The position numbers and the translations under genes are program-made. From an uncultured Actinomycetes bacterium (GTDB lineage: Bacteria > Actinomycetota > CADDZG01 > WHSQ01), in NCBI GenBank assembly GCA_937863385.1, contig CALMBW010000027.1, positions 62,001 through 126,000 on the forward strand: a DNA stretch of 64,000 nt, in the 5' to 3' direction. The notes under the pieces are model-generated. The model saw only the letters and a list, made by a program, of their open reading frames with translations, ran no database searches and was not told the origin of the DNA. Shown here one piece after another: positions 1-64,000 of this stretch; the first letter of the stretch is position 1, and every line of letters begins with the position of its first letter.

Positions 1-587
1 CCCGTTATCGGATCTTTCGGATCGATGTGGATACCCGCGGACGCGGGCCCACCTACCTTCAGTGCCGGAAGTGCGTCGACGGCCACCGGCACGACCTGTC
101 CGCTCGTGGGCTCGAATCGGAACACGACGAGACCATGAGTCGCATCGAGCACGAAGACCCATTCGACCTCACCGTCGAAGTAGGTGGCCACCCGATATGC
201 GCCGCCCATCGGCTGATAGGTGCTGAGCGCGATCGCGCCCGGGTCTGAGATGTCGAGGACGTGAAGGCCGTCACGCGAGAACTGTTCGGTCTGGCGAGCG
301 TAGAAGAGGTAGTCGCCGCTTCTTGAGAAGGCGACATCGCCATCGAGGGACCGGGATGCACCATCGGAGTAGCTACCGATCTCCTCGCCGCTGCGCAGGT
401 CCATCAGGGTAACGATGCCCTCATCTCGCCGAAGGACGGCCGCGGTCTTGCCTCGGACCTCGACCCTTCCTAATCCACCAGCGTCGGACACCTGGATCTC
501 GCGGTAACGACCGGCCGAGGCCGGCGCGATGGATCCTGCTAAGGCTAGAACCGCCACGAACGCGGCGAACCTGCGGGTGATATGCAT
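1..587 (-). CDS. Secreted LVIVD-like repeat protein, 3' end outside window
   Basis: The reading frame opens with ATG at 587 and stays open to the left edge, giving 195 codons without a stop. The N-terminus is a clear signal peptide: basic MHITRR, a hydrophobic stretch, then an Ala-x-Ala site near residue 25. The mature part contains 'LHVLDISDPGAI', which matches the LVIVD repeat signature (V-x-DISDP) of bacterial surface beta-propeller proteins, and other short beta-rich segments. An extracellular structural or binding role is likely, but no catalytic motif is visible. It lies 64 bases downstream of the aldo/keto reductase on the same strand, with a hairpin-capable sequence between them. The Shine-Dalgarno is weak. 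The C-terminal part is missing from the window. Confidence 0.75.
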   Translation of the reverse strand, partial: MHITRRFAAFVAVLALAGSIAPASAGRYREIQVSDAGGLGRVEVRGKTAAVLRRDEGIVTLMDLRSGEEIGSYSDGASRSLDGDVAFSRSGDYLFYARQTEQFSRDGLHVLDISDPGAIALSTYQPMGGAYRVATYFDGEVEWVFVLDATHGLVVFRFEPTSGQVVPVAVDALPALKVGGPASAGIHIDPKDPIT

Positions 588-603
588 GTCCCAAGGTTCC
601 ACG

Positions 604-640
604 CCGGCCCTCTGCCCTCCTGCTGGGCCCTCAGGGCCGG
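604..640 (-). terminator. Hairpin between aldo/keto reductase and secreted protein
   Basis: CCGGCCCT (604-611) and AGGGCCGG (633-640) are perfect 8-bp arms, and a smaller GGCCC/GGGCC palindrome lies inside the right half. No T-run follows on the minus strand, so this could be a rho-independent-like terminator, a processing hairpin, or chance in GC-rich DNA. Confidence 0.3.
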
Positions 641-651
641 ACACTGCTGGT

Positions 652-1626
652 TCAGCCGGTCAGTGATGGATCGGTCTCGTAGAGACCGTCGAGCACCTCG
701 TCGATCCGCTTCAGGACCTCGTCGGTAAGCTCCAAGCCCGAAGCCCCCACGTTCTCGGTCACCTGTTCCGGCTTGGTGGCACCGATGATGGCCGCACTTA
801 CGTTGTCGTTGCGCAACACCCACGCCAGCGCGAGCATCGCCATCGAGACGCCGAGCTCGGCAGCGATCGGCTGAAGATCCTGGACCGCCTTCAAGGTCTC
901 CTCGGACATGTACTCGGTACGAACGCCCTGCCCGTAGGCCCCTCTGCTCCCCTGGGGAGGCGGCTGGCCCGGCTTGTACTTCCCGGTGAGCACCCCCATC
1001 GCCAGCGGTGACCAACAGATCTGTCCGATGCCTTCCTTGCGGCACAGAGGGATCACTTCGGCTTCGGGGACCCGCCACAACATGGAGTACTGCGGCTGAC
1101 TCGAGATGATGCGGTGCAGGCCCATCTCTGACGCGATCTTGTTCGCTTCAGCGATCTGGTCGGCCCGCCACTCACTGATCCCGATGTAAAGGGCCCGGCC
1201 GGTTCGAACGATGTGATCGAACGCCATCATCGTCTCTTCCAATGGAACCCGCTTATCGAAGCGGTGCGCCTGATAGAGATCCACGTAATCCATCTGCAGG
1301 CGTTTGAGGGAACCGTCTATCGACTCCAACATGTGCTTACGAGAGAGACCACGGTCGTTGGGGTCATCGCTCATCGACCAGAAGGTCTTGGTTGCGATCA
1401 CGAGGTGTTGCCTGTTATGGCCCTTGAGGATCTCGCCCAAGACGGACTCGGCCTTACCTCGCTCGTAGATATCCGCGGTATCGAAGAAGTTGATCCCTGC
1501 ATCCAAGGCGGCGTGCACGCAGGAACGGGCGGCGTCGTCCCCTACCTGACCACCGTGAGTCACCCAATTGCCCAAGGCGATCTCGCTGACCTTCAAACCG
1601 GATCTTCCAAGCGCTCTGTATTCCAT
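652..1626 (-). CDS. Aldo/keto reductase
   Basis: This 324-residue protein is a full-length NAD(P)H-dependent aldo/keto reductase with the usual (beta/alpha)8 length. The catalytic tetrad is visible as D49 (in FFDTADIY), Y54, K80 (ATKTFW) and H121 (YQAHRFDK). The N-terminal 'MEYRALGRSGLKVSEIALG' and the C-terminal 'AAIIGATKPEQVTENVGA' cofactor segment match the subfamily related to potassium-channel beta subunits and YghZ-type aldehyde reductases. The substrate cannot be predicted; reactive aldehydes or methylglyoxal are typical. It lies 37 bases downstream of tadC on the same strand, so it may be read through from the pilus operon, but no functional link is apparent. Confidence 0.92.
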   Translation of the reverse strand: MEYRALGRSGLKVSEIALGNWVTHGGQVGDDAARSCVHAALDAGINFFDTADIYERGKAESVLGEILKGHNRQHLVIATKTFWSMSDDPNDRGLSRKHMLESIDGSLKRLQMDYVDLYQAHRFDKRVPLEETMMAFDHIVRTGRALYIGISEWRADQIAEANKIASEMGLHRIISSQPQYSMLWRVPEAEVIPLCRKEGIGQICWSPLAMGVLTGKYKPGQPPPQGSRGAYGQGVRTEYMSEETLKAVQDLQPIAAELGVSMAMLALAWVLRNDNVSAAIIGATKPEQVTENVGASGLELTDEVLKRIDEVLDGLYETDPSLTG

Positions 1627-1663
1627 CGTTCCACCCTACCGGCGCGACGAGTTCCCGAAGGCG

Positions 1664-2554
1664 CTAGATGTTGTTCAGAAGATTCTCGACGATGCTGATG
1701 GCACCCGGACCGATGGTCACCACGAACAGCGACGGGAAGATGAAGAAGATCAAGGGGAAAAGGATCTTCACCGGGAGTTGAGCGGCTTTCTCCTTGGCTC
1801 GCTGCCGGCGCTTGAGACGAACCTGTTCTGCTTGCACCTTTAAGACATCTGCGATCGGAGCCCCAACCTGGTCGGCTTGCACCAGGGCGACGACGAAGGA
1901 CGAGAGCTCCGGCACGTCGGTACGGAAACGGAGTTCGTTCAGCGCCTCACGACGGGTTACGCCCAACTCAGACTCTCGCAGCATGCGGGTGAACTCGTCG
2001 CCGAGGGGACCGTGCAGATTCTCGGTCACGACCTCAACCGCCTGCTCGAGGCCGAGGCCCGCCTCAACGCTGATAGCGAGCAGATCGAGCGCCTCGGGGA
2101 GGTCACGCGCCAGGCGTTGTTGGCGGTCTTTCGCCCTCGAGTCGAGCCACATGTCCGGCACGAAGGAAGCAGCGAAGCCAAGGAAGAGCGCCACCACTAT
2201 GGGGGGCAGGGCGAGAGGGGGCTTGATCGCCATCCCGAAGAAGAAGAACGCGACCGCAGCCACTGCCTTGAGACCGAGGATGCGTTCCGGTGAGGTAGTG
2301 CCCTCCATCCCCGCGTACACGATCCGCATCCGGATCAGATCGATGCGACCCGCGGGGCTCAACCTCTGCACGACACGCGCTCCGGCGTTCAAGGCCGGTT
2401 CGATCGCCCGATAGATCAGGGACGCGTCGGCTGGGGCTTTTTCGGGCTCATCGATCAGATCGGCAGCAGACGAAACGACCACGCGTCTCGTCTGCGCCAG
2501 GCCAAAGACCAGAGCTCCGACCCCGGCACCGAACAGAAGCGCTCCAAGGATCAT
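1664..2554 (-). CDS. tadC: Tad pilus inner-membrane platform protein TadC
   Basis: This is a type II secretion F-domain membrane protein of 296 residues, one of the two platform proteins on which the Tad ATPase acts. Hydrophobic segments lie at the N-terminus (ILGALLFGAGVGALVFGL), in the middle and at the C-terminus (ILFPLIFFIFPSLFVVTIG). The T2SSF core is seen in 'LDLLAISVEAGLGLEQAVEVV' and 'LSSFVVALVQADQVGAPIADVL'. ATG at 2554, two bases after the tadB stop, was chosen; a longer frame back to 2638 would lie inside tadB. It is the last pilus gene in the operon. Confidence 0.92.
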   Translation of the reverse strand: MILGALLFGAGVGALVFGLAQTRRVVVSSAADLIDEPEKAPADASLIYRAIEPALNAGARVVQRLSPAGRIDLIRMRIVYAGMEGTTSPERILGLKAVAAVAFFFFGMAIKPPLALPPIVVALFLGFAASFVPDMWLDSRAKDRQQRLARDLPEALDLLAISVEAGLGLEQAVEVVTENLHGPLGDEFTRMLRESELGVTRREALNELRFRTDVPELSSFVVALVQADQVGAPIADVLKVQAEQVRLKRRQRAKEKAAQLPVKILFPLIFFIFPSLFVVTIGPGAISIVENLLNNI

Positions 2555-2556
2555 CT

Positions 2557-3507
2557 CTACACCTCGATCTTGACCATGCGAGACATCACGAAGAATCCGA
2601 TAGCCAGCATGACCCCCGCGACGGCCATCATCACCCACCCGTAGATCGTTGTGAAAAGTGGGTTGAGGTAATCCGGGTTCATCACGAGGATCATCCCTGC
2701 GAGAGCGAAGGGAAGCGCTCCGAGCACCACCGCCGAGAGACGTCCCTCGGCCGACAGGGCTTTTACCTCCCGGCGCACCTCCTCGCGTCCTCGCATGAAC
2801 TCCGCGACCGTGTGCAAGATGTCCGCTAGGCGCCCACCGGTGCGCTGCTGGACGACTATCGCCTGAACGGTCCAGTCGAGGTCACGCGATCCCATCCGCT
2901 CGGCCATCACTTTCAGTGCATCGACCAGCGGCAGCCCCAGCCGCGTGGCGTTGAGCACCCGGGAGAACTCTCCGGCGGCGGGTTCATCCGCCTCGGCGAC
3001 CACCATCTCGAGTGCTTGCGCCATCGAAGACCCAGACTGAAGCGAGGCCGCTACGAGATCCAGGACGTCGGGGAACTGCGCTTCGAAATCACTGCGTCGC
3101 TTGTTTACAGATCTGTTCACGTATGTGATCGGAGCGACAAGACCGACCCCACCCAAGAGGATGGCGAGGGGCAGGCTCTGGGCCAACATGCCGACCAGAA
3201 AACCAGCAGTTGCGATCGCACCTGTTATCGCGACGAACTCGCCTGGGCGCACGGAGTAATCGCTGCGCTCGATCTTCGCAACCAAACGAGCAGACAGACC
3301 GGTTCGGTCCAATGCGAGCTCGGCGACCGCCCCGGCTCGAGCAAGCAATTGAGATACTTCGTGCGCAGACATGTCCTTGGAGCCCTCTTCGTAGGTGATC
3401 TCGAGGACATCGCGCAGGTTGTGGACGTTCTGTGCATGGCGCGCCCGGGAACCGTGCCAAACGAGGAACAGCCCCCCGGCTAGCAGCAGAGCGGCCAGTA
3501 CGATCAC
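2557..3507 (-). CDS. tadB: Tad pilus inner-membrane platform protein TadB
   Basis: This 316-residue protein carries an N-terminal membrane helix ([18 protein letters not shown]), a central pair of hydrophobic segments, the T2SSF domain ('DVLDLVAASLQSGSSMAQALEMV', 'VQAIVVQQRTGGRLADIL') and a C-terminal pair of membrane helices. TadB and TadC together form the cytoplasmic-membrane platform for pilin extrusion. Its start overlaps the end of the ATPase gene by 4 bases, and tadC follows after 2 bases, so the three genes are translationally coupled. Confidence 0.92.
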   Translation of the reverse strand: MIVLAALLLAGGLFLVWHGSRARHAQNVHNLRDVLEITYEEGSKDMSAHEVSQLLARAGAVAELALDRTGLSARLVAKIERSDYSVRPGEFVAITGAIATAGFLVGMLAQSLPLAILLGGVGLVAPITYVNRSVNKRRSDFEAQFPDVLDLVAASLQSGSSMAQALEMVVAEADEPAAGEFSRVLNATRLGLPLVDALKVMAERMGSRDLDWTVQAIVVQQRTGGRLADILHTVAEFMRGREEVRREVKALSAEGRLSAVVLGALPFALAGMILVMNPDYLNPLFTTIYGWVMMAVAGVMLAIGFFVMSRMVKIEV

Positions 3508-5156
3508 GTGCCGCGCCTCTTCCGCGCCGGGGTCTCAGGAGCAGAACGCGACGCCCGGAACAATCCCGGAGGAACATCGATGCCTCGTTCCTTCAGCTTC
3601 TCACTCGAACGAGGCCGGAGACCCGTCGCAACGAGCGGGCCGATGCCAGCTCTCTTGAACACCTCTTGCAGAGTGATCGTGTCACCTTCCTGTCCCTGCA
3701 CTTCGGTGATCGCCGAAACGACACGTTTGCCGTCGTTACGGCGTTCCAACTGGATCACCAGGTCAAGTGCGGCTGCGATCTGCTCTCGGATAGCTCGGAG
3801 CGGCAGATCGAGTCCGCTGAACAGAACCATCGTCTCTACACGCGACAGCGCGTCGCGGGGCGTGTTGGCGTGGACCGTAGTCAGTGATCCCTCGTGACCG
3901 GTATTCATAGCCTGAAGCATGTCGAGGGCTTCAGCACCTCTGACCTCACCGATGACTATGCGATCGGGTCGCATGCGCAACGCGTTCTTGACGAGATCGC
4001 GGATCGAGACCTCGCCGGCACCCTCGATGTTCGGGGGCCGCGCCTCGAGCCGAACGATGTGAGGCTGGCTGAGACGTAGCTCGGCTGCATCTTCGATCGT
4101 TATCACCCGCTCGTGACCCGGGATGAAGTTGGACAGGACGTTGAGCATGGTCGTCTTGCCGGTTCCGGTCCCTCCTGAGATCATCACGTTCAGCTTCCCC
4201 TGGACGGCCGCGTCGAGAAATTCAGCCGCTTCCGAAGACAGGCTATCGATAGCGATCAGATCCTGAGCGGTGTACATGTTCTCGGGGAAACGGCGGATCG
4301 TGAGCACGGGCTCCCCCACCACCAACGGAGGGATGATCGCGTTCACACGGCTGCCGTCTCCGAGGCGGCCGTCCGCCATCGGTGAGGACTCATCTACCCG
4401 GCGCCCTGCGATCGCGAGCATCCGGTCGATGACCTGGCGATACGAACCCACCGAAGAGAACGCGATATCGCTTCGCTCGATGACGCCGGACCGCTCGACC
4501 CAGATCTCGTCGTGTGAGTTACACATGATCTCGGTCACCGTGGTGTCGTCGATCAGGGCCTCGAGAGGCCCCCACCCGACCATGTCTGCGATCAGCTCAT
4601 CGAAGAACGCGCTCTTATCGCTGGGACTAACCCCGACGGAAGAGGTCTTGACCGCCTCTGTCAGATGGCGCTCCAGCAACACGCGGAGGTCACTCTCATC
4701 GATGGCACCAGAGACAAGGCGCGGCCCGAGCTCCTTCACTGCAGCCGAACGAACAGCGGTCTTGAGCTGCTCCAAGCCCGCCCGCTTCTTCGATCGTCCG
4801 TAGTCGGGTGCCGTCGAGATCTTCTCTCCGAGATCCGGCACGATCGCAGGCTCGGAAACAGGAGGACGATCGGCAGACGGGGTCGCCGAGGAGGTGGTGC
4901 TTTCAACAGCATCGGCACCTGACGATCCGGCATCCTTCACACCGACGCCGTCACCGGCCACCTTCGTCTCGGTCTCGGTCGAGGCGTCTTGTGCTTCTTC
5001 AACGTCTTCTTCCCTGCGGCTCGATCTCCGGCGGCGCTCTCGGCCCACCGGCATGTCTGCCTCACGCCGTTCATCTCCGCTTCTGCGTTCCCGACCTGGA
5101 GATTGTTTCTCCTCGGCCTCCTGCGACAGTTGCGCTAGCCTTTCAGACAGCCTCAT
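3504..5156 (-). CDS. cpaF: Tad pilus assembly ATPase CpaF/TadA
   Basis: This 550-residue type II/IV secretion ATPase powers pilus assembly. Walker A is 'GGTGTGKTT', Walker B lies around '[17 protein letters not shown]', and the His box is '[14 protein letters not shown]', as in the CpaF family. The N-terminal 140 or so residues are unusual: highly charged and low-complexity, with many Arg/Glu runs followed by a Ser/Thr/Ala/Asp-rich linker, before the conserved core starts near '[18 protein letters not shown]'. Such extensions occur in actinobacterial CpaF but vary strongly. The gene overlaps cpaE upstream by 14 bases and tadB downstream by 4. Confidence 0.95.
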
Positions 5157-6003
5157 CTCGGGTCCCTTCCTTGCGTGAACTCTTCAGTAACCGCGAGAGG
5201 AAACTCGATGACTCCCCGATGTTGTCGGGCTGCATCTCGGGTGGAAGTAGCGACCGTGCGGCCTTCTCGAGTTCTTGCGACACCTTGCTGTTGGGTTCGA
5301 CCTCGGGGACAACGGTGCCAACGTTCATAGCGCGCGACACAGCCTTGGACAATGGGATCAGTGCGACGAAACGATCGTCGAAGGTCTCCTGTACCTCCTT
5401 GACGTCGAGGCCGAGGTCATCGTCGACCTTATTGAGGATGAGTCTCTGCATGTCGTCACCGATCTTGATGCGACGCAGGGTCTCCGAAAAAGTCTTGAGG
5501 TTCTTCAAGCTTGGAACATCAAGGGTTGCCATGACTGCAGCCCTGTCACTTTGGTCGAGAGAAGTAAGGACGATCTCGGTAAGAGCCGGCGGGGTATCAA
5601 CGACAACCAGGTCGTACTTCTTGCGCACCACTTCGAGCACATGGGTGCAATCCCCCGCCCCCACGTAATCAGCCAAAGCCGGATCACGCGGAGCAGTCAA
5701 CACATCGAAACCGAATGGGTGGTGTACGACGAGTTCTTCGAAGTGCTCCTCGAAAGCTTCGGCGGGCAGAGGCTGGCCATGCGTGCCATAGAGCCCGTCG
5801 TACAGCGAGTACTGCGGACGCAGCTGCAACGCGATGGCGATCTCACCGAACTGCAGATCCAGGTCAACTATCAGGGTCCGATGTCCAGCTCTGCCGACGA
5901 TGTCGGCAAGGCTGGTAGCGAAGAACGTCTTTCCACAACCGCCTGAAGCGGAGCAGACGGTTATGACGTAGGCGTCCTGTCTGCCAGACGACTCCTCGGT
6001 CAC
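5143..6003 (-). CDS. cpaE: Pilus localisation ATPase CpaE/TadZ-like
   Basis: This 286-residue MinD/ParA-like protein carries the deviant Walker A 'SASGGCGKTFFATSLA', a switch region 'VDLDLQFGEIAIALQL', and 'YDLVVVDTPP'. In the Tad system CpaE/TadZ positions the pilus machinery. The N-terminal receiver-like domain of longer CpaE proteins is absent, because the P-loop starts near residue 19. The start is GTG at 6003, overlapping the cpaB stop (GTGA). It sits between cpaB and cpaF, its normal place in actinobacterial Tad loci. Confidence 0.9.
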   Translation of the reverse strand: MTEESSGRQDAYVITVCSASGGCGKTFFATSLADIVGRAGHRTLIVDLDLQFGEIAIALQLRPQYSLYDGLYGTHGQPLPAEAFEEHFEELVVHHPFGFDVLTAPRDPALADYVGAGDCTHVLEVVRKKYDLVVVDTPPALTEIVLTSLDQSDRAAVMATLDVPSLKNLKTFSETLRRIKIGDDMQRLILNKVDDDLGLDVKEVQETFDDRFVALIPLSKAVSRAMNVGTVVPEVEPNSKVSQELEKAARSLLPPEMQPDNIGESSSFLSRLLKSSRKEGTRDEAV

Positions 6004-6737
6004 CGGTCACCCCTGCTCTTGACTACGTCGTCGGGGTTGACGCCGGTCGTGGTCGAGTGCTCCTCGCCCTCGCCGATCAGTCCCAGGTGCACGAAACCGA
6101 GTGTTGCTGCGTTAACGAGACTTTCGCCTTCGCGCGGGAGGACCTCGAGGACCACCATCGATTGATCGGCCGGTAGACCTGCGTCAATGGCCCCGGCGTC
6201 GGTTACTTCGCCGGCGGGAGCGAGGTTCACCGATAGAACCCGCACCCCCGACAGGATCAGCTTCGAGCGGTTGCTGGCGATAGGCGCGTCTTGGATCCGC
6301 TCGTAGGTCGCGTAGACATCCACGAAGTCGCCCGCTGATAGATAGCGCGCAACACCTGCTGCGAGGTTCACCTGAATGGAGATCGCGACGTGTCCTTGCT
6401 CGGGGCGAAGGGTGGTGCCGGCGGCTTCGGTGGCGAACATCCCAGATGTGAGCTGCGTTCCTGCTGGAACCGCCGATGCCAGTACCGAACCAGCGACCTC
6501 GGACACATCAGAGATCGCGCCCTCCGCAACGTAGGCATCTGCGATCTGCTCGGTGCGAACGGCTAGTTCGGTCGCCGGGGTCCCCTGCTCAAGATCGGCA
6601 TCGGCAACGAGCACATCGACCAACGCGCGGCCCTGGGCGATCTTCTCATCCACGTTTCGCCCATAGGACAGGACGAGCAAGGCCCCGATGAGGGCGGCAA
6701 CCGCACCCGCGACGATCGTGAGGTTCATCTTTCGCAA
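6000..6737 (-). CDS. cpaB: Flp pilus assembly protein CpaB/RcpC
   Basis: This 245-residue protein has an N-terminal membrane anchor (LTIVAGAVAALIGALLVLSYG) followed by a SAF domain ('VLVADADLEQGTPATELAVRTEQIADAYVAE' region) and a conserved 'ISIQVNLAAGVARYLSAGDFVDVYATY' segment, as in CpaB/RcpC. In diderm bacteria this protein works with the secretin; here no secretin gene is present, so it probably acts in the cell envelope of a monoderm. TTG at 6737 was preferred because GAGGAG lies 7 bases upstream; the in-frame ATG at 6728 is too far from it. Confidence 0.9.
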   Translation of the reverse strand: MRKMNLTIVAGAVAALIGALLVLSYGRNVDEKIAQGRALVDVLVADADLEQGTPATELAVRTEQIADAYVAEGAISDVSEVAGSVLASAVPAGTQLTSGMFATEAAGTTLRPEQGHVAISIQVNLAAGVARYLSAGDFVDVYATYERIQDAPIASNRSKLILSGVRVLSVNLAPAGEVTDAGAIDAGLPADQSMVVLEVLPREGESLVNAATLGFVHLGLIGEGEEHSTTTGVNPDDVVKSRGDR

Positions 6738-6741
6738 TGGC

Positions 6742-7188
6742 TCACTCCTCTACCCCGACACTCGTGGCGGATAGCGTCACACCTTGAGGGCCTCCGAACA
6801 ATGCCCCTAGGAGACCAAGATCCACCGTGTCCGAAACGGTCACTGTGATCAGATCACCGGGAGCCGCCGTGGAGGGGTCGGGTGTCACCGTCACCGAGAA
6901 GGATGCAGGAACCGGGGAGGACCCGAACCGGACGCATTCCGCCTCTCTTTGAACCTGCGCTGCGGAAGGTCGCCTGTCGTTCGCCATCGGGTTCCCATCG
7001 CAATCGAGACGCTTACGGTCCGGAGTGGCCGAGGCGAATCGAGCAGCCGATCCCGCCGCTCGCCCCAAAGACACCTGTTCTTGGATAGCGAAGATCAGCG
7101 GCCCAGCCGCTGCCATAAGGGCCACGAGGAGAAAGACGAAGATGGCCATCTCGACCGCTGCAGCACCATTCTCTCCGCGCCGCTTCAT
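6742..7188 (-). CDS. TadE-like pseudopilin
   Basis: This is a 148-residue TadE-family protein. After a short basic start (MKRRGENG) comes the class III-type prepilin motif G/AAAVEMA and a hydrophobic helix (IFVFLLVALMAAAGPLIFAI), then an extracytoplasmic beta-rich domain that includes one cysteine pair (C60-region 'DCDGN' and 'AECVRFG'). Such minor pseudopilins are needed for Flp pilus assembly. It overlaps the upstream tadE gene by 4 bases (ATGA). Confidence 0.85.
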   Translation of the reverse strand: MKRRGENGAAAVEMAIFVFLLVALMAAAGPLIFAIQEQVSLGRAAGSAARFASATPDRKRLDCDGNPMANDRRPSAAQVQREAECVRFGSSPVPASFSVTVTPDPSTAAPGDLITVTVSDTVDLGLLGALFGGPQGVTLSATSVGVEE

Positions 7189-7634
7189 TCGCGCCTCACC
7201 GCCACACTCTTTGAAACGTCATTGAAATCGACGCCGTTGGGCGGAGTGTCAAAGAAGACCGCGCTGATGGCTCGGACGGCAGAGCCCGTCACATCGAGCA
7301 AGCCGAGGTCTTGGAAAGTCACCGTGACGGTCACGCGCGATCCCGGTCCATCCCCCACGCTGGTCAAAGAAACATCCGCTGCTGGGAGCCACCCCGGGTT
7401 GTGGGTCGCGTCAAGGAACGCCTCTACCTCAGCCTCAGTAGGGAAATCGTCGGCGTTGCTCTCCCGCATCGAGGCGAAACGGGCTCCTTCTCGGGCGATC
7501 TCGTTCGTTGCGACCGCGATCAGCGCACGGAATCCGAAGTACATGAGGGTAAAGATGAACAGCAGAGCCAGTGGGAACACGATGGCGAACTCCACTGCCG
7601 CCGCTCCACGTTCGTCATTCCTCCAGGGCTTCAT
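7185..7634 (-). CDS. TadE-like pseudopilin
   Basis: This is a second TadE-family protein, 149 residues long, starting MKPWRNDERGAAAVEFA with the processing motif G/AAAVEFA and the hydrophobic helix 'IVFPLALLFIFTLMYFGF'. ATG at 7634 overlaps the tadG stop by 4 bases; an upstream in-frame extension would run inside tadG and is unlikely. The mature domain contains 'IAREGARFASMRES', a common TadE feature. It probably pairs with the following TadE protein as a minor pilus component. Confidence 0.87.
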   Translation of the reverse strand: MKPWRNDERGAAAVEFAIVFPLALLFIFTLMYFGFRALIAVATNEIAREGARFASMRESNADDFPTEAEVEAFLDATHNPGWLPAADVSLTSVGDGPGSRVTVTVTFQDLGLLDVTGSAVRAISAVFFDTPPNGVDFNDVSKSVAVRRE

Positions 7635-8875
7635 GGGTTGGGCACCAGCGTGGCCCGCATCGATCCGTGCGCAGCCTCGCATGAGGAGAGATCGAATTCC
7701 AACGGGTTGGTTCCGTTCACGCACAGAGGAACGAAATCTAGAAATGGGATGCGAAGAGTATCGAGGAGAACATCGAGAAGACCGGTGACCGAGGGGTCCG
7801 AAGAAGGTGAAGGAAGCGGCGAGATGCTGGGACACGGCAAGTCCGGCAACGGCGTGCACGGCTCTGGGCTAGGCAGTGGCGTGGCCACCGGGGCCGGCAC
7901 CGCCGGCGGTTCCGGAGCTTCGTCGTAGGCATAACCGAGGACCGCAGCACCTTGGGACATCGCTTCGTCGAGGACCTCGGTCTGGGTCGGCGCGTCACCG
8001 GCACCGGGGTTGTACAGGTCTCTCACGTCCTCGCCCAATCGGTCCAAGAGCCCCGTGCATCCAAGATCCGAGTAAACGGGACCCAGGACCGGATCCGAGG
8101 CGATGGTGTCCTCCAAGGCCTCCAAGGCAGCCACCACTTCGCTCTCGCTCGGGAGTGCCTCGTTCGTGTCGACGATGTAGGTACCGGTTTCGGAGTCGTA
8201 GATGACCGGGAACAACGCGAGGTTCTTGATCCGGCGACGAGCGGTTGCGGTGGACGTTTCCGTGTCAGGCAGGTCCCCAGGGGCCGCTCCTTCGAATTGG
8301 ATCTCGTTGCCGGACTGACCTATCGGCCGCGTCAGAGTGACGGTTACTCCCGGCTTGGTGAGGATAGGAAGGGTTCCCCGGACGAGGTCGAACAATCCGT
8401 CGATGCGTCGTTCCACGCTCGTGACGACTGATGAGTACGTCGAGTTCACGACGTTCCACCCAGGCAGGGATGTGATCTCGTCTGGGATATCGATCTCGGC
8501 GTTGGCTTGTATCGATGCGATGCAAGACTCCAATCCTCCCAGCACCGAGGGGTCCGGGAGATAGTCGGCATCACAGGTTGGGGTACCCCCATAGTCACCG
8601 CCCATGGCGTTGTCCGCGCCTAGCGCAGCGAGTGCCTGATCGCACGCAACGTCAAGGGCACTGCCGGGGTTCGGCGCCACCGGTAGGTCGCTCAAGGGGA
8701 TGACACGGGCACCCGCCAGCGCGCCGACGTCGGCCGAACGCTGCATCTCGCTGACCGTCGAGTGACGGACCATGCTCGAGACCGCACCCGCGATCATCGG
8801 GATGACCAGCAGAGTGAGGACGATAGCCATGAGGATGGCGATCGCCCCACTCTCGTCATTGCGAGGACGTTTCAT
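7631..8875 (-). CDS. TadG-like pilus assembly protein
   Basis: This 414-residue protein begins MKRPRNDESG/AIAILMA, a prepilin-like processing site followed by a long membrane helix (VLTLLVIPMIAGAVSSMV) typical of the Flp pilus-assembly TadG N-terminal domain. The large exported part ('QRSADVGALAGARVIP') is poorly conserved and ends with a Pro/Ser-rich stretch ('PPAVPAPVATPLPSPEP') and four or more cysteines. ATG at 8875 is the chosen start; TTG at 8878 is also possible. It follows flp with a terminator-like hairpin between them. Confidence 0.82.
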   Translation of the reverse strand: MKRPRNDESGAIAILMAIVLTLLVIPMIAGAVSSMVRHSTVSEMQRSADVGALAGARVIPLSDLPVAPNPGSALDVACDQALAALGADNAMGGDYGGTPTCDADYLPDPSVLGGLESCIASIQANAEIDIPDEITSLPGWNVVNSTYSSVVTSVERRIDGLFDLVRGTLPILTKPGVTVTLTRPIGQSGNEIQFEGAAPGDLPDTETSTATARRRIKNLALFPVIYDSETGTYIVDTNEALPSESEVVAALEALEDTIASDPVLGPVYSDLGCTGLLDRLGEDVRDLYNPGAGDAPTQTEVLDEAMSQGAAVLGYAYDEAPEPPAVPAPVATPLPSPEPCTPLPDLPCPSISPLPSPSSDPSVTGLLDVLLDTLRIPFLDFVPLCVNGTNPLEFDLSSCEAAHGSMRATLVPNP

Positions 8876-8906
8876 CAACTCGATTGTCCACCTCTACATA
8901 GAGAAA

Positions 8907-8931
8907 GGCTGCGACCCATGGGGCCGCAGCC
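8907..8931 (-). terminator. Attenuator-like terminator after flp
   Basis: On the minus strand GGCTGCG (8931-8925) pairs with CGCAGCC (8913-8907) around an 11-base loop and is followed by TTTCTCT. This is a credible rho-independent terminator between flp and tadG. Partial read-through would make pilin in excess over assembly proteins. Confidence 0.65.
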
Positions 8932-8964
8932 TTAACCCTCTAAACCCTGACTGGTTGAGGCGAC

Positions 8965-9147
8965 TTAGAAGAGGCCCACCAAGCTTTGGAAGGCGGCTGC
9001 CACTTGACCACCGACGGTTGCCACGACGCCGACGATGATGGCGGCGATCAGAGCGACGATCAAGCCGTACTCGACCGCCGTGGCGCCACTCTCGTCCGTG
9101 CGAGCCAGCCGTACTGCAAGAAAGAACCTGTTCAGAAGGTCCATCAT
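8965..9147 (-). CDS. flp: Flp/Fap major pilin
   Basis: This is a 60-residue major pilin of the Tad system. It carries the hallmark 'DESGATAVEYGLIVALIA': cleavage after the Gly leaves a mature pilin starting ATAVEYG, followed by a hydrophobic helix (LIVALIAAIIVGVVATVG) and a short amphipathic tail ending in FQSLVGLF. ATG at 9147, or the adjacent ATG at 9144, is preceded by GGGAGG; the frame extends back to 9186 but has no ribosome site there. It is first in the operon, with a long leader upstream and a terminator downstream. No prepilin peptidase (TadV) gene is visible in the window. Confidence 0.93.
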   Translation of the reverse strand: MMDLLNRFFLAVRLARTDESGATAVEYGLIVALIAAIIVGVVATVGGQVAAAFQSLVGLF

Positions 9148-9255
9148 CCCGTCCCTACCTCCCTTGCTCCTGCGGTGCCAGCGCACCGACCCATCCTATT
9201 GAGCGCCGGGACTCGTTCGCCCCCTCCCGGTGCCTAGACCCTGTATCGGCCTTTT

Positions 9256-9308
9256 GGACTAAGACCTTTAGCCCTTCTTCAAACTTTTTTCGGCAGAAGT
9301 CTTAGTCC
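9256..9308 (-). promoter_or_regulatory. Large inverted repeat in flp leader
   Basis: GGACTAAGAC (9256-9265) and GTCTTAGTCC (9299-9308) are perfect 10-bp arms 33 bases apart, about 109 bases upstream of the flp start. Further imperfect pairing inside the arms (TT-T-GCC with GGC-AAA) lengthens the stem. A second, looser GGACC...GGAC element lies further upstream (about 9388-9405) in the same 348-base gene-free stretch (9148-9495). It could be an operator dyad or a structured 5' leader; the sequence alone does not decide. Nothing else is recognisable in that stretch. Confidence 0.5.
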
Positions 9309-9495
9309 GTGTGCCACCTCTCTTCTACACGCTGCAAACATCCTCTAAACCTGCGGATCGGAAACTCGTTCGCGCCTTGCCCGCTTATGTCCAGAAAGGT
9401 CCGAAAGTTTTTTCACACGGGGAGGGCCTTCGGGCATCGGAACCGATCGAGTCAAGGTTTCATGGGACGACCTCGACTACTAGACGGCGGCCACG

Positions 9496-10395
9496 CTAGC
9501 GGCACGCAGCGAGGGCCACGACGAGATCTTGGTAGCCAGCGCCCACAGACTTGAAGACTGTGACATCACCGTCGGAGACGAGAGCCTTCCCTTTGACCAC
9601 CGCTTCCAGCTCCGAAAGTCCCTCGGCCTCCAGAACTCCCTCCCCGATAGCGATGACTATCTCCCCCGCTTCTCGAACCGCGGTCTGGATGGACTCGACC
9701 ACAACACGCGCGCGTCTCATGGTTTCACCATCTAACTCCCTTCGGTCTGGCTTGTAGGAGCCCACGGCATTCACATGCGTGCCTGGGCGAATGAGAGCGC
9801 CGGGAAAGAGCGGCGTGGGACTGGTCGTGCAGCAGCAGACGACGTCGGCATCACTGACATCTTCTGTGGAACCCGTGCGTGCATGCACACCCCGAGCTAT
9901 CAGTCGATCAGCGAGCGAGCCGGCTCGGGATGGGTTGCGGCCCACGATGACAACCCGATCGATCGGACGGACGTACAACATCGCCTCGACGTGTTCGGCG
10001 GCTTGTGCGCCCGATCCGAACACCAGTAACGACGACGCATCCGGGTGGGCCAGATGTCTCGTCGCTACCCCGCTAACCGCCGCCGTCCGGATACTCGTCA
10101 AGGCAGCCGCGTCTATCAGCGCACGGAGGCGAAGTGTGAGGTTGTCGAACAGCACGTAGATACCGTTGATGAGCGGCAGCCCGCGCTCTGGATTGCCCTG
10201 AGCGACGGTGACCAGCTTTACTCCGGCACCCTCATCGCCGTACGCGGGCATGACCAAGAGATCACCGGCAGGCATCGAGTGATGCTCCCGCGTTGGCGTT
10301 GTGGGCAGACCGCTTCGAAAGGCATCCTCGAGAGCCTCGATCGCGTCGCCTATCGAGAGGCGAGCATCAAGTGCCGTCCTATCCCAGATCTCCAT
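9496..10395 (-). CDS. Ornithine cyclodeaminase/mu-crystallin family protein
   Basis: This 299-residue protein has the family's two-domain layout: an N-terminal substrate domain ('MPAYGDEGAGVKLVTVAQGNPERGLPLI' region with the conserved Lys) and a Rossmann domain with 'LLVFGSGAQAAEHVEAM' and 'IVGRNPSRA'. Members are NAD(P)H-dependent ornithine cyclodeaminases, alanine dehydrogenases, or reductases of cyclic imines such as pyrroline-2-carboxylate; the exact activity cannot be read from the sequence. It is followed on its right by msrA on the same strand, 13 bases away, so the two are probably co-transcribed. Confidence 0.9.
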   Translation of the reverse strand: MEIWDRTALDARLSIGDAIEALEDAFRSGLPTTPTREHHSMPAGDLLVMPAYGDEGAGVKLVTVAQGNPERGLPLINGIYVLFDNLTLRLRALIDAAALTSIRTAAVSGVATRHLAHPDASSLLVFGSGAQAAEHVEAMLYVRPIDRVVIVGRNPSRAGSLADRLIARGVHARTGSTEDVSDADVVCCCTTSPTPLFPGALIRPGTHVNAVGSYKPDRRELDGETMRRARVVVESIQTAVREAGEIVIAIGEGVLEAEGLSELEAVVKGKALVSDGDVTVFKSVGAGYQDLVVALAACR

Positions 10396-10408
10396 CAGAT
10401 GTTGGAGC

Positions 10409-10897
10409 TCAGACCTTCTCCGAAAGATCTACGGTGCAGGACGCGAGCCCTCGCTTCTCGAGATAACGCTGGTGATAGTCCTCCGCCGGCCAGAACGGTG
10501 GAGCATCCTCGATCTGCGTGACGACCTCTCTGGTGTGGCGCTGCGCTACCGCTCCCTTGGACACTTCTGCAGCAGTTCTTTGCTCGGGGGAGTGAACGAA
10601 GATCACCGACCGATACTGGGTCCCGATATCCGGCCCCTGTCGGTTCAGTTGAGTCGGGTCGTGCGACCTCCAAAACACCTCCAACAGATCTTGGTACGAG
10701 ATCCGGCCGGGATCGAAGGTCACCTCCACGACCTCTGCATGCCCTGTACGGTCCGAACAGACCTCTTCATACGTGGGGTTCGCCTTGCTGCCACCGGCAT
10801 AGCCGACGGCCGTCTCGGTGACGCCCTCGATACGGCGGAACTCCGCCTCTACCCCCCAGAAACAACCGGCCCCGAAGGTGGCCTTCTCACTTCCCAT
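10409..10897 (-). CDS. msrA: Peptide-methionine (S)-S-oxide reductase MsrA
   Basis: This enzyme reduces methionine-S-sulfoxide in oxidised proteins. The catalytic motif GCFWGVE is present with Cys12 counted from ATG at 10897, along with 'VGYAGG', 'GHAEVVEV' and '[11 protein letters not shown]', all family hallmarks. ATG at 10897 was chosen because a perfect AGGAGG sits just upstream; the frame also extends to 10936 without a better site. The resulting 162 residues are normal for MsrA. The resolving cysteine near the C-terminus is probably in '[10 protein letters not shown]'. MsrB is not in the window. Confidence 0.95.
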
Positions 10898-11065
10898 ACT
10901 GCCCTCCTGGACTATCCCAGCCTTGAATTCCTTCAACGCAGCGGCCCCGTCTGGCGTTCCCGCTCCATGAGAACCCTCTCACCTGCTGCTAATGGCTGCT
11001 TCAGACCCGATGACTAACTTCCTCAGGGTCAGGGAAAGAAGAAAGCAAACGTAAGGAGGAGATAG

Positions 11066-11494
11066 ATGTCTATCAAGGCACTGATCGTGGGATTCGCAAC
11101 CGTTCTGGCCGTTGCCGGGATCGGGACGATGGCAACGCGCGACGCCGAGCCGGCGAGCGCCGAGGTGATCGACACAGAGACAGATGCTAGCGACAGCAGA
11201 GGCAAACTTTCGAAGAAGGACTTCAAGCAAGTAAAGGTTGACGATGGGGACAGCCAGGAGCCCGAAGCCTCGGATGATGACGTCATCGGTACCAAGGACG
11301 ACGATGATGATGACGTCGAAGCCCAGCAGGACGACGATCAAGATGATGACGACACCAAGATGAGCGTCGCCGATGACACCGCCGGCGACGATGATGAAGC
11401 CGATTCGGCGGATGACGACGATGAAGGCGACTCGCCCGACTCCGGTCACGATGAGGATGAGGACGAGGATGGCGGAGATGACTCCGACGACTAA
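11066..11494 (+). CDS. Secreted Asp-rich low-complexity protein
   Basis: This is a 142-residue protein with an N-terminal signal peptide or anchor (IVGFATVLAVAGIGTMA) and a very acidic remainder: most of residues 55-142 are Asp, Glu, Ser and Ala, with runs of five to six aspartates. There are no cysteines or recognisable domains. The ribosome site AAGGAGGAG is strong, so the gene is probably real and well translated, and a hairpin terminator follows directly. Such polyacidic proteins may bind calcium or other cations at the surface, but that is inference. Confidence 0.75.
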   Translation: MSIKALIVGFATVLAVAGIGTMATRDAEPASAEVIDTETDASDSRGKLSKKDFKQVKVDDGDSQEPEASDDDVIGTKDDDDDDVEAQQDDDQDDDDTKMSVADDTAGDDDEADSADDDDEGDSPDSGHDEDEDEDGGDDSDD

Positions 11495-11510
11495 GCAGTA
11501 GTAGAAACAG

Positions 11511-11538
11511 CAAAGGCGGTCCTTCGGGGCCGCCTTTG
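11511..11538. terminator. Hairpin between convergent genes
   Basis: CAAAGGCGG (11511-11519) and CCGCCTTTG (11530-11538) form a perfect 9-bp stem that can be extended across a TTCG-containing loop. It lies between the acidic protein gene and the convergent tetR gene, and probably terminates transcription in both directions, although T-runs are weak. Confidence 0.7.
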
Positions 11539-11542
11539 CGCG

Positions 11543-12124
11543 TCAGCCTCGCAGGCCGTTGAGGATCAGGTCGGGGACTTCGGCGATGGACCGCTCGTCA
11601 CGAAGATCGACGAAGTCACCCGGAACGATCAGGTACGACATCGCGATACGGCTTAGCCAATCCCCCGCCATCTGAGCTCGACGGGCTGTCATCCGTCCCT
11701 CGGACACCTCCGCATCCATGAACGGTTCGATGTAGTGCCTTACCGCCGCGAGGATCGGCAGCCAATGGCTGCGGAGGTGCGGCAAAAGTTCGTCAGGTTC
11801 GTGCTCGTGGATCCACGACAACAATGGATGGCTCGCCAGATAGTCGAACGTGAACATCAGCCCCTTGCTCATCGCCCCGGCAAGGTCGGTATCGGCGACC
11901 GGGATGCCTTGCAACTCCTCGAGGAAGCGATCCGCCTCTCGGTCGATGAGGGCCGCGACCATCTCGTCCTTCGAGCCGAAATACCTGTAAAGGGTCTGTC
12001 GCGATACGCCTGCCCTCGCGGCCACGTCCTCGAAAGTCGTGCGGCGCAGGCCCACCCGTGAGACGAGCGCGTAGGCCGAGTCCAAGATGCGCTCGCGAGT
12101 GCGAGCCTTCCGGTCCGACATCAT
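11543..12124 (-). CDS. TetR-family transcriptional regulator
   Basis: This is a 193-residue regulator with an N-terminal helix-turn-helix in residues 8-54 ('RERILDSAYALVSRVGLRRTTFEDVAARAGVSRQTLYRYFGSKDEM') and a helical ligand-binding domain. The target genes are unknown. It is divergent from the gene at 12253, and the 128-base gap contains GTAAtggtgTTAC just upstream of its start, a possible autoregulatory operator, although its arms are only 4 bp. Confidence 0.92.
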   Translation of the reverse strand: MMSDRKARTRERILDSAYALVSRVGLRRTTFEDVAARAGVSRQTLYRYFGSKDEMVAALIDREADRFLEELQGIPVADTDLAGAMSKGLMFTFDYLASHPLLSWIHEHEPDELLPHLRSHWLPILAAVRHYIEPFMDAEVSEGRMTARRAQMAGDWLSRIAMSYLIVPGDFVDLRDERSIAEVPDLILNGLRG

Positions 12125-12252
12125 TCCGTAATGGTGTTACAGGTGTCGTCAGAGTGTCAATTTCCCCCCTCCAGGACTCAAGGTTCTCGGTGCGATTGTC
12201 GTTAAAGGACTAGGCACAAATACCCAGTCGGGTGCCAGAGAGAGGGAGAGGC

Positions 12253-12681
12253 ATGACGGTTACGAAGAGTCACTCGAAGCTCCTTGCAACGCTTTTCGCA
12301 CTGAGTCTGATCGCCGGTTCGGCTACTCAGGCGTTGGCCGATCCCAACGGCAACGGGGCAACCAAGGGCAATGCCCAATCCGACCCCGATGACAACGGCA
12401 AGGGTCCCGAGCGAGGAGACGGAGGCCCCGATCGTGCCGACGGAAACAACGGTTGCGGCAACGATGCCGACCGTTCCGACGACAACGAAGGTTGGTGCGG
12501 GAACAAGCACGATGACGGCGGGGATGACGGTGGGGACACCGGCGGGGACACCGGCGGGGACACCGGCGGGGACACCGGCGGGGATGACGGTGGGGACACC
12601 GGCGGGGATGACGGTGGGGACACCGGCGGGGATCCCTGTGTCGCCGATCCAAACCTGCCCTTCTGTGGAGGCGCTTCCTAA
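12253..12681 (+). CDS. Secreted protein with (D-D/T-G-G) repeats
   Basis: This is a 142-residue exported protein. The signal peptide (KLLATLFALSLIAGSATQALA, cleavage before DPNGNG) is followed by an Asn/Gly/Asp-rich region with two cysteines (NNGCGN, EGWCGN), ten tandem D-[DT]-G-G units, and a short end 'DPCVADPNLPFCGGAS' with two more cysteines. ATG at 12253 was chosen for the GGGAGAG site upstream and the signal peptide. The layout resembles small acidic secreted proteins with calcium-binding-like Asp/Gly repeats, but the function is unknown. A terminator follows. Confidence 0.75.
   Translation: MTVTKSHSKLLATLFALSLIAGSATQALADPNGNGATKGNAQSDPDDNGKGPERGDGGPDRADGNNGCGNDADRSDDNEGWCGNKHDDGGDDGGDTGGDTGGDTGGDTGGDDGGDTGGDDGGDTGGDPCVADPNLPFCGGAS
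12511..12630 (+). repeat. Ten 12-bp coding tandem repeats
   Basis: Ten units of GGGGACACCGGC or the variant GGGGATGACGGT encode DTGG or DDGG. The two unit types alternate in blocks (DD, DD, DT four times, DD, DT, DD, DT), consistent with slippage or unequal crossing-over within the gene. Confidence 0.95.
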
Positions 12682-12698
12682 GAAACACGGCGGATGTA

Positions 12699-12726
12699 CG
12701 AGCCCCTGGTTGAAGCCGGGGGCTCG
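12699..12726 (+). terminator. Rho-independent-like terminator
   Basis: CGAGCCCC (12699-12706) pairs with GGGGCTCG (12719-12726), with a short TTCG afterwards. It lies 17 bases after the stop of the repeat protein and before the ferrochelatase gene. Confidence 0.65.
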
Positions 12727-12767
12727 TTCGCGTCCGCTAGCCGTGGCTCGCCCTTAGGCTTGGCGCC

Positions 12768-13829
12768 ATGCCCCCATCGCACGGAGACCGCGATCACGCC
12801 GCGCATCGCTACGACGCAGTGCTAGTGCTTTCTTTCGGGGGGCCGGAAGGTCCCGACCAAGTGATGCCCTTCCTTCAGAACGTAACAAGGGGGCGGGGCG
12901 TGCCTCCCGAACGCCTCGAGGAGGTCGCCGAGCACTACCGCCTGTTCGACGGTGTTAGCCCCATCAACGCTCAGAACCGCGCTCTGGTCGCAGCCCTTTC
13001 GGAACTGTTGGCATCAAGAGGACCGAAGCTACCGGTCTATTGGGGGAATCGGAACTGGCACCCGTTCATCGAAGACACCTTGGCAACGATGCGAGACGAC
13101 GGGATCGGGCGAGCCATCACCTTTGTGACCTCCGCCTTCAGTTCGTACTCCGCATGTCGTCAATACCGGGAGGACATGCTGAGAGCCCAGAAAGTTGTTG
13201 GTAAGGGAGCACCCATCCTCGACAAGCTGCGGCACTTCTTCAACCACCCGGGATTCATCGACCCCCAGGTCGAAAACGTCGGGCGGGCGCTTGAAGGCAT
13301 GCCGATAGAGCGCCGGCGAGAGGCACGTTTGGTTTTCACGGCTCACTCGATCCCAACGGCCATGGCAGATACGAGCTCCTACGTATCGCAGCTTCACGAG
13401 GCTTCCCGGCTGGTTGCCGAGGGCCTCGGGCGCAGAGATGAATGGGACCTCGTCTACCAATCGCGAAGCGGGTCGCCGCGGGTCCCTTGGTTGGAACCGG
13501 ACGTTTGCGATCACATCGAAGACCTCTCCGAGAAGGGGGTCAGAGATGTGGTTCTGGTACCGATCGGATTCGTGAGCGACCATCTCGAGATCGCGTTCGA
13601 CCTCGACATCGAAGCCAGAGGGAAGGCGAAAGAGTGCTCGATGGGCTTGGTCCGGGCGGCCACGGTGGGAACCCACCCGCGCTTCGTGGAGATGATCCGG
13701 GAGCTGATCGTCGAGAGAACCTCAGGTGCTTCCGAGCGGATAGCTGTGGGGGATCTCGAAGCCAGCCATGACGTCTGCGCTGCAGACTGCTGTGTCTTTC
13801 ATCCGACGAAGCCGGTGCCGGTCGCCTAG
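12768..13829 (+). CDS. cpfC: Ferrochelatase (coproporphyrin type)
   Basis: This 353-residue enzyme inserts ferrous iron into a porphyrin; in Actinomycetota the substrate is coproporphyrin III. The catalytic His193 (TAHSIP) and Glu274 (SDHLEI) are present, as are the N-terminal 'VLVLSFGGPEGP' and the 'FVTSAFSSYSACRQYRED' segment. Cys130 and the C-terminal cluster Cys337, Cys341 and Cys342 (DVCAADCC) match the positions that bind a [2Fe-2S] cluster in actinobacterial ferrochelatases. Other haem genes are not adjacent; hemW at 60308 is the only related gene in the window. ATG at 12768 sits 42 bases after the preceding terminator. Confidence 0.93.
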   Translation: MPPSHGDRDHAAHRYDAVLVLSFGGPEGPDQVMPFLQNVTRGRGVPPERLEEVAEHYRLFDGVSPINAQNRALVAALSELLASRGPKLPVYWGNRNWHPFIEDTLATMRDDGIGRAITFVTSAFSSYSACRQYREDMLRAQKVVGKGAPILDKLRHFFNHPGFIDPQVENVGRALEGMPIERRREARLVFTAHSIPTAMADTSSYVSQLHEASRLVAEGLGRRDEWDLVYQSRSGSPRVPWLEPDVCDHIEDLSEKGVRDVVLVPIGFVSDHLEIAFDLDIEARGKAKECSMGLVRAATVGTHPRFVEMIRELIVERTSGASERIAVGDLEASHDVCAADCCVFHPTKPVPVA

Positions 13830-13874
13830 GGGTCCCAGGGAGGTGCGGGGCGAGGGGCGCAGAATCCCTTCGCC

Positions 13875-15464
13875 ATGAAGAAGATCATCATCGTCTCGCT
13901 CCTCTCTGCCCTTCTCACAGCTATAGCCCCGGCCGGTTCTACGGGGCCCGAGGTGCTCTCTCTGGTGCGCGTGCAGGTAACGTCCGAAAGTCAGGCTGCC
14001 GACCTGTTCTCTCGGTTCGACGAGACACACAACCACTCCGACGGCGAGATCGAGCTTCTGCTATGGCCCGGAGACCTTGCCGAGCTCGACTCGCTTGGCT
14101 ATGACTACGAGGTCATCGTCCACGACCTGGTAGCGCGGGATGCTGAGACGCAGGCCGCATCTACCTCGACGAGCATCGAGATGCCCGGTCCGGATCGCAC
14201 CACCTACAGACGACTTGCGGATTACAACGCCGAGATGCAGGCCTTGGCCAAAGAGAACCCCGGACTGGTCAAGTTGATCGAGTTCCCCAACCTGTCCCTG
14301 GAAGGCCGTTCGATCTTCGGGGTTGAGATCGCTGCAGATGTGAAGTCGAAGGATGGCCGTCCCACCTTCTATCTCGATGGCGTTCACCATGCTCGCGAGT
14401 GGCCGGCAGGCGAGTACGTGATGATCTACATCCACTATCTCGTCGAGAACTACGGCAAAGACGAGGAGATCACGCGCCTGCTGAACGAAGGCCGCCTGAT
14501 CGCAACACCCATCGTCAACGTGGACGGTTTCGACTACTCCCGTGAATCCGCGCTCTCTGCTGAAGAGAACGTCGCCCATCAAACCGAACCAACCGGCTAT
14601 CTGAACGGCTTCGAGGGGTATTGGCGCAAGAACCGCCGATCGCTAACGGGCGTCACGGTCCCGCTGGTACAGAAGAACCCAGACGCGTACGGGGTTGACC
14701 CGAACCGCAACTACTCGTATCTCTGGGGCGACAACCAGGGAGGCTCGTCGGGAAGCCAGTTCAGCGCTACCTATAGAGGCACCGCGCCATGGTCCGAGCC
14801 CGAAGTGGTGAACGTGCGCGATCTCATCCTCAGCCGCACCGTCACCGGCGTCATCACGAACCACACATACCAAGCAACGGTTCTTCGTGCAGGCGGCGGT
14901 AACGCACCCGACGATGACATCCTCGAACCGCTCGGAAAGCGCATGGCGGATGAGATGGGCTACGAGAACACCGGGAACGTGGGGTACCCCACCACGGGTA
15001 CAACCGACGATTGGACCTACTCGGTCACCGGAACCCTCGGCTTCACGATCGAACACGGCAGCCTCGGTTTCCATCCTCCCTACGCCGACTCCGTCCAAGC
15101 CGACTACAAGGGCGTGATGCGGGCATTCGACATCATGTTCGACGCCGTTGTGGACCCTCGCTATCACTCGGTTGTTAAAGGGACGGCATCCCCTGGGGCG
15201 ACGGTGACGCTGAAGAAATCGTTCCGCACGCCTCTGTCACCTGGTAACCCAACGGGTGAGGAGGCCGTTGCCGAGAAGATCTCGATCAAGGTCCCGGTCG
15301 CTCCTGACGGCAGCTTCGAACTGCACGTTGGACCGAGCACTCGCCCGCATGTGAACAAAGCCGAGTCCTACACGTTGGTGGTCAAGTCCGGCGACAAGAC
15401 CAAGACCTTCAAAGTGAACGTAGCCCGTGGACGGGTCGCCGACCTCGGACGCGTCACCTTCTAA
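13875..15464 (+). CDS. Secreted M14 zinc carboxypeptidase
   Basis: This is a 529-residue exported peptidase. The signal peptide (KKIIIVSLLSALLTAIAPAGS) is followed by a propeptide-like region, then the M14 domain with the zinc ligands His and Glu in 'DGVHHAREWP', substrate Arg/Asn in 'GVDPNRNYSYLWG', a second zinc His in 'VITNHTYQA', and the catalytic Glu in 'LGFTIEHGSLGFHPPY'. The C-terminal 100 residues ('VVKGTASPGATVTLKKSF') form a beta-sandwich of the bacterial Ig/CARDB kind. It should degrade peptides outside the cell. It is alone on the plus strand between cpfC and the convergent oxidase gene. Confidence 0.93.
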   Translation: MKKIIIVSLLSALLTAIAPAGSTGPEVLSLVRVQVTSESQAADLFSRFDETHNHSDGEIELLLWPGDLAELDSLGYDYEVIVHDLVARDAETQAASTSTSIEMPGPDRTTYRRLADYNAEMQALAKENPGLVKLIEFPNLSLEGRSIFGVEIAADVKSKDGRPTFYLDGVHHAREWPAGEYVMIYIHYLVENYGKDEEITRLLNEGRLIATPIVNVDGFDYSRESALSAEENVAHQTEPTGYLNGFEGYWRKNRRSLTGVTVPLVQKNPDAYGVDPNRNYSYLWGDNQGGSSGSQFSATYRGTAPWSEPEVVNVRDLILSRTVTGVITNHTYQATVLRAGGGNAPDDDILEPLGKRMADEMGYENTGNVGYPTTGTTDDWTYSVTGTLGFTIEHGSLGFHPPYADSVQADYKGVMRAFDIMFDAVVDPRYHSVVKGTASPGATVTLKKSFRTPLSPGNPTGEEAVAEKISIKVPVAPDGSFELHVGPSTRPHVNKAESYTLVVKSGDKTKTFKVNVARGRVADLGRVTF

Positions 15465-15467
15465 GTC

Positions 15468-16763
15468 CTAGGCGCCTAGCACCCGGGAGATGTAGGGATT
15501 GGCAAAGACCCGGCTGGGATCCAGGCGGTCCCTGACCGCGAGGAAGTCATCGAAACGCGGATACCTAGTCCTCAGGGTGCTCGCATCTAGGTGGTGACGC
15601 TTACCCCAATGTGGCCTTCCACCAAGTTCACCAAGGGCTTCTTCGACCGCTCTGAAGTAGATCTCCCACGGCATCTTCTGGAATGCATGCACGGCGATGT
15701 AGCAGGTGTCACGGCCGTGCGCCGGGCTGAGCAGCGCGTCGTCGGCTGCCACGAAGCGAACCTCTATGGGAAAGTTGATCCGGAGGTCCGCACGGTCGGC
15801 GATCGCCTTAACGGCCGTGATGGCCTCCGTGGCACACTCTCGCGGCACCGCGTACTCCATCTCGGTGAAGCGCACCCTTCGCACCGCCGAGAACACCTCG
15901 TAGGATCGCTCGACACGCTTGCTCTTGCCCCACACGCGGGCTGAAAAGCGATTGATCGCAGGGATGGCACTTGGGACGGCTCGGCCGAGCCGCCGGGTCA
16001 CGCCGAACATCGAGTTCTCGAAGAAAACATCGTTCAGCCAGGCGGTCGTCTTGGAGCGCGGCTGCGGTGGAGCATCGGTGGGGTTGTTGACGCGCGTCTG
16101 GGCGATGTTGCTGTTGGGAAACATGTAGAACTCAAAGTGTGCATTCGCATCGGCAAGATCGTCCATGCTCGCGATCACATCGCGTAAAGGCATAGGTCCA
16201 TCACGAGCTATCAGCCTGAACGCCGGCACGGTCCGCATCGTCATCTCGAATACGGCGCCCACCGCGCCCAGCCCAACACGGGCCGCTCGCCATGCATCCA
16301 GATCCGACGCCTCTGAGATCTCGACAACCTCGCCCGTCGCCGTCATCAGCTTCAGCGAGACGATCCCGGCCGAGAGGTTCCGGAAACGCACGCCCGTTCC
16401 GTGGGTCCCGGTTGCCGTCGCTCCAGCTAGTGACTGCGCATCGATATCGCCGAGGTTCTCCAGTGCTCGTCCATGAAGATCGAGAGCAAGACTCAGGTCG
16501 TGCAAAGTGATCCCGGCCCCGACGGTTACGTGGCCGTGTGCATCGATCCCCTTGATGTCATTCATCCGTCCGAGCGAGATGAGCGCTCCGTCCGTGAGGA
16601 CCGCCTCGCTGAACGAGTGGCCAGAGCCGACCATACGAACCGTCAGACCCATGTCCACGCTCTCGTTGATCACTTCGGACAACTCATCGATGGAGCGAGG
16701 TGCGTGGCGTATCCGAGGTACGCAGGTTTGATCGCCAGCCCAGTTGACGAAAGTGGCCGTCAT
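15468..16763 (-). CDS. FAD-dependent D-arabinono-1,4-lactone oxidase family protein
   Basis: This is a 431-residue oxidase of the vanillyl-alcohol oxidase superfamily. The N-terminal FAD-binding domain contains 'RMVGSGHSFSE', whose His49 is the residue that binds FAD covalently in this family, and 'GATATGTHGTGVRF'. The C-terminal half is the ALO domain with 'HWGKRHHLDASTLRTRYPRFDDFLAVRDRLDPSRVFANPY'. Substrates may be sugar lactones or polyols (L-gulono-lactone, xylitol or alditol oxidases). It overlaps the upstream PLP-protein gene by 4 bases (ATGA), so the two are one operon and may act on the same pathway. Confidence 0.9.
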   Translation of the reverse strand: MTATFVNWAGDQTCVPRIRHAPRSIDELSEVINESVDMGLTVRMVGSGHSFSEAVLTDGALISLGRMNDIKGIDAHGHVTVGAGITLHDLSLALDLHGRALENLGDIDAQSLAGATATGTHGTGVRFRNLSAGIVSLKLMTATGEVVEISEASDLDAWRAARVGLGAVGAVFEMTMRTVPAFRLIARDGPMPLRDVIASMDDLADANAHFEFYMFPNSNIAQTRVNNPTDAPPQPRSKTTAWLNDVFFENSMFGVTRRLGRAVPSAIPAINRFSARVWGKSKRVERSYEVFSAVRRVRFTEMEYAVPRECATEAITAVKAIADRADLRINFPIEVRFVAADDALLSPAHGRDTCYIAVHAFQKMPWEIYFRAVEEALGELGGRPHWGKRHHLDASTLRTRYPRFDDFLAVRDRLDPSRVFANPYISRVLGA

Positions 16764-17965
16764 AGGAAGGTGCGACCCTCGCCCCGATAGGTCGGGAATT
16801 CGTCCACGATCTCGTCGCCCCGTATCCCGTACAGCCGATCGAACCTCTCACACAGTTCTCCGGCTTTCGCGTGCCGCATGTAAACGCGATCACCCGGCCT
16901 GAGCCGTGTCGCCACACGGCCGCGCAGAGGGGTCTGCACTTCGCCCGCACCCTCGTAGGGGTCAAGGCGCAGACCTTCGGGCAGGAATGGGACCGGCAGT
17001 CGCGCCTTGTCGGCCGGTCCAGAAGCTAGATAGCCCCCGCCCAGCGCAGTGGAAGCTCCTTTCGACCTGCGCACCACCGGCAGGACGAACATAGCTGCGG
17101 GACGCAGATCGAATGACGTGTAAGCGTCGAACAAGGCTGGAGCGAACAGACCCGAACCCGCACCGATCTCGGTGAGGTGGTCTTCTGAGGCCGTCCGCTC
17201 GATGCTTCCCGTTCCGCCACCGTTCACGAATCTCAATGGAGCGAGGGCCGACACGGCCGACACGACTTCTGCGCGTCGTTGGGCAAGTTCGCTCATGGAC
17301 CGATTCTGCATGGCGCGCACTGCGCGGGCTCTTAGGGGTTGGCCGGGCGGATCGTCCCCCATCCCCGCGACCTGAGCTTCGTAGGCCATGATGCCTGCGA
17401 GCGAGAGACCTTCACGTTCCAAGATCGCTTGTGCCAGGGAGACCGCATCCCGAGCAGAGTGCACGGGCGAGCGCTTGGCTCCGATCCGCACGCGTCCGTC
17501 GAGCAGCCACAATCCTGCGTCGAGATCGATACAGACCTCGACAACGCTGCCGGTACCCGCGATCACCGACTCGATCAGATCGAGATGCTCAACACTGTCG
17601 ACCATCACGACAACACGTTTCTCGGGCCGCCTCTCTGCCAGGGCAGCGAGCTCGCGTAGCGCGACCTTGTCGACGCTCGGGTAAGCAACGACGATGTCGT
17701 CGAACCCATGTCCCACCAACCACAGAGCTTCGGGGAGCGTGAACGCCAAGATCCCTTCGAACCCATCGGTCGCAAGCACCTGGCGCTGCAATTCACGGCA
17801 ACGCACGGACTTCGAGGCCAGCCTGATCACCTTGCCCGCAGCCCGGGAGGTCATATTCGCGGCGTTGTCCCAGAACGCGTCGAGATCCACCATCGCGAAG
17901 GGAGGCTCCAGTGCAGCGGTAGCCCGTTCGTAGCGCGCGAACAACTCGACCCGATCCATCCCCAC
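16760..17965 (-). CDS. PLP-dependent alanine-racemase-fold protein (amino acid deaminase/aldolase type)
   Basis: This 401-residue protein has the N-terminal fold III PLP barrel: 'AMVDLDAFWDNAANM', then Lys52 in 'IRLASKSVRC' as the probable PLP lysine, 'MVDSVEHLDLIESV', 'DLDAGLWLLDGRVRIGAKRSPVHS' and 'VNGGGTGSIE' for phosphate binding. The C-terminal domain is of the D-threonine aldolase/D-serine dehydratase kind rather than a true alanine racemase. The start is GTG at 17965; ATG at 17959 is an alternative. Coupling with the lactone oxidase gene by a 4-base overlap recurs in related actinobacteria, but the substrate is not known. Confidence 0.82.
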   Translation of the reverse strand: MGMDRVELFARYERATAALEPPFAMVDLDAFWDNAANMTSRAAGKVIRLASKSVRCRELQRQVLATDGFEGILAFTLPEALWLVGHGFDDIVVAYPSVDKVALRELAALAERRPEKRVVVMVDSVEHLDLIESVIAGTGSVVEVCIDLDAGLWLLDGRVRIGAKRSPVHSARDAVSLAQAILEREGLSLAGIMAYEAQVAGMGDDPPGQPLRARAVRAMQNRSMSELAQRRAEVVSAVSALAPLRFVNGGGTGSIERTASEDHLTEIGAGSGLFAPALFDAYTSFDLRPAAMFVLPVVRRSKGASTALGGGYLASGPADKARLPVPFLPEGLRLDPYEGAGEVQTPLRGRVATRLRPGDRVYMRHAKAGELCERFDRLYGIRGDEIVDEFPTYRGEGRTFL

Positions 17966-18112
17966 CAGCGTAGCCCCCGTTTCTACCGAAGAACCAGGCG
18001 GCTATCCAACACGTTCTTTACACAGAAGTTGTGGGGGCAAGCGATGTTCGGCCAAGCTTCGACATGCTCGTCAAGTGAGCCTCCTCCAAAGTCACCGACA
18101 CTCGAAGGGGCG

Positions 18113-18841
18113 CTAGAGGGATCTTCGTGCGGCTTCCACAGCCTGAGCAGGGGTGCCCTTGAAAGGTTCTCCGTGGCCGGGCAGTAGGAGGTTGCCGGGT
18201 AAGGCTTCCAGAACGGCGAGGCTTTCGACCGCTTGGGCCTGGTCTTCGTTGAATGGGTGCAGCATGGGTCCTCGGGTGCCTCGTGCAAGGTCAAGTGTCG
18301 CCATAGCATCCCCGCAGAACACGACACCGCGGGCTTCCCAAACGAGCGCACGGTGACCTGAACTATGGCCGGGGGTTGCAACCGACTTCAGCCGGCCGGG
18401 TACATCGAGGATCTCTTGATCCCCGAACGGCGTTGCCGCCGAAACGGTGGTGTTGGACAACCCTTTGTTGCCGATCAGATGCCCTATCAACGAAAGCATC
18501 GACGGTCGCCACAGTGTCCCGAGGAGACCACTCACCTTTGCAGGCTTTCGCTCTCCCGTAGCGATCGGTGCCTCGACGTCGCTGACCAACACGGGGGCAC
18601 CGGTGGTGGCCATGAAGCCGGGGGCAGCTCCCATGTGATCCGGATGTGTGTGAGTCAGAACGATCGCGTCAACGTCCGAGGGGCTGCGGCCCATCTGAGC
18701 GAGAGCTTCATCCAACTGCCCTTCGTAAGACGGCAGGCCACAATCCACGATCGTGACCTCGCCGCCATCCTCGATCACGTAGAAGTTCACCCACCGGGAC
18801 CCGCATCGATAGAGCCCGTCGTCGAGCTTCGTAACACTCAT
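18113..18841 (-). CDS. Metallo-beta-lactamase fold hydrolase
   Basis: This 242-residue protein has the zinc motif HTHPDH (His64, His66, Asp68, His69), preceded by 'VTIVDCGLPSYEGQL' and followed by 'SVATPGHSSGHRALV', 'GVVFCGDAM' and 'NLLLPGHGEPFKG', the ordered motifs of the family. It is related to glyoxalase II-like and lactonase-like hydrolases. ATG at 18841 has GGAGGTGAG upstream; a frame extending to 19114 covers the divergent gene and is rejected. It is divergent from the haloalkane dehalogenase, and the 110-base gap must hold both promoters. Confidence 0.9.
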   Translation of the reverse strand: MSVTKLDDGLYRCGSRWVNFYVIEDGGEVTIVDCGLPSYEGQLDEALAQMGRSPSDVDAIVLTHTHPDHMGAAPGFMATTGAPVLVSDVEAPIATGERKPAKVSGLLGTLWRPSMLSLIGHLIGNKGLSNTTVSAATPFGDQEILDVPGRLKSVATPGHSSGHRALVWEARGVVFCGDAMATLDLARGTRGPMLHPFNEDQAQAVESLAVLEALPGNLLLPGHGEPFKGTPAQAVEAARRSL

Positions 18842-18951
18842 GCACTCACCTCCACCGCGAGGGTACGGGAGCCCGCATGGACGGCGCTCGTCGAACTCAA
18901 CAAGTCTCATTGACACGACTAGTCTTTGGGCTCGACCGGAAGGAGGCAGGG

Positions 18952-19848
18952 TTGGAAATCTTGAGGACGCCTGACGAGCGGTTCCACGGCCTGCCGGACT
19001 ACCCGTTCGGCCCCCACTACGTTCAGGTTCCTTCCGGGGATGGCGACGAGCTACGGATGCACTATCTGGACGAGGGCACGGGGCCGGCGGTACTGCTGCT
19101 TCATGGAGAGCCATCTTGGAGCTTCCTGTATCGAAAGATGATTCCGCTACTCACGCGGGCAGGATTGCGCGCGGTAGCTCCGGACCTGATCGGTTTCGGC
19201 CGTTCCGATAAACCGTCGCGACGCACCGACTACACCTTCGAGCGTCACGTCTCGTGGATACGTTCTTTCATCGAGCAACTAGAGCTCTCGGACATCACGC
19301 TCTTCTGTCAAGACTGGGGTGGACTGATCGGTCTCCGACTCGTCGCCGAGACGAAGCGGATAACTCGAGTAGTGGCGTCCAACACGTTTCTTCCCACCGG
19401 CGATCTCCCTCTCGGCGACGCGTTCCACAGGTGGCGGGAGTTCTCGCAAACGGTCGAGGAGTTCCCCATCGGCCGCTCGGTACAGAAAGGCACAGTCTCT
19501 GACCTGTCTGATGAAGTCGTCGCCGCCTACGACGCGCCCTTCCCGGACGAGAGCTTCAAGGAAGGTGCCCGGCAGTTCCCGCTGCTGGTCCCCGCCTCGC
19601 CGGACGATCCTGCAGCTCCTGCGTGCCGGGCAGCATGGGAGTCGCTCGCTAGGTTCGAAAGACCGTTCGTGACGGCGTTCGGTGACTCGGACCCCATCAC
19701 GAGAGGCGCGGACCTGTTCCTCCAGAACATGATCCCAGGTGCGGCCGGACAACCCCACGTGACCATTGAAGGTGGAGGCCACTTCATCCAAGAAGACAAA
19801 CCCCAGGAACTCGCCGCCCTCATCGTCTCCGTGGCGAACGACCGCTGA
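18952..19848 (+). CDS. Haloalkane dehalogenase, subfamily I
   Basis: This 298-residue alpha/beta-hydrolase cleaves carbon-halogen bonds in haloalkanes. Visible features are the characteristic N-terminus 'ILRTPDERFHGLPDYPFGPHY', the oxyanion motif 'HGEPSWSFLYRKMIP', nucleophile Asp121 followed by the halide-stabilising Trp122 in 'CQDWGG', the acidic residue in 'GDSDPIT', and His277 in 'GGGHFIQED'. These match DhlA/DmmA-type enzymes. The start is TTG at 18952: GGAGG lies just upstream, and the family N-terminus begins exactly here. It probably has its own promoter, divergent from the MBL-fold gene. Which halides it accepts is unknown. Confidence 0.88.
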   Translation: MEILRTPDERFHGLPDYPFGPHYVQVPSGDGDELRMHYLDEGTGPAVLLLHGEPSWSFLYRKMIPLLTRAGLRAVAPDLIGFGRSDKPSRRTDYTFERHVSWIRSFIEQLELSDITLFCQDWGGLIGLRLVAETKRITRVVASNTFLPTGDLPLGDAFHRWREFSQTVEEFPIGRSVQKGTVSDLSDEVVAAYDAPFPDESFKEGARQFPLLVPASPDDPAAPACRAAWESLARFERPFVTAFGDSDPITRGADLFLQNMIPGAAGQPHVTIEGGGHFIQEDKPQELAALIVSVANDR

Positions 19849-19891
19849 GCTGATCGGCTCCAAGCGAACAGCGAGAGGCGTCGGGCGCGCG

Positions 19892-20755
19892 TCAGTGCCG
19901 CTTCGTTGCATAGAGGTCGCAGACGAGTTGGACCAGGCCGGAAACGTTTTTCGGAGGGCTGTCCTTCCACCACGCGAGCCACATCGGGATAGGTTGCGCG
20001 TCTCGAACGGGTCGGTAGACGACGCCGGGTCGAAGGTGCTGTTGCGCGGTGGCCTCCGATGACATCCCTATCGCCTTACCGGCCGCGATCAGGGTGAGCC
20101 AGTCCTCCACCCCATGTACCTCACGCATCTGCCCGGGGCCCGCACCTTCGGGCCATAGATCGGGAGTGGTCGTACCCGTCAGCGGGTCCACCGCGATGGT
20201 TCGACCGGTGAGATCGTTCATCCTCAAGCTCCGCCGCCTCGCCAACGGATCGGAACTCGCAAGAGCCGCATGGCGAGCTTCGACACCGATCAACGCGGTG
20301 GCGAACCGCTCATCCGTCAGTGGGCGACGGACGATCGCCACGTCCGCCATACCCTCCACCAGGCCGGCCGTGGGGGTTTGTGATTGAACGAATCTGAGTT
20401 CTGACCCGGGGTTGATGACGCTCCACCGCTGTTGAATGTCGACGGTGTGTCTTCCGAAAGCTCCCCACGCATATCCCACGCGAAGCTCGTTGGGAGATTC
20501 ATCGGCCACCCGGTGGATCGCTGCGGTCTCTTCTAGAACGCGCCGGGCATGGCCCACGATCCGTGCGCCGGTGGTGGTCAAAGAAAGTTGACGGGTGGTG
20601 CGCTCGACAAGAGGCGCGCCGACCGCCTTCTCGAGAGCACTCACGGCTCGCGAGATGGACGCTTGAGAAGTCAACAGCACGGAGGCTGCCTTCGTGAAGC
20701 TGCCCTCGTCTACGACCGCCACGAAAGCCCGCAGTTGCCGGAGTTCCAGTTCCAT
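19892..20755 (-). CDS. LysR-family transcriptional regulator
   Basis: This 287-residue regulator has the N-terminal winged helix 'LELRQLRAFVAVVDEGSFTKAASVLLTSQASISRAVSALE' and a C-terminal effector domain ('LRVGYAWGAFGRH', 'VDPLTGTTTPDLWP'). It is divergent from the EamA-family exporter at 20826, with 70 bases between starts, the usual arrangement for a LysR protein controlling its neighbour. The effector is unknown. Confidence 0.92.
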   Translation of the reverse strand: MELELRQLRAFVAVVDEGSFTKAASVLLTSQASISRAVSALEKAVGAPLVERTTRQLSLTTTGARIVGHARRVLEETAAIHRVADESPNELRVGYAWGAFGRHTVDIQQRWSVINPGSELRFVQSQTPTAGLVEGMADVAIVRRPLTDERFATALIGVEARHAALASSDPLARRRSLRMNDLTGRTIAVDPLTGTTTPDLWPEGAGPGQMREVHGVEDWLTLIAAGKAIGMSSEATAQQHLRPGVVYRPVRDAQPIPMWLAWWKDSPPKNVSGLVQLVCDLYATKRH

Positions 20756-20825
20756 ACGGTTAGCGTATCAATCCTTACCATCTTCGCGCTTGACGTATAG
20801 GCCGATGAGGCAGACGTTAGGTGCC

Positions 20826-21764
20826 ATGCAGAACGAGACTTCACCCACCGAAGGGCACGGAGGCGCATCCCTCGGCCGGCTGGCGACGATGGTGGGCAGT
20901 GGGATCAGCAACCAGGTTGGCGCCGCGGCCGGGGCTCATGCCTTTAGCGCCATCGGCCCTGCCGGGGTCGTTGCCATGCGCCAGATAGTGGCCGCCGCGG
21001 TGCTGCTACCGATCGCTCGTCCCTGCATCCGAAAGATGACCTGGCCGCAATGGTGGCCCACGCTGCTGTTGGCGGTCGTGTTTGCAACGATGAACCTGAC
21101 CCTGTACACAGCGATCGATCGGATCGGCCTCGGCTTAGCCGTGACGCTTGAATTCCTCGGCCCCCTCGGCGTTGCCTTGTTCGGTTCACGCAGCCGGGTG
21201 CATCTCTTGGTTGCGATATCGGCGGCAGCAGGCGTGTACGTGCTCGTCCTGCCGGGTCCTTCGAGCGACTACATCGGCATAGGGTTGGGACTGATAGCAG
21301 CAGCATGTTGGGCTGCCTACATCCTCTTGAATCGAACGCTCGGCGCTCGGCTCCCAGGTCTTCAGGCACCTGCGGTCGCGACTTCACTCTCGGCGCTGTT
21401 GTATCTCCCCATCATCGTTGCCTTGATCGCCCAGGGCCGGCTGTCGGGACTACCGCTGTTCTACGCGATCACCGCTGGCGTTCTTTCCTCGGTGGTTCCC
21501 TACGCCGCCGACCTGATCGTTCTAAGACACGTCCCACCTCGCCTCTTTGGAACCTTCATGAGCATGTATCCCGTGTGGGCCGCTCTGGCAGGTCTCCTCA
21601 TGCTGGATCAGGTTCCAGCCCTGCATGTCTGGATCGGGATCGCGGTGATCGCTGCGTCCAACGTCGTCGCGGTCATCACCGCAGACCGAGGCGAGCCAGA
21701 TGGTTCAACCGAAAGAGTTCCGTCACGCCACGCTCTTACCACCGCGGCGGCCGAAAGCTGCTGA
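20826..21764 (+). CDS. EamA/DMT-family exporter
   Basis: This 312-residue membrane protein has about ten helices in two EamA repeats. Motifs include 'IGPAGVVAMRQIVAAAVLLP', 'GLGLAVTLEFLGPLGVALFGSR', 'AACWAAYILLNRTLG' and, in the second half, 'LRHVPPRLFGTFMSMYPVWAALAGLLML'. It resembles RhtA (threonine/homoserine exporter), particularly in the 'EFLGPLGVAL' segment. The partner LysR gene is divergent. ATG at 20826 is chosen; ATG at 20802 is possible. It probably exports an amino acid or related metabolite in response to the LysR effector. Confidence 0.87.
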   Translation: MQNETSPTEGHGGASLGRLATMVGSGISNQVGAAAGAHAFSAIGPAGVVAMRQIVAAAVLLPIARPCIRKMTWPQWWPTLLLAVVFATMNLTLYTAIDRIGLGLAVTLEFLGPLGVALFGSRSRVHLLVAISAAAGVYVLVLPGPSSDYIGIGLGLIAAACWAAYILLNRTLGARLPGLQAPAVATSLSALLYLPIIVALIAQGRLSGLPLFYAITAGVLSSVVPYAADLIVLRHVPPRLFGTFMSMYPVWAALAGLLMLDQVPALHVWIGIAVIAASNVVAVITADRGEPDGSTERVPSRHALTTAAAESC

Positions 21765-21936
21765 CACCGCTCCGCTCAGGGTCCTCTTCACCACGTCTGC
21801 GGGTGGGAGACCCCCATCCTTCCCGGTCGAATGACAGGATCCAGGATTAGAGGCATCTCACCCTGACTTCATCGGGGTCCCACATCCATCACTCACTCTG
21901 CTGGAGAGAGGACCACCTGGAGAGAGGGGTAATGGG

Positions 21937-23025
21937 ATGAGGTTCATTGAACTGCCTGCTGAGCGTCTTTGTCGTGCGAAGTCTGCCTACACCGTGCGCC
22001 ATGTGCGAGTTGAAAGCCTGGCCGCTGTTCTGTCGGGGGACTACAGTCCCAAGGCGGGCGATCTTGTACTCGCCCGCGTCGACAGGCTCGGTCATCACAA
22101 GCGGCTTGAGCTTGCCGACGGCCGGAAAGCTCTGTTGTTTCCAGGCGACGAGATAGTGCTTGCCTACGCGAATCGCTACGCCCCGAACCAGTTCGAGGCG
22201 TTCGTGCCGGGCGATCTCGGACCTTGCGACCTCGTAGCGGCTGGAGGCGTGGCGGCGAGGGTGAGTTGCCGACGTTCGGGGATCTCTGAACCGACGAAGC
22301 TGATCCCCATCGGTGTCCTCGCGGACAGAGAAGGGAGTCCGCTGAATCTCATGTCGTGGCGTCTCACGGAGCCTGTGCCATCGACCAATCGCCCCACGGC
22401 CTTCGCGGTGGTCGGCACGTCCATGGATTCCGGCAAGACGACCGCCGCAGCGGGACTCATCCGAGGCCTGGTGAATGCGGGGCTCTCGGTCGGTGCGGCT
22501 AAGGTCACGGGAACCGGAGCAGGCGGCGATCTGTGGATGTTCGCCGACGCAGGGGCGTCCCAAGTGCTTGACTTCACACATGCGGGCTACGCATCCACCT
22601 ATCGCTGTTCACATGAAGAGGTGAAGGGGATATTCAAGGCTCTTACCGGCCACCTTGCCATGGCCGGCGTCGATGTGATGGTGGTCGAGGTAGCCGACGG
22701 AGTCTTTCAGGACGAGACCGCCGCTCTCCTCCAGGACCCCATGTTCGGCGAGCACATCGACGCCACGCTCTTTGCCTCAGGTGACGCGCTGGGAGCGGTC
22801 GCCGGAGTCGCTCATCTAAACGCCATCGGTATCGAGCCGGCGGCGGTCACGGGCCTGCTTACCGCATCCCCGTTGGCAGCACGTGAGGCGCGCCGAGCGC
22901 TTGGGGGCACACTCGTGATCGACGCCGCCGAGCTAGCCCACAGCCGGGTGGCTGAGCAGCTCTTAGGGATGGTGTTACCTGACAGGCGGCCTTCGGACCT
23001 GTCGGACTTCGTCCGATCCGCATGA
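21937..23025 (+). CDS. P-loop protein of unrecognised family, coupled to ABC exporter
   Basis: This 362-residue soluble protein has two parts. Residues 1-150 look beta-rich ('KAGDLVLARVDRLGHHKRLELADGRKALLFPGDEIV'). From about 160 there is a P-loop domain with a clear Walker A 'VVGTSMDSGKTT', then 'GLSVGAAKVTGTGAGGDLWMFADAGA' and 'VDVMVVEVADGVFQDET', of the type found in BioD, MobB and CobQ-like NTPases. No precise family is recognised. The start ATG at 21937 follows GGAGAGAGGGG. Its stop overlaps the start of the ABC transporter by 4 bases, so the two are one operon. Confidence 0.85.
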   Translation: MRFIELPAERLCRAKSAYTVRHVRVESLAAVLSGDYSPKAGDLVLARVDRLGHHKRLELADGRKALLFPGDEIVLAYANRYAPNQFEAFVPGDLGPCDLVAAGGVAARVSCRRSGISEPTKLIPIGVLADREGSPLNLMSWRLTEPVPSTNRPTAFAVVGTSMDSGKTTAAAGLIRGLVNAGLSVGAAKVTGTGAGGDLWMFADAGASQVLDFTHAGYASTYRCSHEEVKGIFKALTGHLAMAGVDVMVVEVADGVFQDETAALLQDPMFGEHIDATLFASGDALGAVAGVAHLNAIGIEPAAVTGLLTASPLAAREARRALGGTLVIDAAELAHSRVAEQLLGMVLPDRRPSDLSDFVRSA

Positions 23026-24695
23026 GCGACCTCTCGATGCCGAGGGTCACGTCCGGCAGGCGAGGCAGGATCCTGGCCGGTCTGGTCGCAATAGGTTTCG
23101 GGCAAGCCGTCGCCGCGGTCACGCTCTCCCTGATCGTAGAGCGCGTCTTCTCAGACCTGCTCGTGGCCGGTGCTCGACCGGGAACGCTTGACCTGATCGT
23201 GGTCTACGGAGGTTTGGCCGCATCGGTGGTGGGACGCGCGTGGCTACGCGAGCGTGAACGTGTCGAGGCGGAACGCTTGGGCCAGCACTACGTCCACGAG
23301 GTGCGCCTGATGCTCTTCGACAAGCTCACGTCGAGTTCTGCCCGGGTCCTCCAGAAGCATAGTCAGGGCGCTACAGCTCTACGTTTCATCGGCGATATCG
23401 CCGCGCTGCGCCGCTGGGTCAGCCTGGGACTCGCCCGACTTGTCGTCGGGTCGACGTTGCTCATAGGCACGCTCGTCGCTCTTGTTCTCCTGGCCCCGCT
23501 GCTCGCCGGACTGGTCACTTTCGTGATCGTCCTTGCCGGGGCAGGGGCACTGATGGTAGGCCGCGGGCTGCGGGAATCGGCCAGGGACGCGCGCAGGTGC
23601 CAATCGCGCCTTGCCGCGAATGTCAACGAGAAGATCGGCGCAGTTGCCGTCATTCAAGCGTTCGGTCAAGGGGAACGAGAGCGTAAGCGCGTGACCAAAC
23701 AGTCAGGACGCCTCCGCCAGGCAATGGTTGAGCGCGCCCGCCTCGCGGGACGCTTGCAAGCCATCACCGAGGGCGCCTCGGGGGTCGCGGTGGCAGTGGT
23801 TGTTATCGCGGGCATGACCGGGCGGAGCGACCCCGGAACGGTGGCGGCGGCGATGGCAATCGTGGTTGTACTGGTGGGTCCCTTGCGCGATCTGGGCCGA
23901 GTGCAGGAGTACTGGCACAACGCGCGTGTCAGCCGCGAGAAGATCGAGGAGTTCCTATCGCGGCCCACTCGATTGGCGGTGATCGAGGATTCTCCGAAAC
24001 TAGCCTTGCGTGAGGGCCGCCTTGAGTTCGACCAGGTGGGCCTTGAGGACGTCTTAACCGACTTCAGCGCGACCGCTGAAGCTGGTCAGGTCGTAGCAGT
24101 GGTCGGTCCCAATGGAGCGGGCAAGACGACTCTGCTGTCCCTAACGGCACGCCTGATCGACCCCGACCGGGGTCGCATCTTGTACGACGACCAGGATCTC
24201 CTGAAATTCGACGCCACTGAGGCGCGACGGATCCTCGGCCTGGTGGGCCCCGATCTCCCCTTGCTGCGAGGATCGGTCAGGCGGAACCTTCTCTACCGGT
24301 GGCCCGACGCTCCGCCGGAAGAGATCGAGAGGGTGGTCGCCCTATGCGAACTCGACGCGATGATCGACGCGTTGCCCGAGGGGATGGATACAAGGATCGC
24401 AGAGGGCGGGATGGGACTCTCTGCGGGTCAGCGCCAGCGCCTCGCTCTCGCGCGCAGCCTGGTCGGCGCGCCCCCCGTGCTCCTCCTCGATGAGGCTGAT
24501 GCGAATCTCGACCCTCTGACCGCTCAGGTGGTAGATCGTGTGCTGGAGCAGCACACGGGGATCGTGCTCATGGTCACCCATCGAAGGGAACGGATAGAAA
24601 CAGCCGACGTCGTGTGGCACCTACGGGATGGTCGCCTCGTCGAGGTGGGCTCGCCGCCCTCGCGTGCGAGAATCGAATGGTCATCGGGGGCGTAG
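23022..24695 (+). CDS. ABC transporter, fused permease and ATPase
   Basis: This is a 557-residue half transporter: an N-terminal exporter-type membrane domain with about six helices (residues 10-310), then an ATPase domain with Walker A 'VVGPNGAGKTTLLSL', signature 'MGLSAGQRQRLALARSL', Walker B 'VLLLDEADANLDPLT' and the H-loop 'VTHRRE'. It should act as a dimer; homodimerisation is likely as no second half is nearby. The 'DEADANLD' after Walker B differs from the common DEATSALD. Translation overlaps the P-loop gene, and the stop codon lies inside the following tRNA gene. Substrate unknown. Confidence 0.92.
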   Translation: MSDLSMPRVTSGRRGRILAGLVAIGFGQAVAAVTLSLIVERVFSDLLVAGARPGTLDLIVVYGGLAASVVGRAWLRERERVEAERLGQHYVHEVRLMLFDKLTSSSARVLQKHSQGATALRFIGDIAALRRWVSLGLARLVVGSTLLIGTLVALVLLAPLLAGLVTFVIVLAGAGALMVGRGLRESARDARRCQSRLAANVNEKIGAVAVIQAFGQGERERKRVTKQSGRLRQAMVERARLAGRLQAITEGASGVAVAVVVIAGMTGRSDPGTVAAAMAIVVVLVGPLRDLGRVQEYWHNARVSREKIEEFLSRPTRLAVIEDSPKLALREGRLEFDQVGLEDVLTDFSATAEAGQVVAVVGPNGAGKTTLLSLTARLIDPDRGRILYDDQDLLKFDATEARRILGLVGPDLPLLRGSVRRNLLYRWPDAPPEEIERVVALCELDAMIDALPEGMDTRIAEGGMGLSAGQRQRLALARSLVGAPPVLLLDEADANLDPLTAQVVDRVLEQHTGIVLMVTHRRERIETADVVWHLRDGRLVEVGSPPSRARIEWSSGA

Positions 24696-24759
24696 CTCAG
24701 TTGGTCAGAGCGGCGGACTCATAATCCGTTGGTCGCAGGTTCGAGCCCTGCCGCCCCCA
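24686..24759 (+). tRNA. tRNA with CAU anticodon (Ile2 or elongator Met)
   Basis: A complete cloverleaf: acceptor GGGGGCG/CGCCCCC, D-arm GCTC/GAGC, anticodon loop CTCATAA (anticodon CAT), T-arm GCAGG/CCTGC with TTCGAGC, discriminator A. CCA is not encoded. The variable region TTGGTCGC resembles tRNA-Ile2, whose C34 is changed to lysidine by TilS, more than elongator Met, so identity is left open. Its first 10 bases overlap the last 10 bases of the ABC transporter gene. Confidence 0.93.
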
Positions 24760-24829
24760 CTTCACAAAAAATAAACATACGTTTCGCGATCACTGAGTGA
24801 CCGGCCCTCTCCGAGGCACGAGGAGACGA

Positions 24830-25279
24830 ATGAAACTGGGAAGCCGAAGTTTCGGCGCAGCATGGAGGAGCTATCGGACGGGAGCGGGACCATGGTCGCT
24901 CAACGTGCGACCGGACGTTTCCGATGAAGCGACCCTGCTTGTGGCCTATTCCTGCCAGAAATGCGCCGCCGTCGGGCGTTGGTTCGAGGAAAGAGATCCG
25001 GTCGGCTTGAAGATCGCGCCAGCGGAAGACTCACCAGACCCTGCACTTCGTCGCGCGACCTACCCGGCCCATGGCGAACCGTCGCGGGGTGTTGTTGCGA
25101 TCGGGCACGCTCTTGCACATATCCACATCGGCTGGTTCATCGTTGGCTGGGTCCTAGCTCTGCCGGTCGTTTCACACCTCGCTCAACTCATGGTCGATCT
25201 GTTCGGTCCCCGGCCTCGTCAGGTGGCGGGACTCCCCTACGACGAATGCGCACTCGACCCTCCAACGAAGAAACGCTGA
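24830..25279 (+). CDS. DCC/DUF393-like thiol protein (tentative)
   Basis: This 149-residue protein has 'LLVAYSCQKCAAVGRWFEERDP' with a CxxC pair early in the chain and a hydrophobic helix (HIGWFIVGWVLALPVVSHLAQLMVDLFG) near the C-terminus. The order resembles DCC-family (DUF393) thiol-disulfide oxidoreductase-like proteins, in which a CxxC is followed by a hydrophobic region, but the match is loose. ATG at 24830 has GAGGAG upstream. It stands alone between the tRNA and nhaA. Confidence 0.55.
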   Translation: MKLGSRSFGAAWRSYRTGAGPWSLNVRPDVSDEATLLVAYSCQKCAAVGRWFEERDPVGLKIAPAEDSPDPALRRATYPAHGEPSRGVVAIGHALAHIHIGWFIVGWVLALPVVSHLAQLMVDLFGPRPRQVAGLPYDECALDPPTKKR

Positions 25280-25468
25280 CGGTCGCTTTCTACCCTGGCG
25301 TATCACGGTAAGCACGCGCGCCTGCCAGAGCCCTTGAGGTTGGTGATGTTCAGAGCAACCACAGGCGTTTCTATCGACCCCGGCGCGATCAAGCAGGTTG
25401 CGGGGATCACCGGGGTCGGTGCAACGCGAGGCCCGATGGGGAAACCGCTTATCCTTTGTGTTTGGTGT

Positions 25469-25519
25469 GCCGGGAAGCCTGGTCGGCGTTGTTGTGACGT
25501 ATCCAAGAACGCAACGACC
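25469..25519 (+). promoter_or_regulatory. Structured 5' leader of nhaA
   Basis: Two successive hairpins lie immediately before the nhaA ribosome site. GCCGGG-AAG-CCTGGT (25469-25483) forms a compact 6-bp stem; GGTCGGCGTT (25481-25490) pairs with AACGC and CGACC (25508-25512, 25515-25519), leaving AA bulged. The two stems share GGT, so they compete. AAGGAG starts just after the second stem. A cation-responsive or other translational switch is possible but not shown. The rest of the 250-base gap (25280-25468) has no gene that could be supported. Confidence 0.5.
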
Positions 25520-25530
25520 AAGGAGCATGC

Positions 25531-26805
25531 TTGAAGAAGCGTCCGGCCTGGCTCGATCCTCGCTCTCCCATCGTCAAGCGCGTAGCGCGCCCCGTGCTCG
25601 ATTTCCTCGACACCGAGGTTGGCGGCGGGATCGTTCTGGTTGTCGCCACGGTCGTCGCGATGCTGTGGGCCAACTCTCCTTGGAGCGATTCCTACTTCGA
25701 CCTATGGGAGCAGGTCGGTACCGCGGGCATCGGTAGCTTCGACCTATCGCTGGATCTGCGCCATTGGATCAACGACGGATTGATGACGCTGTTCTTTTTC
25801 GTGGTGGCGATGGAGATCAAACGAGAGCTGGTCGATGGAGAGCTCAGCGACCCCAAGAAAGCCGCGCTCCCCGCCCTCGCCGCGGTGGGCGGCATGGTCG
25901 CTCCAGCGCTGATCTATCTCGCATTCGCTTCCGGAGAAACGACAGGACGTGGGTGGGGCATCCCGATAGCTACGGACATCGCTTTCGCGGTCGGGGTTCT
26001 GGCGTTGATAGCACGCAACGCACCTCCTGCCATCCGCGTCTTCCTGCTTACGTTGGCGATCGTCGACGACATCGGAGCTATCTTGGTGATCGCGATCTTC
26101 TATTCGAACTCGCTCTCGCCGACTGCTCTTGCGATCTCTTTGGTTTCACTTGGGATCATCGTTGTCGCACGCCAAGCGGGAGTGAGGCCCATCTCGGTCT
26201 ACGTGGCCCTAGGAACCGCGTGCTGGGTAGCGATGGTGGAATCGGGTATCCACCCGACGATCAGTGGCGTAGCCGTTGGTCTTCTTACTCCGGCCCGCCC
26301 TCTGCGTGATGAGGACGAGCCTCTCACCGTGAGACTCACGGACAGGCTTCACCCCTACACGAGCTTCATCGTCGTCCCGCTCTTTGCGCTGGCGAACGCC
26401 GGGATCCGCCTGAGCCCCAGCGACATCCCGGATGCTTTGACATCAAAGGTTGGCGTGGCAGTGGCAGCCGGACTGGTGGTGGGCAAGGTCGCCGGAGTTA
26501 CCGGCGCGAGCTTCATCGCCGTTAAGTCCGGTCTCGCTACGCTTCCGGGCGGCATCGGCTTCAAGGACATCGCATCGGTCAGTGCTCTAGCCGGGATCGG
26601 ATTCACCGTTTCTATCTTCATCACCAATCTCGCGTTCGAGAACGAAGCTCTGCAAACGCAGGCGAAGGTCGGCATCATCGCTGCCTCGATCTGCGCAGCG
26701 GCTATCGGTACTGGGTTGGCCAAGTGGGGACCTAACCTGGGCGAAACCAGCGCCCCCGACGATCAGGGAGACCGAGGCCAACCCATCGAACCCGGGGCAA
26801 GATAG
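25531..26805 (+). CDS. nhaA: Na+/H+ antiporter NhaA
   Basis: This 424-residue membrane antiporter exchanges cytoplasmic sodium or lithium for protons. The essential aspartates are present: Asp149 in 'GIPIATDIAFAVGVL' and Asp179-Asp180 in 'LAIVDDIGAILVI', corresponding to D133, D163 and D164 of E. coli NhaA. The N-terminal 'FLDTEVGGGIVLVVATVVAMLWANSPW' and 'LMTLFFFVVAMEIKRELVDGEL' are typical. The start is TTG at 25531, behind AGGAG; no ATG is in a suitable position. The structured leader immediately upstream suggests translational control. A methyltransferase gene follows after 5 bases. Confidence 0.96.
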   Translation: MKKRPAWLDPRSPIVKRVARPVLDFLDTEVGGGIVLVVATVVAMLWANSPWSDSYFDLWEQVGTAGIGSFDLSLDLRHWINDGLMTLFFFVVAMEIKRELVDGELSDPKKAALPALAAVGGMVAPALIYLAFASGETTGRGWGIPIATDIAFAVGVLALIARNAPPAIRVFLLTLAIVDDIGAILVIAIFYSNSLSPTALAISLVSLGIIVVARQAGVRPISVYVALGTACWVAMVESGIHPTISGVAVGLLTPARPLRDEDEPLTVRLTDRLHPYTSFIVVPLFALANAGIRLSPSDIPDALTSKVGVAVAAGLVVGKVAGVTGASFIAVKSGLATLPGGIGFKDIASVSALAGIGFTVSIFITNLAFENEALQTQAKVGIIAASICAAAIGTGLAKWGPNLGETSAPDDQGDRGQPIEPGAR

Positions 26806-26810
26806 CCCGC

Positions 26811-27428
26811 ATGGATACACGGCTGCTCCGAGTTGCGTCGGAAACGAAAGGCTTCATGCCGAAAGACGAAGGTGTGGCGCTCTACGAAGCCGCGATCCAA
26901 GCACCACCTGGTTCGATGCTGGAGATCGGCAGCTACTGCGGGCGTTCGACGGTGTTCCTCGGTGCGGCCGCGAGAGAGAAGGGCGACCGCCTCTACACAC
27001 TCGACCACCACAGCGGGTCGGAGGAGCATCAACCGGGCGAGGGTTACCACGACCCCGGCGTCCTCGATCCCGTGACCGGCCGGGTCAACACCCTTCCCCA
27101 TCTGATCGAGACGCTGCGCCGGTCGGATCTAGAGCCTTGGGTCACGGTGCTCGGTGGGCGGTCGCACGTCATCGCCTCACTCTGGACCGAGCCTCTGTCC
27201 CTGCTCTTCATCGACGGTGGTCACGCTACCGAAACGGCCCACGGCGATCTCGATGGGTGGAGTCAACATCTCGTGCCGGGCGGGCACCTGGCCATCCACG
27301 ATGTTTTTCCAGATCCGGCAGCGGGAGGCCGTCCGCCGTTCGAGATCTACCGGCGGGCTCTTGACTCCGGACGTTTCGAAGAAGTCTCGGCAACCGGTAG
27401 CTTGAGGGTGCTCGCTAGGGTTCGATAG
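26811..27428 (+). CDS. Class I SAM-dependent methyltransferase
   Basis: This 205-residue protein has the SAM-binding motif 'MLEIGSYCGRSTVFLGAAA' and, further on, 'LSLLFIDGGHATETAHGDLDGWSQHLVPGGHLAIHDVF', which fits the Methyltransf_24 family, often linked to polysaccharide or cephalosporin-type hydroxylation and methylation. It is on the plus strand, 5 bases after nhaA, and its last 14 bases overlap the convergent toroid-protein gene. Its likely functional partners are the three minus-strand genes to its right. Confidence 0.88.
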   Translation: MDTRLLRVASETKGFMPKDEGVALYEAAIQAPPGSMLEIGSYCGRSTVFLGAAAREKGDRLYTLDHHSGSEEHQPGEGYHDPGVLDPVTGRVNTLPHLIETLRRSDLEPWVTVLGGRSHVIASLWTEPLSLLFIDGGHATETAHGDLDGWSQHLVPGGHLAIHDVFPDPAAGGRPPFEIYRRALDSGRFEEVSATGSLRVLARVR

Positions 27429-28434
27429 CCGAAGCGTCCATCGGAGCGACCGGCGCAAGCGTCGAACCATCGAATAGCCCCCTGGTCACTCCTCCGGCTA
27501 GCGCATCGGCAAGCAGCAACACCGAGCCTGCGCTCCAAGTCGTCTTCTCGTCCGGCCAGATCTCGGTTCCCGGATGATTCGCGCCGGTCCAGTACAGGCC
27601 ATCTGTATCGCGCAGATGCTGGATCCATTCGAAGAGGGTGGCTGCAGGCCGAACCTCGCCGATGCCCAGATAAGCTAGGCCGAGCTCGCAGGTTTCCCCT
27701 GTGGTGACCCATGTGCGGTCGTCCGTGCAGAGCGCGCCTCTGCCCTCCACCACGAAACGCCGCCAGCAGGTCTCCAGATCATCGGCTGCGATGTCCCCCC
27801 GGACGGCCAGACCCAGAACCGGGTAGTAGCTATCCATCGCGTAGCGATCCTTGCGCATGAATGCATCAGCACGCTCGATCGCTCTTCGCATGTCCGAAAG
27901 CGAGAGCTCCCAATCGGGACGCGTAACCTCCATGCGAGCGGCGATCGACAGCGCGCACCACAGAGAGAGGTGGATGCAAGAGGTCGAGGTGAGCAGAGCA
28001 TCGGGCCACAACCTGCCGCTGGCGTCACGAGCCCATGCGACCGCTCCGGTGGCCAGCTGCATGTCGAGCACCGTATCGATGGCACTCTCCACGCACGGCC
28101 ACATGGACGCTAGCCAGCCATCGTCCGAAGTGCTCAGGAAATGGTGCCAAACGCCCGTGGCGACGTAAGCGCAGAAATTCGCATCTACCGAGGCGTCGAC
28201 GACGCCGTTCCGATCGACAGCCGCCGGCCACGACCCGTCCGCTGTCTGAACCAGTCGCAGCCACTCGTAAGCAGAGCGCGCCTGGTGGTGGAAACCAGTC
28301 GCGTCCAGACCCATGGCAGCCTCCACGTGATTCCAAGTGTCAACATGACGTCCCGGCCCCCACGGGATCGCTCCGTCGGGCGATTGGATCGCAGCTATCC
28401 CGCGGGCCGTCAGAGAAAGCTGTTCGTTGTTCAT
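27415..28434 (-). CDS. Squalene-cyclase/prenyltransferase-like alpha-toroid protein
   Basis: This 339-residue protein is predicted all-helical, with repeats typical of the terpenoid cyclase/prenyltransferase toroid: 'IAAIQSPDGAIPW', 'LRLVQTADGSWPAAVD', 'MQLATGAVAWARDASGRLWPD' and 'WIQHLRDTDGLYWTGANHPG'. The DxDD or QW motifs needed for cyclase catalysis are not obvious, so it may bind or modify a polyprenyl or glycan rather than cyclise squalene. ATG at 28434 overlaps the methyltransferase stop (ATGA). It is the last gene of a minus-strand GT4-methyltransferase-toroid operon. Confidence 0.75.
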   Translation of the reverse strand: MNNEQLSLTARGIAAIQSPDGAIPWGPGRHVDTWNHVEAAMGLDATGFHHQARSAYEWLRLVQTADGSWPAAVDRNGVVDASVDANFCAYVATGVWHHFLSTSDDGWLASMWPCVESAIDTVLDMQLATGAVAWARDASGRLWPDALLTSTSCIHLSLWCALSIAARMEVTRPDWELSLSDMRRAIERADAFMRKDRYAMDSYYPVLGLAVRGDIAADDLETCWRRFVVEGRGALCTDDRTWVTTGETCELGLAYLGIGEVRPAATLFEWIQHLRDTDGLYWTGANHPGTEIWPDEKTTWSAGSVLLLADALAGGVTRGLFDGSTLAPVAPMDASAIEP

Positions 28435-29135
28435 ACGCTCTGCTTGCGGAGGTAGAGAACGAGACTCTTGCCCATGGCCACGTTCATCAACGACTCCCCA
28501 GCCCGCACCAACGGATGCGCTCGCTCGATATCCCAAACCAAAAACCGGTGGTACCAAGAAACCGGTGGGCGCTTGGCATCCAGATCGACAGCGCAGCGCA
28601 ACCACCAGAAGGCGGAGTGCAACGCATGAGCGTGATGGGTGTCGAACCACTTCAACCCGGCATCTTCAGCGCGTTCCATCAACTGGGAACGCCGGTAGAT
28701 CCGGACGTGACCGCCATCGTTCGAGTGATACTCCTTCGACAGGGCCCAACACACGGCTTCGGGCCAGAAGCGCGGAACGCTCGCTGCTATGACGCCGCCG
28801 GGACGCGTCACACGTGCGATCTCGCGCAACGCCTGTTCGTCGTTCGGGATGTGCTCGAGAACCTCCGATGCGATCACGTGGTCGAACGAGCCGTCGGCGA
28901 ATGGCAGCGTCAAAGCGTCGGCGACGACGGCTGCTCCCCTGCCGACATCTTCTTCGATAGCGACGGCAACCATCATGTGGGCGGTGTCCTTCAGAACGAC
29001 ATCATCCAGATCGACGGCGACGACATACGCCCCCCTTCGTTGGAGTTCGTATGAATGGCGTCCGGTTCCCGCTCCGAGGTCCAGCACCCTGTCACCGGGA
29101 GCGACCCTCATCCGGTCAAGGTCAACCGTCAGCAC
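28431..29135 (-). CDS. Class I SAM-dependent methyltransferase
   Basis: This 234-residue methyltransferase has motif I 'VLDLGAGTGRHSYEL', motif II 'VVAVDLDD', and 'LPFADGSFDHVIASEVLEHIPND' of the Methyltransf_11 type. The C-terminal part contains a hydrophobic 'FLVWDIERAHPLVRAGESLMNVAMG' segment, common in enzymes working on lipid-linked substrates. The start is GTG at 29135, overlapping the end of the glycosyltransferase by 7 bases. With the neighbouring genes it probably modifies a cell-envelope glycan or glycolipid. Confidence 0.9.
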   Translation of the reverse strand: MLTVDLDRMRVAPGDRVLDLGAGTGRHSYELQRRGAYVVAVDLDDVVLKDTAHMMVAVAIEEDVGRGAAVVADALTLPFADGSFDHVIASEVLEHIPNDEQALREIARVTRPGGVIAASVPRFWPEAVCWALSKEYHSNDGGHVRIYRRSQLMERAEDAGLKWFDTHHAHALHSAFWWLRCAVDLDAKRPPVSWYHRFLVWDIERAHPLVRAGESLMNVAMGKSLVLYLRKQSV

Positions 29136-30349
29136 GAGACAGCGGCCCCCGCGGCTCGATAGACCTCTTCCATCTGTTGGGCAGCTTGTTTCCAGGTGAA
29201 TCGCTCGAGAACACGCCGGCGTCCTGCCTTGCCCAAAGCTTCGGCCAACCGCGAATCGTTCATCACCTCACCGATCGCAACGGCTAGAGCGTGCGCGTCA
29301 CCCGGTGCGACAAGCGAACCAGCCTCTCCTACGACTTCGGGGAGGGCACCTCCTGTCGTAGCGACCAGGGGGATCCCGCAAGACATCGCTTCGGCTGCCG
29401 GCAAGGAGAACCCCTCGTACAACGATGGAACGACGGCAACCTGTGCCCTCGCCATCTCTTCGACCATCCTCAGAGCAGTAACCCTGCCCAACCTCTCGAC
29501 CTCGATCCCGAAACGGGCTGCTGCTGCAACGAGGAGCGGGCTGTCGCTGCCCCGTCCGATCACGACCAACCTGGCGTCACGCTCGGTCCTGAGTTTGGCC
29601 ACGGCCTCGACCAAAACGCCGAGCCCCTTCGAGGCCTGGTCGGAAGAGGCAACGGTCACGATCCTTCCGGGCTCTCGCTTGATCTGAGGGATCGGCTTGA
29701 AGAGATCCGCGTCGACGCCGTTGTGAACCACCGAGATCGCTTCTTGTCTGACCCCGAACTCCCTAACGATGTCCGTCCTGGTTGCCTCGGAAACGGTAAC
29801 GAGATGGCTCAAACGCTTGGCGACACGACGCTGCATGGCAACGAACCCATACCAACGGCGCTTACCGAGCCGTTTCAACGCGCCACTGGTGCCGGCGAGG
29901 GCGAGCCTCCTGTCTATAGAGATCGGGTGATGGATGGTTGTGACAAGCGGCGCGGCTCGGTCGACGGCCAGCATCCCGTACCCCAAGGTCTGGTTGTCAT
30001 GCACGACGTCGAATCCGGCCCTCAGGGCATCACGCATCCTTGCCATCCGCAAGCTGAATGTCAGCGGTTCGGGGAAGGCGCCAACGCACATGGCCGCGTA
30101 CTCAAGAACATCGATCCCATCACGAAACTCCGCTCTCGCGGGCCTGCGGAACGGATCTTCGGGCCGGTAAAGATCCAAACTCGGCACCGTCTGCAGTGCC
30201 ACGGAATGGTGGAGTTCGGGATAGGGGGGGCCCGAGAACACCGTCACCTGGTGTCCCAGTGCTGTCAGAGCCTCGGCCAGATGGGAGACATAGACGCCCT
30301 GTCCCCCCACTTCGGGGTGGCAACGGTACGACAGCATGGCGATGCGCAA
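29129..30349 (-). CDS. GT4-family glycosyltransferase
   Basis: This 406-residue glycosyltransferase has the GT-B fold: N-terminal 'IAMLSYRCHPEVGGQGVYVSHLAEAL' and C-terminal 'AQVAVVPSLYEGFSLPAAEAMSCGIPLVATTGGALPEVVG' with the GT4 E-x7-E signature. TTG at 30349 with GGAG upstream gives the usual family N-terminus; GTG at 30361 is an alternative. It is first in the cluster of methyltransferase and toroid genes. Donor and acceptor sugars are unknown. Confidence 0.92.
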   Translation of the reverse strand: MRIAMLSYRCHPEVGGQGVYVSHLAEALTALGHQVTVFSGPPYPELHHSVALQTVPSLDLYRPEDPFRRPARAEFRDGIDVLEYAAMCVGAFPEPLTFSLRMARMRDALRAGFDVVHDNQTLGYGMLAVDRAAPLVTTIHHPISIDRRLALAGTSGALKRLGKRRWYGFVAMQRRVAKRLSHLVTVSEATRTDIVREFGVRQEAISVVHNGVDADLFKPIPQIKREPGRIVTVASSDQASKGLGVLVEAVAKLRTERDARLVVIGRGSDSPLLVAAAARFGIEVERLGRVTALRMVEEMARAQVAVVPSLYEGFSLPAAEAMSCGIPLVATTGGALPEVVGEAGSLVAPGDAHALAVAIGEVMNDSRLAEALGKAGRRRVLERFTWKQAAQQMEEVYRAAGAAVSC

Positions 30350-30443
30350 ATAGGTCTCCACGGGCCGGCGGACCAGTTGACGAACTTCGGATCGACGGAC
30401 TCAGGTCGCCCATACCGGCGCGGGGCGCCGGACGGACGCTTGG

Positions 30444-30516
30444 CTCCGAGGGCGGGACTCGAACCCGCAACCTACCGGTTAACAGCCGGTTGCTCTGCCG
30501 GTTGAGCTACCTCGGA
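30444..30516 (-). tRNA. tRNA-Asn (GUU)
   Basis: A 73-base cloverleaf on the minus strand: acceptor TCCGAGG/CCTCGGA, D-arm GCTC/GAGC, anticodon loop CTGTTAA (anticodon GTT), T-arm GCGGG/CCCGC with TTCGAGT, discriminator G. CCA is not encoded. Confidence 0.97.
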
Positions 30517-30607
30517 AAGGCTGGGTCATCGTAAACGAAAGGGAGGGTTGGAGCGGCCAGGGATGCGGGCATACCATCAGCAGAGACACGATCTGAGGAG
30601 GTCAAAC

Positions 30608-30889
30608 ATGAAAGGTCGCCTGGGCCTGTTCCTGGGCTTCGGAGCCGGGTACGTACTGGGTTCCAAAGCAGGGCGAGAGCGCTACGAGCAGCTCCGTCGC
30701 TTGTACGACAACGTTCAAGCTTCTTCCGTGTTCCAGAAAGCGAGCGGTAAGGCCAAAGACGCCGTCGGCTCCGGTCTGGACGCAGCTAAGGACAAGGCAA
30801 GCGAAGGGGTGTCCAAAGTCAGCGATGCAGTGAAGGACCGGCGCTCGTCCAGCGGGCCCGGCCTCTCGGTCGCCCCGCCTCCCAACTAA
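30608..30889 (+). CDS. YtxH-like small membrane protein
   Basis: This 93-residue protein has one N-terminal hydrophobic segment (LGLFLGFGAGYVLGSKAGRERYEQL) typical of YtxH-type proteins, followed by a long amphipathic helix with Lys/Ala/Asp repeats ('KASGKAKDAVGSGLDAAKDKASEGVSKV') like LEA/coiled-coil sequences, and a short Pro-rich end. ATG at 30608 has the strong site GAGGAGGTC. It is convergent with rpoD, 21 bases from the rpoD stop. A stress-linked envelope role is usual for the family but not shown here. Confidence 0.85.
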   Translation: MKGRLGLFLGFGAGYVLGSKAGRERYEQLRRLYDNVQASSVFQKASGKAKDAVGSGLDAAKDKASEGVSKVSDAVKDRRSSSGPGLSVAPPPN

Positions 30890-30910
30890 GTAGGAACTAA
30901 CCAGCAAGCT

Positions 30911-32190
<1,280 letters not shown>

Positions 32191-32191
<1 letters not shown>

Positions 32192-33984
32192 CAGGCCACT
32201 CCCTGCAGATGTTTGAGAAGGTCACGCCGTTCGGCTTCAAGCCCAACCAATTCCGTGAACAACTCGTCATGTTGTTGTGGGTCTTCCAAAGGGTTCACTT
32301 CCTGCAGCGTATTGCGTCGTGACTTAATGTCTCGTTCGAGACTGAAGATCCGCAGCCTCGTGAAAACCTCTCGCAGTCGTTCGTCCAGGTCCCTCTCCAG
32401 TAGTTCATCGGCATCCACCGTCAATTCCGTGAATAACGACAATGCTTCCGGAGACAGACCTTGCGCGACCTCGGCTGGGGAAGACATCTCGCCCGCGGTC
32501 GCTGCCTCGTATATCTCCCGGCGAGCAGCACTCGTCAGTTCATCTGCGGTTATCGATCTTGCCCACGGGGCCGCTTGCTGCGGGTACATCAAGAGCAACT
32601 GCAACGCCTCCCGCTCAACTTTTACATGACCGGGCAAGCGTCTATCTCGACTCTGAGACGTGCCCCCCGCCCCCGCTTGATCGACCCCCGGTCGGTAATC
32701 ACCCAGCGCCCGCTGGACCATCTCGGGATCGACCCCGATCCGCCGCGCAACAGCGAACACATACTCGTGTCTTGCGATCGGATCCGGGTGCAACCCTAGC
32801 ACCTCGACTATCGACCTCACGGCTGCAGAGCGAGCTTCGGGAGTGTCCAAAGGAAGTTTCGCTATGGTCTGGTCCAGCTTGAACCCAAGCAGCGAGCGAG
32901 CGCCCGCTATCACCTTTTCGATGCCTTCCGGACCTTCTTCCTTGACCACATCGGCTGGATCGCGACCGGGAGGCAACGGCGCGACGAGTACTTCGAGGCC
33001 GATCCGGTGATGCATCCCGAAACCTCGTTCGGTTGCACCCTTACCGGCATCGTCCGCATCGAACATCAGCACCGCACGCGACGAGAACTTCTTGAGTTGT
33101 TCGAAGTGTGACTCACCCAGTGCAACCCCATTGGTTGCAACCGCCTCTTGCACTCCCGCCTCGTGAAGTGCGATCACATCCGTGTATCCCTCAACGACGA
33201 TCGCCTGACTACGCGCTATGGCGCTCTTCGCGCGGTCGAGTCCGTACATCACACGCGACTTATGGAAAACGGGAGTCTCCGAAGTGTTGAGGTACTTCGG
33301 ACCGTCTCCCGACACGAGCCGCGCGCCGAAGCCGACCACGTCGCCATTCAGATTCCAGGTGGGGAAGGTGATCCGCTCGCGAAAAGTGTCGTAGAGCTTG
33401 CCGGAACGCTCGCTGACCCGGCCTAGGTCTGCACCGGTGATCTCCTCGTTGGTGAATCCCTTCGCCAGGAGGTGCCGGCAGAGGGCATCTCGTCCCGGGG
33501 CCCAGCCCAGTTGCCATCTCTCTGCTACCGCCCGGTCGAAACCCCGGCCCCCCAGGTAGCGACGAGCCTCGGAAGCCTCGGGGATCGTCATCAGGGCCTT
33601 GTGGAAGAAGCGTGCTGCTTCATTGTTCGCTTCGATCATCCGAGCGCGCAGCCCGCGTTCGCGCGCTGCCCCGGGGCGCTCTTCCTCGTAACGAAGATCG
33701 AACCCTTCTCTCCGGGCCAGCCACTCGACCGCTTCGGGGAACGGAAGGCTCTCTATCTCTTGAACGAACTGATAGACGTTGCCTCCCTTCTGACAACCGA
33801 AGCAATGGAACAGCGAACGCGCGGAATCGACCGTGAAGGAAGGAGTCTTCTCGGAGTGGAATGGGCACAACCCCTTGAAGGTATGACCGCCACTCTTCTT
33901 GAGTGTCGTGTAGCCGGAGATCAGGTCGACGATGTCAGCCTTCTCACGAAGGGTGTCGATGTCCTCAGAATTGATCCTGGCCAA
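32191..33984 (-). CDS. dnaG: DNA primase DnaG
   Basis: This 597-residue primase makes RNA primers for replication. The N-terminal zinc finger has ligands in '[16 protein letters not shown]' and '[17 protein letters not shown]'. The TOPRIM catalytic region contains '[18 protein letters not shown]' and '[19 protein letters not shown]'. The C-terminal part is the helicase-interaction domain. The start is TTG at 33984 ([25 protein letters not shown]). It lies 54 bases after dgt. Confidence 0.97.
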
Positions 33985-34038
33985 ACCGCTCCCAATCTAC
34001 TTCACCGCGCGCGATAGCTGCCCGGGGAAGGGGGCGCT

Positions 34039-35049
34039 TCATCCTAGAACGCTCAGGTCTGGGGCCGGAGCCGCCATGAGGGTTTCGAAGGTCCGGAGCG
34101 CGAAACGATCTGTCATCCCCGCCACGTAGTCCACGGCCGCCTGCTCGGGGTCACCCCCCTGCCCAGCGGATGTATCGGGGATGGGGTTGGTGGAGAAGTG
34201 ACGCAAGAGGCTGAGGAGAACATGCTCTACGGAAGCTCGGGTGGACTCGGTCACCCGGCCCAGGTACACCTTCTCGAACAAGAACGACCTGGTCTCGCCC
34301 ATCGCTTCGAAGACCTGGGGGCTCATCTTGATCTCGTCAACCTCGGCCGACGCACCAACCAGGTCGGTCACCATCGTGCTGATGCGCTGCTGGTGAGAAC
34401 GCCCAAGCACTTCGAGCGTGGCATCCGGCAACTGTTCTTCGGTCAGGAGCCCGGCCCGCACTGCGTCGTCTATGTCGTGGTTCAGATACGCGATCCGATC
34501 GGCGTAACGCGCTATCTGTCCCTCGAGCGTCGCCGGCATCGTGGGCATCGACCAGGTGTGATTGGCGATGCCGTCGCGCACCTCCCAGGTGAGGTTCAGG
34601 TGTTCCAGTTCTTCGACGATGCGAACCGACTGGAGGTTGTGCTTGAACCCCGGATAGAAGGCGGCCACCACTTCCTCGCCCATGTGCCCGAAAGGTGTGT
34701 GCCCGAGGTCGTGTCCCAGACAGATCGCCTCGACCAGATCTTCGTTCAGTCGCAGGGCTCGGGCGATGGTACGGGCGACCTCGGTCACTTCCAGGGTGTG
34801 AGTGAGGCGGACCCGATAGTGGTCGCCCTCGGGCGCCAGGAATACCTGGGTCTTGTGGGCCAGCCGTCTGAACGCCTTGCTGTGGACGATCCGGGCCCGG
34901 TCCACCTGATAGGCGCTCTGTATCGCGTCCTGGCCCTCGGGCTCGACCCGCCCGCGGGTGCGAGCCGACAGCGATGCCCGGGCCGACAACGTTTGGGCCT
35001 CGATGGCTTCTGTCACCTCTCTGAGCTGCTGATCCGGCCCGTTTCCCAT
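34039..35049 (-). CDS. dgt: dGTP triphosphohydrolase-like HD protein
   Basis: This 336-residue HD-domain protein hydrolyses dNTPs to nucleoside and triphosphate. The motif series is 'RARIVHSKAFRRLAHKTQVF', 'RLTHTLEVTEVARTIARALRL', HD in 'AICLGHDLGHTPFGHMGE', and 'RYADRIAYLNHDIDDAVRAGLL'. This is the DgtA2/type 2 form common in Actinomycetota, where it precedes dnaG as here. ATG at 35049 gives the standard N-terminus; an upstream extension is not supported. Confidence 0.93.
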   Translation of the reverse strand: MGNGPDQQLREVTEAIEAQTLSARASLSARTRGRVEPEGQDAIQSAYQVDRARIVHSKAFRRLAHKTQVFLAPEGDHYRVRLTHTLEVTEVARTIARALRLNEDLVEAICLGHDLGHTPFGHMGEEVVAAFYPGFKHNLQSVRIVEELEHLNLTWEVRDGIANHTWSMPTMPATLEGQIARYADRIAYLNHDIDDAVRAGLLTEEQLPDATLEVLGRSHQQRISTMVTDLVGASAEVDEIKMSPQVFEAMGETRSFLFEKVYLGRVTESTRASVEHVLLSLLRHFSTNPIPDTSAGQGGDPEQAAVDYVAGMTDRFALRTFETLMAAPAPDLSVLG

Positions 35050-35134
35050 GCCCGCGACGCTACCCGAGGACTGCGACGATATTGCCCGGCCCCACGCGGT
35101 AACGGGCATAGAGGACGAAACGTAGAGTGATGGC

Positions 35135-35788
35135 ATGAAAGCGTTACGTCTCCTGACCCCCGTCCTGGTGCTCGCCTTGCTCGCGCCACCCGCAGCGGCC
35201 GGCGAGCAACTCGATGCCCGCACTGAACCTCAGACCGAAGGTCCGCTCTCCGGGGGCGATGCGAGTTGCCGCCGGCAGGTCGAGACCAAGGACGGCAGCA
35301 CCGTTGCCGTGGTCCGCCTTTGCTCCCGCCTGTACGCCCTGGCACCGGAGTCCGAGACCGACGAAGCCAACGACTACGGAGTTCTGTGGCTCCAGTCCAA
35401 CGTGGACGCTGCCAAAGGTTGGTGTGCGGTAGAGGTGAACACGTCTGCCGCCATCGGGGAAGGTGGGGCGGTCTACGACACGGCTCCCGGCGCCCGCCGT
35501 CGCACCAACAAACGCAAGAGGATCGAGGTGACCCTCACGGTCGATGCCCAGGGCGAAGCGACCGAGACCGCCGCGGCAAGCCAATCACTGGTGATGTTCC
35601 CCCGGCTGATGAAACCGATCCTCGAGCCCACGAACCAAGGCACCGATTTCACGTTGAAGTGGGTAGGCAGCGTGGGCCGGAAGCTCGCGTTCGCCTCGGG
35701 GGCCGAGCTGTCGTGGCCGGCGGGGATCGGATCGCCGACGATCGAGCCGACACTGACCTACAGATTCGAGAAGAAGGGAGAGTGCTGA
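35135..35788 (+). CDS. Secreted cysteine-containing protein, paralogue A
   Basis: This is a 217-residue exported protein with a signal peptide (KALRLLTPVLVLALLAPPAAAG) and four cysteines in the mature part. The segment 'ESETDEANDYGVLWLQSNVDAAKGWCAVEV' recurs in its downstream neighbour, as do 'EQLDART' near the N-terminus and a terminal Cys. It is predicted beta-rich. No family is recognised. The pair clearly arose by tandem duplication. It is divergent from dgt. Confidence 0.8.
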   Translation: MKALRLLTPVLVLALLAPPAAAGEQLDARTEPQTEGPLSGGDASCRRQVETKDGSTVAVVRLCSRLYALAPESETDEANDYGVLWLQSNVDAAKGWCAVEVNTSAAIGEGGAVYDTAPGARRRTNKRKRIEVTLTVDAQGEATETAAASQSLVMFPRLMKPILEPTNQGTDFTLKWVGSVGRKLAFASGAELSWPAGIGSPTIEPTLTYRFEKKGEC

Positions 35789-35790
35789 GG

Positions 35791-36468
35791 GTGGATCGAA
35801 GTGCGCACCGGGCGAAACGGATCGCCGTTGCCGGATCGGTGCTCACAGCGCTCCTGGTTTCCCCGCCTTCCGCCATTGCGTCCGAGCAGTTGGACGCTCG
35901 TACCCAACCCACCTACACCGCTCCCCTGACCGACTCCAACGAGTCGTACTCGGGCCAACGCTGCCAAACCGAGCACCCAGAATCGGAAGGTGTAGTCACC
36001 GCCAAGATCCGTTTCTGCCGGACCTTCCTTCGATTCGACCCGGGCTCAGAAACCGACACAACAAACGACTACGGCGTGTGGTGGATCCAGGCGAACATCA
36101 AAGCGATGAACGGTTGGTGCGTGACACGAGGACGCGCAACCCTCGGCATGGAAGAGGAGTTCACTCCCTCGGCCGTGCTCGAATCCGATCTTCGTTCCGA
36201 CAAGGCCACCGACCAGACCCTCACATTGGTTTCCGAAGCGGGCGGCACGGCGGTTACGCCGGCCACGGTGCAGCAATCGCTCATCACCTTCAAAGGGCGC
36301 TACCGAGCCTTCTGGGACTCGGAAACCTCTACCTACGTCGTGAGATGGCGCGGCTCGACCAAGCGCAAGATCGCGCTGGTGGGGGGCATAGAGGGAACGT
36401 GGGCGGCAACCGCCGGGCCGGGCGTGTTCCTCCCCGGTGCCGGCGCGGACGTCACGAGCCCTTGCTGA
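35791..36468 (+). CDS. Secreted cysteine-containing protein, paralogue B
   Basis: This 225-residue protein starts with GTG at 35791, two bases after the stop of paralogue A, with GAAGAAGGGAG upstream. A basic start and a hydrophobic stretch (RIAVAGSVLTALLVSPPSAIAS) form a signal peptide. The mature part shares 'SEQLDART', 'GSETDTTNDYGVWWIQANI', 'NGWCVTRG', 'TVQQSLI', 'WRGSTKRKIALVGG' and a terminal Cys with paralogue A, including the position of the conserved cysteines. Function unknown. Translation is probably coupled to A. Confidence 0.78.
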   Translation: MDRSAHRAKRIAVAGSVLTALLVSPPSAIASEQLDARTQPTYTAPLTDSNESYSGQRCQTEHPESEGVVTAKIRFCRTFLRFDPGSETDTTNDYGVWWIQANIKAMNGWCVTRGRATLGMEEEFTPSAVLESDLRSDKATDQTLTLVSEAGGTAVTPATVQQSLITFKGRYRAFWDSETSTYVVRWRGSTKRKIALVGGIEGTWAATAGPGVFLPGAGADVTSPC

Positions 36469-36472
36469 TCGC

Positions 36473-39181
<2,709 letters not shown>

Positions 39182-39182
39182 A

Positions 39183-39449
39183 TCAATGACCCCCTTCTGG
39201 CTCCTCCAGATCGACGTCCACGGTGCGGTCTTCACCGTCTTGGAGGCTCACCTCTGCTTTACCCCGATGGCCGTGTGCATCCCAGATGTTGAGCGTCCAG
39301 GTTCCGGCGGCCAGGTGGTACGTGTAGCGCCCCTCCCCGTTGACCATCACCTGGTCAACCACATCCCCGGAGGAATTGTGGAGCTCAACGGTCGCCGTAG
39401 TTGCAGGGTGGCTACCGTGAACGGTGATCTGACCCGTGAGCGTCGTCAT
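39183..39449 (-). CDS. Small carboxypeptidase-regulatory-like beta-sandwich protein
   Basis: This 88-residue protein has '[60 protein letters not shown]', the pattern of a carboxypeptidase-regulatory-like (Ig-type) domain: G-x-V followed by a value, '[15 protein letters not shown]', then 'AAGTWTLNI'. It lacks a signal peptide, so it is cytoplasmic as written. It is translationally coupled: it overlaps glyS by 4 bases (ATGA) and ends 1 base before the ppdK start. Its role in this context is unknown. Confidence 0.8.
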
Positions 39450-40774
39450 AGGTTCAACCTCTTTTCTAAGTAGGCCAGCAACTCGCCGATCGAGATGCGC
39501 TCCTGTTCCATAGAGTCTCGATCGCGCACGGTGACCTGGTTGTCTTCCAAAGAATCGAAGTCAACAGTCACGCAGAAGGGGGTGCCGACCTCGTCCTGGC
39601 GCCGGTAGCGGCGCCCGATCGACCCGGCGACGTCGTAGTCGGTGACGAACTTAGACCTGATCTCCGCCGCCAGCTTCTCGGCCAAGGGGGTGAGGTCCGC
39701 GTTCTTACTAAGGGGCAGCACGGCGACCTTCGACGGTGCCAGTTTGTGATGAAGCCTGAGGACCGTGCGCTTCTCGACCTTGCCGGACGCCGTTGGAGCT
39801 TCCTCCTCGCGATAAGCATCGATCAAGAAGGCCAAGGTGGCCCGCTCGACGCCGAGCGCGGGCTCGATCACATACGGGACGTAGCGTTCCTCGGTTTCGG
39901 AGTCGAAATAGCTTAGATCTTGCTTGGAGTGCTCGGCATGGGCCTTGAGATCGAAGTCGGTACGGTTCGCGATCCCCTCGAGTTCGCTCCAACCCATGCC
40001 CGGGAACTGATACTCGATATCGTAGGTGCGCTTTGCGTAGTGGGACAGCTCGTCGGACTCGTGCTCGCGTAGGCGGATGTTGTCCGGAGTCATACCAAGA
40101 TCCGTGAACCAGTCGACGCGCTCCTTCAACCAATAGTCGAGCCACTTGTCATCGGTTCCGGGCTTCACGAAGAACTCCATCTCCATCTGCTCGAACTCAC
40201 GCGTACGGAAGACGAAGTTGCCCGGAGTGATCTCGTTGCGAAAAGACTTGCCCTGTTGGGCGATACCGAAGGGGATCTTCTTGCGGGAGGTTGACTGAAC
40301 CGTCTGGAAGTCGACGAACATCCCCTGAGCGGTCTCGGGACGCAGATAGACAGCATGCGACGAGTCCTCCACGGGACCCATGTGGGTCTTGAACATGAGG
40401 TTGAACTGGCGGGGCTCGGTCCAGCTCGGCCCCTGACCGCAGTCAGGACAGTTGCGAGACAGATCTATGTGGTCTGCCCGGAAGCGGTGATGGCAGTTCG
40501 TGCACTCGACCAAGGGGTCGGTGAACGTGGCCACGTGACCCGAGGCCTCCCAGACCTTGGGAGACATCAAGATGGACGATTCGAGCCCAACCACGTCGTC
40601 GCGCTGATGGACCATCCGATGCCACCACGCGTTCTTGACGTTGCGCTTGAGCTCGATGCCCAGTGGTCCCCAGTCCCAGGCCGAGCGCAATCCCCCGTAG
40701 ATCTCGCTCGACGGGAACACGATGCCTCTGCGTTTGCAGAGGTTGACGATGGTTTCGATAGTTGCGTGGCTCAT
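39446..40774 (-). CDS. glyS: Glycyl-tRNA synthetase, alpha2 type
   Basis: This 442-residue class II synthetase charges tRNA-Gly. Motif 1 lies in the N-terminal '[32 protein letters not shown]'; a zinc-like CTNC/CPDC pair follows; motif 2 is '[25 protein letters not shown]'; motif 3 is in '[16 protein letters not shown]'; the anticodon-binding domain ends the chain. This is the single-subunit form. ATG at 40774 gives the family N-terminus. It starts the glyS, beta-sandwich protein and ppdK operon. Confidence 0.97.
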
Positions 40775-40890
40775 GACAAGGCATGATAGTCGCCTTGCCG
40801 CGGGCCTCTGCCGGGCGCGGGGACCGGCGGTGATACTTGTGTGACGAGATCGTTCGAGCATGACCGCCCAAGACTAGGAGCGCACAACTC

Positions 40891-42210
40891 ATCGAGGTAG
40901 CACTCGGGCTGCTGGCCATCACGGTCCTGATCATTCTGAACGGCCTATATGTTGCCGGCGAATTCGCTTTGGTTGCCGTAGACCGCACCAAGATCGAGGC
41001 CTTAAGCGAAGGTGGCGATCGGCGAGCCACAGGCGTCCTAGCCGGTCTGAGAACGCTTTCGTTCCAACTCTCCGGGGCACAACTAGGGATCACGATCACG
41101 TCGCTGCTAGTGGGTTTCATCCTCGAACCCACGGCGGGCCAGGCCCTTAGCTCGGTGTTGGAGTCGATGGGGTTGCCAGAAGCAACGGCTCTAGGCCTCT
41201 CGGTCGCGCTTGCCCTGATCCTCGCCACCGCTGCACAGATGATCTTCGGGGAACTGGTGCCCAAGAACCTCGCTATCGCCAGGCCCACTCCGGTCTCCTA
41301 TTGGATCACCCCCTTCCTTCGCTTCAGCAACGCCGTGTTCAAACCCTTGATCCTTTTTCTGAATGCCTCCGCGAACGCAAGCGTCAGACTCCTTGGGATC
41401 GAGCCTCAGGAGGAACTTACGAGCGCGCGCTCTCTCGAAGAGCTAGAAGTCCTCATCCAGTCGTCCCGTGCCGGAGGCGCCCTACAAGAGAACGAGTACT
41501 CGCTGCTGACCCGTTCGATCAGTTTCGGGGGCAAGACCGCCGGGGACGCGTTGGTGCCTCGAACCGCGATGCTCACCTTGAGGGCCGACGAAACCATCCC
41601 GGACCTGATGGAGGAAGCGCTGAGTAGCGGACACTCTCGCTTCCCCGTCACCGGCGAAGACAGCGACGACATCCTTGGGATCGCCAACCTGAAGGACTGC
41701 TATCGGGTCCCTCCCGAACGACGGGCTACGACGAAACTCTCCGAGATCGCGCAAGATGCGCTCGTTGTGCCCGAGAGCAGGGATCTCAAGTCTCTGCTCG
41801 TCGAGATGAGACGACTCCGCAAACAGATCGTCGTGGTTATCGACGAGTTCGGCAGCACCGCCGGCATCATCACGATCGAAGACCTCGTCGAGGAGATCGT
41901 CGGCGAGATCGAGGACGAGCACGACCTCACCTATGTGACCCCAGCGGCCGAAGAACGCCGGTCTGGCGTCAACGTCGTTGACGGGATGCTGCGGCCCGAC
42001 GAGCTGCGGGACGCAACCGGCCTTGAGCTTCCCGAGGGGGACTACGACACTCTCGCCGGTTTCCTGCTCACTCTGTTCGATCGCATCCCAAGGCGCGGAG
42101 ATCACTGCGCTTACGGCGAATGGGAATTCAAAGTCACGGAAATGGATCGCAACAGGATCGCCAAGGTCCTGGTCGTGGCTCCTCCAAGAGAGGCCGAGGA
42201 GGGCGGATGA
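40891..42210 (+). CDS. CorC/HlyC-family CNNM-CBS membrane protein, no canonical start codon
   Basis: About 439 residues: N-terminal DUF21/CNNM membrane domain ('[23 protein letters not shown]', '[16 protein letters not shown]', '[14 protein letters not shown]'), a CBS pair ('[34 protein letters not shown]', '[33 protein letters not shown]'), and the CorC C-terminal domain. The hallmark N-terminus must begin upstream of the first legal start (TTG 40969), because the conserved first helix starts around '[18 protein letters not shown]'. The nearest plausible positions are CTC 40888 or ATC 40891 after TAGGAG; the frame is closed by TGA at 40861. Either a rare start or a sequence error is implied. 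Members are linked to Mg/Co efflux or membrane protection. Confidence 0.8.
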
Positions 42211-43517
42211 ACCTCTGGCTGATCGTTCTATCGGTTGTCCTGCTCGTCGCCAACGGCTTCTTCGTTGCCATGGAGTTCGCTTTGATCGCGGTGCGTCGTT
42301 CTCACCTAGAAGCCTTGGCGCGGGATGGCAACCGCCGCGCTGCCACCGCACTTAGATCGGCCAAGGAACTGTCGGTGATGCTCGCAGGAGCTCAACTTGG
42401 GATCACGATGGCCTCGCTCGGACTGGGCGCCATCGCCGAACCTGCGATCGCGCAGCTGTTGGAAGGACCGTTATATGCGATACGCGTGCCACAGGAGCTC
42501 ACCCACACCTTCGCTTTCTTGATCGCCCTAACGATCGTCGTATTCCTGCACATGGTGATCGGCGAGATGGCACCGAAGAACATCGCTATCGCCCGTCCGG
42601 AGGGGTCTGCACTTTGGATGGCCATCCCCATCCGCATCTACGCCCTGCTGTTCCGGCCCTTCATCGTGAGTCTCAACGCCATGGCCAACCGGATCCTGCG
42701 GTTGGTTGGGATCGAACCGCGCGACGAACTAGAGTCGGTGCATTCTGCCGATGAGATCAGCCTGATGGTTCAAGAGGCTGCACGTGGCGGAGTGATCCAG
42801 GAGTTCGAGTTCAAACTGCTGAGCGGTGCAGCCGAGTTCGGCGACAAGGACGCCGCAGACGCGATGGTTCCCAGAACCGAGATGACCGCTCTGCCCCTGG
42901 ACATCACTCCAGCCGAGATCGAGAGCAAGGTGATAGAAACGGGTCACACTCGCTTCCCGATCTACATCGAGACCGCCGATCGGGTCGTTGGGTTCTTTCA
43001 CTCCAAGGATCTGCTCAAGGTCCCGGACTCACAGCGGCATCGCCGCATCCCACGACGTTTGATCCGCCCCTTGCTGGTGGTTCCAGAAACCCGCAAGCTC
43101 GAAGCTCTGCTGTTCGACATGAAACGTGAACGCCGCCATTTCGCCCTGGTCATCGACGAGCATGGCGGAACCTCTGGGATCGTCACGCTGGAAGACATCC
43201 TGGAAGAGATCGTCGGTGACATCCTCGACGAGCACGACGACCAGGAAGTAGGTATCGAACGGCTCAGCGACGACCGGTACGTGATCCCAGGGACACTTCG
43301 GATCGACGAGCTCAGCGAACGACTGGGGATCAACCTCCCCGAGGGTCCGTACGAGACCGTTGCAGGTTTCATGATGAGCGAACTAGGCCGGATCCCGGTC
43401 CGGCGCGACTCGGTGACGCACGGAGGCTGGATCTTGCGGGTTCGCTCGATGCAGCGGCGTCGCGTCGTGCAGGTCCTGGTCGAGAAAGACCCCGGCCGCA
43501 CCGGACCCGTCCGGTAG
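42207..43517 (+). CDS. CorC/HlyC-family CNNM-CBS membrane protein
   Basis: This is a 436-residue paralogue of the preceding protein with the same order: membrane domain ('VANGFFVAMEFALIAVRRSHLEAL', 'GAQLGITMASLGLGAI', 'IGEMAPKNIAIARP'), CBS pair ('VPRTEMTALPLDITPAEIESKVIETGHTRFPIYI', 'ALVIDEHGGTSGIVTLEDILEEIVGDILDEHDD') and CorC domain ('YETVAGFMMSELGRIPVRRDSV'). ATG at 42207 overlaps the previous stop by 4 bases and follows GAGGAGGGCGG. The tandem pair is typical of Actinomycetota and probably works as a heteromer. Confidence 0.93.
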   Translation: MNLWLIVLSVVLLVANGFFVAMEFALIAVRRSHLEALARDGNRRAATALRSAKELSVMLAGAQLGITMASLGLGAIAEPAIAQLLEGPLYAIRVPQELTHTFAFLIALTIVVFLHMVIGEMAPKNIAIARPEGSALWMAIPIRIYALLFRPFIVSLNAMANRILRLVGIEPRDELESVHSADEISLMVQEAARGGVIQEFEFKLLSGAAEFGDKDAADAMVPRTEMTALPLDITPAEIESKVIETGHTRFPIYIETADRVVGFFHSKDLLKVPDSQRHRRIPRRLIRPLLVVPETRKLEALLFDMKRERRHFALVIDEHGGTSGIVTLEDILEEIVGDILDEHDDQEVGIERLSDDRYVIPGTLRIDELSERLGINLPEGPYETVAGFMMSELGRIPVRRDSVTHGGWILRVRSMQRRRVVQVLVEKDPGRTGPVR

Positions 43518-43527
43518 CCTCCTACCC

Positions 43528-44211
43528 ATGAAGAAAGTGCAGACCGAATCCATCCGGGCCGCCCGGCCCTACGCTCTGCGCGGAGTGGCCTCGGTGCTAT
43601 TCGCCGTGGCAGGTGCGGTGGTGGCCGATCTGTTCGGGCAGGTGCGAGATCGCGACGCTGGCACCGATCCGGCGACCAGCGCGGAGCAGCTTGCGGCCTT
43701 CGCCGGGGCAGCCGTGGTTCTCGTCTTCGGTATCGCGGCCGTACGCAGTTTCGCAGCGGCGGTGCGTAAGGGGGCCGAGGCGAAAGATGCTCCCTCCCAA
43801 GGGGCGTCGCTCTCGTTCGTGGTTCAGGTGATCGGTTTCACCGTCGTCGTGTTGGCCACACTCGGTGTCTTGACCGTCAACATCCAAGCGCTGCTCGTTG
43901 GGGGGGCCGTAACCGGTGTGGTGGTCGGTATCGCGGCCCAGCAGACCATCGGCAACTTCTTCGCCGGCATCGTGCTGCTGGTAGTTCGGCCCTTCAACGT
44001 CGGCGAGCACGTAGTGCTTCGCTCGGGCCCTCTCGGTGGTGAATACGAAGGCACCGTCACCGACATGAGCCTCTTCTACGTCCACATGCTGACCGCAAAT
44101 GGCCCCGCGTCCCTCCCCAACTCCGGCGTCCTGGCCGCAGCGATAGGCCCCGGCGCCCGGGCGCCTAAAGACGAACCGAAGGTCGAACTAGACGACGAGC
44201 CCCCGCAATAA
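43528..44211 (+). CDS. Small MscS-family mechanosensitive channel
   Basis: This 227-residue protein has two to three N-terminal membrane helices and a pore/beta region 'GGAVTGVVVGIAAQQTIGNFFAGIVLLVVRPFNVGEHVVLRSGPLGGEYEGTVTDMSLFYV', the MscS core in which Gly-rich TM3 leads into the beta domain. The C-terminal vestibule is short and the protein ends in an acidic tail. It may act as an osmotic safety valve. It follows the two CorC genes and is convergent with uppS. Confidence 0.9.
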   Translation: MKKVQTESIRAARPYALRGVASVLFAVAGAVVADLFGQVRDRDAGTDPATSAEQLAAFAGAAVVLVFGIAAVRSFAAAVRKGAEAKDAPSQGASLSFVVQVIGFTVVVLATLGVLTVNIQALLVGGAVTGVVVGIAAQQTIGNFFAGIVLLVVRPFNVGEHVVLRSGPLGGEYEGTVTDMSLFYVHMLTANGPASLPNSGVLAAAIGPGARAPKDEPKVELDDEPPQ

Positions 44212-44220
44212 CCGCAGCGA

Positions 44221-44895
<675 letters not shown>

Positions 44896-44904
44896 GCAGC
44901 GAAA

Positions 44905-45630
44905 CTAAACGGCCCGGAGCATCTCCAACGACCGCAGAGGGCGCTCGAGGTGGAACTCTGCATAACGTCTCAACAGATCCGTCACCTCTTCCACCCATCC
45001 GACCGATGCGACGGTGCCGAAGTCGGCAGCGAGCAACGAGTCGATCCATGCCAATCGCTCGGGAGCAAGCCCGATCGCCTCGGGGTCGTCGATCCAGCAG
45101 CTCTCGCAGACCGCTCCGCCCAGTGACGGCGAGAAGCCCCCGAGGAATCCGCCCGAACCACATCCGGCGCATCCCGTCAGCTCGGGATTGAACCCCGTCA
45201 CCGACAAGAGCTTGACCATGAACGCCGGCAGAACGGTGGGACCAAGATCCCTGCCTAACGATTCGAGGCCCAGTTGCAACAAGTGATAGATCGGCGAGGC
45301 CTCTTCACGATCCGGCGTGATCTTCTCGACGAACTCGGCCATCACCGTTGCAGACGCCAGCGATTCGAAGTTGCGATGGACCCCGGTGTTGGCGTCGACG
45401 ATGTCGGCACCGGTGATCGTGTCTAGCTCTCCCCTGCCCCGATAGACGAGCAGCTCCACCCGGGTGAAGGGTTCGAGCCGGCCACCGAAACGGCTCTTGG
45501 TCTTGCGCACGCCCTTGGCGACGGCACGGACCTTGCCGTTATCGCGCGTGAATATCGTGAGGATGCGATCCGCTTCCCCCAGCTTGATCGTCCGTAGGAC
45601 GATCCCCTCATCGCGATAGAGCCCCGGCAT
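44905..45630 (-). CDS. recO: DNA repair protein RecO
   Basis: This 241-residue recombination mediator loads RecA with RecR. The OB-fold N-terminus 'YRDEGIVLRTIKLGEADRILTIFTRDNGKVRAVAKGVRK' and the zinc-finger cysteines in 'CAGCGSGG' and 'CESCW' are present. ATG at 45630 is preferred over the frame start at 45642. Its upstream region contains the first 57-bp palindromic repeat and the divergent DUF559 gene, so the normal link to era is broken here. Confidence 0.95.
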   Translation of the reverse strand: MPGLYRDEGIVLRTIKLGEADRILTIFTRDNGKVRAVAKGVRKTKSRFGGRLEPFTRVELLVYRGRGELDTITGADIVDANTGVHRNFESLASATVMAEFVEKITPDREEASPIYHLLQLGLESLGRDLGPTVLPAFMVKLLSVTGFNPELTGCAGCGSGGFLGGFSPSLGGAVCESCWIDDPEAIGLAPERLAWIDSLLAADFGTVASVGWVEEVTDLLRRYAEFHLERPLRSLEMLRAV

Positions 45631-45674
45631 CAGACCCCTCAATCTAGGGTCGCCGCCTGGGCCAAGCCCGGATT

Positions 45675-45731
45675 TCCCAGCGTTCTGTTAACGAAATCGG
45701 CCAACAGTTGGCGGGATCTGTTAACAGAACG
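45675..45731. repeat. 57-bp concentric palindromic repeat, copy 1
   Basis: Identical over 57 bases to the copy at 46690-46746. It contains 12-bp arms CGTTCTGTTAAC (45681-45692) and GTTAACAGAACG (45720-45731), and an inner palindrome CCAACAGTTGG (45701-45711); both are centred on base 45706, so the DNA or RNA can form a two-stage hairpin. It lies upstream of recO and of the divergent DUF559 gene. Confidence 0.95.
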
Positions 45732-45732
45732 A

Positions 45733-45748
45733 AGTGAGGGGGCTCACT
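45733..45748. promoter_or_regulatory. Palindrome upstream of DUF559 gene
   Basis: AGTGAG (45733-45738) and CTCACT (45743-45748) form a perfect 6-bp dyad with GGGG between, directly after the first repeat and 33 bases before the ATG at 45781. It is a possible operator for the winged-helix protein encoded downstream or for recO. Confidence 0.4.
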
Positions 45749-45780
45749 CGTTCGCTGTATGACTGTGGTTCGTTCAGGGC

Positions 45781-46752
45781 ATGACCTTTCATCCAGCTCT
45801 TGAAGAGCTCGAACGTCACGCGCGGGCCAACCTTGGCGTGATCCACAGGCAGCACGCGCTAGCCGCCGGAGTATCCGATCGGACCATCGTCAGGCTCGTA
45901 GCTTCGGGGCACTGGACCAAGATCCACACCAATACGTTCGTACCCCGTCCCGTTCCTCTGTCCTGGGAAACCCTGCTTCGAGCGGCGTGCGTCGAAGGCG
46001 GAGAAACGACTGTCGCCGCGGGCAGGGCTGCGCTACGGCTCCTTGAGTTCCCTCGCTACGCCAAAGCTGATCTTGAGGTCGCCAGCCCCAAGAATCTCCG
46101 TCTCAACGGCGTCAGGTGTCGCAAGCTACGGGGCATGCGGCCGGAGGACATCGTGTGGATCAAGGGCATACCCGCCCGCCGCTTCGAGCCAACCCTCTTG
46201 GAGCTGTGCGGCGATCCCAGCGAGAGGATGTTCTGCGGGGCTCTGCTAGATGAGGCTCTCCGCAGGAAGCTGACGCACCTCCGCTGGCTGTACCGCACCT
46301 GTTCGGTCTATGGAAAAAGGGGCCGGCGTGGGACGAGGCTGTTCCGCCATCTCGTCATGCAAAGAGATGCCGAGACGGCCCTCACGGACAGTGAGCTTGA
46401 AAGCTACTTCCGACGGATGAGCAAGCTTCTAAGCCACAAGCTCCTGCTTCATCACGTTGTGCGTGATGAACACGGGAAGCACATATCGGAAGTCGACTTC
46501 GCGATCCCAGAGCTGCAGATCGCCATCCCTCTTAATGGCTACGACCCGCATAGCATGCGATCGACTTGGGACAAGGACCATCGGATCTACGTCCTCCTCC
46601 AGAATCAGGGGTGGGAGGTGCTGCCGTTCACCTACTGGCAAGTGCGCAACGACCTCGCTTGGGTACTCGGACAGATAGAGATCGCGATCTCCCAGCGTTC
46701 TGTTAACGAAATCGGCCAACAGTTGGCGGGATCTGTTAACAGAACGGGTTAG
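45781..46752 (+). CDS. AbiEi-type winged helix plus DUF559 nuclease-like protein
   Basis: This 323-residue protein has an N-terminal winged helix ('GVIHRQHALAAGVSDRTIVRLVASGHWTKIHTNTFVP') like the AbiEi antitoxin domain, a middle part with 'ETTVAAGRAALRLL', and a C-terminal DUF559/Vsr-like fold ('HISEVDFAIPELQIAIPLNGYDPHS', 'HRIYVLLQNQGWEVLPFTYWQVRND'). The usual catalytic E-x-D-G reads PLNG, so activity is doubtful. The last 20 or so residues are encoded by the second 57-bp repeat. Such genes are mobile in actinobacteria. It lies between recO and a cold-shock-like gene and is convergent with the latter, with a 4-base overlap of stops. Confidence 0.82.
   Translation: MTFHPALEELERHARANLGVIHRQHALAAGVSDRTIVRLVASGHWTKIHTNTFVPRPVPLSWETLLRAACVEGGETTVAAGRAALRLLEFPRYAKADLEVASPKNLRLNGVRCRKLRGMRPEDIVWIKGIPARRFEPTLLELCGDPSERMFCGALLDEALRRKLTHLRWLYRTCSVYGKRGRRGTRLFRHLVMQRDAETALTDSELESYFRRMSKLLSHKLLLHHVVRDEHGKHISEVDFAIPELQIAIPLNGYDPHSMRSTWDKDHRIYVLLQNQGWEVLPFTYWQVRNDLAWVLGQIEIAISQRSVNEIGQQLAGSVNRTG
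46690..46746. repeat. 57-bp concentric palindromic repeat, copy 2
   Basis: This is a perfect second copy of the repeat at 45675-45731, in the same orientation, 1015 bases away. Arms are at 46696-46707 and 46735-46746, with the inner palindrome at 46716-46726. It forms the 3' end of the DUF559 gene and ends just before the stop of the convergent gene. Confidence 0.95.
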
Positions 46753-46946
46753 GAGATGCCTATGCGCAGGTTGAGTGGGCGGTTGTCTTGGAGATCGAAG
46801 GTGACCCTCTGGCCGGGGCGCAGGAACCGGAACATGCCGGACTCCATGGACTCCGGGGTGATCTCCCAGGTCGCCTCCCCGTCATCCGCGACCAGCACGC
46901 CGGTCTTGGTCAACGAGTCGTACGACTTAACGGTTGCCTGGGGCAT
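46749..46946 (-). CDS. Cold-shock-domain-like protein
   Basis: This 65-residue protein starts 'PQATVKSYDSLTKTGVLVADDGEATWEI' and ends 'FRFLRPGQRVTFDLQDNRPLNLRIGIS', with the layout of a single OB-fold cold-shock domain. The aromatic RNP motifs (KGFGFI, VFVHF) are much reduced: 'TKTGVLVADDG'. It is therefore a divergent nucleic-acid-binding or other OB-fold protein. It is the last gene of the operon starting at hrcA, 9 bases after the ABC-2 permease. Confidence 0.75.
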   Translation of the reverse strand: MPQATVKSYDSLTKTGVLVADDGEATWEITPESMESGMFRFLRPGQRVTFDLQDNRPLNLRIGIS

Positions 46947-46955
46947 GTTCCTCCC

Positions 46956-47708
46956 TCACTCGGATCTGGGCCACAGGGGCCCGCGGACCGCCCAGAAGGA
47001 TAACGCGCCGAAAGCTGCCAGGATCAGGAGCTTGCCCATCTGGGAACCTCCAAGGTCGCCTTCCAAGCCGGGCTTCAGCGCGTCGACCGCGTACGTGGAA
47101 GGGAGAATGACCTTCAACGGCTCCAGCCAGCCGGGCAACGTCTCGGCCGGAAGGATGCCCAAGAAGAGCACGGCCATCATGGCCAGATTCGAGTACATGC
47201 CTGCAAGCTGTTCATCGCGGGCTCCGAAACCGATGGCCACGCCGAGACCCGCCAGCGCGAAAGACCCGAGCACCCAGACGGGGATCGCAGCCCACAAAGC
47301 ACCCAATGACAGATCGAACAGGGCTGCACCCAGCGTCAGCACGATCACGGTTCCGGGCAGAGCGAAGATCGCAAACGAGATCAACACCGATGCGATTACG
47401 GCGGCGCGCGATACCGGTAGCGTCGAGTAAAGATCGATCGCGCCGGACTCTTTCAGCGATGCCACCCGCTGGGCCAGCATCACGATCGCGGTCATAGCGA
47501 TGGCGAGTACCGCACTGCCCGCAACTATCTGGGTGCCGAACTCCCGCACCTGAGACGGCTCCATGATGGCTCGCATCAATACCGCGATCCCCAGGGGCAT
47601 GGCCGAAGACACGATCAGATACGGCCGCCAAGACGTGCGCACCCGTGCCATCTGCATCGCCAGCAGTACGTTGAATCGACCGGTTCTCGAGATGGTCATC
47701 GAACTCAT
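46956..47708 (-). CDS. ABC-2 type transporter permease
   Basis: This is a 250-residue membrane protein with six hydrophobic segments, including 'AIAMTAIVMLAQRVASLKESGAIDLYSTLPVSRAAVIASVLI', a typical ABC-2 exporter motif. ATG at 47708 overlaps the ATPase stop by 4 bases; a longer frame would lie inside the ATPase gene. With the ATPase it forms a small exporter, perhaps for a lipid, antibiotic or peptide; the substrate is unknown. Confidence 0.88.
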   Translation of the reverse strand: MSSMTISRTGRFNVLLAMQMARVRTSWRPYLIVSSAMPLGIAVLMRAIMEPSQVREFGTQIVAGSAVLAIAMTAIVMLAQRVASLKESGAIDLYSTLPVSRAAVIASVLISFAIFALPGTVIVLTLGAALFDLSLGALWAAIPVWVLGSFALAGLGVAIGFGARDEQLAGMYSNLAMMAVLFLGILPAETLPGWLEPLKVILPSTYAVDALKPGLEGDLGGSQMGKLLILAAFGALSFWAVRGPLWPRSE

Positions 47709-48664
47709 ACGTCGGCCTCCTCGATGGAACGGCCGCCCAGTTCGAGATAAACGTCTTCGAGGGTCGGAGTGATCAAGCGAACGTCTTCGAAGGCATCCGC
47801 GCCCGCTGTGGACATGATCTTTTCCAGCTGACGCACGGCATCGTCTGCGGGAACCCAAGCCGAGACGTGGCGGCCGCGGACCCGTGCCTCACCTGGGATA
47901 TCTCTGGCAAGAGCGAGTGGGTCAATTGTTGTGCTCGCTGCAAGGACGATGTCGATTCGTGTGCGATGAGACAGATCTGCCTTCAGCTCGGCCGGGGTGC
48001 CGCTAACGACGACACGGCCTCGGTCCAAGATCGCGACCCTATCCAGTGCACGTTCGGCCTCGGCTACATCGTGGGTCACCAGGATCACCGTCGTACCAGC
48101 GGCGCAACGTTGCTCGATCAGATCCCAGATACGCTGCCGCAGAGCGACGTCGATGTCGGCGGTCGGTTCGTCCAGGATCAACACGGGAAGACGCCCCGCG
48201 AAGGTCATCCCGAGTTGCACGAGTCGTTTCTGCCCGCCCGAGAGCTTGCGCACCTGACGGTCCGCGATCGGATCGATCGAGAGCACCGACATCAGTTCGC
48301 CGGCTTCGTTGGCAGCACCCTGCTTGGCCATGCCTCGCAACATCGCTACCCAGCGGATCGCCTCTTGCACCTTGAGCTCGCCCAAGCTGAGAGAACCCTG
48401 CGGCAGGTATGCAACGGTGCGGCCGATACGCTTCTGGGCAGCGCGGGATGCAACTATGGTCTCGCCGAACAGACGCACCGTTCCGGATGACGGGGTCAGT
48501 AGTCCTACTAGCTGTTTGACGAGCGTCGACTTGCCGGCCCCGTTGGGGCCGAGTAGACCAAACGCCTCGCCCGGGCGGACATCGAACGAGATGTCGTCGT
48601 TGGCGAGGACATCAGGCGTCCGGTACCTCTTGGTCAGGTTCTCTACGAGGTAGGCCTTGTCCAT
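47705..48664 (-). CDS. ABC transporter ATP-binding protein
   Basis: This 319-residue ATPase has Walker A 'LLGPNGAGKSTLVKQL', signature 'VRKLSGGQKRLVQLGMTF', Walker B 'VLILDEPTADID' and H-loop 'VTHD'. ATG at 48664 shares one base with the era stop (TGATG). The extra C-terminal 80 residues end 'TPTLEDVYLELGG', typical of drug/lipid export ATPases. It works with the permease encoded next. Confidence 0.92.
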   Translation of the reverse strand: MDKAYLVENLTKRYRTPDVLANDDISFDVRPGEAFGLLGPNGAGKSTLVKQLVGLLTPSSGTVRLFGETIVASRAAQKRIGRTVAYLPQGSLSLGELKVQEAIRWVAMLRGMAKQGAANEAGELMSVLSIDPIADRQVRKLSGGQKRLVQLGMTFAGRLPVLILDEPTADIDVALRQRIWDLIEQRCAAGTTVILVTHDVAEAERALDRVAILDRGRVVVSGTPAELKADLSHRTRIDIVLAASTTIDPLALARDIPGEARVRGRHVSAWVPADDAVRQLEKIMSTAGADAFEDVRLITPTLEDVYLELGGRSIEEADV

Positions 48665-49572
48665 CAGCCCATCGCCTCCGTCGTGAACCCCAAGCGCTCG
48701 AGAGCATGCGATCGGCGTTGCCAATCCTTCTCGACCTTGACGCGGAGATCCAGGAAGACGCGCGCGCCGAACAGCAACTCGATCTCTTCACGCGCGGCGA
48801 TACCTACCTCCTTGATGTTGGCGCCGCCCTTACCTATGACGATGCCCTTCTGTGAATCCCTCTCGACGAAGATGGTCGAGTGGATCTCGAGAAGGCCATC
48901 TTCTCTTTCTTCGAAGTCGTCTGTGACCACTGCTACGGAATGGGGAACCTCTTGCTGCGTACGAGCCAGGATCTTCTCGCGCACCAGTTCGGCTACGAAG
49001 CGGGGTGGAGGTTGATCACGTCGCTGCCCCGGCTCGTAATACATGGGCCCCTCGGGCATCCGGGCAGCCACCAGGTCGCGTAGCAGATCCACCTGCTGAC
49101 CCGAGCGAGCGGACAACGGAACGAACTCGTCGAAGTCTCCGAGTGCCGAGGCAGCAGTGAGAGCCTTGACGACGGCTGCTCTGTCCATGATGTCGGTCTT
49201 GTTGACGATGCAGAAAGTAGGACAGGCCGCGGCTGCCAGGTCACCGGCCACCTTCTCATCGCCACGACCCACTCCGGAGTGCCCATCGACAACGAACAGG
49301 GCCAGGTCGACGTCGTTCCACGCATGCCGGACCACCTCGTTGAGCCTCTCCCCCAAGAGGGTGCGAGGCTTGTGATAGCCGGGGGTGTCAACGAGAACCA
49401 CTTGGCACCCTTCGAGGTCCATCACGCCACGGATCGCGCTACGTGTCGTTTGGGGCTTGTCGGAGACGATCGCGACCTTCTCGCCTACCAGCGCGTTGAC
49501 GAGAGTGGACTTGCCGGTGTTGGGACGCCCAACGACCGCGACGAAGCCAGAGCGGAATCCCGGCGAGTTCAT
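48664..49572 (-). CDS. era: GTPase Era
   Basis: This 302-residue GTPase assists maturation of 16S rRNA and the 30S subunit. The G1 box 'VGRPNTGKSTLVNALVG', G2 'TTRSAIRG', G3 'DTPGYHKP' and G4 'NKTD' are present, with the C-terminal KH domain 'GKGGANIKEVGIAAREEIELLFGARVFLDLRVKV'. Start ATG at 49572 overlaps the corC gene (ATGA). The expected neighbour recO is separated from it by the ABC transporter, csp-like and DUF559 genes. Confidence 0.97.
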   Translation of the reverse strand: MNSPGFRSGFVAVVGRPNTGKSTLVNALVGEKVAIVSDKPQTTRSAIRGVMDLEGCQVVLVDTPGYHKPRTLLGERLNEVVRHAWNDVDLALFVVDGHSGVGRGDEKVAGDLAAAACPTFCIVNKTDIMDRAAVVKALTAASALGDFDEFVPLSARSGQQVDLLRDLVAARMPEGPMYYEPGQRRDQPPPRFVAELVREKILARTQQEVPHSVAVVTDDFEEREDGLLEIHSTIFVERDSQKGIVIGKGGANIKEVGIAAREEIELLFGARVFLDLRVKVEKDWQRRSHALERLGFTTEAMG

Positions 49573-50849
49573 CCCCCGGTCCCCTCGGCACCCTCAGACT
49601 CGGGACGACGAGTGATGACGACCTTCTGCACCCGGCGGCCGGCTACCCGTTCGGTCGTGAATTCGAGCCCGTCGAAACGGACCTTCTCACCTGCGGCCGG
49701 CACCCTGCCCGTCAAGGCGAACACCAAGCCACCAACGGTGTCCCATTCTTCGTGCGGAAGTTCGACATCGAGCAAGTCGTTGACCTCATCGATCGGCATC
49801 TTGGCGTCGACCCTGATCGTGTCATCGTCGATCGGTTCGATCAATGGTTCCTCTTGGTCGTACTCATCGACGATCTCGCCCACGATCTCTTCGATGAGGT
49901 CTTCGATAGTGACCAACCCGGCGGTACCGCCATACTCATCCACGACGATCGCCATGTGAACGTGCTGCTCTTGCATCTCGCGCAGCAGATCCGCGACCTT
50001 CTTGGTCTCGGGCACGAAGGTTGGCGCACGACCGAGCTGGGAGGCCGACCCACCGTTGCGGCCCTCGTGCATCCGTTTCATCAGGTCCTTGGCATACAGA
50101 ACGCCGATGATGTTGTCGGTGTCGGATTCGTAGAGCGGGATGCGCGAGTAGCCGGCTTCGATGATGACGCTGAGGGCCTCGTCGAATGTTGCCCCACCCT
50201 TCAGGCACACCATGTCCGGACGAGGAACCATCACCTCGCGCACGACCGTGTCACCGAACTCGAAGATCGAGTGGATCAGCTCGCGCTCTTCTTCTTCGAT
50301 CTCTTCTTCCTCTTCAGCCACATCCACCATGTGCCGGATCTCGTCTTCGGTGACGAACGGGCCTTTCGGCATGCGCTTGCCGGGAAGGATCACAAGAGCC
50401 ACATTGCTGAACCAGATCAGGATGTTCCCTAGGGGACGCAGGGCTCGGCCCAAGAAAAGGATGGGCCGGGACATACCCAGAGCGGCTCGGTCGGTCCGTT
50501 GCACCGAGTAGGTCTTGGGTACGACCTCAGCGAATACGAAGATGACGAATGTCATCGCCGATGCCGCTATCGCTTCACCACCGTCACCGAAACGACTTAG
50601 AGCAACCGAGGTCGCCAGCGCGGTGCCCGTTACGTGGCATACGAGCGTCAGCAGGAGCACGACGTTCATGTAGGGGGCGGGGTCCTCCACGATCTTCAAC
50701 AACGCTGCGGATGCCTTGGTCGAACGTTCCTGATCGAGATGTAGCGCCTTAACCCGATTTACGCGCGCGATCGCGGTCTCGGCCAGAGCCAACCCTGCCG
50801 CCAACAAAAGGAGCAGAACCACCAGAGCCAGAGACAGAAGATCGCTCAT
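49569..50849 (-). CDS. CorC/HlyC-family CNNM-CBS membrane protein
   Basis: This is a 426-residue third member of the CNNM-CBS-CorC family in the window, of the type embedded between ybeY and era in Actinomycetota. The N-terminal 'SLALVVLLLLLAAGLALAETAIARVNRVKALHLDQ' and 'VIFVFAEVVPKTYSVQR' form the membrane domain; 'EEEEEIEEEERELIHSIFEFGDTVVREVMVPRPDMV' leads into the CBS pair; 'IVVDEYGGTAGLVTIEDLIEEIVGEIVDEYD' and the CorC domain follow. Overlaps on both sides show coupling. Confidence 0.94.
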   Translation of the reverse strand: MSDLLSLALVVLLLLLAAGLALAETAIARVNRVKALHLDQERSTKASAALLKIVEDPAPYMNVVLLLTLVCHVTGTALATSVALSRFGDGGEAIAASAMTFVIFVFAEVVPKTYSVQRTDRAALGMSRPILFLGRALRPLGNILIWFSNVALVILPGKRMPKGPFVTEDEIRHMVDVAEEEEEIEEEERELIHSIFEFGDTVVREVMVPRPDMVCLKGGATFDEALSVIIEAGYSRIPLYESDTDNIIGVLYAKDLMKRMHEGRNGGSASQLGRAPTFVPETKKVADLLREMQEQHVHMAIVVDEYGGTAGLVTIEDLIEEIVGEIVDEYDQEEPLIEPIDDDTIRVDAKMPIDEVNDLLDVELPHEEWDTVGGLVFALTGRVPAAGEKVRFDGLEFTTERVAGRRVQKVVITRRPESEGAEGTGG

Positions 50850-51286
50850 CGGCTTGCCTCGAAGCTGGCGAGAACTTCCGTCATGCGGTCGTCCATCTTC
50901 TTCTTGTCGGCGTCGCTCTGATGGTCGTAGCCGAGCAGGTGCAGAGTCCCGTGCACGAGAAGTGTGTCCAACTCGATAGAGACCTCGTGGCCCAACTTCG
51001 CGGCGTTCTCCTTTGCTACATCGGGACAGATGACAACGTCGCCCAACAACTGATGACCCTCGTCCTCGTCGTCTTCTTCCATCAAGGGAAAGGCGAGTAC
51101 GTCGGTCGCGTGGTCATGCCCGGCATAGCGCTTGTTGAGTTGCTGCATGTGGTCCGAAGAAACGTAGAGGACCGATAACTCGGCCCCCTCCCCGACCTTC
51201 TCGGCCTCCAAAGCATGGCGCGCCAAAGCAGACGTTCGGTCGATATCTACGTCGAGGTCTTGCTCGTTGGCCACGAATACGTTCAT
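50846..51286 (-). CDS. ybeY: Endoribonuclease YbeY
   Basis: This 146-residue zinc metalloenzyme is involved in 16S rRNA 3'-end maturation and quality control. The metal motif HGTLHLLGYDH is intact, and 'ATDVLAFPLMEEDDEDEGHQLLGDVVICPD' precedes it as usual. It lies between phoH (9 bases upstream) and the corC gene (4-base overlap), the standard bacterial order. Confidence 0.96.
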   Translation of the reverse strand: MNVFVANEQDLDVDIDRTSALARHALEAEKVGEGAELSVLYVSSDHMQQLNKRYAGHDHATDVLAFPLMEEDDEDEGHQLLGDVVICPDVAKENAAKLGHEVSIELDTLLVHGTLHLLGYDHQSDADKKKMDDRMTEVLASFEASR

Positions 51287-51295
51287 CGGTGAGGG

Positions 51296-52285
51296 CTAGC
51301 CCCCGGAAGCTCCCATGTGTTTGGTTGACTCGGAATAGAGGCGGTACGCCTCGACGATGTCTTGAACGATGCGGTGACGAACGACGTCGCGTGCGTCCAA
51401 GTGGCTGAAAGAGATCCCCTCGATCGAGTCGAGCACCTCTTCGATCACGACAAGCCCCGAACGAGCCCCGGCGGGAAGGTCAACCTGAGTTACGTCACCG
51501 GTCACGACTGCCTTAGAACCGAATCCCAAGCGAGTCAGAAACATCTTCATCTGCTCGGGGGTGGTGTTCTGCGCTTCGTCCAGGATGATGAAGGAATCGT
51601 TGAGCGTCCGGCCGCGCATGAACGCCAAAGGCGCGATCTCGATCGTGCCCTGCTCCATGTAGCGGTTCATCGTCTCGGGTTCAAGCATCTCGTAAAGAGC
51701 GTCGTAGAGCGGTTTCAGGTATGGGTCGATCTTCGCCGCCAGGTCACCGGGCAAGAAGCCGAGACGCTCGCCGGCCTCGACAGCCGGACGTGTCAACACG
51801 ATGCGCGACACGACCCCAGCCTTGAGAGCTTGGATGGCCATCGCGACGGCAAGGTAGGTCTTGCCGGAACCTGCCGGCCCGATCCCGAACACGATCGTGT
51901 TCTTGCGGATCGAATCCACGTAGGACTTCTGCCCGATCGTCTTGGGGCGGATCGGCTTGCCGGTGTGGGTTACGACGACGGTGTCGCTAAGGACGTCTGA
52001 GGGCCTTGCCGAACCTTCGGACTTCACCATCTCGATCGAGCGGTCGATCGCGTCGGAGGTCAGGACGTGTCCGCCTTCGAGCAACTTGAGCAGTTCCTCG
52101 AAGAGCTTGGAGACCCTTTCGGTCTCTTTCGGCTCGCCCGTGATGACGATCTCATTCCCGCGCACCAAGATGGCGGTGTCGAAGGCGGCTTCTATGAGTT
52201 TCAGGAGCTCATCCCTGGCCCCTACCAACCCCACCATGTCGTGGTGGCCGGGTACCAGGATCTTCACTTGTGTCTTTGCCAGCAT
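51296..52285 (-). CDS. phoH: PhoH family ATPase
   Basis: This is a 329-residue PhoH protein (PhoH-like/YbeZ class). An N-terminal KH-like part ('ILVRGNEIVITGEPKETERVSKLFEELLKLLEGG') precedes the ATPase core with Walker A 'FGIGPAGSGKTYLAVAMA' and Walker B 'SFIILDEAQNTTPEQMKMFLTRLGFGSKAVVTGD'. It is thought to work with YbeY in RNA processing, matching the gene order. Confidence 0.95.
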   Translation of the reverse strand: MLAKTQVKILVPGHHDMVGLVGARDELLKLIEAAFDTAILVRGNEIVITGEPKETERVSKLFEELLKLLEGGHVLTSDAIDRSIEMVKSEGSARPSDVLSDTVVVTHTGKPIRPKTIGQKSYVDSIRKNTIVFGIGPAGSGKTYLAVAMAIQALKAGVVSRIVLTRPAVEAGERLGFLPGDLAAKIDPYLKPLYDALYEMLEPETMNRYMEQGTIEIAPLAFMRGRTLNDSFIILDEAQNTTPEQMKMFLTRLGFGSKAVVTGDVTQVDLPAGARSGLVVIEEVLDSIEGISFSHLDARDVVRHRIVQDIVEAYRLYSESTKHMGASGG

Positions 52286-52302
52286 CTTTCCTTATCCTAC
52301 CG

Positions 52303-52322
52303 TTCGTTCACTAAGGAACGAA
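52303..52322 (-). other. Intercistronic hairpin between HIT gene and phoH
   Basis: TTCGTTC (52303-52309) and GAACGAA (52316-52322) form a 7-bp stem with a 6-base loop inside the 43-base gap between the HIT-family gene and phoH, just upstream of phoH. It may affect mRNA processing, or serve as a weak terminator or attenuator. No T-run. Confidence 0.35.
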
Positions 52323-52328
52323 GTTCCG

Positions 52329-52673
52329 TCATCCTGGAGGCCATGACAGCTCGCGGCCCCCGATAACGTGGAAATGAAGGTGGAACACGCTCTGCCCGGC
52401 TCCGGCCCCCACGTTGCTAACCAACCTATATGCGTCACCGATCCCTTCGTTCTGAGCGATCCGCCGAGCCACCTCGAAGATCTCCGCCACGAGCGCGCCA
52501 TGCCGTGAACCCAGATCGGCCGCCGATGCGATGTGCTCCTTGGGGATCACCAAGACGTGGGTCGGGGCCGCAGGGTTGATGTCCCGAAAGGCGTAGACAT
52601 CGTCGGTCGAGGCGACCTGCTCGGACGGGATCTCGCCCGCAACGATCTTGCAGAACAGACAGTCTTCGCTCAC
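52329..52673 (-). CDS. HIT-family nucleotide hydrolase
   Basis: This 114-residue HIT protein has the histidine triad 'VFHLHFHVIGGRELSWPPG' and the N-terminal zinc-type 'CLFCKIVAGEIPSEQVASTDDVYAFRDINPAAPTHVLVIPKEHI' typical of HINT/HIT hydrolases acting on adenosine-linked nucleotides. The start is GTG at 52673, overlapping the mtaB stop (GTGA). Its place between mtaB and phoH is conserved in many bacteria. Confidence 0.95.
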   Translation of the reverse strand: MSEDCLFCKIVAGEIPSEQVASTDDVYAFRDINPAAPTHVLVIPKEHIASAADLGSRHGALVAEIFEVARRIAQNEGIGDAYRLVSNVGAGAGQSVFHLHFHVIGGRELSWPPG

Positions 52674-54019
52674 GCTATCCCCTCCCTGATGCTTACCAAG
52701 GCGTGCGAATTGTCCGCTGCCCCGATGAGGGTCGCGCGGATGCCATCCGAGCGGATAGCGGTACCTTCGACCTCAACCATCGCTCCAAGCAGCCCCGAAC
52801 CCTCGAACCAGGCACGCACGTAGTCGTCTGTCTGCCCGGAACAGATGCTGACCCCGTCCACGATGCGCTCGTCCTCGACCAATACCTGCAGCCGAGGGCC
52901 GACATGCGCCTCGAGGAAGTCTCTGCGGATCCCGTTACCGAGTTCGATCAACCTCTTGGAGCGCGACTTCTTGACATCGGAAGAGACGTCGTCGGTTCGA
53001 TCGGCTGCAGCCGTGGCGGGACGAGCCGAGTACCTGAAGACGTGAAGCTTCGAGAAACGCATCCGTCGGACGACATCCATCGTGGCCTCGAAAGCTTCAT
53101 CGGACTCGCCCGGGAATCCCACGATGATGTCCGTGGCCAACGCCACATCGGGCAGGGCCGTGACCGCAGCCTCAACACGCTCGATGTAGTCATCGATGCG
53201 ATAAGGACGATTCATGGCTTCCAGCACACCATCATCACCCGACTGCAAGGGGACATGAAGGTAGCGGCACAATCGCGGCTCGCTCGCCATATAGGCAAGA
53301 ACGTCGTCGGTGAGGTGCCGCGACAAGATCGACGACAAGCGCAGTCGCCACAGACCGTTGATCGAGAGCAAGCGTTCGAACAACCTGATCAGAGAGCTTT
53401 CGTCACCACCGGTGTCGTAGGTGTACTTACCCAGGTGCACGCCGGTGAGCACGATCTCGCGTGCTCCGGCATCAACCCGTGCTTGCGCTTGAGCGATCAG
53501 CCCGTCTTCGTCCATGCTGCGCAGCGGGCCACGTGTCGTCGGGATGATGCAGAAGCTGCACCACTCGTCGCAACCGGTCTGGGCCTTGAGATTGGCTCGC
53601 ACTTTCGGCTGCTCGAAGCGTCTTGGCGCCGGCTTGGAACCGGGGGGACCAAAACCGATACCCATCAAGGGTCCGGCGATCGCCGATGCGCCCAGCGCCT
53701 GCACGAAGGCTTCTTTCTCGTCATTGCCGAGAACCAGGTCGACACCCTCTATCTCTTCGATCTCAGAGCGATCTGAAACGGCGTAGCAACCGACCACAAC
53801 CACCCTGGCGTCCGGATAGTTACGAACCGAGCGGCGGATCGCCATGCGCGAAGCCTTGGTCGCTTCGCGGGTAACAGTGCAGGTGTTGATGACGACCACA
53901 TCGGGAGCCTCTGCCCCCTGGGCCACCTCGAACCCGGCACCGGACAGATCCTCGGCCATCGAATCGGACTCGGCTTGATTCAGCCGGCATCCGAGCGTTG
54001 TGAAAGCGACCTTGGGCAT
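52670..54019 (-). CDS. mtaB: tRNA N6-threonylcarbamoyladenosine(37) methylthiotransferase
   Basis: This 449-residue radical-SAM methylthiotransferase converts t6A37 to ms2t6A37. The N-terminal MiaB-like cluster uses Cys in 'TLGCRLNQAESD', 'INTCTVT' and 'VVGCYAV'; the radical-SAM cluster is 'KAQTGCDEWCSFCIIPTTRG'. A C-terminal TRAM-like domain follows. RimO and MiaB differ in the length and in these motifs. It is 9 bases after rsmE and coupled to the HIT gene downstream. Confidence 0.93.
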   Translation of the reverse strand: MPKVAFTTLGCRLNQAESDSMAEDLSGAGFEVAQGAEAPDVVVINTCTVTREATKASRMAIRRSVRNYPDARVVVVGCYAVSDRSEIEEIEGVDLVLGNDEKEAFVQALGASAIAGPLMGIGFGPPGSKPAPRRFEQPKVRANLKAQTGCDEWCSFCIIPTTRGPLRSMDEDGLIAQAQARVDAGAREIVLTGVHLGKYTYDTGGDESSLIRLFERLLSINGLWRLRLSSILSRHLTDDVLAYMASEPRLCRYLHVPLQSGDDGVLEAMNRPYRIDDYIERVEAAVTALPDVALATDIIVGFPGESDEAFEATMDVVRRMRFSKLHVFRYSARPATAAADRTDDVSSDVKKSRSKRLIELGNGIRRDFLEAHVGPRLQVLVEDERIVDGVSICSGQTDDYVRAWFEGSGLLGAMVEVEGTAIRSDGIRATLIGAADNSHALVSIREGIA

Positions 54020-54028
54020 CAGCGGAAG

Positions 54029-54766
54029 CTACCCGATGAGCCCGAAATTAAATAGGAGGGCCGAGCATGCAACCACAGCCGCATTCTCGGTCCGCAAGAT
54101 ACGGGGGCCGAGCGACACGAGCGGGGCACCGGCGTCGGCCAGCGACTCGGCCTCTGCCTGTGTGAATCCCCCCTCCGGGCCGACGACCAAGGCAACCCGG
54201 TCCGCGCCGTCGTTGAGTGCAGCGCGCATAGGAAGCGACGCCTCTTCCCACAAGGTGAGCGCCATCGGCTCGTTGGAGATGCGTCGCGTTAGCTCGGTCC
54301 ACGAAAGTCCGGCCCCTGCTCTCAAGAGGTGCGGATTGCGCGACTGCTTGGCTGCGGAGCGAGCGATCGAATCCCATCGGTGAGTCAGCCTCTCGACCTT
54401 GCCCGCGTCCCATCGAGCCACCGCACGCTCGGAATCGAAAGCCCACACCTCGGCGACGCCGAGCTCTGCGAGACGCTCGATCGTCTGATCGAGTTTCCCA
54501 GCCTTGGCCGCAGCTTGGTAGACGACCATCTGTGGACGCATCTTCGGATGATCGGTCGCTTCCAACACTTCGGCGCTGACCCGATCGCCATCGGAGCTAC
54601 CCAGAGCGCAGCGCGCAACCTTGCCCTGACCATCGAAGACGGTTATCACCGATAGGGGTTCGATCCGAAGCACGCGCGTAGCGTGATGCGATTCGTCGGG
54701 GGGAAGCAGGACGGAATCCTCACGCCAGTCCTCGGGTGGAGCGAAGAACCAATGCTGCCCCTGCAC
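54029..54766 (-). CDS. rsmE: 16S rRNA m3U1498 methyltransferase RsmE
   Basis: This 245-residue SPOUT methyltransferase modifies U1498 of 16S rRNA. It starts 'QHWFFAPPEDWREDSVLLPPDESHHATRVLRI', an N-terminal PUA-like domain, and ends 'VALVVGPEGGFTQAEAESLADAGAPLVSLGPRILRTENAAVVA', the SAM-binding knot. GTG at 54766 gives the typical length; a GTG at 54781 is an alternative. It follows dnaJ in the operon by 22 bases. Confidence 0.92.
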   Translation of the reverse strand: MQGQHWFFAPPEDWREDSVLLPPDESHHATRVLRIEPLSVITVFDGQGKVARCALGSSDGDRVSAEVLEATDHPKMRPQMVVYQAAAKAGKLDQTIERLAELGVAEVWAFDSERAVARWDAGKVERLTHRWDSIARSAAKQSRNPHLLRAGAGLSWTELTRRISNEPMALTLWEEASLPMRAALNDGADRVALVVGPEGGFTQAEAESLADAGAPLVSLGPRILRTENAAVVACSALLFNFGLIG

Positions 54767-54788
54767 TAAGGTCTCTCGCACTCGACGG

Positions 54789-55883
54789 TCACGTGAACGC
54801 CCCCTTGATGCGGTCGAAGAATCCTTTGGCCGGCGCAACGGTTTCGCCCCTCGCCGCCGCAAGTTGTTCGAGGAGCTCTACCTGGGTTCGATCGAGGTCG
54901 GTTGGGGTCATGACCTTCAGGAGGGCGACCAGCTCCCCGCGTCCACGGCCCCCGAGCCGCGGCATCCCCTTGCCTTTCAAGCGCACCACGGCCCCGGACT
55001 GAGTACCCGGTGAGATCTCGACCTCATGAGCGCCTTCGAGCGTTGGGATCTCGACGGTGCCACCGAGGGTTGCCACCGTCATCGGCACCTCCACCTCGAC
55101 GCCGAGGTTGTCGTCGACACGCTTGAACGTGGGATGTGGAGCAAGGAAGATCTGCACGTAGGCATCGCCACTGCTTCCCCCGCGAACACCGGCGTGGCCA
55201 CGACCCGAGACCTTGAGACGCCGCCCATCATCGATCCCTACAGGGATCATGACGGTGAGCACGTCCACGCCGCGCACCCGCCCCGCGCCCCCACAGGTGT
55301 CGCACGGCTCAACGATCTCTTGACCGGTTCCCCCGCAACGGGCGCACGGGACTGCGGTGACCATGTTGCCGAACATCGTCCGGCGCACCTCGCGGATCTC
55401 GCCCGTTCCGCTACACGTCGAACATCTCTGCGGCGATGTGCCCGGTGCGGCGCCAGACCCGGCACAGGTATCGCAACTCGCCATCGTCTCGAGCTCGATC
55501 TCGCGCTCGACGCCTTCGGCGGCCTCTTCCAAGGTGATCTCGACTTCCGCAAGGACGTCCGCCCCGCGCTGGGGGCCGCGACGCGTAGCGCCCCCGGCCG
55601 CACCTCCGAAGAAAGTGGCAAAGAGATCCCCGAAACCGCCTAGGTCACCGAAGTCGAAGCCCCCTCCACGCGCGTCACCGAACGCATCGAACCGGCTGCG
55701 CTTCTCGGGATCGGACAGGATCTCGTAGGCCAAGCTGACTTCCTTGAAGCGTTCTTCAGCTACGGAGTCGCCTGGATTCGCGTCCGGGTGCAGCTCACGA
55801 GCGAGCTTGCGGTATGCCTTCTTGATCTCTTCCGGAGAGGCTTCGCGCGAAACGCCGAGTACCTCGTATGGATCGGACGGCAT
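54789..55883 (-). CDS. dnaJ: Chaperone protein DnaJ
   Basis: This 364-residue Hsp40 starts with the J domain ('[34 protein letters not shown]', HPD present), then a Gly/Phe-rich linker ('[22 protein letters not shown]'), four CxxCxGxG zinc motifs ('CDTCAGSG', 'CSTCSGTG', 'CARCGGTG', 'CDTCGGAG') and the C-terminal substrate domain. It partners with DnaK, which is not in the window. ATG at 55883 shares one base with the hrcA stop. Confidence 0.97.
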
Positions 55884-56926
55884 CAGACCCCGAGTTGGCC
55901 AAGCATGCGGCCGAGGTTCACCGACACCGCATTGACCGCGGCGATGGTGCGCTTGTAGTCCATGCGCGTCGGGCCGACGATCCCGAGCGAACCAACAGGA
56001 TGCCCCAACGCGCCGTAGGGTGCGGTGATCACCGTGCACGAGCGCATCTCGGCAGCAGCGTTCTCGGACCCGATGCGGATCGACACCGAACCCACCGCTA
56101 GTGATTCGGCCAGGACCTCTAAGAGCAACCGCCGGTGCTCCAGGGCGCCGATCACCTGGCGCACGGTCTCTAGATCGGCGAACTTCTGCTCGTCGACGAT
56201 GTTCGACGTGCCCTCGAGGAAGACACGTTCGGCTTCGTGCATCGAAAGGCTCTGGGCGAGGACCGCTGCAACCGCCGAGGCGACCGAGCGCAGTTCGAGA
56301 GGCAGGCGTTCGATCCCATCGACGATCGTCTTGGCGGCCTCGTCAAGGGGTTGCCCTACCAGCATCCGGTTCAGAAGCTCGGCGGTTTGATCGAGTTGGA
56401 CCTCGTCCGGCATCGCGCCGAGCGAAACAACGTGGTTCTCCACGCGCCCGGTGTCGGTCACGACCACGACCATGGCTCGCTCGGTGGAAAGACTGACGAG
56501 CTCGACATGGCGCACGACACTTCGATCCAGGGCCGGGGCGAACACCACCGCTGCGTGATCTGTGAGATTCGATAGGAGTGCAGCCGTGTGACGGAGAGCG
56601 TCTTCCAGTTCGAAACGAGGTTCCCCGAAGAAGGACTCGACCTGCATCCGTTCCGCCGGGCTCAGTTTGGGATCGCTGCCCACCGTGTCCACGAAGAACC
56701 GGTACCCGAGGTCGGTGGGGATACGTCCCGCCGACGTGTGGGGCTGGGAGATGAAACCTTCCTCCTCGAGCCACGACAGCTCGTTGCGCACCGTCGCAGA
56801 AGAGACGTTCAGGTTGTATTCATCGACCAGCGTCTTGGAGCCCACGGGCTCGCCGGATCGCACGTAATGGCTGATCAGAGCCCGCAGGATGGCCCCGCGG
56901 CGGTCACTCGGCTGGCTTGAAGACAT
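55883..56926 (-). CDS. hrcA: Heat-inducible transcription repressor HrcA
   Basis: This 347-residue repressor of the chaperone genes has an N-terminal winged helix ('[72 protein letters not shown]') and the HrcA GAF-like domain ending '[31 protein letters not shown]'. ATG at 56926 gives the family N-terminus. A perfect CIRCE operator lies 33 bases upstream, so it autoregulates the operon hrcA-dnaJ-rsmE onward. Confidence 0.97.
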
Positions 56927-56958
56927 GGTTCCCACATCGTACCCCGCAAGGCCCGTCT

Positions 56959-56985
56959 TTAGCACTCGATATGCCAGAGTGCTAA
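56959..56985 (-). promoter_or_regulatory. CIRCE operator for HrcA
   Basis: TTAGCACTC-N9-GAGTGCTAA is a perfect CIRCE inverted repeat (arms 56959-56967 and 56977-56985). It stands 33 bases upstream of the hrcA start, in the expected 5' leader position. HrcA bound here represses the operon; heat releases it. Confidence 0.97.
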
Positions 56986-57074
56986 AGGTCGCGGCAGGTC
57001 CCCGGCAGCGCCACCTCATGGTCCCGGACCGCAAGCCGGTCAACCGAGCCGCCCCTCGAAACGTCTGCTTGAGC

Positions 57075-58151
57075 ATGCGCCGACTCTCGCTGGGCCTGGC
57101 CGTGTTGCTGCTGGGTGCTTCGTGCACCGCCGGTACGCCCCCCAAACCCGAGCCCGCCGACGGATCCCCTGCTCCCCCACCCTCGGGACGCTCCGGTTCG
57201 GCGTCCGCGGGGTCACCGACCGAAGGATTGGTGGTGGTATGGACGCGCTCGGGGATGCCTCAGGGAGCCGCGGCCGCAGTCAGAGGCGTGAAGGGGGTAA
57301 GCCGGGTCGCAACCGTAACGGGAGGGCTCATCTGGGGGCCGGGTCCCGGACCCTACGAGCGCTTCTTCGAGACCGCCTACATCGAGCCCGGTCCGATAGC
57401 CCAAGATCTGTTGGGAGGAACCCGGGCTGCGTTCTCGGAAACGGGAGCCGGCCTGCTCGGACAATGGATCCCGCGCCTTGGTGGACTGCGTGTCGCCCCT
57501 TCGGTGACGGTTTCCGATCGTGCGGCCCTGGGTTTCGAAGGGGTCAGCGTCGGGCGAGCACCGAAAGGATGGGGGCGCGACTTCCTCTTGGTCGCCACCA
57601 CGAACCGACCCGCATTGCGAACCGCGGTAGCCGGATTGTTAGAAGGCGCTGCTTTCAGGATCCGGTCGCAACGACAGACCCCATTGCTTCGTTACGCAGA
57701 TTCGGTGGCTCCGCCGATGTACTTCAAGCAGCACTTCGGCAACTTCTCGGCCGTACGAGTGGGAGGCACGCTGCGCATCCATCCCCGATGGCGCGACCTC
57801 AGCATCGTGCGGACGCAGATCCCTTTGCTCGGAGAGTTGACGTGTCACCGAAAACTGATCGGACCACTTCGCGATGCGATGGCAGAGATCGAGCAGATGG
57901 GCCTCGCCTCGGAGATCGTCGATCATGCCGGGTGCTTCAGTGCGCGCTTCATCGGATCGGATCCGACGTCGGCTTTGTCGGCTCATGCGTGGGGAGCCGC
58001 CATCGACATCAATGCATCGCAGAACCCCCAGGGGGCCGAACCCACGATGGACCCTCGTATCGTCGAGGTCATGAAGAGAAACGGCTTCAACTGGGGAGGC
58101 GGGTGGCTACTGCCCGATGGGATGCATTTCGAATGGGGTCAACAGCCCTAG
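57075..58151 (+). CDS. Lipoprotein with VanY/M15-type DD-carboxypeptidase domain
   Basis: This 358-residue protein starts with a lipoprotein signal (RRLSLGLAVLLLGASC; lipobox Cys) and a Pro/Ser-rich linker. Residues 45-200 form an unidentified domain. The C-terminal part is a peptidase M15 fold: zinc His in 'SAHAWGAAIDINASQNP' (SxHxxGxAxD) and the last His in 'DGMHFEWGQQP'. It may trim D-Ala-D-Ala or stem peptides of peptidoglycan. ATG at 57075 was chosen because it begins the signal peptide. It is divergent from hrcA. Confidence 0.85.
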   Translation: MRRLSLGLAVLLLGASCTAGTPPKPEPADGSPAPPPSGRSGSASAGSPTEGLVVVWTRSGMPQGAAAAVRGVKGVSRVATVTGGLIWGPGPGPYERFFETAYIEPGPIAQDLLGGTRAAFSETGAGLLGQWIPRLGGLRVAPSVTVSDRAALGFEGVSVGRAPKGWGRDFLLVATTNRPALRTAVAGLLEGAAFRIRSQRQTPLLRYADSVAPPMYFKQHFGNFSAVRVGGTLRIHPRWRDLSIVRTQIPLLGELTCHRKLIGPLRDAMAEIEQMGLASEIVDHAGCFSARFIGSDPTSALSAHAWGAAIDINASQNPQGAEPTMDPRIVEVMKRNGFNWGGGWLLPDGMHFEWGQQP

Positions 58152-58216
58152 CCCCGAACGTCATCCGGAAGCCGAACGGGGATGTTCACCCATCCGTAGA
58201 ACCTACGGTAGAGTAA

Positions 58217-58232
58217 GTTACGGTTCCGTAAC
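58217..58232. promoter_or_regulatory. Perfect palindromic operator upstream of desaturase
   Basis: GTTACGG-TT-CCGTAAC is a perfect 7-bp dyad 23 bases upstream of the desaturase start, with outer TACGGT/ACCGTA-like echoes at 58204-58209 and 58231-58236. It is a good candidate for the TetR protein encoded after the desaturase (59207). Confidence 0.7.
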
Positions 58233-58254
58233 CGTATATCGAAAGGCACACCGG

Positions 58255-59199
58255 ATGGCCCAGGTCCTCGAACGGCCCGAAGTCCAAGATGTCCCCGGCA
58301 TCGTCAGGCTTACCCCCAGGCAAGCCGCGTGGCAGCGACGCTCGGTTCTGGTACTAACCCTCGTCCCCTTCGCCGGCCTGATACTGGCCGTAGCCACGCT
58401 GTGGGGAACAGGTCTCTCGATGACCGATGCAGCGATCGCACTCGGTTGCTATGTGTTCACCGGGCTCGGTGTGACCATCGGCTATCACCGCTATTTCACC
58501 CATCAGGGATTCACGACGTCCCGTCCGGTGCGAGCTCTACTTGCCGTGGCCGGGTCGATGGCCGTCCAAGGTTCGGTCCTGGCGTGGGTCGCGGACCATC
58601 GGCGACACCATGCCTACTCCGACAAGGAAGGCGACCCCCACTCCCCGCACCTCGAAGAAAGCACGGGCCTCGCCGGGATCCTGAAAGGTCTCTGGCACGC
58701 ACACATGGGATGGCTGTTCGAAGACAAGGCATCGGCTCCCGAGCGCTGGTGCCCAGACCTCGCGCGCGATCCTTTGATGGTGCGCATCAACAAGCTCTTT
58801 CCTCTGTGGATGGTCATGTCGTTCGGCCTTCCCCCACTCCTCGGTTACCTGTTCACCGGAACCCTTGTGGGAACGGTCACCGCGGGTCTGTGGGGTTCGC
58901 TGGTGCGGGTCTTCATGCTTCATCACGTGACTTGGAGCATCAACTCGATCTGTCACTTCTACGGCGAGCGGCCCTTCCGCAGCGACGACCACTCGACGAA
59001 CAACTGGCCGCTGGCACTCATCTCGTTCGGTGAGAGCTGGCACAACAACCACCATGCCTTCCCCACCTCGGCCGTGCACGGGATCAAGCGCTCGCAGATC
59101 GATGTCAGCGGCCTCCTCATCACGTTCGCCGAAAAGGTTGGCCTGGTGAAAGACGTGAAGCGCGTCACCGAGAAACAGTTGCGCCTCAAGTCATCGTAG
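58255..59199 (+). CDS. Acyl-CoA delta-9 desaturase
   Basis: This 314-residue membrane di-iron desaturase introduces a cis double bond into acyl-CoA or acyl lipids. The three histidine boxes are intact: HRYFTH (78-83), HRRHH (115-119) and HNNHH near the C-terminus. Four hydrophobic segments surround them. ATG at 58255 lies just after the palindromic operator. TetR follows 7 bases after the stop, so the pair is a self-regulated unit of membrane lipid desaturation. Confidence 0.95.
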   Translation: MAQVLERPEVQDVPGIVRLTPRQAAWQRRSVLVLTLVPFAGLILAVATLWGTGLSMTDAAIALGCYVFTGLGVTIGYHRYFTHQGFTTSRPVRALLAVAGSMAVQGSVLAWVADHRRHHAYSDKEGDPHSPHLEESTGLAGILKGLWHAHMGWLFEDKASAPERWCPDLARDPLMVRINKLFPLWMVMSFGLPPLLGYLFTGTLVGTVTAGLWGSLVRVFMLHHVTWSINSICHFYGERPFRSDDHSTNNWPLALISFGESWHNNHHAFPTSAVHGIKRSQIDVSGLLITFAEKVGLVKDVKRVTEKQLRLKSS

Positions 59200-59206
59200 G
59201 TACCCT

Positions 59207-59824
59207 GTGAGCATGGTGGACCAGCGGGTACGCATGACGGGCCAGGAGCGACGCGCCCAGCTGCTCGACATCGGGCGGTCCGTGTTCGCCGAACTCGGAT
59301 ACGAAGCCGCTTCGATCGAAGAGATCGCGAAGCGAGCACAGATCACCAAACCGGTCGTGTACGAGCACTTCGGTGGCAAAGAGGGCCTCTACGCCGTCGT
59401 CGTCGACCGGGAGGTCCGCCGTTTGGTGGATTCGATCACCGGCGCTCTGGACGGCGGCCACCCGAAGATCTTCGTCGAGCAAGCGGCTCTTGCCTTCCTC
59501 ACCTACATCGAGACCGAGCCGGAAGGGTTCCGCATACTCGTGCGGGACTCGCCGGTGGCGTCATCGACGGGGACGCTCGCCAGCGTGATCGGCGACATCG
59601 CTTCTCAGGTCGAGCACATCCTGGCCCAGCAATTCAAGGCGAGGGGATTCGACGTGAAACTTGCACCGCTGTACTCGAACTCGTTGGTGGGGATGGTTGC
59701 GCTCGTGGGCCAATGGTGGCTGGACGCCGGGAAACCGAAACGTGACATCGTCGCCGCACATCTGGTGAATCTCGCCTGGAACGGATTGAAGGACCTCGAC
59801 AAGAAACCACGGCTTTCCCGCTGA
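59207..59824 (+). CDS. TetR-family regulator of desaturase
   Basis: This 205-residue TetR protein has the helix-turn-helix 'FAELGYEAASIEEIAKRAQITKPVVYEHFGGKEGLYAVVVD' and an effector domain with 'FLTYIETEPEGFRILVRDSP'. GTG at 59207 with AGG 6 bases upstream is used; ATG at 59213 is possible. Adjacency to the desaturase, and the palindrome at 58217, point to fatty-acid control resembling mycobacterial desaturase regulators. The acyl ligand is inferred only. Confidence 0.9.
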   Translation: MSMVDQRVRMTGQERRAQLLDIGRSVFAELGYEAASIEEIAKRAQITKPVVYEHFGGKEGLYAVVVDREVRRLVDSITGALDGGHPKIFVEQAALAFLTYIETEPEGFRILVRDSPVASSTGTLASVIGDIASQVEHILAQQFKARGFDVKLAPLYSNSLVGMVALVGQWWLDAGKPKRDIVAAHLVNLAWNGLKDLDKKPRLSR

Positions 59825-59852
59825 CCCCTTGGCACGGGCCCGTTGCCGCCGG

Positions 59853-60311
59853 TCAGCGATCCAGAGCGAGGTTGACGGCTTCGTCGGGGGATGCTGCGGG
59901 CTGCGGGCTATGTCCGCCTGCTTCGGGCAGGTCCCAGGACCCGAGGGTGACTACCGTCGTTCCGGTCTTCATCGCCAGGGCGACCTCGGACAAGGTGCCC
60001 CAACCGCCACCGATGGCGATCACCGCGTCTGCCGACCGGACGATCAAGGCGTTGCGCATCTCGCCCATGCCGGTCGGGATCGCGACATCCACGTAGGGGT
60101 TCGCATGGCTGCGATCCTGACCGGGTAGTAGCCCGACGGTCGTGCCACCTGCCTGCTTGGCTCCGCGGCACGCGGCTTCCATCACGCCTCCGAGTCCCCC
60201 GCACACGACGATGGCGCCGGCTTCGGCCAAGAGACGCCCGACCTCGTAAGCGAGAGCGTCGGTGTCGGCGGCGGGGTCCCCTGCCCCACACACCGCGACG
60301 TAGCGCTTCAT
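59853..60311 (-). CDS. LOG/TIGR00725-family Rossmann protein
   Basis: This 152-residue protein has 'YVAVCGAGDPAADTDALAYEVGRLLAEAGAIVVCGGLGGVMEAACRGAKQAGG' and 'RNALIVRSADAVIAIGGGWGTLSEVALAMKTG', the LOG-like (lysine decarboxylase-type) fold with the GGGxGT motif. Close relatives are annotated TIGR00725; some LOG proteins release cytokinin-like bases by phosphoribohydrolysis. ATG at 60311 overlaps the hemW stop (ATGA). Confidence 0.88.
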   Translation of the reverse strand: MKRYVAVCGAGDPAADTDALAYEVGRLLAEAGAIVVCGGLGGVMEAACRGAKQAGGTTVGLLPGQDRSHANPYVDVAIPTGMGEMRNALIVRSADAVIAIGGGWGTLSEVALAMKTGTTVVTLGSWDLPEAGGHSPQPAASPDEAVNLALDR

Positions 60312-61477
60312 ATCAACCGGGCGATGACGTCGTTGGCGACCATCGTGCGGGTGGGCGAGATCCGCAGCCATGCATCGGCTTGAGTAAGCGACCCCTCCGC
60401 CAGCAGCGCTTCGATGGCCGGGCGGCGCTCTTCCAGCGAACCGAAGCGGTCTTCGAAGTCCGCCATTCGGATCCCGGATGACAGCCTCAGACCGAGCATC
60501 AGGGCCTCCGCCTGCCGGTCGTCGACGGATTCGTGCCCTGCCTCGACGTCGCCCGCTTCAGCCGCAGCGATGAAGTCACGGGGCAAGCGCAGGTTCCAAT
60601 AGCGTCTTCCACCGAGATGCCCGTGTGCGCCGGCGCCGAATCCCAGGTAGTCGCCTGCGCTCCAGTAGCAGAGGTTGTGGGTCGATGCCCGGCCCGGACG
60701 GCACCAGTTGGACACCTCGTAACGCAGGTAGCCCGCAGCACCAAGTAGCTGCTCGGCGACCGCGTGACGGTCCACTTGGATGTCGGGATCGACATCGGGC
60801 ACCCGGCCGGTGCGAACGAGGGTTGCCAGAGGGGTTGCCTCCTCTATCGTCAAGGCGTAGGCAGAGATGTGATCGACGCCTAAGGTCAAGATGCCTTCGA
60901 GCGTGCGTTGCCAGTCTTGGGGCCGTTCCCACGGCGAGCCATAGATCAGATCGGCATTCACTTCGAAAGCCCCAACCGCCTGCGCTTGCGTGATGGCTTC
61001 GAGCGCACGATGCACCGAGTGGGTGCGGCCCAAGCCATCGAGCACGTGCGGTGCCAAGGATTGGATGCCGATGGACACGCGGTTCACACCCGCTTCGGCA
61101 AGCGCCTCGAAGTAAGCAGCGTGCACCGTCTCGGGGTTAGCCTCGACCGTGACCTCGGCCCCCTCGTCGATCCCCACGCTTGTGGCGACGGCATCGATGA
61201 TGCGACCCAACTGGACGGGGCTAAGAAGCGTCGGGGTCCCGCCCCCGATGAAGACCGAGCCGGCGGGGCGTTCACAACGCGCTGCCTCGATCGTTCGGAT
61301 CAGAGCGTCGACGTAGCTGTCGTGCAGGCCGTCGAGGCCTTCGTAGGTATTGAAGTCACAGTAATGGCAACGGTGTCTGCAGAACGGGATGTGGATGTAG
61401 ACACCGAGCCCCGGTTCCGCGGCCCACTGTCCGTCGCAGGGAGAGCGGAGCACGGCCCCGGCCACCTTGGCCGTCAC
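60308..61477 (-). CDS. hemW: Radical SAM haem chaperone-like HemW
   Basis: This 389-residue radical-SAM protein has '[22 protein letters not shown]' (CxxxCxxC), '[12 protein letters not shown]' and '[10 protein letters not shown]', like oxygen-independent coproporphyrinogen oxidases, but its position after lepA and the CxxxCxxC set without the further HemN cysteine fit HemW, which binds haem. The start is GTG at 61477, overlapping the lepA stop. LepA-hemW is a conserved pair upstream of hrcA in many bacteria; here a desaturase, TetR, peptidase and LOG gene intervene. Confidence 0.92.
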
Positions 61478-63297
61478 GTCTTGCTCCCGGCGCTGTCGGC
61501 GTCCACTCGCAGGGCCTCGATGAAGGCGGTCTGCGGCACCTCGACGGCACCGATCTGCTTCATACGCTTCTTGCCCTCTTTCTGCTTCTCGAGCAGCTTT
61601 CGCTTACGGGTCACGTCACCGCCGTAGCACTTGGCGATGACGTCCTTGCGCTTGGCCTTCACGGTCTCACGTGCGATCACCCGAGAACCGATAGCCGCCT
61701 GGATGGGCACATCGAACATCTGGCGTGGGATCAGCTTTCGCAAGCGTTCTGTCATGTTCTTGCCGTAGCCGTAGGCCTTGTCGCGGTGAACGATGGTCGA
61801 GAACGCGTCGACGGGTTGGCCGTTCAGCAGCACGTCAACCTTCACGAGTTGTGATGGCTTGAGCCCTACCGGCTCGTAGTCAAGCGACGCGTAGCCCTTG
61901 GTCCCCGATTTCAATTGATCGAAGAAGTCGAAGATGATCTCGCCCAGCGGCATGTGGTAACGGATCTCGACGCGTTCGGGAGATAGGTAGTGCATCTCCT
62001 TCAGCTCACCACGCCGCTCTTGGCAGAGTTGCATGACCGTGCCGGTGAACTCTGAGGGCGTCACCACCATCACCGACACATACGGCTCTTGCACCTCGAC
62101 GATGTTGGAGGGGTCGGGCATGTCGGTGGGATTGCGAACGACCCGCTTGCTTCCGCCTTCGAGCTCGATCTCGTAACCCACCGACGGAGCCGTCGCGATC
62201 AGGGTCAGGTTGAACTCCCGTTCCAGGCGCTCGCGCACGATCTCCATATGCAAGAGACCGAGGAACCCGCATCTGAACCCGAACCCAAGAGCGGTCGATG
62301 ACTCTGGTTCGAAAACCAGGGCAGCATCGTTCAACTCCAACTTGTCGAGAGCGTCGCGCAGCTCGGGGAAATCGTCTCCGTCGATCGGATAGATGCCGGC
62401 GAAGACCATCGGCTTGGGTTCGCGGTAGCCGGGCAGAGGCTCGGGGGCCTGCTGTTTGCCCCGGTGCGTCACGGTGTCACCGACCTTGGCCTCGCTCACG
62501 TCTTTGATCCCGGCGATCAGGTACCCAACCTCGCCGGTCTCGAGCACCTGGGTGGGTTTCGCCATCGGTGCCATAACGCCGATCTCATCCGCGTCCACCT
62601 CGACCTCGGTCGCCATCAACAGGATCGGATCGCCCTTTCGCAACGAACCGTCGATCACACGGATGTAAGCGATCACGCCACGGTAGGCGTCGTAGGTGGA
62701 GTCGAAGACGAGTGCGCGCAAAGGCGCCTCCGGGTCGCCCTTGGGCGTCGGGATGCGATTGACGATGTCCTCCAGCAAGGCCGCAACTCCTTCGCCGGTC
62801 TTGGCTGAGATGCGGTGGATCTCGTTGGGGTCACAACCGATCAACTGGGCGATCTCCTCGGCGTATTTCTCGGGCTGAGCGGCCGGCAGGTCGATCTTGT
62901 TGAGGACCGGGATGACCTCCAAACCGGCATCGACGGCCAGGTACAGATTGGTCAAGGTTTGGGCTTCGATCCCCTGCGCCGCATCGACCAGCAACAGAAC
63001 GCCGTCACAAGCGGCCAGGGACCGCGACACCTCGTAGCCGAAGTCCACGTGACCCGGCGTATCGATCAGGTTGATCTCGTAGACCTCACCGTCGGCGGCC
63101 TTGTACTCCATGCGCACGGCAGCCGCCTTGATCGTGATCCCCCGCTCGCGCTCGAGGTCCATGCTGTCCAGATACTGTTCTCGCATGTCGCGCTCTGACA
63201 CGGTCCCGGTCAGCTGCAGGAGCCGGTCGGACAGGGTCGATTTCCCGTGATCGATGTGAGCGATGACCGCGATAGCTCGTTGGTGGGCTAGATCCAT
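61474..63297 (-). CDS. lepA: Elongation factor 4 (LepA)
   Basis: This 607-residue translational GTPase back-translocates or remodels stalled ribosomes. G1 is '[18 protein letters not shown]', followed by '[36 protein letters not shown]', 'NKIDLP', EF4-type '[44 protein letters not shown]'. It starts with ATG at 63297, divergent from rpsT. The lepA-hemW overlap shows co-transcription. Confidence 0.98.
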
Positions 63298-63408
63298 AGA
63301 GCGGAGCGTACCTGCGGTCTGTTACGCTTGGTGGCCGGTTCTCAAGGGCACTAGGTCGCAGTACCGGTTGCCCGACATCCCGATGGACAGGAGTAGGTAG
63401 GAACACGC

Positions 63409-63663
63409 ATGGCCAACATCAAGTCACAGATCAAGCGCAACCGTCAGAACGAGTCCCGCCGCCAGCGCAACAAGGCCGAGCGGTCGGAGCTGAAGACGAG
63501 GATCAAGCGCTACACCACCGCCGCCGAGTCCGGCGACGCGTCGGCTTCTGACATGCTCAAAGAGATCCACAAGTCGCTGGACCAAGCTGCCGCCAAGGGC
63601 ATCATCCACAAGAACAAGGCTTCCAACCAGAAGTCACGGCTGGCCAAGAAGCTGAACGCCTGA
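63409..63663 (+). CDS. rpsT: 30S ribosomal protein S20
   Basis: This 84-residue basic protein binds 16S rRNA. 'ANIKSQIKRNRQNESRRQRNKAERSELKTRIKR' and 'AAAKGIIHKNKASNQKSRLAKKLNA' are the family landmarks. The site AGGAG sits upstream of ATG at 63409. It is divergent from lepA and convergent with holA, the frequent rpsT-holA arrangement. Confidence 0.98.
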   Translation: MANIKSQIKRNRQNESRRQRNKAERSELKTRIKRYTTAAESGDASASDMLKEIHKSLDQAAAKGIIHKNKASNQKSRLAKKLNA

Positions 63664-63664
63664 A

Positions 63665-63684
63665 CTAGAACGTCACCGTTCTAG
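63665..63684. terminator. Hairpin between convergent rpsT and holA
   Basis: CTAGAACG (63665-63672) and CGTTCTAG (63677-63684) form a perfect 8-bp stem with TCAC as loop, just after the rpsT stop. The holA stop codon lies within the right arm. It is likely a bidirectional terminator, though a T-run is missing. Confidence 0.55.
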
Positions 63685-64000
63685 AACATCGCTGGGGTTC
63701 TGATCCCGGCGACGATCTTTGCCACCGCGGTCTCAAGGGCTATCTCCGGCGGTAAGTCGCCGCCTTTCATCTCGACGTCGGTTTCGGCCAGCACCGACAT
63801 CGCTTCGACCAACTCTTCCTCACGGAAAGATCGCGCCTGCTTCTGCAATCGCTCGGCGCGCCATCCCGGTAGCCCTAAGGCATCACCCACCGCTTTCGCG
63901 CCCTGGTCCGCGTAGCGGCGTGCTCGAAGCATCCGCCGCACCTGGCCGGAAAGGGCACCGAACACCATCAACGGCTCCTCGCCCTGATCGAGTAAGCGGC
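63681..64000 (-). CDS. holA: DNA polymerase III delta subunit, 5' end outside window
   Basis: Only the C-terminal 105 or so residues are in the window; the reading frame runs off the right edge. 'LLDQGEEPLMVFGALSGQVRRMLRARRY' is the conserved clamp-loader helical segment of HolA, followed by 'DALGLPGWRAERLQKQARSF' and a C-terminal helical domain with 'IALETAVAKIVAG'. HolA opens the sliding clamp. The TAG stop is in the shared terminator, and the gene is convergent with rpsT. Confidence 0.9.
   Translation of the reverse strand, partial: RLLDQGEEPLMVFGALSGQVRRMLRARRYADQGAKAVGDALGLPGWRAERLQKQARSFREEELVEAMSVLAETDVEMKGGDLPPEIALETAVAKIVAGIRTPAMF

Follow-up and report, generated by a model that had tools for sequence, protein, structure and literature searches.

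A nuclease-like gene between nested palindromes in an uncultured actinomycete, a probable relic from a proposed new class of minimal mobile elements

RAYTs, the enzymes of the REP systems, are tyrosine transposases of the HUH type whose REPs are tagged by GTAG, and for REPs tagged by CGTC no enzyme is known (PMC3733652). Two other protein groups bear on the locus described here: promoters of AbiEi genes contain inverted repeats to which the encoded proteins bind (PMC7319586), and I-Bth0305I, an enzyme of the EDxHD class, forms a dimer on its target, which spans almost 60 bp (PMC3943268). In the openly licensed literature we found no paper linking DUF559 or AbiEi to palindromes or transposons, and phage records gave no match. 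Genes of the AbiEi/DUF559 type are common in actinobacterial genomes, where they carry uninformative names.

Here we analyse one such gene in a stretch of 64,000 nucleotides from an uncultured Actinomycetes bacterium, hereafter the window. A first-pass annotation, made from the letters and their reading frames, had described it as lying between two identical 57-bp direct repeats. These were confirmed: the blocks at 45675-45731 and 46690-46746 are 100% alike at a spacing of 1015 bp, and remain alike over 61 bp when one mismatch is allowed. Chance origin of the pair is excluded by the 57 identical bases. Each block holds a 51-bp unit with the layout CGTTCTGTTAAC-X7-GCCAAC-N-GTTGGC-X7-GTTAACAGAACG, in which the 12-bp arms CGTTCTGTTAAC/GTTAACAGAACG and the inner palindrome CCAACAGTTGG share one centre, base 45706 in the left copy, in agreement with the concentric arrangement first noticed. 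As a single strand the palindrome folds at -16.2 kcal/mol, seven standard deviations better than its own shuffles (z = -7), which answers the suggested check on hairpin folding. Neither GTAG nor CGTC is present on either strand of the 51-bp unit, and an Rfam search of the window returned tRNAs only, which excludes the palindrome as a known RNA family. The features of the locus are the following:

44905-45642, minus strand: recO, the left neighbour; the gap between recO and the csp-like gene is empty in six relatives
45681-45731, no strand: left 51-bp nested palindrome (family A), within the block 45675-45731; homology with one mismatch starts at 45671, and the edges are sharp in the logo of 18 copies
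45781-46752, plus strand: gene for an AbiEi-like winged helix plus DUF559/EDxHD nuclease, 323 aa; Pro250 replaces the catalytic Glu and Asn252 the next Asp; fold taken from a homologue
46528-46530, plus strand: codon 250 (Pro), a catalytic Glu in 101 of 103 homologues, by homologue comparison
46696-46746, no strand: right 51-bp nested palindrome, within the block 46690-46746; encodes the C-terminal 20 or so residues in frame
46749-46946, minus strand: gene for a csp-like small protein, the right neighbour; its stop codon lies 3 bp from the right palindrome

The open reading frame thus enters the second block, as had been claimed. The location proposed for the gene, where era and recO are normally close, was right only in part: recO adjoins it, with the csp-like gene on the other side, but era is found at 48664-49572 and the gene is not directly between the two. 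No DUF1814 (AbiEii) toxin gene adjoins it among these neighbours, and an AbiE operon is excluded for the window gene on that ground. In six relatives, which belong to other genera of the family, recO and the csp-like gene are separated by 21-138 bp with no gene and no palindrome. A further relative (G010) carries in the same gap a different AbiEi-DUF559 gene, in the opposite orientation and with 76-bp palindromes of its own (L077, contig C117, 829-2028). The gap is a possible insertion hot spot.

The two domains named in the first-pass annotation, AbiEi and DUF559, are recognized clearly by Pfam (AbiEi_4 and DUF559) in most homologues tested, but fall below threshold in the window protein itself. 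Across the window protein and the homologues tested, the only Pfam models matched were AbiEi, DUF559 and MTES_1575; a PADLOC AbiEi model matched the window protein at 5e-13. In a structure model of one homologue (pLDDT 86), Foldseek aligned the first two thirds with the Streptococcus agalactiae AbiEi protein 6y8q (E 1.9e-6) and the C-terminus with the catalytic domain of the homing endonuclease I-Bth0305I (3r3p, TM-score 0.75 by target). Judged from this model, the family looks like an AbiEi antitoxin joined to a nuclease of the EDxHD (I-Bth0305I) kind. Conservation among 103 homologues is strong at the motifs S-x-L-E, D, E-x-D-G and H, and 101-102 of them keep the catalytic E and H. The second Glu is absent from only two sequences, a badly aligned fragment and the window copy, where it is Pro250; the family therefore carries the EDxHD catalytic residues and the window copy does not (E to P). 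Because its catalytic Glu is replaced by Pro, the window nuclease is probably a catalytically dead relic, although its reading frame is open. The description of the gene as a nuclease consequently suits its homologues, with their conserved active site, better than the window copy, and the window cassette either inserted before activity was lost or was moved in trans.

The palindrome is not confined to the locus. Whole-genome searches identified 18 sharply bounded copies, the window pair included, and no half-decayed intermediates. A comparison of their 36 half-sites shows next to no variation in the 10-bp outer arm or in most of the inner arm and a variable 7-bp spacer; the logo built from the 18 copies has conservation ending abruptly at the outer CG. 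The window pair is mutually identical, and the remaining copies differ from it at 3-7 of 47 positions. Left and right spacers within one copy agree at 50 positions against 67 expected from random pairings; they are less alike than random, and the element may therefore have a polarity or orientation. Among the lone copies, 13 of 16 lie outside open reading frames (picked by a simple heuristic), often at most 40 bp from one. Searches of 15 further genomes from the family gave no match to the window palindrome, nor did a pattern scan of a genome contig collection that possibly lacks this genome's own record. An opening CGTTCTG, or a close variant, is often seen in palindromes of unrelated genera (L142, L151, L153, L163, L173) as well as in that of the window.

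This genome has three AbiEi-DUF559 genes in total, all bracketed and each by different repeats. One paralogue (L046) has on either side, in direct orientation, a 45-bp nested palindrome, CTGTTTCCGGGA...TCCCGGAAACAG, which occurs at two or three further sites in the genome. The other (L045), in which the catalytic residues are intact, lies between inverted repeats of about 240 bp that recur nearby on the same contig. In the region around it (about 40 kb, G000:C19, roughly 230-270 kb), tandem repeats of 74 bp and a repeat of 45 bp both recur in either orientation.

The first-pass annotation had suggested a search for repeat-flanked DUF559 genes elsewhere, and about half of the homologues tested have this layout. 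A protein search of 396 genomes of the phylum yielded 100 usable homologue loci, and each was scored by the best match between left and right flank, direct or inverted, with shifted positions at the same loci as controls. At a cut-off of at least 18, 47 of the 100 homologues were bracketed, against 30 of 1920 shifted controls (1.6%); in about half, a second repeat went undetected. In a second set, made up of named homologues from mycobacteria, 46 of 79 were bracketed, compared with 16 of 1702 controls (0.9%); many of these loci are orthologous at two common sites, so that the 79 do not stand for 79 independent events. Nearly all the bracketing repeats are nested palindromes of about 40-55 bp with a gene-specific sequence, mostly less than 150 bp from the gene. 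The pairs can also be inverted, as in L077, L102, L119 and L277, and double palindromes in tandem on both sides of the gene were seen in L097, L151, L163, L171 and L173. A plasmid gene of Tsukamurella tyrosinosolvens, inspected once the pattern was known, has 41-bp nested palindromes on both sides.

When gene-flanking palindromes were used as queries against their own genomes, extra copies appeared in most of 13 genomes, with dozens in two mycobacteria. The conserved/variable/conserved layout of the palindrome was found independently in mycobacteria and in the genome of the window. In most mycobacterial copies, the upstream palindrome stands about 40-44 bp before the start, even where there is no downstream one. 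At the second mycobacterial site (44 orthologous loci among L254-L325) the upstream palindrome is alone in 27, which suggests more frequent loss of the downstream one. In one genome, two copies of the dispersed palindrome enclose a DUF488-like gene (L180, G391, 804-1503), possibly as a passenger cassette or through two chance insertions.

Protein and palindrome vary together. Similarities of the two are correlated (Mantel r = 0.27, with none of 2000 permutations reaching this value; in a second test, r = 0.48 with none of 3000), and left and right palindromes are 0.86 identical inside a cassette vs 0.60 between cassettes. The palindromes also come and go between relatives. Lone palindromes of one mycobacterium are missing in relatives whose flanks are 92-95% identical (L179 vs L197/L198, L182 vs L231); at the occupied and empty pairs compared, no target-site duplication is visible and the flanks differ by small replacements. 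Downstream of leuS, mycobacterial species have the full cassette, a lone palindrome or an empty site. At another site, which holds the cassette in other species, a single palindrome is present in one (L239 vs L237); in its left half it resembles the left copy, in its right half and right flank the right copy, so that from its sequence it looks like a recombinant of the two flanking copies. All loci examined closely are intergenic, and none lies inside an intron, an intein or a coding gene.

We consider it likely that Actinomycetota harbour a class of minimal mobile elements not described before, with the structure palindrome, AbiEi/EDxHD nuclease gene, palindrome, and that the locus is one copy of it, probably now inactive. 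The broader reading also seems to us fairly probable: AbiEi-EDxHD genes and their nested palindromes would form a widespread, self-spreading repeat system of Actinomycetota, undescribed so far, that is a counterpart of REP/RAYT without being homologous to it; a nuclease acting as a dimer would recognize a palindrome of about 50 bp and spread both lone palindromes and the cassette. The idea of a small cassette that moves in association with a hairpin repeat, comparable to REP elements and their nuclease, is thus supported by the distribution of the repeats; from this pattern we infer binding, cutting, copying and transposition, with the nuclease as the driver. In the mechanism we propose, the AbiEi-like part of each protein would recognize its own nested palindrome (about 45-53 bp) as a dimer, one subunit on each half-site of outer arm plus inner arm, and the EDxHD domain would cut at the palindrome. 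Host repair would then place copies of the palindrome, by itself or less often together with the gene, at new positions between genes. The non-autonomous form would be the lone palindrome, and recombination between the two flanking copies could collapse a cassette to such a form. A dimer on a nested palindrome of about 50 bp fits the conserved/variable/conserved layout. Several observations weigh against this reading: a second repeat went undetected in about half of the homologues, the window copy has lost its catalytic Glu, no target-site duplication is visible at the pairs compared, and many mycobacterial loci, being orthologous, do not count as separate events.

The main rival, which could also be an added role, is autoregulation through the upstream palindrome. 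Under it, the palindromes would be AbiEi operator sites, with the downstream copy acting as a terminator or as another operator and the scattered ones making up a regulon, and the gene would encode a defence or toxin-antitoxin-like nuclease instead of a mobile driver. The binding of AbiEi proteins to inverted repeats of their own promoters (PMC7319586) and the match to PADLOC AbiEi models agree with this, as does the mycobacterial spacing: an operator role is suggested because the upstream palindrome there is nearly constant in its distance from the start. As a full account we regard it as unlikely, since it leaves unexplained the matched downstream copies that overlap the gene end, the scattered lone palindromes, their gain and loss between close relatives and their absence from relatives; the window gene, moreover, has no DUF1814 partner gene beside it. 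The upstream palindrome may well double as an operator, a role compatible with mobility.

Homing offers a different view of the direct-repeat layout, which it fits. Lone palindromes would be prior targets, spread by other means, that the nuclease cuts and into which gap repair copies the gene, so that either side keeps one half of the target. The EDxHD fold and the single palindrome of L239, compared with L237, speak for it; the lone palindromes, however, themselves come and go, and the inverted pairs (L077, L102, L119, L277) are unexpected under simple gap repair at one target, which makes this account rather improbable in our view. If an intergenic hairpin had been duplicated locally long ago, on both sides of a gene unrelated to it, this would explain the direct orientation and the 10-bp extension, with one mismatch, past the palindrome. 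This account is refuted, and we give it almost no weight, by the further copies in the genome, their absence from relatives and the same layout around homologues. A repeat without other copies, in relatives that all have gene and repeats in place, had been named at the outset as the sign of such a duplication; we found 18 copies, and six relatives with the site empty.

If the mobile-element reading is true, the strategy of pairing a repeat with a nuclease would have been invented independently a second time, and the system could account for dispersed palindromes of mycobacteria and their relatives. AbiEi/DUF559 genes gain a testable role, with a DNA target predictable from the flanks of each gene, and matched pairs of nuclease and target are on offer for long, specific sites.

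Among known systems, the AbiE type IV toxin-antitoxin shares with these proteins the AbiEi fold, found in their N-terminal two thirds (6y8q), and the binding of inverted repeats by AbiEi. It differs in that here no AbiEii/DUF1814 toxin gene adjoins and the AbiEi part is fused to a nuclease. Insertion sequences of the IS200/IS605 type and MITEs are likewise small elements with hairpin ends and non-autonomous short derivatives; unlike them, the present elements have no Y1/HUH or DDE transposase and end in whole copies of one palindrome, and no target-site duplication was seen at the pairs compared. With the EDxHD homing endonucleases, the homologues share the catalytic fold and the E/D/H motif, and I-Bth0305I spans, as a dimer, a target of almost 60 bp. 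The genes described here, in contrast, are intergenic, without intron or intein, have the presumed target on both sides and an AbiEi-like DNA-binding part, and the window copy lacks the catalytic Glu. Membership in the RAYT family is excluded, there being no Y1 HUH tyrosine transposase (TnpA_REP) domain or fold and no tag. The enzyme combines AbiEi with EDxHD/DUF559; its palindrome has a nested structure and a length of about 40-55 bp and is, in the window copy, free of GTAG and CGTC. Nevertheless, as in the REP/REPIN and RAYT systems (REPtrons), dispersed intergenic palindromes flank their own enzyme gene, the nuclease gene is bracketed by its own palindrome family, several repeat families in one genome are each paired with one gene, and gene and repeat covary. 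On the best reading, the system acts like REP/RAYT with an unrelated enzyme and without being a member of it.
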